Source of the DNA: an uncultured Lewinella sp.
GTDB lineage: Bacteria > Bacteroidota > Bacteroidia > Chitinophagales > Saprospiraceae
Length of the DNA: 39,310 nt
Assembly: GCA_938021455.1 (NCBI GenBank)
Contig: CALIGP010000113.1
Location: 1-39,310 of the forward strand
Direction: 5' to 3'
Position 1 is the first letter of the stretch; the number at the start of each line of letters is the position of its first letter. The notes beneath the pieces were generated by a model. It saw only the letters and a program-made list of their open reading frames with translations. It was not told where the DNA came from and did not search any database. Positions 1 to 39,310 of this stretch are shown here, one piece after another. The position numbers were made by a program, and so were the translations under genes.

Positions 1-221
1 ACTTCAAATAAGTTGCTGATTCTTAGTAGCTTACAAATGCTGGGTTCCGCAGATCCGCTTTCGTAACTAGCGATGTTACCACGGTTCAAATGAACCTTTG
101 TCGCTAACTCCGTCTGAGACCACCCTTTGCTCTTCCGAAGGTATCTAAGGTTAGAAGCAATGAAATTAGGCAAGTCTGCTCGGGTATTACCGGCTGGCTT
201 TTTTATTTCCTTGGTTTCCAT
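1..221 (-). CDS. XRE-family helix-turn-helix transcriptional regulator (partial, runs off window start)
   Basis: Reverse complement from ATG at 221 reads METKEIKKPAGNTRADLPNFIASNLRYLRKSKGWSQTELATKVHLNRGNIASYESGSAEPSICKLLRISNLFE; classic HTH_3 pattern. Confidence 0.85.
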   Translation of the reverse strand, partial: METKEIKKPAGNTRADLPNFIASNLRYLRKSKGWSQTELATKVHLNRGNIASYESGSAEPSICKLLRISNLFE

Positions 222-368
222 GGTGACGCGTTAATTACTGTACAGTCTTATTTACACGCATGCCAAGTAAATAGTTGAAATATGTCAAAAAAAATTACGT
301 ATTGAGCTTTTGTCAAGACATTTTGGTACAGATCTTGCACATAAATGACGGAAATAAGGCGTTCTTAC

Positions 369-399
369 TTGCAAAGAGTCTAAATAGCGCCTATTTTTG
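369..399 (+). promoter_or_regulatory. Bacteroidota-type promoter of the sigma factor gene
   Basis: TTG (369-371), 20-nt spacer, TATTTTTG (392-399) matching TAnnTTTG; ATG at 436. Confidence 0.6.
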
Positions 400-435
400 T
401 AAAAGAATTTTACATCCCCTCTAAAAATTATCCAA

Positions 436-972
436 ATGAAAGCGACAAAGAAACAACAAAAAGAAATCCAGGACCTATTGTCTACCATAACCAATAGCCT
501 GCGTGCTTTTAGCCTGAAGCTTACCGGTAATATGAATGATGCAGAGGATCTCTATCAGGATACTGCGCTACGGATAATGACCAATGCTGAAAAGTATAAC
601 CCCGGAACCAACTTCAAGGCCTGGGCTGTGACGATCATGCGAAACATCTTTATCAACAACTATCGTAAGAAGGTTCGTCGTAACTTGATCATCGATCAAA
701 CACCGAATAACTACTATATCAATAGTGGTAATAAGACGGTACTGAATGATGGAGAGAATGAAGTAACGTTTAACGAACTTCAAGAATTAGTAGACCGCTT
801 ACCGGATGATTTTCGCGTGCCTTTTTTGATGGCCTATCAGGGATATAAGTACGATGAAATTGCCGAACAATTAGGCAGCCCGTTAGGGACAATTAAGTCC
901 CGTATCTTTTTCGCCCGTAAGAAATTACAGAAAATGTATGAAGAAGCAATGCGTGAACGTATTGTTGCGTAA
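436..972 (+). CDS. ECF-type RNA polymerase sigma factor
   Basis: Region 2 (DAEDLYQDTALRIMTNAEKYNPGTNFKAWAVTIMRN) and region 4 (LPDDFRVPFLMAYQGYKYDEIAEQLGSPLGTIKSRIFFARKKLQ). Confidence 0.93.
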   Translation: MKATKKQQKEIQDLLSTITNSLRAFSLKLTGNMNDAEDLYQDTALRIMTNAEKYNPGTNFKAWAVTIMRNIFINNYRKKVRRNLIIDQTPNNYYINSGNKTVLNDGENEVTFNELQELVDRLPDDFRVPFLMAYQGYKYDEIAEQLGSPLGTIKSRIFFARKKLQKMYEEAMRERIVA

Positions 973-996
973 TTCACACGGTACAGTTAAAGCACT

Positions 997-1034
997 GAAT
1001 TGGCCCCGGCATCTTTTGCCAGGGCCAATTCTTT
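997..1034 (+). terminator. Intrinsic terminator after the sigma gene
   Basis: GAATTGGCCC (997-1006) / GGGCCAATTC (1022-1031) perfect stem followed by a short T stretch. Confidence 0.6.
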
Positions 1035-1132
1035 GCTTATAATTGGGTTCTTTTTACGTTTCGTCACCTAACAAAGGTCATTTGTTGTAACTTGCAACCT
1101 TTGAAGTTAGCTGAAAATTTAGCCAAGAATTT

Positions 1133-2392
1133 ATGGGGCATCCTACTGCTGTGTTCTGGAATTTTGAACCCCTGCATGACGCCGTTATGGAGGTAGAATA
1201 TGGTCCTCAATGGTACAGGACAATGGGAGAAGGCGAACAGCCAGAAGCCATTGACGTAAAATCATTAATCGACTTTTGCCTGGAGCGCGGAGAAATAGTA
1301 AATCATTCAGCCTACGCCAATTGGCGGTGGATGAATAACTACGGAACAACTTTACAGAATCAATCAATCAGGCTCTTACAGCTTTACACCGAATCAAGAG
1401 GTAGAGCACAAAGAGTGAGCGAATTCATTGCGGAAGATATTCGATCCATGATTAAGGGTAATCCAAAAATCAAGGAGGTAATTCTTTTTGGGGATGGATC
1501 TTACCTTCTATCAATTGGTGAGGAGGTAAAAGCTGCGGGCATAAAGCTAACGGGGCTACGCGTCTCTTCGTCAAAAAAGAATGATTGGCTGGATCTCTGT
1601 GATGAAGTACTGGAGTATGAATCCATCGCCAGATTATTGAACAATGGCCAGTCTGGGTATGGAGACGCTAGTGCGTCACACGCTGAACTCAGTGAAGCCC
1701 TGCAGGAATTGAGCCGACAGTATGGAACAGAGTGGATTCCTCAAGTAAAAATCAAGCCAGTCATGCTGCGCTTGCTTCCCGAATTTAAGGAGTCAGATTT
1801 CGGCTACCCGTCTTTTGGAGCCTACTTGAACGATCAGGTTAAAATCATTGAGCGTCGGCAATTTCGTGGAATGCCAGAACCTGAGTTTCGACTACTTTCC
1901 GGCATATCTGAAGAGGCTGATCAAGAGAGCGATAACAGCCCCAAGGCTTCCCTTAAGCTCGTTCCGTTCTACCTACGGGTGGCTGCTCAGCAAGGCGTGA
2001 GAATGCCTGCTCCCGAAGTGATGTGGGTAGGGGTAGACATTTATGCTTCCTTTTTGGAGTCTAATCAGAGCTTTGATAGCTTCTCCGAACTGGATGATGA
2101 GTGCTTGCACCAGCTACGTCAGGACCTGCCCAAGACTACCCTTACGGATGCCAAGAAAATCAGGCAGGTACTGTTCAAATGCTACCTTTTCCGCCCAAGT
2201 GACGATAATACCATCGGTTTTCAGGACGAAATCGAAGGGCTTGAAGACATTGAAGACCGTTATTTCAAGCTAATGCTTGCCCGTATCGGCAATAACATTA
2301 AAGAACCGGTGGATTACCTGGCACTCAGTGCCGCACTTACCGGTGAAGAAGGATACGCTGATCGGTTGGAGCAGCTGGACGATGCAGAGTAA
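1133..2392 (+). CDS. NYN (LabA/DUF88-like) domain protein with LOTUS/OST-HTH-like C-terminal part
   Basis: N-term AVFWNFEPL..GEIVNHSAYANW..KIKEVILFGDGSYLLSIGEEVKAAGIKLTGLRVSSSKKNDWLDLCDEVLEYES resembles the NYN fold; TEWIPQVKIKPVMLRLLPEFKESDFGYPSFGAYLNDQVKIIERRQ resembles OST-HTH. Confidence 0.65.
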   Translation: MGHPTAVFWNFEPLHDAVMEVEYGPQWYRTMGEGEQPEAIDVKSLIDFCLERGEIVNHSAYANWRWMNNYGTTLQNQSIRLLQLYTESRGRAQRVSEFIAEDIRSMIKGNPKIKEVILFGDGSYLLSIGEEVKAAGIKLTGLRVSSSKKNDWLDLCDEVLEYESIARLLNNGQSGYGDASASHAELSEALQELSRQYGTEWIPQVKIKPVMLRLLPEFKESDFGYPSFGAYLNDQVKIIERRQFRGMPEPEFRLLSGISEEADQESDNSPKASLKLVPFYLRVAAQQGVRMPAPEVMWVGVDIYASFLESNQSFDSFSELDDECLHQLRQDLPKTTLTDAKKIRQVLFKCYLFRPSDDNTIGFQDEIEGLEDIEDRYFKLMLARIGNNIKEPVDYLALSAALTGEEGYADRLEQLDDAE

Positions 2393-2447
2393 TTGGTTCA
2401 ATCCGATATTTCTTTCGGCCATAATTCACCTTGTTTATCCTATTCAG

Positions 2448-2491
2448 TGCGCCGGAGCCCTGCGGCAGGCTCAGGCGGGGCCGCAGGTGCA
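2448..2491 (-). repeat. Dispersed TGCACCTGCG repeat, long form
   Basis: Minus strand TGCACCTGCGGCCCCGCCTGAGCCTGCCGCAGGGCTCCGGCGCAC; compare 8036-8077. Confidence 0.7.
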
Positions 2492-2574
2492 ATGAAAGTC
2501 CTCCGTCATATTCCGCTCCTTTACTCAACTCTCTTTGTGCTCCCGGCGTTGCAATCGGACTCTAAAGAAGTTGT

Positions 2575-4455
2575 ATGGCAAAGTTCAGTATCGACCTCCA
2601 GGCCGGTAAAGTAAAAGAAGATGATGCGGTAAGTTCCGTAGGTCAGACTATTGTGGGCATTGACTTGGGTACGACGAACAGCCTCGTCGCCCGGGTAATA
2701 AACGGCAGGGCAGAAGCTGTTGCCGGGCCAGACGGAAAGTCCGTCCTCGTTCCCAGTATCGTCCATTTTGCTGATGACGGAGAAGTGGTAGTCGGCGAAG
2801 ACGCCAAAGCCTTTCTCCTGACGCACCCCGAGAGAACTATCTACTCCGTCAAGCGACTCCTGGGCAAAAGCTTTGGAGACCTTAAAAGCTTTGAAAATCG
2901 CTTTGGCTACCGGGTTATTGATGAGGACGAAGACCGGCTGGTGAAAATCGCCGTGCCCGGCCCGGATGGGCAGGACAAGTACTACAGCCCCATCGAGCTT
3001 TCGGCTAAGATTCTGAAGGCGCTGAAGGTCCGGATAGAGGCGGAGATCGGCGGCGAAGTCAGCCGCGCCGTTATCACCGTTCCGGCCTACTTCAACGACT
3101 CCCAACGACAAGCCACCCGGGATGCCGGCAAATTGGCCGGCCTTGATGTCCTCCGCATCGTAAATGAACCCACCGCCAGCAGCCTTGCCTACGGCATTGG
3201 CCTCAAGGACGAAGACGAAGGACGTACGATTGCCGTTTATGACCTTGGTGGAGGGACGTTTGACGTGTCCGTCCTGCGTATTGAGCAGGGGATTTTTGAA
3301 GTATTGAGCACCAACGGAGATACCTTCCTGGGGGGGGATGATCTGGATCAAGCAATCGTCGACCACTGGATCAACGAAAAGAGCCTAAGCGTTGATACTC
3401 CTCAACGGCGTGGGGAAATCCGCCTGCTGGCCGAACGCGCCAAGAAGCAACTATCCTTTGAAGACTCTTTCACGAGCGAGTTCCACGGTATTACGCTCTA
3501 CCTGGATCGTTCGCAGGCGAACGTTCTTTTTACCCCGCTCGTCAAACGAACCCTTGCATCCTGCGACCGCGCCCTGAAAGATGCTGGCCTTACGACCGAT
3601 GACATCGACCACGTGATCATGGTCGGCGGTTCCACCCGTGTACCACTGGTGAAAGCTGAAGTCAGTAATTTCTTCGGTAAAACCGTCAACGATAGCCTGG
3701 ACCCCGATCAGGTGGTCGCCCTTGGCGCCGCCATTCAGGCCGACGTCCTGGCCGGCAACCAGAAAGACGTATTACTGCTCGATATTACGCCCTTAAGCCT
3801 TGGTATTGAGACCGTTGGCGGCCTCATGGATCCCATCATCGCCCGTAACAGTAAAGTCCCCACCCGCGTTGGCCGCAAGTACACCACGAGTGTTGACGGG
3901 CAGAAGAACTTGAAGGTCGCCGTTTTTCAGGGCGAACGGGATATGGTAAAAGATAACCGGAAACTAGGTGAATTCGTCTTGGGAGACATACCTCCAATGC
4001 CCGCCGGAATCCCGCAAATTGAGATTCAATTCGGACTGGACGCTGACGGTATTCTTCGCGTGAAAGCCATGGAGCATCGAAGTGGTAAAAGCCAGTCGGT
4101 GACCATCAAAAGCCAGTACGGTATTAGCGAAGAAGAGATGGCAGAAATGCTCATCGAAAGCATCACGAATGCGGAGGGTGACGTCGCCGCCCGCGCGCTC
4201 GTAGAAGCCCGCAACGAAGCCAATAATGTGTTGCTAAGCACCAAAAAATTCCTGGAGCAAAATTCGGATTGGCTTACGGAAGAGCAAGCCGCTGCCATCA
4301 GTGGACATGCCGAAAAACTCTCGGCTGCCGTAGCCGGGACGGATAAGGACAGCATCAACCAGCGCCTGGAAGAACTCAACGAATTTACTACACCACTGGC
4401 CCACGAAGCCTTGGATCGTAATGTGGCTGCAGCGATTAAAGGGAGTGATCTGTAG
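2575..4455 (+). CDS. hscA: Hsp70 family chaperone, HscA/DnaK type
   Basis: [65 protein letters not shown]; HscA rather than DnaK inferred from length and N-terminal extension. Confidence 0.85.
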
Positions 4456-4551
4456 CCACGGCTTCAGCCGTTAGTTTTCAGGCTCTCCGATTCTTAAAAC
4501 CCCAATTAAAACCCCGTTCTTTGCGTTCCCTTTAGCGACGACTCCCCGCCA

Positions 4552-6048
4552 ATGAAACCATTCTACCTCTTTATTCCTATTTTCCTTCTGCTCACCGTGG
4601 TTGCCTGCGACGTGGAAACGGACTTTGTCACTGGTGAAGCCGTCCAGTTACGCTTCAGCCAGGATACCTTGACCTTCGATACCGTCTTCACCGCCCGTGG
4701 CTCCGCCACGCGTTCACTGAAAGTCTACAACCAGGGAGACGAGCCGGTGATGATTGACCGCATCAACGTTGCCGGAGAAACCGGCGTGAACTACACCTTC
4801 AACGTAGACGGTTTTCAGGGCCCAGAGGCCAGAGACGTTATCATCTGGGGAGGAGATTCCATCTTCGTTTTTGTGGAGGTAGAAGTTGACCCAACCGACC
4901 CAGAGAATATTAGTCCTTTCATCGCGGAGGATCGCCTGCTGTTTGAAACGGGGAGTGTGCAGGAAGAAGTGGTGCTGCTGGCCTTTGGCCAGAATGCGAA
5001 CTACGTCAATGGCTTTAATCGAGGGCAATTCTTTCGGATTACCTGCGATAACGGTATTGCTACGCTGCCGCAAGACCTGCCGACGGTCATCTACGGCTCC
5101 ATGTTCATTGACAGCTGCATTGTACAGGCTCTGCCGGGGACCCAGATATATTTCCACGGTGGTGTACAGCGCAACGATCAGGTTGGGGGGAATGGCTTCT
5201 TCAACGATGGCTTCATTTTTACCCAGCCCAATGGTAGCCTTCAGCTACTGGGCACACTGGAGGACCCCGTGATCGTTCGGACCGACCGGCTTGAAGAGAA
5301 TTTCCTTGATGATCCGGCTAAGTACCGTGGCCTCATCCTTGGCCCGGGGAGTAAAGACAATCGCCTGGAGCACACGCAACTCCTGAACGCCATCGTTGGC
5401 ATTACGCTCGATAGCCTGGCCGAAGTAACCATTGAAAACAGTACGATCGCGTACTCCGGTGGGCCAGCGATTTCTGCGTACCAGTCGCGAGTGACGGTGG
5501 ACAATTCCGTCTTCCACTCTAATTTCGGGAATGCCGTACAGTTCGTCAAGGGAGGAACACTCAATATGCAGCATACAACCGTAGCCAATTACGGTGTGGA
5601 TGCCAGCGCACTGGTACTGACAAACTTCACTTGTGATGACTCCGGCAATAACTGTCTGGCGGCAAATATGACGGCCAACATCAGCAACACCATTATCAGT
5701 GGCTCGCGGGGAAGTGAACTGATATTTCTTGACATTTTTGAAGGGAATGAACTGGATGCTTTCGTGGTCTCCATCAACAATTCCGTCGTACGGACGGATC
5801 AGGGCTTCCTTGATTCTCAGAGCGGCCTCTTCGCTGACTTCTACACGAACATCTGTGACAATTGCCTCAATCTGGAATTCAGTGACCCGATTTTTATCGA
5901 TATCTCCGAGGATGATTATCAGCTTGATTCCCTGAGCATTGCCCGGAACCTGGGCGTGTTTAACCCCGCACTACCGCTTGATATTCTTGGCGTTGAGCGG
6001 GATACCGACTCGCCGGATGCGGGCGCTTTTGAACGGGTGGATTTGTAA
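4552..6048 (+). CDS. Lipoprotein with right-handed parallel beta-helix-like repeats
   Basis: Lipobox LTVVAC; repeated N/D/V-rich strands (IGITLDSLAEVTIENSTIAYSGGPAISAYQSRVTVDNSVFHSNFGNAV). Confidence 0.75.
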   Translation: MKPFYLFIPIFLLLTVVACDVETDFVTGEAVQLRFSQDTLTFDTVFTARGSATRSLKVYNQGDEPVMIDRINVAGETGVNYTFNVDGFQGPEARDVIIWGGDSIFVFVEVEVDPTDPENISPFIAEDRLLFETGSVQEEVVLLAFGQNANYVNGFNRGQFFRITCDNGIATLPQDLPTVIYGSMFIDSCIVQALPGTQIYFHGGVQRNDQVGGNGFFNDGFIFTQPNGSLQLLGTLEDPVIVRTDRLEENFLDDPAKYRGLILGPGSKDNRLEHTQLLNAIVGITLDSLAEVTIENSTIAYSGGPAISAYQSRVTVDNSVFHSNFGNAVQFVKGGTLNMQHTTVANYGVDASALVLTNFTCDDSGNNCLAANMTANISNTIISGSRGSELIFLDIFEGNELDAFVVSINNSVVRTDQGFLDSQSGLFADFYTNICDNCLNLEFSDPIFIDISEDDYQLDSLSIARNLGVFNPALPLDILGVERDTDSPDAGAFERVDL

Positions 6049-6050
6049 AG

Positions 6051-6090
6051 GGAAACCTCTCCCCAACCCCTCTCCGGAGGAGAGGGGCTT
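6051..6090. repeat. CCTCTCCCCAACCCCTCTCC hairpin repeat, copy 1
   Basis: GGAAACCTCTCCCCAACCCCTCTCCGGAGGAGAGGGGCTT; second copy at 24850-24909. Confidence 0.75.
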
Positions 6091-6092
6091 TT

Positions 6093-6109
6093 AAAACGCT
6101 TCGCGTTTT
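6093..6109. repeat. AAAACGC-TTC-GCGTTTT hairpin
   Basis: Perfect 7-bp stem with TTC loop; related hairpins at 24914-24930 and 25457-25483. Confidence 0.65.
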
Positions 6110-6111
6110 TT

Positions 6112-6195
6112 GCCTCCAACGCCTCCAACGCCTCCAACGCCTCCAACATGCGGTAGCCCCAACAGACCAAACTGCCAAAGAACTAAAAGACCACC
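6112..6195. repeat. Word-array repeat: (GCCTCCAAC)x4 followed by degenerate ~8-nt words ending mostly in CC
   Basis: Four exact 9-mers at 6112-6147, then AACAGACC AAACTGCC AAAGAACT AAAAGACC, abutting the stop codon of the next gene. Confidence 0.75.
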
Positions 6196-6969
6196 TTACC
6201 CTCCCTGCCGCTGCTTCAGCGCATCTTCCCGCAACCTGCGTAAGAAGGGGCTGGCGAAGATGAAATCTTCCAGCACTTTGTTGTCACTTTCCAGTACCTG
6301 GGATTTGTCGCCCGTCCAGGCGACTTTGCCGTTCTTCAGCAGCAGGATATTATCTCCGATACCCATCACGGAGTTCATGTCGTGCGTATTGATGACGGTG
6401 GTGATATTGTTTCGGTTCGTCAGGTCACAGATTAGCTCATCGATGAGGATGGAAGTCTGGGGGTCGAGGCCGGAGTTCGGCTCGTCACAAAAGAGATATT
6501 TGGGCTCCAGAACCATGGCTCTGGCGATACCGACCCGCTTTTGCATACCACCGGAGACCTCTGAGGGGTAACGGTCGTTAATGCCTTCCATATTCACCAT
6601 TTCGAGACATTCATCCACGCGTCGGTTCTTGTCTTTCAGGCTAAGGCGGGTGAACATATCCATAGGGAAACGGATGTTTTCACCAACGGTCATCGAGTCA
6701 AACAGGGCGTTGCCCTGGAAGAGCATTCCGACTTTCATGCGGATGGACCTGATGTCCTTATCGTCTAGTGAAAACAGGTTGGTATCTCCGTAAAAGACCG
6801 CTCCTTCGGAGGGGCGGAAGAGCCCGATGAGTAGCTTCAGGAGAACGGTTTTTCCCGCGCCGGAGCTACCAATAATGAGGTTAGGCTTGCCGGCGTGAAA
6901 TTCGGCCGAGACGCCCTTGAGAACGTGGTTGTCGCCGAAGGACTTATGTAGATTTTCCGTGCGGATCAT
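6196..6969 (-). CDS. ABC transporter ATP-binding protein, MlaF/Mkl type
   Basis: Walker A GSSGAGKT, signature VSGGMQKRVGIARAMVLEPKYLFCDEPNSGLDP; next to an MlaE-like permease. Confidence 0.92.
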   Translation of the reverse strand: MIRTENLHKSFGDNHVLKGVSAEFHAGKPNLIIGSSGAGKTVLLKLLIGLFRPSEGAVFYGDTNLFSLDDKDIRSIRMKVGMLFQGNALFDSMTVGENIRFPMDMFTRLSLKDKNRRVDECLEMVNMEGINDRYPSEVSGGMQKRVGIARAMVLEPKYLFCDEPNSGLDPQTSILIDELICDLTNRNNITTVINTHDMNSVMGIGDNILLLKNGKVAWTGDKSQVLESDNKVLEDFIFASPFLRRLREDALKQRQGG

Positions 6970-6982
6970 GCTTCGGTCGGGA

Positions 6983-7729
6983 TTAGGTCAGGAGGAGGGC
7001 GATGATGAAATCGAATAGCAGGATCAGGACGTTAGAAACGACCACTGCACTGGTACTAGCTTCGCCAAGTTCGATACTACCGCCCTTAACGTAGTAGCCA
7101 AAGTAGCAGCTCACGGAGGTGAGCAGGAAGGCGAAAACGCCCGCTTTGACGAACATGATGAATACGTAGCGGGGAACAAAAAAGGATCGAAGTCCAAGTA
7201 CGTATTCTGTATGGGAAATACTGCCGGGAAGAACCGTGGCCAGGTATCCACCAATGATACTAACGAAAGCAGATATAGCTACGAGTAAAGGAATGACCAA
7301 TACGGCGGCAATAACTTTGGGCATGATGAGGTAAGCAGCTGTGTTAACGCCCATGATTTCCATGGCATCAATGTGCTCTTTTTGCCGCATACCACCGATT
7401 TCGGCGGCGAGATTAGAGCCTACTTTGCCGGCCAAAACCAGGCAGGTAATCGTTGGGGCCATCTCGATGATGGTAATATCCCGGACGATGTAGCCAATGT
7501 AGTAGGACGGGATAAAGCTGTCGCCCAATTGATCTGCGAACTGAACGGCCGTTACCATGCCGATAAAAACGGAGATAAGTAGTACAATGAAGACAGATCC
7601 TACCCCGATGGCATCCATCTGGCGAACGGTCTCTTTATAGTACATAGAGAACCGTTCCGGCTTAGCGATGGCGGATTTTAGCAGCAAAATATATTGCCCG
7701 AAATTATAAAGGAATGTGTCTATCAGCAT
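6983..7729 (-). CDS. MlaE-family ABC transporter permease
   Basis: IGVGSVFIVLLISVFIGMVTAVQFADQL..LVLAGKVGSNLAAEIGGMRQKEHIDAMEIMGVNTAAYLIMPKV. ORF opens to 7810, but the first 27 codons are uncharacteristic, so ATG at 7729 is preferred. Confidence 0.9.
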   Translation of the reverse strand: MLIDTFLYNFGQYILLLKSAIAKPERFSMYYKETVRQMDAIGVGSVFIVLLISVFIGMVTAVQFADQLGDSFIPSYYIGYIVRDITIIEMAPTITCLVLAGKVGSNLAAEIGGMRQKEHIDAMEIMGVNTAAYLIMPKVIAAVLVIPLLVAISAFVSIIGGYLATVLPGSISHTEYVLGLRSFFVPRYVFIMFVKAGVFAFLLTSVSCYFGYYVKGGSIELGEASTSAVVVSNVLILLFDFIIALLLT

Positions 7730-7846
7730 GTGTCGGCCGGATCGTTTTGCGGTGCGGTATGGGGCCCGTCCCCGCAGGCTTGCGGGTTGGTAGAACGTAG
7801 TGCCTGCCACTTAGGTTGGCGATATTACAAATTTAGTGCAAATCTG

Positions 7847-7864
7847 GGCGCGGCCGCAGGTGCA
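7847..7864 (-). repeat. Dispersed TGCACCTGCG repeat, short form
   Basis: GGCGCGGCCGCAGGTGCA; one mismatch to the reverse complement of TGCACCTGCGTCCGCGCC. Confidence 0.7.
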
Positions 7865-7896
7865 AGGTGAATATCTTTAAAAGCAATGAGAACCCC

Positions 7897-7999
7897 GGTT
7901 GAGGAGCTCCCGCTCCGAAAATTCGAGCCCAAAGGGCGAGCTAATACCTAATGGCAGGCTGCTGCGCGGCTGGTTTTTCGGAGTAGGAGCTCTTCAACC
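7897..7999. repeat. 103-bp inverted-repeat element
   Basis: GGTTGAGGAGCTCCCGCTCCGAAAA .. TTTTTCGGAGTAGGAGCTCTTCAACC; arms of about 25 bp with 3 mismatches. Confidence 0.65.
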
Positions 8000-8035
8000 A
8001 CTGTACACTAGTCACCTTGCTCCTTTACCTCCCTC

Positions 8036-8077
8036 TGCACCTGCGGACCCCGCTGAGCCTGCCGAAGTGTCCGCGCC
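8036..8077 (+). repeat. Dispersed TGCACCTGCG repeat, long form
   Basis: TGCACCTGCGGACCCCGCTGAGCCTGCCGAAGTGTCCGCGCC; contains both halves of the short form around an internal block. Confidence 0.7.
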
Positions 8078-8079
8078 GC

Positions 8080-9390
8080 CTACACCCGTTCTTCCGCCGT
8101 GGCCGGGACACTGATGTCAAAGTAGTAAGCGATCAGGCCAGCCACCACGTTGAGCAACCCGAGTAGGCTTTCCATCGGCTGGTTGATGAAAAGGTAGACC
8201 AGTGACCAGGCACTGAAGGCCAGGAAGATGATCTGAGGAAGTGGATAAAGGGGCGAGGAGTAACCCGCTTCTCCTTTCTTCTGCCACCGTAAAATGAGTA
8301 AGCCCAGCACCGCCAAAAAGGTGAATAGCTGAAGCACAAATCCGCTGTAGAGCAGGACTCTCTCGAAGCTGGACGTGAAGACCAGGAACAGGCTGATGCC
8401 CCCCTGTAGCCAGGTTGCTCTCTGCGGAATACCGCCTTTGCTGAGCTGACCAAAAGTGCGCCACAAATGATGGCTATCGCCCATCGCTCTTACTACGCGT
8501 GGCCCGACCCAGATCATGGCAGAAATACCCGTCAGCAATAAAATACCGATCAAAACACTGACCCATTGGCCCATTGCGGGGCCGAACATTGCGGCGGAGG
8601 CTACCTGCGCTACATCAATCTGTCCGCTGAGAGCAGCCGTGCCCGCTTGCCGTAAAAAACCATACTGTAGGAGCAGGAACAATCCACTAACCAACAGCGT
8701 ACCGCCCACTAGTGCAAGCGGCAAATTTTTTCTGGGCTCTTCAATTTCTTCTACGATATACGCCGCGGCATTCCAGCCGGAAAAGGCATAGAAAACGCTG
8801 ATCATGGCGACCGCTGCTCCTGGGGACCAGAGCGTACTCATTCCTCCGAAGGACCAGTTGACAACGGCGTCTGCCGGCGCGGGCATAAAGGTACCCGCCA
8901 GGCCTAACCCCAGCACCACCAGCAGTTTTACGGCCGTTAGCACGTTCTGTAAGCGGCTGGATTCCCGGGTGCCAAAACCATGAGCAAGCGATAAAATGAC
9001 AATACTCATCACGGCCGTAAGTAGGGGCGGCCAGCCCGTCCAGGCAGCCAGATATTGTCCTACGGCCATAGCCGACAGCGCAACGGCAGCAGCAAAGCCA
9101 ACCGTAAGGCTAACCCAGCCACTCAGGAAGCCCATGAGCGGATGAAAGATCTCGCTTAGAAAGTGCGCCTCTCCGCCGGAGCGGGGCAATCGAGTACCTA
9201 GCTCTGCATAACTTACGGCACCACACCAGGCAACTAAGCCGCCAATGGCCCACAGCAACAGCAACACTGAACCACTGGGGATCAACTCCAGTTGAAACCC
9301 AAGGGTGGTAAAGGCGCCCGTACCGATCATGTTGGCCACTACCAGTGCCGCAGCACTCCGCCAGCCGATTGTTGCTTTCAGCCGATTCAT
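8080..9390 (-). CDS. APC-superfamily amino acid permease
   Basis: GWRSAAALVVANMIGTGAFTTLGFQL..GGLVAWCGAVSYAELGTRLPRSGGEAHFLSEIFHPLMGFLSGWVSL; multiple TM segments. Confidence 0.9.
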   Translation of the reverse strand: MNRLKATIGWRSAAALVVANMIGTGAFTTLGFQLELIPSGSVLLLLWAIGGLVAWCGAVSYAELGTRLPRSGGEAHFLSEIFHPLMGFLSGWVSLTVGFAAAVALSAMAVGQYLAAWTGWPPLLTAVMSIVILSLAHGFGTRESSRLQNVLTAVKLLVVLGLGLAGTFMPAPADAVVNWSFGGMSTLWSPGAAVAMISVFYAFSGWNAAAYIVEEIEEPRKNLPLALVGGTLLVSGLFLLLQYGFLRQAGTAALSGQIDVAQVASAAMFGPAMGQWVSVLIGILLLTGISAMIWVGPRVVRAMGDSHHLWRTFGQLSKGGIPQRATWLQGGISLFLVFTSSFERVLLYSGFVLQLFTFLAVLGLLILRWQKKGEAGYSSPLYPLPQIIFLAFSAWSLVYLFINQPMESLLGLLNVVAGLIAYYFDISVPATAEERV

Positions 9391-9464
9391 CGAAGTAAGA
9401 AACTGCTAAGCAGGAAGATTTCTGTTGTGGCGGCAGCGAGGTAACGTAGTTTTAACGTTTGGGG

Positions 9465-9583
9465 GCAGGTTAACAGGTTGCAGGTTACAAGTTGCAGGTT
9501 CTAAGTTGCAGGGTTCAGGTTGTATGATCCCTGCAACCTGCAACCTGCAACCTGCACCCTGAAACCTGCACCCTGCACCCTGC
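9465..9583. repeat. Heptamer word array in inverted arms
   Basis: Left arm GCAGGTT-type words (9465-9525); right arm CTGCAAC/CTGCACC words (9530-9583); arms are reverse complements at word level. Confidence 0.85.
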
Positions 9584-10324
9584 CTATTCCCCCCCACCAG
9601 CCCGGTGTAGAGCCGGAACCGTAATGGCAATAGCTGAGCCAGCGATAAAGCCTACCAGTACGTCGGTAAAAAAATGCTTGCCAGCTCTCATGCGCCCGTA
9701 AGCTACGGTTGCCGGGATGAGTGCAGCAGCTGCCCAGATGTAGGGTTTTGCCTTACTGTTGGGGTGTAAGTCACTGTAGAGTTGTGCCGTAGTGAAACTG
9801 AAGTAAGCGGAGGTTGCTACGTGCCCGCTGTAGAAGGAATAGCGGCTGGACTTTTTTAGCTTCGTATCCAGCGGAGCATCAGGGTTGTAGTTGTATGGGC
9901 GAGCTCGTTTGGCGACTACTTTAGAGAGGTTAATTAGAGCTGAGTTCAGCATCGCTCCCTGAAAAACGACCATTGCCATATCGTCGAAATTGTCTCTTCC
10001 GGTCTTATCTAACATTAGAAAGAAAGGACTGGCAAAACTGGTGAGTAGTAATTTATCCGTGAACTCATCAGAAGCAAGGGATAGATGTCGGGTCGAGAAG
10101 CGATCGATACCCGGAATCTTATCGAAATCCAACATCTTGATGTCTTCTTCCGTCATGGGTTTTACCCGACGATCCAGTAGCGTAGAGCCAATCGTTAGTG
10201 TACCGCCCAATCCAATCAAGGTCGCGTTCGTCGCCTTGCTGGGGTTGTAAGGACGAAGGCCCTGGGCAAATAAGCAGGAGCTGCACAAGAAAACAAGCAG
10301 GAGGAAGAAGGAACGATGGCGCAT
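9584..10324 (-). CDS. PAP2-family phosphatase with signal peptide
   Basis: KRARPYN, YSGHVATSAYF, RMRAGKHFFTDVLVGF match the three acid-phosphatase motifs. Confidence 0.9.
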   Translation of the reverse strand: MRHRSFFLLLVFLCSSCLFAQGLRPYNPSKATNATLIGLGGTLTIGSTLLDRRVKPMTEEDIKMLDFDKIPGIDRFSTRHLSLASDEFTDKLLLTSFASPFFLMLDKTGRDNFDDMAMVVFQGAMLNSALINLSKVVAKRARPYNYNPDAPLDTKLKKSSRYSFYSGHVATSAYFSFTTAQLYSDLHPNSKAKPYIWAAAALIPATVAYGRMRAGKHFFTDVLVGFIAGSAIAITVPALHRAGGGE

Positions 10325-10429
10325 AATGATATTCAGCTTTTCGAAAGGACCCTGTTAGTCAATCAGGCTTCTAGCCGACAGACCACTAGGGCTACAACCG
10401 ACAAAAGTAAGGGCTTGTTTGGCAGCAGA

Positions 10430-11380
10430 TCATAATCCAAGGCCTAAGGCACTACGTTTCTCCCCGTCTGCTACGCTGTTTTGTGACCAATAAGGCGCGC
10501 GAACCTGGTGGCTCAGGCGGGCTACGGTGGTCAGTTTTTTACCACGACTTGGGTAAGTTTCCGTCCAGCCGCGGACGACATAAGGCGCTGCGGCATCAAA
10601 TACGAACTCGACCTTCCGATCAATCCCTTCGTAGGTTATAGAGTAGCTTTTGAGCTTTTCTTCGGTGAACTGGTCGCCGGAGTACTCTTGCAGGCTGGTG
10701 GTTGCTTTCGCGGATGCATAGGGCTTATGGGTCATGAGCAGATAACCGGTAGCCGGAATGATGTTGAAGGACCCGGTAGGTAGGTTGTCCCAGCCGCTTC
10801 TGATGCGATTAAAAATTTCGTCTTCGATAAAATCAGCGCCTAAGCGTTGGTTTTGATCCGCTTCCCGTTCAAAATAAGAGCGAAGCTGGCTGTCCCACTT
10901 TTTGCCGCCAGCATAGTTGAGTTGGGTGAAGGTTTGTCCGCACCAGTCTTGCATACTGGTGGTTACCTTCAGGCTATGAGGTTGCTCATCCGTTTTAGTA
11001 GGGGTGAAGGTGGAGGTCATAACGGAGTAGTCATAAATTCCGGTAGTAAACCGTCGGATCATATTCGTCTTAATGACGGGGGTGGAAGCCGGGTTAGTGT
11101 AGTTGTCGTTTTTAACCTGCTTATCCGTCAGAAAATCTTCAGAAACGAAGATCAAACTGACCTGGCCTGGGTGAATTTCTCCGTAGCGGATTTGCTCGAG
11201 TTCGTAGGTGTTTATTTCAGCTTTTCCTTCATACCAGTATTTAGAAAGACCTCCGGAAAAATGACCGGGGACCGTAGCGGCGGTTTCTGAGGCCGTTTTG
11301 GAAGCAGTTTCAGCAGTGTCCTGTACGGTATTACAATTGAGTAGTAATAGTGGGAAAAGGAAAAGAATGAAGTAGCGCAT
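10430..11380 (-). CDS. Conserved Bacteroidota lipoprotein of unknown function
   Basis: Lipobox LLLLNC; SKYWYEGKAEINTYELEQIRYGEIHPGQVSLIFVSEDF. Confidence 0.7.
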   Translation of the reverse strand: MRYFILFLFPLLLLNCNTVQDTAETASKTASETAATVPGHFSGGLSKYWYEGKAEINTYELEQIRYGEIHPGQVSLIFVSEDFLTDKQVKNDNYTNPASTPVIKTNMIRRFTTGIYDYSVMTSTFTPTKTDEQPHSLKVTTSMQDWCGQTFTQLNYAGGKKWDSQLRSYFEREADQNQRLGADFIEDEIFNRIRSGWDNLPTGSFNIIPATGYLLMTHKPYASAKATTSLQEYSGDQFTEEKLKSYSITYEGIDRKVEFVFDAAAPYVVRGWTETYPSRGKKLTTVARLSHQVRAPYWSQNSVADGEKRSALGLGL

Positions 11381-11537
11381 ACTTTAGAAACGTTCAAACG
11401 CCTCCCTGGTTTTTAGAGGCTTCTATGCTGCGGAACAGAACGCTGTTATCTGTGAAGATCAGCTCAATTATAGACTGTATAACAACTGTATTATATACAA
11501 TTACAGATGTTCAAAAAAAGTGCCTACCTTAGCGACG

Positions 11538-11631
11538 ATAGTTTACTAATGCACTCATTTTATCTTGTGGCCCCATCGTTACGATGGGGCCCAAGCTTTT
11601 TTTCTCAGCCCGTCATAGGGCAGTAAACTAT
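11538..11631 (+). promoter_or_regulatory. Structured leader / candidate attenuator upstream of the PorE-like gene
   Basis: Outer inverted repeat ATAGTTTACT (11538-11547) / AGTAAACTAT (11622-11631) enclosing an intrinsic terminator. Confidence 0.5.
11564..11603 (+). terminator. Strong intrinsic terminator in the leader
   Basis: CTTG(T)GGCCCCATCGT-T-ACGATGGGGCCCAAG then CTTTTTTT; 15 bp with one bulge; T-run only on + strand. Confidence 0.8.
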
Positions 11632-11657
11632 TTACTCCCCATCACCGCCCATTCTTT

Positions 11658-13655
11658 ATGCCTGCTGTATCAAAAGTACTGTTCTTTTTATGTTGGCTGA
11701 TCCTGGCTGGCCATTTGTCTGCTCAGCGGGGGAATGACAGAGCAGGAGCTACCGCCGCTTTTGATGATGGTGTACAGTTCCTTCTGGCGGCGAAACCCAA
11801 AAAAGCCGCAAAGTCTTTTTACAGTTCCACCAGGTTGGACACTGCCTTTATTCCCGCACGTCGTTTATTGGGCGTAGCGGAAGAGTTAAACGGCAATCTG
11901 TCAGAAGCTGCAGGCGCCTACCAGTATGTGATTGAGAAAGATTCTTCTTACTCCAGGCTGATTTATTACCAGTTGGGTAAAATCTATTACCGAATGTCTC
12001 GGCCGGCATTGGCCCTACATTATTTGCTTAAGTTTGAAGAACTACAAGAGCGTGACCTTGGGGAGTTTGGACGTAATGGAGAGTCTGAACGACAAGAAGA
12101 ATTAGCCGCTCTGGAGCGGCTAGTCAACGATATTCGGGCGGCAAGTATAACGCAGGACAGCTCGCAGTTTATCAACGTTACCAAGCTGTTTAATCTCGGT
12201 ACTCCGGTGAACTCCTCCCGAAACGAGTACTTGCCTTTTTTTAGTAATGATCAGTCTGGATTGCTCTTCACCCGGCAGGGAGAATTGGGAGACGAAGACC
12301 TGATTAAAGGCAGAAGAGGAAACTTAAGCGATAATTTCAAAATATCCCGTTTTGCCAGTGTCAACAGTACCCCCAGAAAAGAGGGAATGGCAACTTTAGT
12401 TCGGGACGGAGAACGCATATTTTTTACCGTCTGTAATGACGATGAGGAGGAGCAATTTTGTAAAGTATACAGTGGATGGCTTATCAATGGTAAAATCGAA
12501 AGGGCCGAGAAGTTACCGGATTATATCACTGGTCGTACCTGGGTAAGCCAACCGGCCATTAGTTGTGATGGACAGCAGCTTTTTTTTGCCAGTATCCGGC
12601 CAGGTGGGGTGGGGGGCAGCGACATTTACCGCTGTATCAAACAGGACGATGGAAGTTGGTCTGAACCCAAAAATCTCGGTACTGGCGTCAATACACCTTT
12701 AAATGAAGAAGCTCCCTTTCTTAGCAATGACGGGCGCACGCTCTACTTTTCCAGTGAAGGACATCAAAATCTGGGCGATCAGGATATTTTTATGAGTTGG
12801 TGGGACGTCATTGAAGGCCGGTTTACCCGGGCCATCAATCTTGGTCCACCCGTCAATGGACCTCATCGTGAACTGGGGTTCCATCTTACCTCCGACGGAA
12901 AAACGGGATACGTAGCCAGTAACCGACCCGGCGGTTATGGTGGGTTAGACATCTACGGCTTTGAGTTGTCTGACCGGCTGAGTAGCCAGCCCGTCACTTT
13001 TGTTTCTGGTTACGTAGCGGATAGCCTGACTGGAGAGCCGATTCCCGATCAAAGAGTCCCCGTCACGGACGGAAATACTTACTACACCAACTATGAAGGG
13101 CGGTTCTTTATCTGTGCTCCTTCGGAAAGCACTTTGCCAATCACGGTAAACAACCCGGAGTATCTGTCTTATGAGCGGGATTTTGCTATCCCTAATTGGG
13201 CGAACCAGGAACCGTACAGAATCGATTTATTGCTGCGCACCGAAAAAGTAGTGGAGCCCCCAGCTCCACCTCCGCCCCCAGAAAGGGTGGATACCGTTAA
13301 GCTGAAGGCAAGAGTGGTGAATCGAAACCTGACCGTTCGGTTTAATTTTGACGACGCCAGCCTCACACCAACTCAAATCGAGAACATTGAGAAATTTGTC
13401 GTTTCGGTTAAGGATAAGCACATTATGCGAATCGTTGTAACCGGGTTTACGGATGACGTGGGCGATAAGGCTTACAATATTCGCCTGAGCCAGAACCGGG
13501 CAAAGGCCGTTGGTATTCACCTGCAAACAGCCGGAATCAAAGCCAATGAAGTGAAAATTGTGGGGATGGGAGAACTCAGTGGAGCCGGTCAACGTGCCCT
13601 GAACCGTAAGGTGGAAGTCTCCGTTCGGTACCGCGAAATGGTGGATCCCGACTAA
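11658..13655 (+). CDS. PorE-like protein: TPR + PD40/WD40-like propeller + regulatory domain + OmpA-like C-terminus
   Basis: TPR-like N-term; repeated QPAISCDGQQLFFAS and APFLSNDGRTLYFSS; VSGYVADSLTGEPIPDQRV; OmpA-like VVTGFTDDVGDKAYNIRLSQNRAKAVGIHL. Confidence 0.8.
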   Translation: MPAVSKVLFFLCWLILAGHLSAQRGNDRAGATAAFDDGVQFLLAAKPKKAAKSFYSSTRLDTAFIPARRLLGVAEELNGNLSEAAGAYQYVIEKDSSYSRLIYYQLGKIYYRMSRPALALHYLLKFEELQERDLGEFGRNGESERQEELAALERLVNDIRAASITQDSSQFINVTKLFNLGTPVNSSRNEYLPFFSNDQSGLLFTRQGELGDEDLIKGRRGNLSDNFKISRFASVNSTPRKEGMATLVRDGERIFFTVCNDDEEEQFCKVYSGWLINGKIERAEKLPDYITGRTWVSQPAISCDGQQLFFASIRPGGVGGSDIYRCIKQDDGSWSEPKNLGTGVNTPLNEEAPFLSNDGRTLYFSSEGHQNLGDQDIFMSWWDVIEGRFTRAINLGPPVNGPHRELGFHLTSDGKTGYVASNRPGGYGGLDIYGFELSDRLSSQPVTFVSGYVADSLTGEPIPDQRVPVTDGNTYYTNYEGRFFICAPSESTLPITVNNPEYLSYERDFAIPNWANQEPYRIDLLLRTEKVVEPPAPPPPPERVDTVKLKARVVNRNLTVRFNFDDASLTPTQIENIEKFVVSVKDKHIMRIVVTGFTDDVGDKAYNIRLSQNRAKAVGIHLQTAGIKANEVKIVGMGELSGAGQRALNRKVEVSVRYREMVDPD

Positions 13656-13805
13656 GGGAGCTATATTTAATGGGAATTCACTTTAGGGTGACCTGCTGGT
13701 GATAACTTCGTCTGAACGACATAAAAATGAACAACTGGAGTCCGTAATCTTTTCTTTCAGAGAATTTTTTGGACTATTTTTTACACTGATACTATTTACT
13801 GAATC

Positions 13806-14195
13806 ATGAAAACATTACTCACTCTTCTACTGACGGCTACGGTACTAACGCTTAGTGCGCAAACCGAAAAGCCTCCCTACTGCGAAGAAGGACCTGCCAC
13901 CTATGGTAGTGTTGCCGCCATTCCCGGCACAACGACCGCTCCTCCACTTCCGCGGTTTACCACCACTCCGGTTACGGAGCATAAAATTCAGGTGGCGATT
14001 CTTCGCTACACAGATCCTTCCGAATATCCCTTTCACCCCAGCCTGGTGGCTCGATACCGCCCCTGTGAGCAAATCTGGGTTGTAGAAAGCCGGGATAGTT
14101 TTGCTGATCGGGCGGATGCCGTCAAGTTGCAAAACGAACTCAAAGCCCTGGGATATTCTGGTGCTTACATTACCGATTTAGTGGGTTACCAATAG
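13806..14195 (+). CDS. Secreted protein with SPOR-like C-terminal region
   Basis: Signal peptide MKTLLTLLLTATVLTLSAQ; HKIQVAILRYTD...RADAVKLQNELKALGYSGAYITDLV. Confidence 0.55.
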   Translation: MKTLLTLLLTATVLTLSAQTEKPPYCEEGPATYGSVAAIPGTTTAPPLPRFTTTPVTEHKIQVAILRYTDPSEYPFHPSLVARYRPCEQIWVVESRDSFADRADAVKLQNELKALGYSGAYITDLVGYQ

Positions 14196-14224
14196 AACGG
14201 CTATTTTTGTAAAAAAAATAAACC

Positions 14225-14746
14225 ATGCTACAGATTTTAAAGGCGGCAACGCTTTCTTGTTTTGTCTTGCTACTATGTGCTTGCGGACAACAAACTGAGG
14301 CTTCAATATCAGAAGTTGAGGAAGTTAAAGAAGAAGTTGCCGGAACTTTCGGGGCTGATTTTCAGGCGAGTAAAGTAATTCCTGCATCGGATCTGCTATC
14401 AAGCTACTCCGCAGAAGCGATTGCTGATACCGTTATGACGACCCTTCGCGGCACGGTAGACGAGGTTTGCCAGGCCAAAGGGTGCTGGATGACCATCGCT
14501 GCCGGAGGTGAAGAGGAGATGATGGTAAAGTTTAAGGACTATGGCTTCTTCATGCCAAAAGACATCAGTGGCCGCCAGGTCATTATGAACGGAATGGCAT
14601 ATTATGAAGTAACCCCGGTTGATGAGCTGCGCCACTATGCTGAAGACGCAGGGAAATCTCCCGAAGAGATTGCTAAGATCACGGAACCTAAGCGGGAATT
14701 GAAATTCCTGGCGGATGGCGTGCAGTTGCTGGAAGGCGAACTGTAG
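14225..14746 (+). CDS. DUF4920-like lipoprotein
   Basis: Lipobox LLLCAC; LRGTVDEVCQAKGCWMTIAAGGEEEMMVKFKDYGFFMPKDISG. Confidence 0.75.
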   Translation: MLQILKAATLSCFVLLLCACGQQTEASISEVEEVKEEVAGTFGADFQASKVIPASDLLSSYSAEAIADTVMTTLRGTVDEVCQAKGCWMTIAAGGEEEMMVKFKDYGFFMPKDISGRQVIMNGMAYYEVTPVDELRHYAEDAGKSPEEIAKITEPKRELKFLADGVQLLEGEL

Positions 14747-14829
14747 TATGATAGTAATGATAGTAGTGGTAGTATGGTAGTACTATCACTACTATCACTT
14801 ACTACCCTACTATCACTACTATTTCCCTC
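14747..14829. repeat. Word array (TAGTATG/ATAGTAGT | ACTACTATC) inverted arms filling the whole intergenic gap
   Basis: TAGTATGATAGTAATGATAGTAGTGGTAGTATGGTAGT | ACTATCACTACTATCACTTACTACCCTACTATCACTACTAT (left arm begins in the stop codon). Confidence 0.8.
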
Positions 14830-15624
14830 ATGGACGAATCATTTTTTAAGGACCGCTACCTGGATCACCAGAGAGCGGGAGAACTGCCGTCTCCCCAACT
14901 TATTGAGGATTGGCTAGACGGAGTGCTGCAATTCCTGTTTCCGGAATTTAGTGCGGTTAAATTTTCGACCGAGCGTGCCTTTTCACTTCAGTACCAGACG
15001 AACGATCTGAAGCTGTTTACCATTTTGGACTCTCTTTCCAGCCGGCTGCCCAAACCAGCGGCAGAGATCAGAGCTGCCTTTGAGGCGGACTTGCCGTCCG
15101 TCTATGCTGCTCTGTCCGAGGACGCCCAGGCGATCCTGTCAGGAGACCCTGCTGCAAGGGACCGTACGGAGGTAGTGAGCACTTACCCTGGCTTTTATGC
15201 TTTGGCGGTTCATCGGCTGGCGCACTGTCTTTGTCGGCTTGGGGTTCCGCTTCTGCCGAGGATGTTGAGTGAAATTGCCCACCAAAAAACAGGCATTGAA
15301 ATTCATCCGGGGGCAAAAATCGGACGCCGGTTCTGCATTGATCACGGAACGGGAATCGTAATTGGAGAGACGGTGGAAATTGGCGACGATGTTAAAATGT
15401 ACCAGGGGGTTACGCTGGGTGCACTTAGTGTTAGCAAGGACATGGCTCGCACAAAACGACATCCGACCATTCAGGACCGCGTAGTGATTTATGCCGGAGC
15501 TACCATTTTGGGAGGGGACACGGTTATTGGCGAAGATTCTATCATTGGTGGCAATACCTGGATTGTCAAAAGTATTGGTCCTAATAGTAGAGTTTACTAT
15601 AAAGCGCCCGAAAAAAAGGAGTAG
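14830..15624 (+). CDS. cysE: Serine O-acetyltransferase
   Basis: VHRLAHCLCRLGVPLLPRMLSEIAHQKTGIEIHPGAKIGRRFCIDHGTGIVIGETVEIGDDVKMYQGVTLGALS; hexapeptide repeats. Confidence 0.93.
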   Translation: MDESFFKDRYLDHQRAGELPSPQLIEDWLDGVLQFLFPEFSAVKFSTERAFSLQYQTNDLKLFTILDSLSSRLPKPAAEIRAAFEADLPSVYAALSEDAQAILSGDPAARDRTEVVSTYPGFYALAVHRLAHCLCRLGVPLLPRMLSEIAHQKTGIEIHPGAKIGRRFCIDHGTGIVIGETVEIGDDVKMYQGVTLGALSVSKDMARTKRHPTIQDRVVIYAGATILGGDTVIGEDSIIGGNTWIVKSIGPNSRVYYKAPEKKE

Positions 15625-15704
15625 GCGCTGTCGCTGGTGCAGTGGAGAGAATCAAAGAGCAGGGTGAGACGAGCCAGCCTTCCTTTGCTCTTTAAAAGAA
15701 ATTG

Positions 15705-15723
15705 TTGCACCTGCGTCCGCGCC
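15705..15723 (+). repeat. Dispersed TGCACCTGCG repeat, short form
   Basis: TTGCACCTGCGTCCGCGCC; 18-bp core identical to 25609-25626 and 37551-37568. Confidence 0.8.
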
Positions 15724-15728
15724 GTCTT

Positions 15729-15854
15729 TCGAGTCTTTTAGTCTGGTGTCACTTCGAATTTCAGAGGTTGTAAGGTGTAACTGGTTTAATTGGCCTCCAA
15801 CACCTCTAATGTGCGGAGTCCCTACAAGACTACCATACTACCAGCCTACCTAAG
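15729..15854. repeat. Word array upstream of pdxJ
   Basis: Left AGTC/GGTGT words, right GCCTCCAACACCTCTAATGTGCGGAGTCCCTACAAGACTACCATACTACCAGCCTACC; resembles 6130-6180. Confidence 0.6.
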
Positions 15855-15880
15855 TACCTTTGGCGCAAATTAGAGACCCG

Positions 15881-16618
15881 ATGGTACGACTTTCCGTTAA
15901 CCTTAATAAAGTAGCCCTTATCCGCAATAGTCGGGGGGCTGATTATCCCAATCTGGTAAAAGTGGCGATGGACTGTGAGCAATTTGGAGCACAGGGAATC
16001 ACCATTCACCCAAGACCCGATCAACGACACGCCCGCTATGATGATGTAGCCGCGCTGAAAGCAGTAGTTACCACAGAACTCAACATTGAGGGCTACCCCG
16101 CGGAGCACTTTAATCAGATCGTACTGACTAACCGACCGCATCAGGTGACCCTTGTGCCCGATGAACCCGGTCAGCTTACCAGTGATCATGGATGGGACAC
16201 CGTCGGTAAGGCTGATTTCCTAGAGGATGTGCTGGCGGGCTTTCGGGAAGCGGGCATACGAACCTCTCTATTTGTTGATCCGGACGAAAAGATGATCGAA
16301 GGGGCCAAAAATGTTGGGGCTGACCGGATTGAATTCTACACAGGCCCTTTCGCGCACCAATTTTCTACCGATCGGGCTGCTGCGGTTGCTCCTTTCAGTC
16401 ACGCTTGTCGTTTTGCGCAAGAAATCGGGATGGGGATCAACGCAGGCCATGATCTTAATCTGGACAACCTGACTTATTTTGCCAGCCGGATGCCCGGACT
16501 TCAGGAAGTGAGTATCGGTCATGCGCTGGTAAGCGATGCCTTATATTACGGTATGGCCAACACGATTGCTATGTATCGGAGCTGTCTGGCCAACGCTGAA
16601 GCTCTTAAAGAAGGGTAG
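15881..16618 (+). CDS. pdxJ: Pyridoxine 5'-phosphate synthase
   Basis: VRLSVNLNKVALIRNSRGADYPNLVKVAMDCEQFGAQGITIHPRPDQRHARYDDV; GINAGHDLNLDNL. ORF track starts at TTG 15860, which falls in a TAnnTTTG match; ATG 15881 preferred. Confidence 0.93.
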   Translation: MVRLSVNLNKVALIRNSRGADYPNLVKVAMDCEQFGAQGITIHPRPDQRHARYDDVAALKAVVTTELNIEGYPAEHFNQIVLTNRPHQVTLVPDEPGQLTSDHGWDTVGKADFLEDVLAGFREAGIRTSLFVDPDEKMIEGAKNVGADRIEFYTGPFAHQFSTDRAAAVAPFSHACRFAQEIGMGINAGHDLNLDNLTYFASRMPGLQEVSIGHALVSDALYYGMANTIAMYRSCLANAEALKEG

Positions 16619-16641
16619 CGGTAGCTTACAGGAATGGTACA

Positions 16642-16690
16642 TTTCGACTGATGAGAGAGAAATTTCGACGAAAAACGGCTGTTTTTCGAC
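16642..16690 (+). promoter_or_regulatory. Three TTTCGAC direct repeats at 21-bp spacing
   Basis: TTTCGAC at 16642-16648, 16663-16669, 16684-16690. Confidence 0.6.
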
Positions 16691-16720
16691 GTAACGGAGC
16701 ACAATAAAAAAAATTGTTAT

Positions 16721-16750
16721 TTGGTCAGGCAGCGAAATATTTTAACTTTG
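16721..16750 (+). promoter_or_regulatory. Promoter of the susC-like operon
   Basis: TTG (16721-16723), 19-nt spacer, TAACTTTG (16743-16750); implies a ~235-nt leader. Confidence 0.7.
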
Positions 16751-16759
16751 CGTTCACAC

Positions 16760-16796
16760 TTTAGAAGAATATGTGTTTTTCAGTACATCTTCTAAA
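16760..16796 (+). promoter_or_regulatory. Stem-loop at the predicted 5' end of the susC mRNA
   Basis: TTTAGAAGA / TCTTCTAAA perfect 9-bp stem just after the predicted TSS. Confidence 0.55.
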
Positions 16797-16993
16797 CTTA
16801 GATTCAACAACGTTTACACGGTTTTCGGAACATTCTACTACACTTATCAAGCTACACTCTACATCCTCCCCCCCAAGAATAAACAACCAAAAGACATCTA
16901 GCGATCCAAAGATTTTGGTGGGTTAGCCCCATCCTTTATAAAACCATATTTCTTAACCATTTGAGACTAGTAATCAACTAAATTTCGACTAGA

Positions 16994-19900
16994 ATGAAGA
17001 GAATTTCACTAGTGATTGCCATCGTCTGTCTTGCCTTTAGCGTAGCTATGGCACAGCGGACGATTTCCGGCGTCGTACAAGACGATACCGGTGAATCCCT
17101 TATTGGAGCATCCTTGCTCGTTAAGGGAACAACTTCCGGTACTGTTACCGACATTGACGGAAGATTTTCCCTGGCCGTTCCGGCCAACGCAGAGTTACTT
17201 GTTGTCAGCTACACGGGCTTTTCCACTTTGGAGTACCCCATTGGAACTGCCAGCGAAGTAACCATCACCCTCGCTGAGAGCGCTTCTCAGCTTAATGAGG
17301 TAGTAGTAACCGCCCTTGGTATCCGTAAGGAGAAGAAGGCACTCGGTTACTCTGTTGCTACTATTGGTTCCGGCCAGGTAGAAAACAGAGTAGAATCCGA
17401 CGTGGGCCGTATCCTTCGTGGTAAGGCAGCAGGTGTTGATATTACCCAGACGTCCGGTGTTGCCGGTTCTGGTACGAATATCATTATCCGTGGTTACAGC
17501 TCTATTTCTGGCTCTAACCAGCCGCTGTTCGTTGTTGACGGTGTGCCGTTCAACTCTGCTACGAACACCGACCAGGGCTTCCAGACAGGTGGAGCAACGG
17601 CTTCCAGCCGCTTCCTTGACCTTGATCCTAACAACATTGCTGAGATCAACGTACTGAAAGGACTTTCTGCTACTGTACTTTACGGTGAGCAGGGTGCTAA
17701 CGGTGTAATCCTCGTAACGACCAAGAACGGTCAAGGTGGTGCTGAAGCCAAGAAAGGCTTTGAAGTCAGTGTTACGCAAGGTGTTGCGCGTACTGAGGTA
17801 GCCAACCTTCCTGAGTACCAGAACAGCTACGGTAACGGTTTCTCCGGAAACTTCGGTTGGTTCTTCTCTAACTGGGGACCTTCTTTCGATACTCGCGGAT
17901 CCAACGGTATTGATGAGAACGGCCAGATTGAGCACCCGCTTGATCAGGATCGTTACAACGCTGCCTTCCCAGAATTCGAAGGTGCTCGTTACGACTACCG
18001 CCCATATGACAACGTTTCTGAGTTCTTCCAGGCTGGCTCTGTGTACAACACGAGTGTCAACGTAGACAAGAACTTCGGCAACGGTATTAGCTTCAACGCT
18101 AACTACAGTTACCTGGACGATACTGGCTTTGTTCCTCAGAACACTTTCCAGAAGCACAACGCTGGTGTTGGTGGTAAAGTAGACCTGGCCAACGGCCTGA
18201 AGATCTCTACTTCCCTCAACGTTGTAAGCTCTGAGCGCGTTTCTCCACCGGCCTCTATTGGTTTCGGTTCTAACCCTGCCGGCGCTTCTGTTTTCGCCAA
18301 CGTACTGTACACCCCTCGTTCGGTTGACCTTGCGGGTCTTCCTTTCCAGAACCCAATTGACGGAAGTCAGGTGTACTACCGTCGTGGCTCTGCTATCCAG
18401 AACCCACGTTGGGGACTGGCTAACATGTTTGACCGCGAGCAGGTAAACCGTTACTTCGGTAACGTTGCCCTTAGCTACAGCATCACGGACTGGCTGACCG
18501 CCAGCTACCGTATTGGTGTTGATACTTACAGCCAAATCAGCCGCCGTGAGATCAACAAAGGTGGTGCGCAGGTGCCTGATGGCCAGCTGCTTACTTCTAA
18601 CCGTGACAATACGATCATTGACCAGGTACTGAACCTGAGCTTTGACACGGAACTCAGTGAGTCTTTCAACCTGAGTGGTATCATTGGTGTGAACAACCGT
18701 ACTGACCGTTTTAACCGTACCACGGTTTCTTCTACTCAGCAGTTCATCTTTGGTCTCTTTAGCCAGAGCAACTTCATTGAGCACGTAGGTACACAGTTCG
18801 AACAGAACGAAGGCCAGGTGGGTCTTTACGGTAGTGTAACGGCTGGTTTCAACCGCTACCTCTACCTGACGGCTTCTGCTCGTAATGACTGGAGTTCTAC
18901 ACTAGAAGCAGCTAACCGTTCTATTCTTTACCCATCGGTTAGTGTTGCCTTCGTTCCAACGGATGCATTTGAGAGCCTCCAGGGTAGCCGGGTACTGAAC
19001 TACTTGAAGCTGCGTGCCGGTTACGGTACTTCTGCCCGTTTCCCTAATCCTTACACCACCCGTCCAATCCTGGGTAGTTCTACCAACGTCAGCCAGACTC
19101 CTGGTGGCGCTGCATTGAACACCAACTTCGTGAACAACCGCCTTGGTAACACGAATCTGAACCCTGAGCTTCTTGGTGAGCTTGAGTTTGGTGTTGAAGG
19201 TCGTTTCTTCAATAACCGCGTAGGTCTTGACTTCTCTGTTTACGATAAGCAGTCTAGCGACCTCCTCGTTGACCTTAACCTTGACCCTGCTTCCGGCTTT
19301 ACCGTTACTACAATCAACGCTGCCGAAGTATCTAACAAAGGTATTGAGGTTAGTCTGAACCTGATTCCCGTTAAGACTAAGGACTTCACCTGGGACATGA
19401 CCTGGAACCTGACGTCTAATGAGAACGAAGTAATCAGTGTTGCTGACGGTGTTGATCAGGTAACCATTGCTGGTTACACCAACCTGGGTAACTTTGCCAT
19501 TCCTGGCCAGCCATTCGGTGCTATTCAGGGTTCTGCCTTCGTACGTGGCCCCAACGGCGGCCTGCTCGTAGGTGCTAACGGTGAGTACCAGGCAACTAAC
19601 GACATCGAAGTTATCGGTGATCCAAACCCTAACTACTCTGCGAACTGGTTGAACACGGTTAGTTACAAAGGCTTAAGCCTCAACTGGCAGTTCTCTTATA
19701 CGGACGGTGGTGACATCTACAGTGTAACGACGGCTACTATGTTGGCTCGTGGTCTTACTTCTGATTCTGACTTTGACCGTTTCCTTCCTCTCATCCTTCC
19801 GGGTGAGGATTCTGAAGGTAACGCGAACACGGTTCAGGGTTACGTAGGTGACTACGGTTTTGCCGCTTTCTTCGGTGCGAACGAAGGTTCCATCTTTGAC

Positions 19901-20155
19901 GGTACGGTTATCCGCCTGCGGGAGATTGGCCTTGGTTACTCTCTGCCTGCTAGCTTGTTGGACAAGACTCCATTCGGTAGCATCACGCTTCGTTTGGTTG
20001 GCGAAAACCTATACTACTACGCGCCCAACTTCCCTGAAGGGGTGAACTTCGACCCGGAAGTTCTTTCTCTTGGTGTAGGTAACGGCCGTGGCTTTGACTA
20101 CCTCACTGGCCCAACGGCCAAAAAGTACGGTGCTACTATTAGCCTTACTTTCTAA
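16994..20155 (+). CDS. SusC/RagA-family TonB-dependent outer membrane protein
   Basis: N-terminal RTISGVVQDDTGESLIGASLLVKGTTSGTVTDIDGRFSL; plug LNEVVVTALGIRKEKKALGYSV..GVILVTTKNG; C-terminal aromatic end. Confidence 0.97.
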   Translation: MKRISLVIAIVCLAFSVAMAQRTISGVVQDDTGESLIGASLLVKGTTSGTVTDIDGRFSLAVPANAELLVVSYTGFSTLEYPIGTASEVTITLAESASQLNEVVVTALGIRKEKKALGYSVATIGSGQVENRVESDVGRILRGKAAGVDITQTSGVAGSGTNIIIRGYSSISGSNQPLFVVDGVPFNSATNTDQGFQTGGATASSRFLDLDPNNIAEINVLKGLSATVLYGEQGANGVILVTTKNGQGGAEAKKGFEVSVTQGVARTEVANLPEYQNSYGNGFSGNFGWFFSNWGPSFDTRGSNGIDENGQIEHPLDQDRYNAAFPEFEGARYDYRPYDNVSEFFQAGSVYNTSVNVDKNFGNGISFNANYSYLDDTGFVPQNTFQKHNAGVGGKVDLANGLKISTSLNVVSSERVSPPASIGFGSNPAGASVFANVLYTPRSVDLAGLPFQNPIDGSQVYYRRGSAIQNPRWGLANMFDREQVNRYFGNVALSYSITDWLTASYRIGVDTYSQISRREINKGGAQVPDGQLLTSNRDNTIIDQVLNLSFDTELSESFNLSGIIGVNNRTDRFNRTTVSSTQQFIFGLFSQSNFIEHVGTQFEQNEGQVGLYGSVTAGFNRYLYLTASARNDWSSTLEAANRSILYPSVSVAFVPTDAFESLQGSRVLNYLKLRAGYGTSARFPNPYTTRPILGSSTNVSQTPGGAALNTNFVNNRLGNTNLNPELLGELEFGVEGRFFNNRVGLDFSVYDKQSSDLLVDLNLDPASGFTVTTINAAEVSNKGIEVSLNLIPVKTKDFTWDMTWNLTSNENEVISVADGVDQVTIAGYTNLGNFAIPGQPFGAIQGSAFVRGPNGGLLVGANGEYQATNDIEVIGDPNPNYSANWLNTVSYKGLSLNWQFSYTDGGDIYSVTTATMLARGLTSDSDFDRFLPLILPGEDSEGNANTVQGYVGDYGFAAFFGANEGSIFDGTVIRLREIGLGYSLPASLLDKTPFGSITLRLVGENLYYYAPNFPEGVNFDPEVLSLGVGNGRGFDYLTGPTAKKYGATISLTF

Positions 20156-20183
20156 GCAACCATCTTATCAGAAGACTACGCTA

Positions 20184-20211
20184 CCCGCCGGAGAATTTAG
20201 GCTCCGGCGGG
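20184..20211 (+). promoter_or_regulatory. Intercistronic hairpin between susC- and susD-like genes
   Basis: CCCGCCGGAG-AATTTAGG-CTCCGGCGGG; no T-run. Confidence 0.6.
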
Positions 20212-20232
20212 CAGCATAGACAAGTAATAAAT

Positions 20233-21969
20233 ATGAAACTATTCAAGAAAATTGCTCTGGCAATGATCGTCCTTTCCATGGCCGCCTGTGCCGATTTGGA
20301 CGAGTTGTTGATCAATCCTAACGGTGTAGATCCGTCGCAGGCGGACGCCGTTTCTCTTTACAACAGTGTTCAACTGGGCTTCAGAAATGTGGCTTACAGT
20401 GGGGCTGTTTATAACTTCACTACGGGACTTTCCCGCATGGAAGCCGAAACGGGAGGTTTTACCTACGTAGCGACTCACGCTCCTACTGAATTCAGTGGCT
20501 TATGGAGTGCTGCCTACGCCGGTCTCTTCCCTGACATCGATGCTTACATTGCTATTGCTGAGCCACTTGGCCTTGACGCAGAAGTTGCTTCTTGTAAAAT
20601 CATGAAGGCCTACTCTCTATTGATGATGGTGGATCTTTTTGACGACATCCCACTGAGCCAGGCAGGTATGGGCGGTGCTGACACACCAAACACGACGCCA
20701 ACGGCCGATTCTGGTGAGGAAGTGTACGCTGCTGCAAACACCCTGCTCGACGAAGCAATTGCTGCTCTCGCTAGCGGCGAAGGCTTTGCAAGTGCGGCCT
20801 TTGATAACTTCTACGGTGGTACTGCCGCTGATTGGAGCAAGGTGGCCTCTACTCTGAAGCTGCGTACGGCAGTTACCACTAAGCTAGCTGGTGGTACTGG
20901 CGCTCAGGTTAACGCCCTCGTTGATGGTGGAGACCTTATCGTAGCTAACGGCGATAACTTCGAGTGGACCTACGGTACTAACCGTGCTAACCCGAACAAC
21001 CGTCACCCGTTCTACAACAACTCTTACGAGAACAACGACGGTGCTTACATGTCTAACTGGTACATGTGGTTGCTGGCGGAGTCTAAGGGTTTTGTTGATC
21101 CACGGACGCGCTACTACTTCTTCCGTCAGGAGACGGATCTGGAATCTATCTACTCGGATCTGGACGGAGCGAATGCTTTTGACTGTATCCTTACCCAAGT
21201 ACCGGACGTGGATTTCATTCCTCCTCACTACGAGGCGGTAAGTCCTGATATGCCTTACTGTTTGGGCAGCTACGACCTTAGTTACTTTGGTCGTGATCAC
21301 CTGAACGGTTCTGGTATTCCGCCGGATGGAGCTATCCGTACCGTGTACGGTCTGTACCCCGCTGGTGGTAAGTTTGACAACGACATCGATAACGGTGACA
21401 TTCAGAACGCTGGTACTGATGGTGCTTTAGGTGAAGGTGTTGCCCCAATCTGGCAGGCTTCCTGGACGCACTTCCAGTTGGCTGAAGCTGTTCTTACTAT
21501 GGGAGCTAACGGCGATGCCCGCCAGCTACTGGAAGATGGTATTAAACTGTCTCAGGAACGTGTAAGAAGCTTCGAAGATAAGGTTGATGGTAACCGTATT
21601 TTGGCTACTGTTCCTACAATTGTAACGGTTGCCGACACTTACGTTGCTGATAGCCTTTGGACGGAGTACGTAGACTTCGTAATGGCGGAGTATGATGCTG
21701 CTGGTAGTGATGATGACCGCATGGCCGTCGTTGCCCGTGAATACCTGATTGCTCTTTGGGGTAATGGTATTGAGGGTTACAACCTGTACCGTCGTACTTG
21801 TCTGCCTGCTAACCTTCAGCCATCCATTGACCCGGCTGCTGGTAACCCATTCATCCGCTCTGCGCTTTACCCCGCTACGCACGTTAACCTGAACCAGAAT
21901 ATTACCCAAAAGGAGAACATTACCACTCCGGTATTCTGGGATACGAATGACGCTAGTTGTAACTACTAA
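20233..21969 (+). CDS. SusD/RagB-family nutrient-binding lipoprotein
   Basis: Lipobox MAAC; immediately downstream of SusC; SusD-like C-term EYLIALWGNGIEGYNLYRRTCLP. Confidence 0.93.
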   Translation: MKLFKKIALAMIVLSMAACADLDELLINPNGVDPSQADAVSLYNSVQLGFRNVAYSGAVYNFTTGLSRMEAETGGFTYVATHAPTEFSGLWSAAYAGLFPDIDAYIAIAEPLGLDAEVASCKIMKAYSLLMMVDLFDDIPLSQAGMGGADTPNTTPTADSGEEVYAAANTLLDEAIAALASGEGFASAAFDNFYGGTAADWSKVASTLKLRTAVTTKLAGGTGAQVNALVDGGDLIVANGDNFEWTYGTNRANPNNRHPFYNNSYENNDGAYMSNWYMWLLAESKGFVDPRTRYYFFRQETDLESIYSDLDGANAFDCILTQVPDVDFIPPHYEAVSPDMPYCLGSYDLSYFGRDHLNGSGIPPDGAIRTVYGLYPAGGKFDNDIDNGDIQNAGTDGALGEGVAPIWQASWTHFQLAEAVLTMGANGDARQLLEDGIKLSQERVRSFEDKVDGNRILATVPTIVTVADTYVADSLWTEYVDFVMAEYDAAGSDDDRMAVVAREYLIALWGNGIEGYNLYRRTCLPANLQPSIDPAAGNPFIRSALYPATHVNLNQNITQKENITTPVFWDTNDASCNY

Positions 21970-21994
21970 CCAGCGAAATTTGTCCACTTTGGAT

Positions 21995-22039
21995 CCAGGG
22001 CCGGAGAAGTGAATCGTCCGATTTCTCTTCCGGCTCTGG
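21995..22039 (+). promoter_or_regulatory. Intercistronic hairpin after the susD-like gene
   Basis: CCAGGGCCGGAGAAGTGAATCG .. CGATTTCTCTTCCGGCTCTGG. Confidence 0.6.
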
Positions 22040-22061
22040 CCAAAATTCTAACTTAATCTTC

Positions 22062-22083
22062 GTTGTAGTTTTCCAACTACAAC
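22062..22083 (+). promoter_or_regulatory. Hairpin just upstream of the third operon gene
   Basis: GTTGTAGTT-TTCC-AACTACAAC perfect 9-bp stem, 13 nt before the ATG. Confidence 0.55.
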
Positions 22084-22096
22084 TAAATCATACAAT

Positions 22097-23080
22097 ATGC
22101 TTAAGAAATTATCCTTTCTGCTGGCCGCTTGTCTTATCGTGATGACCGGCTGTAAGGACGACGAACTAGCTCCGGTTATCATCTTCAATGAATTGGAGAT
22201 TGGTGCCTTCCCTTTCCTTAACGAACTTAAAACAGCCGAATTTGACTTGGCGGACCTCGCTGGTTCTGCTTACGAAATGGACGTTTACTTCGTTGACGGT
22301 GAAGCGGGTGCAAAAGTTGCTCAGTACAACATCTTCGTCACCTTCGATGATAACAACCCCGACAATGGTACCATAGAAGCTAATGAAATGCTCTACCGTT
22401 CTTTAACCCCAAGCGATTTTGCACCACTAGGTGACAAAGGAAACCTGGGTACGACGGTTCGTATTCCTTTCAGTGATGTAGCCGGTTTCGTTGGTGCAGG
22501 TGCTGAGGGTGCCGTTATTTCCGGTGACCGTTTCCAATTCCGTACGGAAATTGTAACGACTTCCGGTACTACGTTCAACTCCGTTAACTCTACCCCGGCC
22601 GTTACGAACGCCTTCGGTGGTATCTGGAACTTCAACGTAAACGCTACCTGCCCGCTCAGTGATGATGCTTTTGTGGGAGCTTACACTTGCTCTTACGGTG
22701 AAGTTTACGAATCGTTCCCTCTCTTTGGTGCGGCGGTTCAGCCCTTCGGTCCAGCTCCGCTGAGCCTTGGCGTAACGCTGTCTACCGTTGCGGGTTCTTC
22801 TACTCGCCGCTCTTTCAACTACGGTCCGTACCTGCTCCCAGGTTATGGCTTTGGTACGTCAGATATCACGCTTGAGTTCGCTTGTGACGTAGTTACTTCT
22901 ACCAACATCGACTCTGGTGCTGGTTGTGGTTCTGGTTCTATTCAGGCTTCTCAGACAGGCGTTGCTTCTTTTGACCTGGTAGATGATTCTACCTGGACAA
23001 TTGAGTACAATGACTTTGATCCTAATGGTGGATGTGGACCTTCTCCACTTCCTTTCAGCATCATCTTTACTAAGCAGTAA
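22097..23080 (+). CDS. Surface lipoprotein, third gene of the SusCD operon
   Basis: Lipobox VMTGC followed by KDDE; same optimised codon style as susC/susD. Confidence 0.8.
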   Translation: MLKKLSFLLAACLIVMTGCKDDELAPVIIFNELEIGAFPFLNELKTAEFDLADLAGSAYEMDVYFVDGEAGAKVAQYNIFVTFDDNNPDNGTIEANEMLYRSLTPSDFAPLGDKGNLGTTVRIPFSDVAGFVGAGAEGAVISGDRFQFRTEIVTTSGTTFNSVNSTPAVTNAFGGIWNFNVNATCPLSDDAFVGAYTCSYGEVYESFPLFGAAVQPFGPAPLSLGVTLSTVAGSSTRRSFNYGPYLLPGYGFGTSDITLEFACDVVTSTNIDSGAGCGSGSIQASQTGVASFDLVDDSTWTIEYNDFDPNGGCGPSPLPFSIIFTKQ

Positions 23081-23118
23081 ATGACTGATCGTTCCGTGAA
23101 AACGGAATTTGAATTCCG

Positions 23119-23160
23119 AAAGGGGTGCCGCTCATTGAGTGGTGCCCCTTTTGGTTTTAT
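23119..23160 (+). terminator. Operon terminator
   Basis: AAAGGGGTGCCGCTC-ATT-GAGTGGTGCCCCTTT (15 bp with G-U pairs) then TTGGTTTTAT; preceded by hairpin CGGAATT-TG-AATTCCG at 23103-23118. Confidence 0.75.
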
Positions 23161-23247
23161 AATACCAACGGCAAAGCATCAATGATACAGACCCGCAAAA
23201 CGAACAGGTACCGGTCTGCACCCGTTAGGCATACTAAACAATAAAGT

Positions 23248-24774
23248 ATGCCATTTCTGGGGAGTCTCATTAAGACTGCACTTGACCTTAACGCTCAGTT
23301 TACTTCTTTGCCGGACCAACCCCGGAAAACGCAAGAGGAGCAACTGCGCTACCTACTTTCTACCGCCGAAGGAACTGCTTTCGGACAGTACTATGGCTTC
23401 AGCTCTCTTCTGGAAGAAGAGGATGTCATTTCAAGTTACCAGCGCCGTGTACCGATTTTTGACTATAAAACGCTCCAGCAACGCTGGTGGAAACAGCAGC
23501 AGGATTTTCCTAATATAACCTGGCCCGGACAACCAGGTTTTTTTGCGTTGAGTTCTGGCACTACCGGTAAAAAAAGCAAGCGAATCCCCGTCACGGATGA
23601 AATGCTGCATGTGTTTCGCAGTGTGAGCCAGTCACAGATCGCGGCTTTAGCTAATTTCGATTTGCCGGCTGATTTATATGAAAAGGATATACTAATGCTG
23701 GGGTCTTCAGCTGACCTGAAGGCGCATAAACACCACCTGGAAGGAGAGATTAGTGGCATTAATAGTAGTAATATTCCTGGATGGTTCGACGGCTTTTATA
23801 AGCCGGGGAAAGAAATTGCTAGTATTGACAAATGGGAAGAGCGGGTGGCTGCTATCGCTAAGGCTGCCCCTGAATGGGATGTAGTGGCCATTGCCGGAAT
23901 CCCCTCCTGGGTTAGAATGATGCTCATAAAAATCATTGAAACGCATGGATTGGACACCATTCATGATATGTGGCCCAACCTTAAGCTTTATGCAACGGGT
24001 GGTGTTGCCTTTGAACCCCACCGGAAGAGTTTTGAGGCGCTGGTCAGGGAACCTCTTACTGTGATGGATACTTATTTAGCATCAGAAGGCTTCTTTGCCT
24101 TCACTGCTCGACCCAATACCATGAATATGCAACTGGCCGTTGAGCATGGCATATTTTATGAGTTTATTCCCTTTGATGAGCGAGGCTTTGACGAAACGGG
24201 GTCGCTGTTGAAAAACCCAGTTGTACACGACTTGGGAGAGGTAGAAGAGAATCAGGAATATGCACTACTGGTGAGTACGCCGGCAGGAGCTTGGAGATAC
24301 ATGATCGGAGACACCATTAAGTTTAAAGATCTGGAGAAGTACGAGATCGTGATTAGTGGGCGAACGAAGTATTTCCTGAACGTGGTGGGTAGCCAGTTGA
24401 GTGAAGAGAAGCTGAACGCTGCGGTAGGCGAGGTGGCTAAAGAGTTGGGAGAAGAGATTAATGAGTTCGCCGTTGCGGCCGTTAAGGAGGAGAGTGGAGA
24501 GTACATCCACCAATGGGTACTTGGCTCCCCTTCAGGAGCTTTAAACCCTGAACGAGCTAAAAGTCTTCTGGATGCATCCCTGCAGGAAAGAAACAAAAAC
24601 TATCGGGTGGCGCGTGAAAAGGCACTGAAAGGACTTGCTGTACGGTCGGTTAAGACCGAAACAATCTATAACTGGCTCGAAACGGGTAAGAAAAAAGGAG
24701 GACAGATTAAAGTCCCTAAAGTAATGAAGGAGAAGATGATGCGGTCTTTGCTGGGGCATTTGGAGAAGCTTTAA
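23248..24774 (+). CDS. GH3 auxin-responsive promoter-family protein (acyl-adenylase fold)
   Basis: FFALSSGTTGKKSKRIPVTDEML; LYATGGVAFEPHRKSFEALV; YRMYMIGDT-like WRYMIGDTIKFKDLEKYEIVISGRTKYFLNVVGSQLSEEKL. Confidence 0.92.
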   Translation: MPFLGSLIKTALDLNAQFTSLPDQPRKTQEEQLRYLLSTAEGTAFGQYYGFSSLLEEEDVISSYQRRVPIFDYKTLQQRWWKQQQDFPNITWPGQPGFFALSSGTTGKKSKRIPVTDEMLHVFRSVSQSQIAALANFDLPADLYEKDILMLGSSADLKAHKHHLEGEISGINSSNIPGWFDGFYKPGKEIASIDKWEERVAAIAKAAPEWDVVAIAGIPSWVRMMLIKIIETHGLDTIHDMWPNLKLYATGGVAFEPHRKSFEALVREPLTVMDTYLASEGFFAFTARPNTMNMQLAVEHGIFYEFIPFDERGFDETGSLLKNPVVHDLGEVEENQEYALLVSTPAGAWRYMIGDTIKFKDLEKYEIVISGRTKYFLNVVGSQLSEEKLNAAVGEVAKELGEEINEFAVAAVKEESGEYIHQWVLGSPSGALNPERAKSLLDASLQERNKNYRVAREKALKGLAVRSVKTETIYNWLETGKKKGGQIKVPKVMKEKMMRSLLGHLEKL

Positions 24775-24849
24775 GGGGGGCTGTCCACTGGCCATTGGGA
24801 AAAGGGCTTAGCATACCCATCTTCGACAGGCCCTCAGCAGAGGGCTTCA

Positions 24850-24909
24850 GGAAACCTCTCCCCAACCCTTCTCCGGTAAGTTTGGTCTCTGACCAAACGG
24901 AGAGGGGCT
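24850..24909. repeat. CCTCTCCCC hairpin repeat, copy 2, with an inserted hairpin
   Basis: Same flanks as 6051-6090; extra GTTTGGTC-TCT-GACCAAAC at 24880-24898. Confidence 0.75.
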
Positions 24910-24946
24910 AGGCAAAACGCTACGCATTTTAGTGGTTAAACCTGTT

Positions 24947-25423
24947 TTACCATTTTATGGTATAAGAATATCCTCCACTATCAGATTTCCCCTGTGAGGT
25001 TTCCTTCTGCGTAACGGTGCCCTTGATCTTCCCCGTGCTAGTGTAAGTCACCTGAAGCGAGTTGTTGGGTTTAACTGGTGTGGCCGTTGCAGTAGGCTTC
25101 TTCACCTTGGGGAGCTTGAAGTGGATGTTGATGTCTTGATGAATCCGGACTTTTTTCTTGCGATCTTGCGGGACGTTCCATCGCATTAGTTTGACCACCC
25201 TAATGGCTTCCTGGTCGCAGCCGTGGCCAAGGCCTTTTTTAACTTTAGCGTCGACCACTTTCCCGCGATAGTCTAGGGAGTAGCGAATAAGAACAGTGCC
25301 CTCCACTTTGGCTACTAATGCTTCTTCTGGGTACTTCAGGTGCTCTGCCACGAACTTTTTCATAGCAGCGAGGCCACCGGGGTAGACGGGTTTGGCGATG
25401 TGAGTTGGACGGTTCTTTGCCAT
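24947..25423 (-). CDS. TonB C-terminal-domain protein without a membrane anchor
   Basis: KPVYPGGLAAMKKFVAEHLKYPEEALVAKVEGTVLIRYSLDYRGKVVDAKVKKGLGHGCDQEAIRVVKLMRWNVP is TonB_C-like; no N-terminal TM segment. Confidence 0.85.
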   Translation of the reverse strand: MAKNRPTHIAKPVYPGGLAAMKKFVAEHLKYPEEALVAKVEGTVLIRYSLDYRGKVVDAKVKKGLGHGCDQEAIRVVKLMRWNVPQDRKKKVRIHQDINIHFKLPKVKKPTATATPVKPNNSLQVTYTSTGKIKGTVTQKETSQGKSDSGGYSYTIKW

Positions 25424-25433
25424 TTTGTTTGGG

Positions 25434-25558
25434 CGCGTTTTGCGCTTTTAGACGATGGTAAAACGCGCTACGCTCGTTTTACCTTAGACGCGCTACGCGC
25501 TTTTAGGCGAAAAAATCGCTGCGCTCTTTTTTCTTTTAGACGGCTGTTGGCCTTTTAG
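25434..25558. repeat. Array of short hairpins separated by TTTTAGACG/TTTTAGGCG-like spacers
   Basis: Includes GGTAAAACG-cGCTACGCt-CGTTTTACC (25457-25483), GCGC-TAC-GCGC, GAAAAAATCGCTGCGCTCTTTTTTC. Confidence 0.65.
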
Positions 25559-25608
25559 GTACTACCCCATGATTAACGTTACAATCATGGCTAAGGTTAA
25601 GCCTGCCC

Positions 25609-25626
25609 TGCACCTGCGTCCGCGCC
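25609..25626 (+). repeat. Dispersed TGCACCTGCG repeat, short form
   Basis: TGCACCTGCGTCCGCGCC, exact. Confidence 0.8.
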
Positions 25627-25691
25627 CTAAATTGGGGAAGTTTACGATTGATGACCGGCTTGTATTATATTACGACAACAAAACTTGAATC

Positions 25692-27428
25692 GTGCAAATA
25701 AAAAAAAGTAGTAAAGAATACGACGCCGTGATTGTCGGCTCCGGGGCCGGTGGTGGCATGACCGCTAATATTTTAGCGAAAGCCGGACTGAACATTGCAA
25801 TTATTGAAGCAGGCCCCTATTTCGATCCCGCGGATCCTAAACAAAAGACCCAGCTGCGCTGGCCTTGGGAGAGTCCTCGGCGTGGTGCTGGAACCCTACG
25901 ATCTTTTGGTGATTTTCACGCTGGATACGGCGGGTGGGAAGTTGAAGGAGAGCCTTATTCTACTGTCGACGATACCAAGTTTAGTTGGTGGCGAACGCGC
26001 GTACTGGGTGGGCGGACTAACCACTGGGGGCGGATCAGCCTACGATTCGGACCCGATGACTTCCATCGGAGAGATCTGGACGGACTGGGCGAGAACTGGC
26101 CCATCACCTACGATGAGATTAAACCTTACTACGATAAACTAGACAAGATGGTTGGCGTTTTCGGTACCAACGAAGGCCTACCAAATGACCCGGACGGGTT
26201 CTTTCTGCCACCACCCAAGCCCCGCCTGCATGAATTGATGGCGGTGAAGGGAGCCACCAAGACCGGTATCCCGATGATTCCCGGCCGCTTGAGTATGGTG
26301 ACTAAACGGATCAATAAAGACCGAGGAATATGCTTCTACTGTGGGCAGTGTTCCCGCGCTTGTTCTGTGTACGCAGATTTTAGTGCCGGTACTGTTTTGA
26401 TCTTTCCAGCCATGAAAAATGGAAAAGAAGGTAAAGGCGGACAGGTGGATCTTTATGTTAATTCAATGGCACGTGAGGTCATCACTGATGGTAACGGTAA
26501 AGCAACCGCAGTAAGCTATATCAGTAAGGATGATCGCCGGGAATACCAGATCAAGGGCAAGGTTATTGTACTGGCGGCATCTGCCTGTGAAACCTCTCGC
26601 CTTTTGATGAACTCTAAAGCCCCCGGCCACACGGAAGGCCTCGGTAATAGCTCCGGCACCCTGGGGCGTTACTTGCACGATAGTACTGGAGCTGGAACCA
26701 ATGCTTTCATTCCTAGCCTAATGGACCGGGATCGTTATAATGAAGATGGGGTTGGCGGAATGCATGTCTATGCACCTTGGTGGGGCAAAAACAAGAAGCT
26801 TGATTTTCCGCGTGGTTACCACCTGGAAGTTTACGGTGGTATGGGCATGCCGAGTTACGGCTTCGGCGGTGGCCACAAGGCTATACAGAAAATGATGGGC
26901 TATAAGCCTGGAGGCTACGGCAACCCATTAATGAAGGATGTTAAAGCGCATTATGGAGCTGTTGTTGGCTTTGCAGGCCGTGGTGAAGCCGTGGCACTAT
27001 ACGACAATTACTGTGAAATTGACCCTGGAAAAGTAGACCAGTGGGGAATTCCTACCCTCCGGTTTCATTATAAGTGGAGCGACCACGAACGGTTGCAAGC
27101 GAAACACATGCATGAATCCATCCGGGAAATACTCACTAATATGGGAGGTATACTCTTTGACGACGAGATTCCTTCTTATGAAAAAGATCACGGGCTACTT
27201 CCGCCCGGCGCGATCATTCACGAAGTAGGGACCGCACGCATGCATAATGACCCCAAGAAGGGCGTAACCAATAAGTACAGTGCACTGCATGAGGTACCTA
27301 ATGTCTACCTCACTGACGCATCCGTCTTTACTTCACAGGCAGACAAAAACCCAACCTGGACGATTATGGCCCTGGCCATGCGAGCCGCTGAACATATCAT
27401 CTCCGAACGCAAAAAAATGAACATCTGA
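25692..27428 (+). CDS. GMC-family FAD-dependent oxidoreductase
   Basis: YDAVIVGSGAGGGMTANILAKAGLNIAIIEAGPY; C-term VYLTDASVFTSQADKNPTWTIMALAMRAAEHI; GTG start. Confidence 0.93.
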   Translation: MQIKKSSKEYDAVIVGSGAGGGMTANILAKAGLNIAIIEAGPYFDPADPKQKTQLRWPWESPRRGAGTLRSFGDFHAGYGGWEVEGEPYSTVDDTKFSWWRTRVLGGRTNHWGRISLRFGPDDFHRRDLDGLGENWPITYDEIKPYYDKLDKMVGVFGTNEGLPNDPDGFFLPPPKPRLHELMAVKGATKTGIPMIPGRLSMVTKRINKDRGICFYCGQCSRACSVYADFSAGTVLIFPAMKNGKEGKGGQVDLYVNSMAREVITDGNGKATAVSYISKDDRREYQIKGKVIVLAASACETSRLLMNSKAPGHTEGLGNSSGTLGRYLHDSTGAGTNAFIPSLMDRDRYNEDGVGGMHVYAPWWGKNKKLDFPRGYHLEVYGGMGMPSYGFGGGHKAIQKMMGYKPGGYGNPLMKDVKAHYGAVVGFAGRGEAVALYDNYCEIDPGKVDQWGIPTLRFHYKWSDHERLQAKHMHESIREILTNMGGILFDDEIPSYEKDHGLLPPGAIIHEVGTARMHNDPKKGVTNKYSALHEVPNVYLTDASVFTSQADKNPTWTIMALAMRAAEHIISERKKMNI

Positions 27429-28141
27429 TGAATCGCAGAACAACCCTCAAAAATCTCCTGGCAGGCGCAGCGGGCGCTGCGCTGTTGAGCAATGCCACCA
27501 GTTGTGAATCTCCCGTAGAAGCGGGTGCCGTTAAAGCGGAAGCTGCAGGCTATGGCTTACGCTTTCCGCATGAGATCAAGCATGATGCTCGGATTGCGGC
27601 GGATAGCTTCTTTACCGACGCTGAGAAGGTCGATTTGGGCATCCTGGCAGATATCATCGCCCCAGGCACGGAAACGGAGCCTAAAGCAACGGACACCGGT
27701 ATTGTCGATTTCTTTGAATTCATGGCACTTGACTTGCCGGATTACTACCAGGGCATCCTACGGGGCGGTATCGGTTGGCTGAATATTGAAGCAAGCCGTC
27801 GCTTTGATCGTTACTTTGTGGACCTCACCCCCGCGGAACGCATTGAAATCATTGATGATATTGCCTACCCAGAAGAGGCCGAAGACACAGAATTCGAGGC
27901 TGGTGCTGCCTTCTTCGATCGCGTTCGCTATCTCACCCTAACGGGCTATTTCACTAGTGAAAAAGGCATCAAAACACTCGACTATCAAGGGAACTCGCCT
28001 AACGTGTGGGACGGTGTACCCCAGGAGGTGCTGGATAAGCATGGTCTGGAATACGATCCGAAATACCTGCCGCAATACGTTGACCAGTCAAAGCGGGACA
28101 TCCAGGCAGAGTGGGATGATGATATGAACCTGATTACCTAG
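27428..28141 (+). CDS. Gluconate 2-dehydrogenase subunit 3-family protein with Tat/lipoprotein-like signal
   Basis: MNRRTTLKNLLAGAAGAALLSNATSC; LGILADIIAPGTETEPKATDTGIVDFFEFMALDLPDYYQGILRGGIGWL; overlaps the GMC gene by 1 nt. Confidence 0.85.
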   Translation: MNRRTTLKNLLAGAAGAALLSNATSCESPVEAGAVKAEAAGYGLRFPHEIKHDARIAADSFFTDAEKVDLGILADIIAPGTETEPKATDTGIVDFFEFMALDLPDYYQGILRGGIGWLNIEASRRFDRYFVDLTPAERIEIIDDIAYPEEAEDTEFEAGAAFFDRVRYLTLTGYFTSEKGIKTLDYQGNSPNVWDGVPQEVLDKHGLEYDPKYLPQYVDQSKRDIQAEWDDDMNLIT

Positions 28142-28304
28142 TACAGTGTAATTTAAGTATTCGCTGGTTTCTGCTTGGTCTTTTGCCCGCTGGCGTCATG
28201 AAAAAACAGGTCCGTAGCTACGGCTATGCACCGATTTTTTCATCTAACCAGCGACCAAAATCCCGGCGCAGAAACCTAACTCAACTTATGTTACACTGTA
28301 CTAG
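28138..28304. repeat. 167-bp MITE-like imperfect palindrome
   Basis: Perfect 14-bp terminal inverted repeats CTAGTACAGTGTAA / TTACACTGTACTAG; internal GGTTTCTGC/GCAGAAACC, CGCTGG/CCAGCG, ATGAAAAAA/TTTTTTCAT. Confidence 0.75.
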
Positions 28305-28319
28305 TGACCTGTGTCTGAA

Positions 28320-28376
28320 CCTGATAGCTTAATTGAGTAAAGAGATTAAGGAAAAAAACTCCATTAAGCTATCAGG
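28320..28376. repeat. 57-bp inverted-repeat element upstream of the SRP RNA
   Basis: CCTGATAGCTTAAT / ATTAAGCTATCAGG perfect 14-bp arms, 29-nt loop. Confidence 0.65.
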
Positions 28377-28392
28377 CTATCTATCTAAGATG

Positions 28393-28400
28393 TACCTTTG
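28393..28400 (+). promoter_or_regulatory. -7 element of the SRP RNA promoter
   Basis: TACCTTTG matching TAnnTTTG just upstream of the RNA; no clear -33 TTG. Confidence 0.55.
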
Positions 28401-28404
28401 CGCC

Positions 28405-28490
28405 GGGCAGCACACGGTTAGCTCCTCCTGAACTCCCCCAGGGCGGAAACGCAGCAAGGGTAGGGGGTTGTAGCGACCGGTGTGTCTGCC
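28405..28490 (+). ncRNA. ffs: Signal recognition particle RNA, small bacterial type
   Basis: Domain IV-like CCCCCAGGGCGGAAACGCAGCAAGGGTAGGGGG; closing helix GGCAGCACACGGT / ACCGGTGTGTCTGCC; T7 run after. Confidence 0.92.
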
Positions 28491-28562
28491 TTTTTTTGTA
28501 CCCCTAAGGGAAGGATTTTTGTCCTTTTAGCTTACCTTGTACGGCGTACTAAAACCAATAAC

Positions 28563-28961
28563 ATGACGAAGGGAAACATTGACTTAGGGCTATTGGTCCT
28601 ACGACTTTGGTTTGGGCTGGAGATGGCCTTTATGCACGGGTTACCGAAACTGATGAAAATCTTTCGTGGGGACATGACCTTTGCTAACCCGATTGGGGTA
28701 GGGGAGGAATTGAGTCTGATTCTTGCCGTTTTTGCGGAGTTCGTTTGTGGCTTACTAATAGCTGCTGGTTTTTTTACACGACTGGCTTGTATTCCCTACC
28801 TGATCACGATGCTGGTGGCGGCCTTCCTCGTACATGGCGGAGACCCTTGGGGAAAGATGGCTTTTCCTCTTATGTACGCCGTTGCCGCCATTGTGTTATT
28901 GCTCACGGGGCCAGGGCAGTATAGTCTGGATGGGCGTTTTTATGGAAAGGAAGCTACTTAG
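28563..28961 (+). CDS. DoxX-family membrane protein
   Basis: LGLLVLRLWFGLEMAFMHGLPKL..FAEFVCGLLIAAGFFTRLACIPYLITMLVAAFLVHG. Upstream in-frame start at 28482 overlaps the SRP RNA, so ATG 28563 is preferred. Confidence 0.88.
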   Translation: MTKGNIDLGLLVLRLWFGLEMAFMHGLPKLMKIFRGDMTFANPIGVGEELSLILAVFAEFVCGLLIAAGFFTRLACIPYLITMLVAAFLVHGGDPWGKMAFPLMYAVAAIVLLLTGPGQYSLDGRFYGKEAT

Positions 28962-28983
28962 TAGGGCTGCCTTATTACAACGC

Positions 28984-30828
28984 TTAATCGAGCAGATAAT
29001 GATCTTTTATTAGGCCGACTAAGGAATCCAGGTTCATTTTACTGGAACCCTCAAGGAGGATTGGTTGTTCAGGATGACTAATGTCATAAAGCGCTGTAGT
29101 GCCATCTTTTTTGTGGACGCTTAGCTGAAAGAGCCCCCCAGTGTCTTTGAAAATAGCCGAATAGGTATCTGCTTCAGATTGATATAGAGGTGAAGCATTG
29201 TTGGCGGAAAAAACAGACTGTCCTTCCCAGGATTCAGGCATTGGGAGGCCGAGCAAATCAATAACCGTAGGGGCGACATCAATCTGACTATTAACACTGC
29301 TAATGGAATCGTTAGGAAAGGTTCTGTTTCCGAGATAAGTGAGGACAAGGGGAATCCATGTTTCGGGCATTTCAGTGCTCTTGCCATGCCAGTAGCGATT
29401 GTTCTCCATTAGTGCCTGTCCATGGTCTGAGGTGATAACAACTAAGGCGTCTTCGAGGTAGCCTTTTTCTTTAAGGGCCTGCAACGTTCTACTGATCTGA
29501 TGATCCAGCTGCCAGACTCTGTTGTCATAATTATTGACCATTGCCTCTTTCCCGATCTGTCCTACTTTCCATTTAGCGGGAGTGTATTTTTCGTATTTCT
29601 GATGGAAGGCACCCGTTTGGTGGGTAGACATGAAATGGAAGTAAAAAAAGGCTGGTTTTTCTGAGGCAGGTTGGACTTTACTCAGCCCCGCTGGAATAAT
29701 GGCCATGTCGTCTGATGCAGATGCCATCTTGACTTCCGGGTCGTTTTGATAGGTAATTCCGTCGTAGTAAAAATCTATTTCGTTGCCGAAATACTCACGA
29801 ATATTATAAAATTTGCTGAAAAAGCCACTTAGTATAAAGTTGATGTCATAGCCTTGTTTACGGAGTGCTTCATGAAGCATAAACCGCTTAAGGCTTAGAC
29901 GCTCTCTGGAGGCCATCGTTGCTGTAATTCCAGGATAAGAGTGAGAGCTAACGGAAAAATAGCGGTGATGGGTAATAGATTGAGGTAATTGGGATAAGGA
30001 GTCAAGCGTTGGAGATATTTTTCTCGAATAACCATAACTACCGAGTCGGTCTGCTCTTAGAGCGTCACAAATTATAAAAATAACGTTTGGTTTGTATGAC
30101 GCAATGGCCTGAGGGTATTTCTGTAGAGCTTGTTCATGTTCCTGCCCAAGGTCAATTACCTTATGCGAGTGCTGGAAACTTACAGGTTGCAAGAAGGAGA
30201 GTATAGGGTCGTATTGGGTTCTGGTAGCGCTGTATAGCTTCTGGTGTACAGAAGGTATGTTGATGGTAAGAAGAAGATATAGTAACGGCAGTACTAGAAT
30301 CAATGCACTACGGAAGAACTGTTTCCTACTGCTTAATGATTGAAGACATGTTCTTTGCTCTTTGTCTAACCCGGGTGAAATTTTGAAAAAAGCCAGGCCT
30401 AATAGTAGGCTGGGCATAAGGCATATTCCAATTAGCACGGGCTTTGAAATGGGAAGTTCTTTCCAGAGGTATGGAATTTCTTTGAAGTTGTCAAAAATTA
30501 AAGCATAATGCAAAGGTGTACCCCAGTTGGTTATACTTAAGTAGTAGATGAAGTAAAGAGTCGCAGTAATCATTAGTGCGACGGGCCAGAAGAAAGTTAG
30601 AAGTAGTTTGGATTTTTTATGACGGAACAATGAGGTGCATAAAAAACTTATGGCCATCAATAAGTAGAGGGTAATGCCTAAGATAAGGGCGTGATAAAGA
30701 GCCGACTTAAAGTCATTGCCTAGCTTAATACAGATCAGCGTGTTAAGGCACATGAAAAAGATAAAAGCCACGGCTGTCAGACCTGTTAGTAGCGGCTTTT
30801 TTTCGATAATTACCTTAGTCGTACTCAT
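28984..30828 (-). CDS. Membrane-anchored alkaline-phosphatase-superfamily transferase (LtaS/EptA-like; annotators may say sulfatase)
   Basis: N-terminal TM segments; VIFIICDALRADRLGSYGYSRKISPTLDSL; LVVITSDHGQALMENNRYWHGKSTEMPETWIPLVL; no CxPxR. Confidence 0.85.
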   Translation of the reverse strand: MSTTKVIIEKKPLLTGLTAVAFIFFMCLNTLICIKLGNDFKSALYHALILGITLYLLMAISFLCTSLFRHKKSKLLLTFFWPVALMITATLYFIYYLSITNWGTPLHYALIFDNFKEIPYLWKELPISKPVLIGICLMPSLLLGLAFFKISPGLDKEQRTCLQSLSSRKQFFRSALILVLPLLYLLLTINIPSVHQKLYSATRTQYDPILSFLQPVSFQHSHKVIDLGQEHEQALQKYPQAIASYKPNVIFIICDALRADRLGSYGYSRKISPTLDSLSQLPQSITHHRYFSVSSHSYPGITATMASRERLSLKRFMLHEALRKQGYDINFILSGFFSKFYNIREYFGNEIDFYYDGITYQNDPEVKMASASDDMAIIPAGLSKVQPASEKPAFFYFHFMSTHQTGAFHQKYEKYTPAKWKVGQIGKEAMVNNYDNRVWQLDHQISRTLQALKEKGYLEDALVVITSDHGQALMENNRYWHGKSTEMPETWIPLVLTYLGNRTFPNDSISSVNSQIDVAPTVIDLLGLPMPESWEGQSVFSANNASPLYQSEADTYSAIFKDTGGLFQLSVHKKDGTTALYDISHPEQPILLEGSSKMNLDSLVGLIKDHYLLD

Positions 30829-30847
30829 ATCCGAAAGGTAATGAGGA

Positions 30848-31816
30848 ATGATGAAGTTTCAAGATTATATTCGCAGGATGAGGCTATCGGTCATTATTCC
30901 CACATACAAAGGTATAGATACGATTAGTCGTGCGATTGACTCCGTTCTGGCGCAAGCGGATGTTGTAGATGAGTTACTGATTATTGATAATAACCCAGGA
31001 GAAACTACGGAGATGGTTCTTCGGGCGTACTTAGAGCATCCCCCCGTTCCGATAAGCTTGATTCGGGAAAAAGCTCAGGGAGCGGCCAGAGCAAGGAACG
31101 TAGGCATCAGAAAAGCTCAGGGGGAGTGGATTCAATTTCTTGACGATGATGATGAATTGCTGCCAGGGAAAATCGCCCGGCAATTGGATTTGGTGTTGCC
31201 AACTACAGACTGGGTAATGGGGAAAGGGGAAATGGTAAATCCCGACGGTAGTAGTGTCGTCCTTGAACTTTCACCTGAGCCTTGGAAGGGGTTAGTGTTC
31301 AACGGAGGTTTGGGAGACATGAACTCCAGTCTTTTTCGGCGAAAGACTTTACTTGATCTTGGTGGACAAAACGAAGACTTGGTGAATGGAGTCGATATGG
31401 AAATGTACTTCCGTTTACTCCAATATGGAGCCAATTGGATACAGGACCATGAGCGTTGTTCTTACTACTATAATCATGATGGATTCCGATTGTCTCGACA
31501 GGTACCCCGTGATCTGGTCCGTAGAGACTTGGAGTTGAAAGTGGCTGTCAGGAATTATTTGGAAAATAAAATGGAGGATTATTATAAATCGAATAAAGCT
31601 TTTTTTGAAACAGCCATTCTTCGTGGGATTTCCCGACAGTTTTCAGTTGATGAAGTAGCGGGAACGAAAAGTTATAGAAAATACTTTTCTACCGGTCTGC
31701 CGAAGGCGTTAGATGTTACCGTTTTGCCAAATGGAGTTTTGGTTTTTTTGTATAAACTGATTGGGTTTCCCAATACCGAATTATTAAGATCCCGATTGAG
31801 ACGCTTAATCAGGTAG
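30848..31816 (+). CDS. Glycosyltransferase family 2
   Basis: MRLSVIIPTYKGIDTISRAIDSVLAQADVVDELLIIDNN..GEWIQFLDDDDELLPG. Confidence 0.9.
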   Translation: MMKFQDYIRRMRLSVIIPTYKGIDTISRAIDSVLAQADVVDELLIIDNNPGETTEMVLRAYLEHPPVPISLIREKAQGAARARNVGIRKAQGEWIQFLDDDDELLPGKIARQLDLVLPTTDWVMGKGEMVNPDGSSVVLELSPEPWKGLVFNGGLGDMNSSLFRRKTLLDLGGQNEDLVNGVDMEMYFRLLQYGANWIQDHERCSYYYNHDGFRLSRQVPRDLVRRDLELKVAVRNYLENKMEDYYKSNKAFFETAILRGISRQFSVDEVAGTKSYRKYFSTGLPKALDVTVLPNGVLVFLYKLIGFPNTELLRSRLRRLIR

Positions 31817-32713
31817 ACTGGAGACGTCTCGTCCTCGATATTTTCCCCATGCATTCGCTATGTTGCCGATAGTGTCCAATACGGCATTTTGCCAATAGTA
31901 ATTGTCTCGTACCAAAATTTTAATAATAGATTTTGGAGTGGTGATAAATACTATTGTAATTATTTTTTTAAAAAGATCTTTCAGGGTGAAAGGGTGACTG
32001 ACAGAAAGTGAATTCCATGCGACCCCATGTGAAAAAGACATCTTTAGTTGGTTCGCCAACAGGTGCTTTCGGGGAGCGACTAAATGAGACATTTTCATGT
32101 CGGAATTGAAATGTAGTAAAAGCCCCATGCTTCGAGCCCTGTCTTGAATTTCATCTTCCTCTCCGTACCCGAAGGAGGTAGCTTTCATGCCAAGTTCATG
32201 GTTAAAATTTCCAATGTCTTCAAATGTTTTTCGCCGGAAAGCGAGGATCCCTGCGCTGAGATATTCTCCCGGTTTTATTTTTGTTAATCCATCCTTAAGT
32301 ACCGCTCGCTGTGGACTAGAGTAGATGGCCTTTAACCAACTGGGGGGAGTGGATTCGAAGTGATGGAAATACATTCCGCCAACAATATCTACTTCTTTAT
32401 TTTCAAAAGCAGAGAGGGTGGCTGATATCAGATTTCTGTCCGGAATGGCATCGTCATCCAAGAATAATAGGATGGAGTTTTTAGCTTTCTGAATGGCCTT
32501 GTTTCTGGCAGAACTAAGGCCGATTACGGGCTCTTCATAATAGCGGGCATTAAACTTCTTCGCAATGGCAGCGCAGTCTACGTTGCAGTCATTGTCTATG
32601 ACCATAATGGTGAAGCCGGAGATGGACTGAGCCGTCAGGGCCGTCAGGCAGTCTTTAAGTAAGCGGTTTCTCCGGTACGTACAAATGGCTACGGTGATGT
32701 CTTCTGCTTTCAT
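31805..32713 (-). CDS. Glycosyltransferase family 2
   Basis: ITVAICTYRRNRLLKDCLTALTAQSISGFTIMVIDND..NSILLFLDDDAIPDRNLI. Confidence 0.9.
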   Translation of the reverse strand: MKAEDITVAICTYRRNRLLKDCLTALTAQSISGFTIMVIDNDCNVDCAAIAKKFNARYYEEPVIGLSSARNKAIQKAKNSILLFLDDDAIPDRNLISATLSAFENKEVDIVGGMYFHHFESTPPSWLKAIYSSPQRAVLKDGLTKIKPGEYLSAGILAFRRKTFEDIGNFNHELGMKATSFGYGEEDEIQDRARSMGLLLHFNSDMKMSHLVAPRKHLLANQLKMSFSHGVAWNSLSVSHPFTLKDLFKKIITIVFITTPKSIIKILVRDNYYWQNAVLDTIGNIANAWGKYRGRDVSSLPD

Positions 32714-32780
32714 GTGCCTATCTTGCCAACTGCGACGTTCTTTACCCTGGGCGATGGGTGAAGATTTAAAACAACGATGA

Positions 32781-33515
32781 GTGAAGATAGTACATCTGTC
32801 AAATACACTTTATAAATTGGCCAGGAGTTGGCTGGGGATCAGACTGATTGATCCTTTAGAGATCTTTTATGACGTTGAGCGCAGAATCATATACCCGATT
32901 ATCTCTAAGTCAGGAAACTCTACGGTAAAGCTTAAGGTTATTCAGCAGTGGAACCCGGATTATGTAGGGGAGTTTCCGGGGATTCACCGGGAAGACCCTT
33001 CGTTATTGACTAAGGGTAAAGTACAGCGGCTTTTTTTTTATCGAAAGCGCAATTATGTAGAATTCTGTCGGGGTAAATCAATCGTCCTGTTTATTCGAAA
33101 TCCGTATGAACGCTTTTATTCTCTTTTTCTCGGGGTACGATCAAAGCGTAACATTCTATATAAAGACCCCGCTGGTATGCATGGAGTTGTACGTATTTCT
33201 GAGGGGATTAGCTGGTCTTCGTTATTAAGATTTGTTGCTTTTGTCCCAGACAGCCTGGCCGACAAGCATTTTCGAAGGCAAACGCTATTCTTGGGAAAGG
33301 AGGTGGAAAAAGAAGCCGGTAGTATCAGAATACAGCTACTAGAAAACCTTGATGGTGCTTTCCCTTTAGAGGGTTCTATTCAGGGCAAAGCAGAGAGATT
33401 GAACGTAAGCAGTTCCCGTATACCAACAAACCTCCAAGATGAACTCAAAAGTCATAATGGATTTCGACGCAGGTATGCGAAGGATATTAGAATTTATGAA
33501 GATTTGCTGCTCTAG
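32781..33515 (+). CDS. Sulfotransferase-family protein (carbohydrate type)
   Basis: PIISKSGNSTVKLKVIQ (PAPS-site-like) and KSIVLFIRNPYERFYSLFLGV; GTG start. Confidence 0.75.
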   Translation: MKIVHLSNTLYKLARSWLGIRLIDPLEIFYDVERRIIYPIISKSGNSTVKLKVIQQWNPDYVGEFPGIHREDPSLLTKGKVQRLFFYRKRNYVEFCRGKSIVLFIRNPYERFYSLFLGVRSKRNILYKDPAGMHGVVRISEGISWSSLLRFVAFVPDSLADKHFRRQTLFLGKEVEKEAGSIRIQLLENLDGAFPLEGSIQGKAERLNVSSSRIPTNLQDELKSHNGFRRRYAKDIRIYEDLLL

Positions 33516-33539
33516 TAGAGCATAGGACAAGTTAGAACT

Positions 33540-36500
33540 CTATCGTAGTATAACGACTTTGCCTAAGTCCCGCTGGAAGAACTGACTCACACCAGTATCG
33601 TGTTTCTTCAACGTATTTCCATTACCATCATCAGTAATGACGCGATAGATATATACGCCGTTGGCCAAGAGGTCTCCATATTCATCAGTGCCATCCCATT
33701 CGAAGTCTGTTTGGTGTGTTCCTATTTTTAGACTTTCCAATTGAGCAAGGTCAACATCTCTTACAACTCTTCCGGAAACGGTCATGATCTGGATTCGGAA
33801 AACTTCCGGTGGTTCATTACCGGTTAAGGTATAGACGAATCGGGTTTTGGTCGTGAAAGGGTTCGGGTAAGTCAAAACGTTGGAAACACGCTGTTCATTG
33901 ATGACTTCAAATTCCTGGCGGAAGGCTAGTCGTCCGGTAGCATTGTTGGACCGGTCTCGACCAATGACTTCCAGAATATACCGCCCGTCAATTTCAAGGT
34001 TAGGGCGGAAGTAAATCTGTGCCTCATTGTCAGCTGCAGTGGTGGCTGGCACGAATTCCAAGCGCGTATCATTAAAGCTTATCCGTTCTTCCGCACCATT
34101 TGGGTCAGTCAATACCAGCCTATAAGCAGCAGTGTCATCTAGTAGTAGCTGGCGGTTATCATCTCTGATATCAACCAGTATTTCAGGGCTACTGCTTACT
34201 AAGTCTCCTTCCCTGATCCGCTGCCCGTCAAAATATACCTGAAGGATAGGGTCAATGACATCTTTATTGAAGCTAACCCTGGTATTCAGGTAATTATTAA
34301 TAAGGATTTTCTCTGGCTGGTCTTCTCCAGGGTTAAGAGTTACTTCTAACCTTAGGTCGCTTGTATTCTCATCCGTTGGAATATTGAAACTCACCTCACC
34401 TCTGGACTGAGGAGGGGAGGGAGGGTTAAGAACCTGCCTGCTTGTGAGCTGATTGCTTTCGTCAATAACGTCGAGTTGAATTAAAAGGCTATCAAAGCCG
34501 ATCAACGAAATATTCTCATAACCTACGTTAAAGATGATAGGCTCGCCTTGCTCCAGGGAATCAGGAGCAGAAAAAACGTACTGTGGGTTGATGGCAACAT
34601 CTCCATAAGGAATGTGCCCTAAGTACAGATGTCTTAGGGTGGGAGCCGACCGTCCTTCCTCGTCGAAAAAGAGCACTTCAGCTCTCATCTTAGGGAAGTC
34701 ATTTGGGCTGTAGGTTGATATGTCTAAGTTGAAATTCCTGGAAGTTCTATGATCTATAACCTGATCGACGAGGCGGCTTTCGGTACCATCCGGGGAGATT
34801 CCCCAAAGATAAAGGAGTATGCTATCGGTCTCGCTTAGGTTTTCCGGGGCCAGGTTAAGGGATAAATTTGTCCAGGCTTTTGCCGGTCCCACTTCTTCTG
34901 ACGACCAGCTGCCTTCTGGCCAGTTGCTGAAAATTTGGGTTTGCATTAAAATGGTGTCCGTAATGTTGGTCGCAATTTCTTCTTCCAGTAAACCCAGGTC
35001 CTGCTGGAACGCCATTACATAAGGTACGGGTCCGCTTTCGTTCAATCGCCTTATGTGCTGTGCACCTTGCTCTTCCAGTACGTCGAAGATAGTTTTTCCC
35101 GTAGACTCCTCTGGAGTATTCCAACCATCAGTAAAGTAGTTCGGTAGGTTTCTTCTTTGCAAAGAATAGAGAAAAACATAGCGCCCGGAAGGTATAGCTT
35201 CCGTTAGAAACTGAACCAACCCATTTCTACCCGCAGCAGTAGAAGTATTGAAGTTCCAGGTGGTAGATCGTCTCACAATAGTGTTATATAAACCAGTGGA
35301 TAAGTTGGGGTACCACTTACTATTATTTAAACTATCTATTACCAAAACGGAGATTCCTGATCTTATGTGCCACTGAAATGGGGAGTTTAGCCGCTGAGCA
35401 CCCCGCATGAATCTGGGCATATCTGCACCGGAATAAATGGCATTAAAAATTCTAATATCGGCGCTTGTTCTTGCAAAGTTCCAGCCTTCAGAGAGTGTAT
35501 CGCCGAAAACATTGGTAAACTGACCGTCGATAGTTTGCCCGGGGTCCTGCATGGCCCACCCAACTTCTTCTGCTGACTGCTCCGCTAACCAGGTGAAAGA
35601 GCTTTCACTCCAGATATAACCTGCTCCTTCTGTGTAAATAGAGTCTGGACTAATTCTCCAATAATAGGTTGTACTGTCAATTGGGGTGAATCCTGGTTGG
35701 TATCGGATAACTCCACCGGGGCTATTAATTCTTCCGCTGGAAAGCAAGTTGGAAAACGCTCGGTCATCTGAAACCTGAATTAAGTATTCTCTTTCAGCGG
35801 CTAGTGCATTAGTGGTAGACGAAATCAACTCTATCTGCCCTCCGATAACGGCGTAAGGCGGAGGGAAAGCGACCTTCGCTGTATTGGCAATAAAGGTTAG
35901 TGGGACTCCGACTCTCGTGCCACTTTTGAGTTCGTTATTTTGCTCTGCCTGAGGGGCTGGCAGTTCAATGATTTCATTGTTGACGTCGATGGTGACAAAT
36001 ATCCTGTTTAAACCAACCGATGGCAGGCCCTGGCTGGGTAGCTGAATGTCAACTATGTTTTCATAATCAGGAACCGACACTCTTTCTTGATGTAATTCAA
36101 GTACTTCACCACTGGGTAATTCCTGGCGGAAATTTAGGGTGACGCTATCCTGATTTCCTCGCTTACCAAGGTTGAGCATTCGTAAACTTATCTCATAATT
36201 AGCCTCTTGTACGGGAATGACCTCGGGCGTGAACCGAACCGAAGTGGGGTCGATGATCAAGTCGGGACCCGGATGCGGATGCAATCGGTAGGCGGGGTCA
36301 CCACTAATGGCAAACTGCTCCAAGAGAATAGCAATACTACGAGCCGAAGTATTGCTAAAGCTTTCAATGTTTTTACGTAATGCATCTCCTATCCCATTAC
36401 CGTACTCTTCGTTGGCCGTAAGCCGGTATAACTCGTCGGCAAAGCTACCAAGCGCGCCGATAAATCCAACCCCTTTTGAGGCCGCAAAGGCTACCGCACC

Positions 36501-38534
36501 TTTATTAGGCAGGAAAATGAATCGTTCACTAATGCTCCTACTTTTGGTGAAAGCATCACCACTGTAGCAGCCCAGACTCAACATGTAAGGATACTTACCC
36601 CGGTTGAAATAGTTGTCGGGGTCGTCAATACTGAAGTCAAAGCCCTGACTACTGGAGTGGCCATAAAAAGTAATGATGGCCGTTCCATCATTGATGCGGT
36701 TGAAGATATCATCCTGCTGACTGCTTTCAATGGGGTCTGAACTGGTTTTGAAAAAAGAGGTGACGTTGGCACCCATCTCAGAACTTTCAATGGTGGCTTC
36801 GAGCCGGGCCAGGTTTCGTTGGATACTGAACTGTTCGCCTGCGCTACCTCCACCCCCCAGGTGCATGACTTGCTTCATCCATTCCCGATCCTCAATGGTT
36901 TGATCACTAAGGGCTATTTGTGCTTCAACCTCTATGAGTTTTTCCAGGTAAATAGCAACTTCGCTCTCAGAGATGGCTGCCAGTCGACCGGTGGATAGCA
37001 GAGGGGTTACGTTTCCGAGCTCGGCCGATAGCAAATTGTCGGAGGCCGGAAAGCCAAAGGATGGAATGAAAAATGTAGCCTGTTCGCTGGCCAGTTGGTC
37101 TGGACGGCGAATATCAGGGTATTCCCGTCCCTTACCGATTATAAAAAGGTACTGTAGGTTTGGTGAGGAGAGGCGGGCCGCCGCGAGGTAGTTGCGAATA
37201 GCCATGGGATGATTCTGAACACCGTAACCAAACTCGTCGAATAGGTCTTCGGTATTTACAACGTGTACCCGGTAGCTTCCTCCGGCAGCACTCCGGCGGT
37301 AATCAGCCATTTGCTGAATGGCGGGCCCATTGAGGCGACGGCTCGTAAGGATGAGGTAATTCGTTTGGCTATCCGTTGGAAGGGTAGTGCTAAACCGATG
37401 AGAAGTGGCGGAAGCCGGGCTCAGGTAATCGTTTTCGGATACGAGCTGATAAAGGAGTGTGTCATTGCTGGCCGGTAGATCGAAAGTGACATTTCCGGAG
37501 GCAACAGAGCCACTAAAAAATTCTTCGCTCACTGGAGAGTAGAGCCGCATTGCACCTGCGTCCGCGCCTACTCCCGTTAGTTCTAGTCGACCATTGCCCG
37601 CACGGGCGGGAAGCTGAAAATCCCTTAAACTCTCTTCAAAGACCGGATTAGCGGGGTAATAAATATTCATCCAGGCCAGATTGGCCTTGTCCTGGTTACT
37701 AGCGGTGCCCGAAAATGACACCTCAATTTCTTCACCGTTCGGGAATACACTGAAATCCGGTTGGTGCATGGTCCAGTTAGGTGCCTCCCAAGTCGTTAAT
37801 AGGTTGTTGTCTACTTTAATTTCCTGACTATGATTACCGAAAGCAAGACCAAAACGAAGCGTAAGCCTGGCTTCATTTCCGTTCGCTTGGGGCGTTGCCA
37901 AAGTGGTCGTACTTTCTACGTTTCCATTAGAAGAAAGTAAATCACTACTACTTCTGCTTCCGAAACCCTCGACGGGCTCATAATGAGAGTAGTAAATGCT
38001 AGCTCCTGAAGAACGACTGTAGGCCTTAGTCATATAGTCTCCGAAAACGACTTCTGTTTTTCGTAGAATTTCATTAATCGGAGCCAACTGTCCCTGAACC
38101 TTTGCCTCCAGGTAAAACGGACCACCAACGGGTGCCAGACTAAGGTAATAGCTAGCCGTATCGGAGTGCATACTAAAGCGATCATTGAGCTGCATGTCTT
38201 CCGGCGACTCAAAAAGATGTCGATCGAGATCTCCCCGGTTTTTTTCTCCGTAAAAGACGATCCCTTCGGCGGTGACTTCAATCGGAACTGCCTGTCCTTT
38301 ATGATGAAGTGTCCATTTCTCAGTGTTGCTCGAATTTAGCTCCAACCCAGCGGCAGCAATTTGCTGAGGAGTAATCCGGAACACACCGTCTTCGATAATA
38401 CCGACTTTCAGATAGTCACGATCATAATCGATCCATTCCTGACCATACAATATCTCACCACTTGCGGAAGGCATTTGGGCGAAAAGTGTGGTAGTGAGTG
38501 ATAGTAAACAAAGCGTGTAGAGGGTGCGAAACAT
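33540..38534 (-). CDS. Gingipain-fold C25 cysteine peptidase, PorU/PorU2-like
   Basis: YLFIIGKGREYPDIRRPDQL, ITFYGHSSSQGFDF (His), SLGCYSGDAF (Cys), RLAISGDPAYRL-like IAILLEQFAISGDPAYRLHP; C-term TYPNPFTTKTRFVYTL..TDFEWDGTDEYGDLLANGVYIYRV. Signal peptide begins at ATG 38534 (MFRTLYTLCLLSLTTTLFAQ). Confidence 0.88.
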   Translation of the reverse strand: MFRTLYTLCLLSLTTTLFAQMPSASGEILYGQEWIDYDRDYLKVGIIEDGVFRITPQQIAAAGLELNSSNTEKWTLHHKGQAVPIEVTAEGIVFYGEKNRGDLDRHLFESPEDMQLNDRFSMHSDTASYYLSLAPVGGPFYLEAKVQGQLAPINEILRKTEVVFGDYMTKAYSRSSGASIYYSHYEPVEGFGSRSSSDLLSSNGNVESTTTLATPQANGNEARLTLRFGLAFGNHSQEIKVDNNLLTTWEAPNWTMHQPDFSVFPNGEEIEVSFSGTASNQDKANLAWMNIYYPANPVFEESLRDFQLPARAGNGRLELTGVGADAGAMRLYSPVSEEFFSGSVASGNVTFDLPASNDTLLYQLVSENDYLSPASATSHRFSTTLPTDSQTNYLILTSRRLNGPAIQQMADYRRSAAGGSYRVHVVNTEDLFDEFGYGVQNHPMAIRNYLAAARLSSPNLQYLFIIGKGREYPDIRRPDQLASEQATFFIPSFGFPASDNLLSAELGNVTPLLSTGRLAAISESEVAIYLEKLIEVEAQIALSDQTIEDREWMKQVMHLGGGGSAGEQFSIQRNLARLEATIESSEMGANVTSFFKTSSDPIESSQQDDIFNRINDGTAIITFYGHSSSQGFDFSIDDPDNYFNRGKYPYMLSLGCYSGDAFTKSRSISERFIFLPNKGAVAFAASKGVGFIGALGSFADELYRLTANEEYGNGIGDALRKNIESFSNTSARSIAILLEQFAISGDPAYRLHPHPGPDLIIDPTSVRFTPEVIPVQEANYEISLRMLNLGKRGNQDSVTLNFRQELPSGEVLELHQERVSVPDYENIVDIQLPSQGLPSVGLNRIFVTIDVNNEIIELPAPQAEQNNELKSGTRVGVPLTFIANTAKVAFPPPYAVIGGQIELISSTTNALAAEREYLIQVSDDRAFSNLLSSGRINSPGGVIRYQPGFTPIDSTTYYWRISPDSIYTEGAGYIWSESSFTWLAEQSAEEVGWAMQDPGQTIDGQFTNVFGDTLSEGWNFARTSADIRIFNAIYSGADMPRFMRGAQRLNSPFQWHIRSGISVLVIDSLNNSKWYPNLSTGLYNTIVRRSTTWNFNTSTAAGRNGLVQFLTEAIPSGRYVFLYSLQRRNLPNYFTDGWNTPEESTGKTIFDVLEEQGAQHIRRLNESGPVPYVMAFQQDLGLLEEEIATNITDTILMQTQIFSNWPEGSWSSEEVGPAKAWTNLSLNLAPENLSETDSILLYLWGISPDGTESRLVDQVIDHRTSRNFNLDISTYSPNDFPKMRAEVLFFDEEGRSAPTLRHLYLGHIPYGDVAINPQYVFSAPDSLEQGEPIIFNVGYENISLIGFDSLLIQLDVIDESNQLTSRQVLNPPSPPQSRGEVSFNIPTDENTSDLRLEVTLNPGEDQPEKILINNYLNTRVSFNKDVIDPILQVYFDGQRIREGDLVSSSPEILVDIRDDNRQLLLDDTAAYRLVLTDPNGAEERISFNDTRLEFVPATTAADNEAQIYFRPNLEIDGRYILEVIGRDRSNNATGRLAFRQEFEVINEQRVSNVLTYPNPFTTKTRFVYTLTGNEPPEVFRIQIMTVSGRVVRDVDLAQLESLKIGTHQTDFEWDGTDEYGDLLANGVYIYRVITDDGNGNTLKKHDTGVSQFFQRDLGKVVILR
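37551..37568 (+). repeat. Dispersed TGCACCTGCG repeat, short form, inside a CDS
   Basis: TGCACCTGCGTCCGCGCC exact; encodes GADAGA on the minus strand. Confidence 0.8.
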
Positions 38535-38659
38535 ATCAAATTCGTTGTAACCTGCCAAAGGGACTGTAAATATAACGAGGAAGATAGTGGATCGTTGCCT
38601 AAATTGGTAGTAGCTTTTGTCGGGAAGGAACAGTTCCGGAAAGGCGTAAGCATATTGTT

Positions 38660-38677
38660 GGCGCGCACGCAGGTGCC
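38660..38677 (-). repeat. Dispersed TGCACCTGCG repeat, diverged short form
   Basis: GGCGCGCACGCAGGTGCC; 2 mismatches to the reverse complement of the core. Confidence 0.5.
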
Positions 38678-38854
38678 AGGCTGGTTTTGGGGCAATGCGT
38701 CCGAGCGTACTTTAGTTGGTTAGATCGGGTCAAAAATGGTGTGGAATCCAGCGAATATTTATGGGGTAATTCCTTTTGGAACCAACGATAATACTTTCCG
38801 GGTGTTTTAGCTGGTGAACAACCGGAAAACAGGCCCGGCTTAAAATACATTTGC

Positions 38855-39310
38855 ATGCTACTCCCGCCAAAAATTCCGCTGTTTGAGGTGTTGAAGAACC
38901 TGCCCCAAATGGCTGGCCAGCCCATTGAAGTATTCCATGGTTACGTTGAGAAGTACGGCCAAAACTTTATTCTTAAAATGGGGGCAAGCCGACTTACCCA
39001 TTTGACCGTTGATGCGGAGGTGATTCGTCACGTTTTACAACGAAACCACCGCAACTATGAGAAGAGTGAGATTCAGACGACTCAGTTAGCCCGGTTTTTG
39101 GGTAAGGGGCTTTTAACCAACAGCGGGAAAGACTGGCTTAAGCAGCGACGTCTGATTCAACCTGGGTTTCACCGCCAGCGCCTGAAAGCGTTGACGGAGG
39201 AGATGCAGGGGGTTATCCAGCAGCAATGTAAAAAACTGGACGCAGCCATCACCGACGGGCAGCCACTTTCTTTACATGAATTCACGCGGGGAGCGGTGTT
39301 TCGCATCATT
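38855..39310 (+). CDS. Cytochrome P450, N-terminal part (runs off window end)
   Basis: MLLPPKIPLFEVLKNLPQMAGQPIEVFHGYVEKYGQNFILKMGASRLTHLTVDAEVIRHVLQRNHRNYEKSEIQTTQLARFLGKGLLTNSGKDWLKQRRLIQPGFHRQRLKALTEEM. Confidence 0.9.
   Translation, partial: MLLPPKIPLFEVLKNLPQMAGQPIEVFHGYVEKYGQNFILKMGASRLTHLTVDAEVIRHVLQRNHRNYEKSEIQTTQLARFLGKGLLTNSGKDWLKQRRLIQPGFHRQRLKALTEEMQGVIQQQCKKLDAAITDGQPLSLHEFTRGAVFRII

Follow-up and report, generated by a model that had tools for sequence, protein, structure and literature searches.

A conserved three-repeat array ahead of a susC promoter in Neolewinella is a candidate operator for an unlinked regulator

Where the control of a SusCD importer is known, a SusR, HTCS or ECF/anti-sigma gene is usually adjacent to the importer. 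How, then, is a susC locus controlled that has no adjacent regulator gene? The locus considered here lies in a window (the whole stretch of DNA analysed, 39,310 nucleotides of an uncultured Lewinella sp., contig CALIGP010000113.1) whose source genome belongs to Neolewinella; its own assembly is about 56% complete, and its nearest relative is N. agarilytica (SusC 96% identical). The susC gene (16994..20155, forward strand) encodes a BT_2264-like SusC/RagA TonB-dependent importer (TIGR04056, 551.8 bits; best PDB match BT_2264, E=2.2e-116), and a second gene (20233..21969, forward strand) encodes a susD-like lipoprotein (Pfam SusD-like / SusD-like_2) with BT_2263 among its PDB matches. BT2263-64 carries peptides, and by extension this SusCD pair possibly transports peptides too. 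The upstream neighbour is pdxJ, for pyridoxine 5'-phosphate synthase (15860..16618, forward strand; Pfam PdxJ, E=2.7e-90), and the pdxJ-susC order was seen at all genus loci examined but L017 (10 of 11), as well as in many other Saprospiraceae. A Pfam scan of the window's larger genes bore out the statement of a first-pass annotation of this DNA that no SusR, HTCS or anti-sigma gene flanks the operon; the sole DNA-binding regulator found by that scan was an ECF sigma factor at 436-972, some 15.6 kb away. Elsewhere in the window, positions 23248-24774 encode a protein of the GH3 family that matches OlsH, a lyso-ornithine lipid synthetase, below threshold (301 bits against a cut-off of 620).

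Between pdxJ and susC, three copies of TTTCGAC stand in 21-bp steps at 16642-16648, 16663-16669 and 16684-16690, exactly where the first-pass annotation had placed them. Taken as longer forward-strand boxes, these are box 1 (16641..16654, ATTTCGACTGATGA; core TCGAC at 16644-16648), box 2 (16662..16675, ATTTCGACGAAAAA; core at 16665-16669) and box 3 (16683..16696, TTTTCGACGTAACG; core at 16686-16690), centred at about -109, -88 and -67, respectively. Box 2 is the best conserved of the three, with ATCGACCAAATTAT in several relatives, and the true motif, roughly (W)TCGAY(S)AAW, is looser and broader than TTTCGAC. By itself the heptamer is ordinary, occurring nine times in the window against 5.85 expected from shuffles. 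An equally spaced triple of any identical 7-mer (period 8-60) arose in 0.7% of dinucleotide-shuffled windows, and in 0.02% of shuffles of the 375-bp intergenic region alone, a figure that makes no correction for this case having been chosen from the whole window in the first-pass annotation. The real window holds two further 7-mer triples, near 6112 and 9477, both of lower complexity. At 6112-6140, a tandem 9-bp GCCTCCAAC repeat opens a 153-aa ORF without a Pfam match, and the intergenic stretch at 9477-9580 is REP-like: degenerate copies of GTTGCAGGTT / AACCTGCAACC cluster there in both orientations, at periods of 14 bp and 7 bp.

Downstream of the boxes lies a promoter of the form TTTG-N19-TAACTTTG (16720..16750, forward strand), with TTTG at 16720-16723 and TAACTTTG at 16743-16750; a TAnnTTTG box at -12 to -5 has been described (PMC9723704). 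The gap from box 3 to the -33 TTG is exactly 30 bp (16691-16720), as originally reported. In the alignment this promoter is near-invariant across the genus, its spacer GCAGCGAAAT included, and within 16720-16757 the conservation reaches well past the -33/-7 boxes into the spacer and the bases downstream (GGCAGCGAAATATTTTAACTTTGCGTTCA), which suggests that the promoter region may be under further constraint. Transcription is predicted to start at about 16755, giving a predicted 239-nt susC 5' leader (16755..16993, forward strand), of which the final 50 nt (ACCATATTTCTTAACCATTTGAGACTAGTAATCAACTAAATTTCGACTAGAATG) show conservation across the genus; TAATCAACTAAA also stands ahead of a neighbouring susC paralogue in G011 (C1:205513). 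A fourth TTTCGAC at 16983-16989, which the first-pass annotation had listed with the other three, falls within the conserved 3' end of the leader and is not a member of the array. It sits in a genus-conserved leader/start-codon block, GAGACTAGTAATCAACTAAATTTCRACTAGAATG, reads TTTCACC, TTTCAAC, CTTCAAC or CATAGAC in aligned relatives, and is unrelated to the array; the block, close to the start codon, is conserved for other reasons.

In an exact-heptamer search of relatives, only N. agarilytica retained boxes 1 and 3. The conclusion from exact heptamers that the array is not conserved proved misleading, and was overturned by a promoter-anchored layout in which the upstream regions of 11 Neolewinella orthologues were set in register, ungapped, at the -33 element. 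Comparison at the orthologous operon, proposed in the first-pass annotation as the refuting test, left the idea of an activator site standing: it found three degenerate boxes at strict 21-bp steps, in the same promoter register, in seven of the eleven (the window, L008, L009, L011, L012, L014 and L016). In these seven species the C of the box 3 CGA lies 33-35 bp from the -33 TTG, and box 1 of L014 falls within the 3' end of pdxJ. We also carried out a leave-clade-out test, in which a 14-column PWM was trained without the clade of the tested species and the held-out locus was scored: in all seven array-bearing species the locus ranked first of 6,100-11,944 positions in the expected register (+/- one base), and 21 bp was the best of spacings 14 to 30, with per-species offsets that were picked after the sequences had been seen, a choice offset only in part by the held-out design. 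An earlier version of the PWM, lacking L011 and using uncorrected offsets, pointed in the same direction and was weaker for L012 and for the window, where 105 of 78,508 positions scored better. The remaining species (L010, L013, L015 and L017) fail this test, having the same promoter and no recognisable array, which indicates that the promoter can exist without it. Between non-sister species, identity is 77% in the core columns and 37% in the remaining (linker) columns, and species whose SusC proteins are 77-85% identical still share the 21-bp register. Furthermore, in a SusC tree of the 11 members both lineages that arise at the base of the genus include array-bearing species, which points to one gain and several losses as its likely history, with apparent loss in four tips.

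A genome-wide regulon of phased TTTCGAC sites, for which the first-pass annotation had proposed a motif scan, did not emerge. Exact pairs occurred at chance level genome-wide, and a profile of the array gave one strong match, the susC locus, in each of the seven array-bearing genomes (E 1e-8 to 6e-6), with no second strong site in those genomes and everything else at E 0.012 or worse; these genomes supplied the profile's own training sequences, and the result is the lack of other strong matches, not the scores of the susC loci themselves. The source genome is incomplete, while N. agarilytica and the other profiled genomes are near complete. A search for TCGAY triples was uninformative, as codon-phase matches within coding sequence overwhelmed it, and family-wide profile matches in G114, G087 and G153 had per-genome E values of 0.0007-0.008, possibly chance level over 120 genomes. 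No relevant family was returned by an Rfam search, and a literature search on Lewinella, SusC and promoter yielded nothing relevant.

Together, the geometry and conservation of the array make it probable that a transcription activator, encoded elsewhere in the genome, uses it as its operator. With two helix turns between successive direct repeats, the same contacts would recur along one face of the DNA, so that three subunits could bind the three repeats at about -109, -88 and -67, while the upstream position and fixed distance to the promoter would allow contact with RNA polymerase and hence activation, the bound protein helping the polymerase at the -33/-7 promoter to transcribe susC-susD. 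We infer protein binding at the array and, from its geometry, activation and cooperative binding.

As to the type of regulator, we tentatively place LytTR slightly ahead of AraC/HTCS, the latter being a somewhat less probable but substantial contender. The short core and the presence of three repeats slightly favour LytTR; conservation of box 2 over about 14 bp and the susCD setting favour AraC. An AraC-type regulator, either an HTCS or a free AraC protein, would place two subunits on two boxes 21 bp apart with the third box auxiliary, and as such represents a variant of the activator-operator reading with another protein family. In line with this variant, the direct repeats of HTCS motifs ahead of susCD lie 21 bp apart on average (PMC3878776), the genus is rich in AraC-type domains, and box 2 in its extent resembles an AraC half-site more than a LytTR repeat of 9 bp. 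However, known HTCS motifs are two-site and, in the cases analysed, have the HTCS gene in the locus, whereas the array has three boxes and no regulator is linked to it. Both families are well represented, with 8-27 LytTR and 10-28 AraC matches per genome in the genus, and none of the LytTR genes is linked to the susC locus. Gene profiling of the two families in four genomes (G002, G012, G016 and G004), a weak comparison that covered the AraC genes of G004 in part and left out those of G000, revealed no regulator that tracks the presence of the array: several AraC/LytTR genes are common to array-bearing species, and nearly all of these also occur in array-poor ones. An autoregulation scan of the retrieved regulator loci found no comparable array.

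Other explanations of the array fare less well. It is improbable that the boxes serve instead as a repressor operator or as an auxiliary site for a nucleoid protein: CoxC, a repressor LytTR, likewise uses three repeats (PMC11347149), yet the CoxC repeats overlap the -35 element, whereas 30 bp separate the nearest box here from the -33 element downstream. We give even less credence to boxes 2 and 3 being the arms of an inverted repeat, either as a transcription terminator for pdxJ or as a palindromic operator. The window does contain CGAAAAAC-GGCT-GTTTTTCG, and N. agarilytica has a 12-bp perfect arm pair, but L011, L012, L014 and L016 keep the 21-bp direct repeat and have no such inverted repeat, so that the direct repeat is the conserved feature. 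The terminator or palindrome was accordingly rejected as a conserved feature, being confined to the window, its nearest relative and, imperfectly, L009; a terminator is further opposed by the lack of a GC-rich stem followed by a U run, of a U-tract and of any terminator call, and by a z-score of -0.66 for the RNA fold of the window. Equally remote is a chance repeat or functionless relic whose likeness in relatives reflects shared descent, for although the array is absent or decayed in four species and matches outside the genus are weak, the linkers have diverged while the cores have not, and the register has been held.

If the putative operator is what it seems, a conserved three-repeat site at a single locus provides a defined bait, 56 bp long, with which to find the regulator of this orphan importer, and the sister species L014 and L013, with and without the array, offer a natural comparison.

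A broader scenario, in which the Saprospiraceae share a TTTCG(A/T)C word every 21 bp that is read by unlinked LytTR regulators of outer-membrane importers and other genes, appears unlikely at present; if true, this shared word would be a layer of SusCD regulation distinct from SusR, HTCS and ECF/anti-sigma control. Of the TTTCGTC pairs classified across 120 family genomes, 9 of the 16 spaced by 21 bp were intergenic, compared with 2 of the 22 spaced otherwise (Fisher p 0.002); with a tandem-repeat locus beside a Rep3 gene set aside, the 21-bp count was 7 of 14 (p 0.009). This contrast, which was noticed post hoc, counts only sites whose loci were retrieved and uses control spacings that are mostly multiples of three and dominated by coding DNA, is a lead, not a result; the total number of TTTCGTC pairs in the 120 genomes was not above that of a reversed-pattern control. 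One 21-bp pair lies 31 bp after a LytTR gene in L316, a placement expected by chance in about 8% of cases on a rough estimate. There, in another genus of the Saprospiraceae, a 17-bp direct repeat TTTTTCGTCCCAACCTA with 21-bp spacing occupies the interval between the LytTR gene and a DUF2306 gene (1501-1545), and is a good candidate for a LytTR operator. In L322 (1501-1530), a 21-bp TTTCGTC pair precedes a small ORF (MAKKKLQLEDLKVNSFITNLDAKKSNQVKGG...) that resembles a double-glycine-type peptide leader. The Rep3 locus, L323 (1440-1640), has about eight 21-bp units (CCTATATTTATTGCCTTTCGT) adjoining the replication initiator gene, which are probable plasmid iterons.

Among known systems, the BT2263-BT2264 pair provides the closest solved SusC structure and bears at most on cargo, not on regulation. 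SusR operators likewise consist of direct repeats ahead of susC operons, with 67 or 77 bp between repeats (PMC3878776) in contrast to 21 bp in the array. Closer in spacing are the HTCS motifs of Bacteroides, whose direct repeats, 21 bp apart on average, stand ahead of susCD-like genes (PMC3878776). These motifs share with the array both its layout and its setting in the Bacteroidota; they differ in having two sites of 12-16 bp, where the array has three boxes of about nine informative columns (about 14 bp in box 2 alone), and in belonging to glycan loci that carry the HTCS gene, whereas no AraC/HTCS was found among the window proteins scanned here. LytTR sites are built of direct repeats of 8-9 bp separated by linkers of 10-13 bp; RcoM-1 and CoxC sites have three such repeats, one every 18-21 bp, and most LytTR proteins, RcoM-1 among them, bind ahead of -35 (PMC11347149). 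RcoM-1 and CoxC are proteobacterial, with a known cognate regulator, and have the consensus TTCNNGCA / TTNNNGCN where that of the array is TTCGACSA; CoxC, furthermore, overlaps -35 and represses. The RcoM consensus TTCNNGCA is not matched by the array, in which its GC is not kept, although such a match is not required of all LytTR proteins. With its information mostly in columns 7-15 of 21, the array itself resolves into an 8-9 bp core and a 12-13 bp linker, as in LytTR operators.
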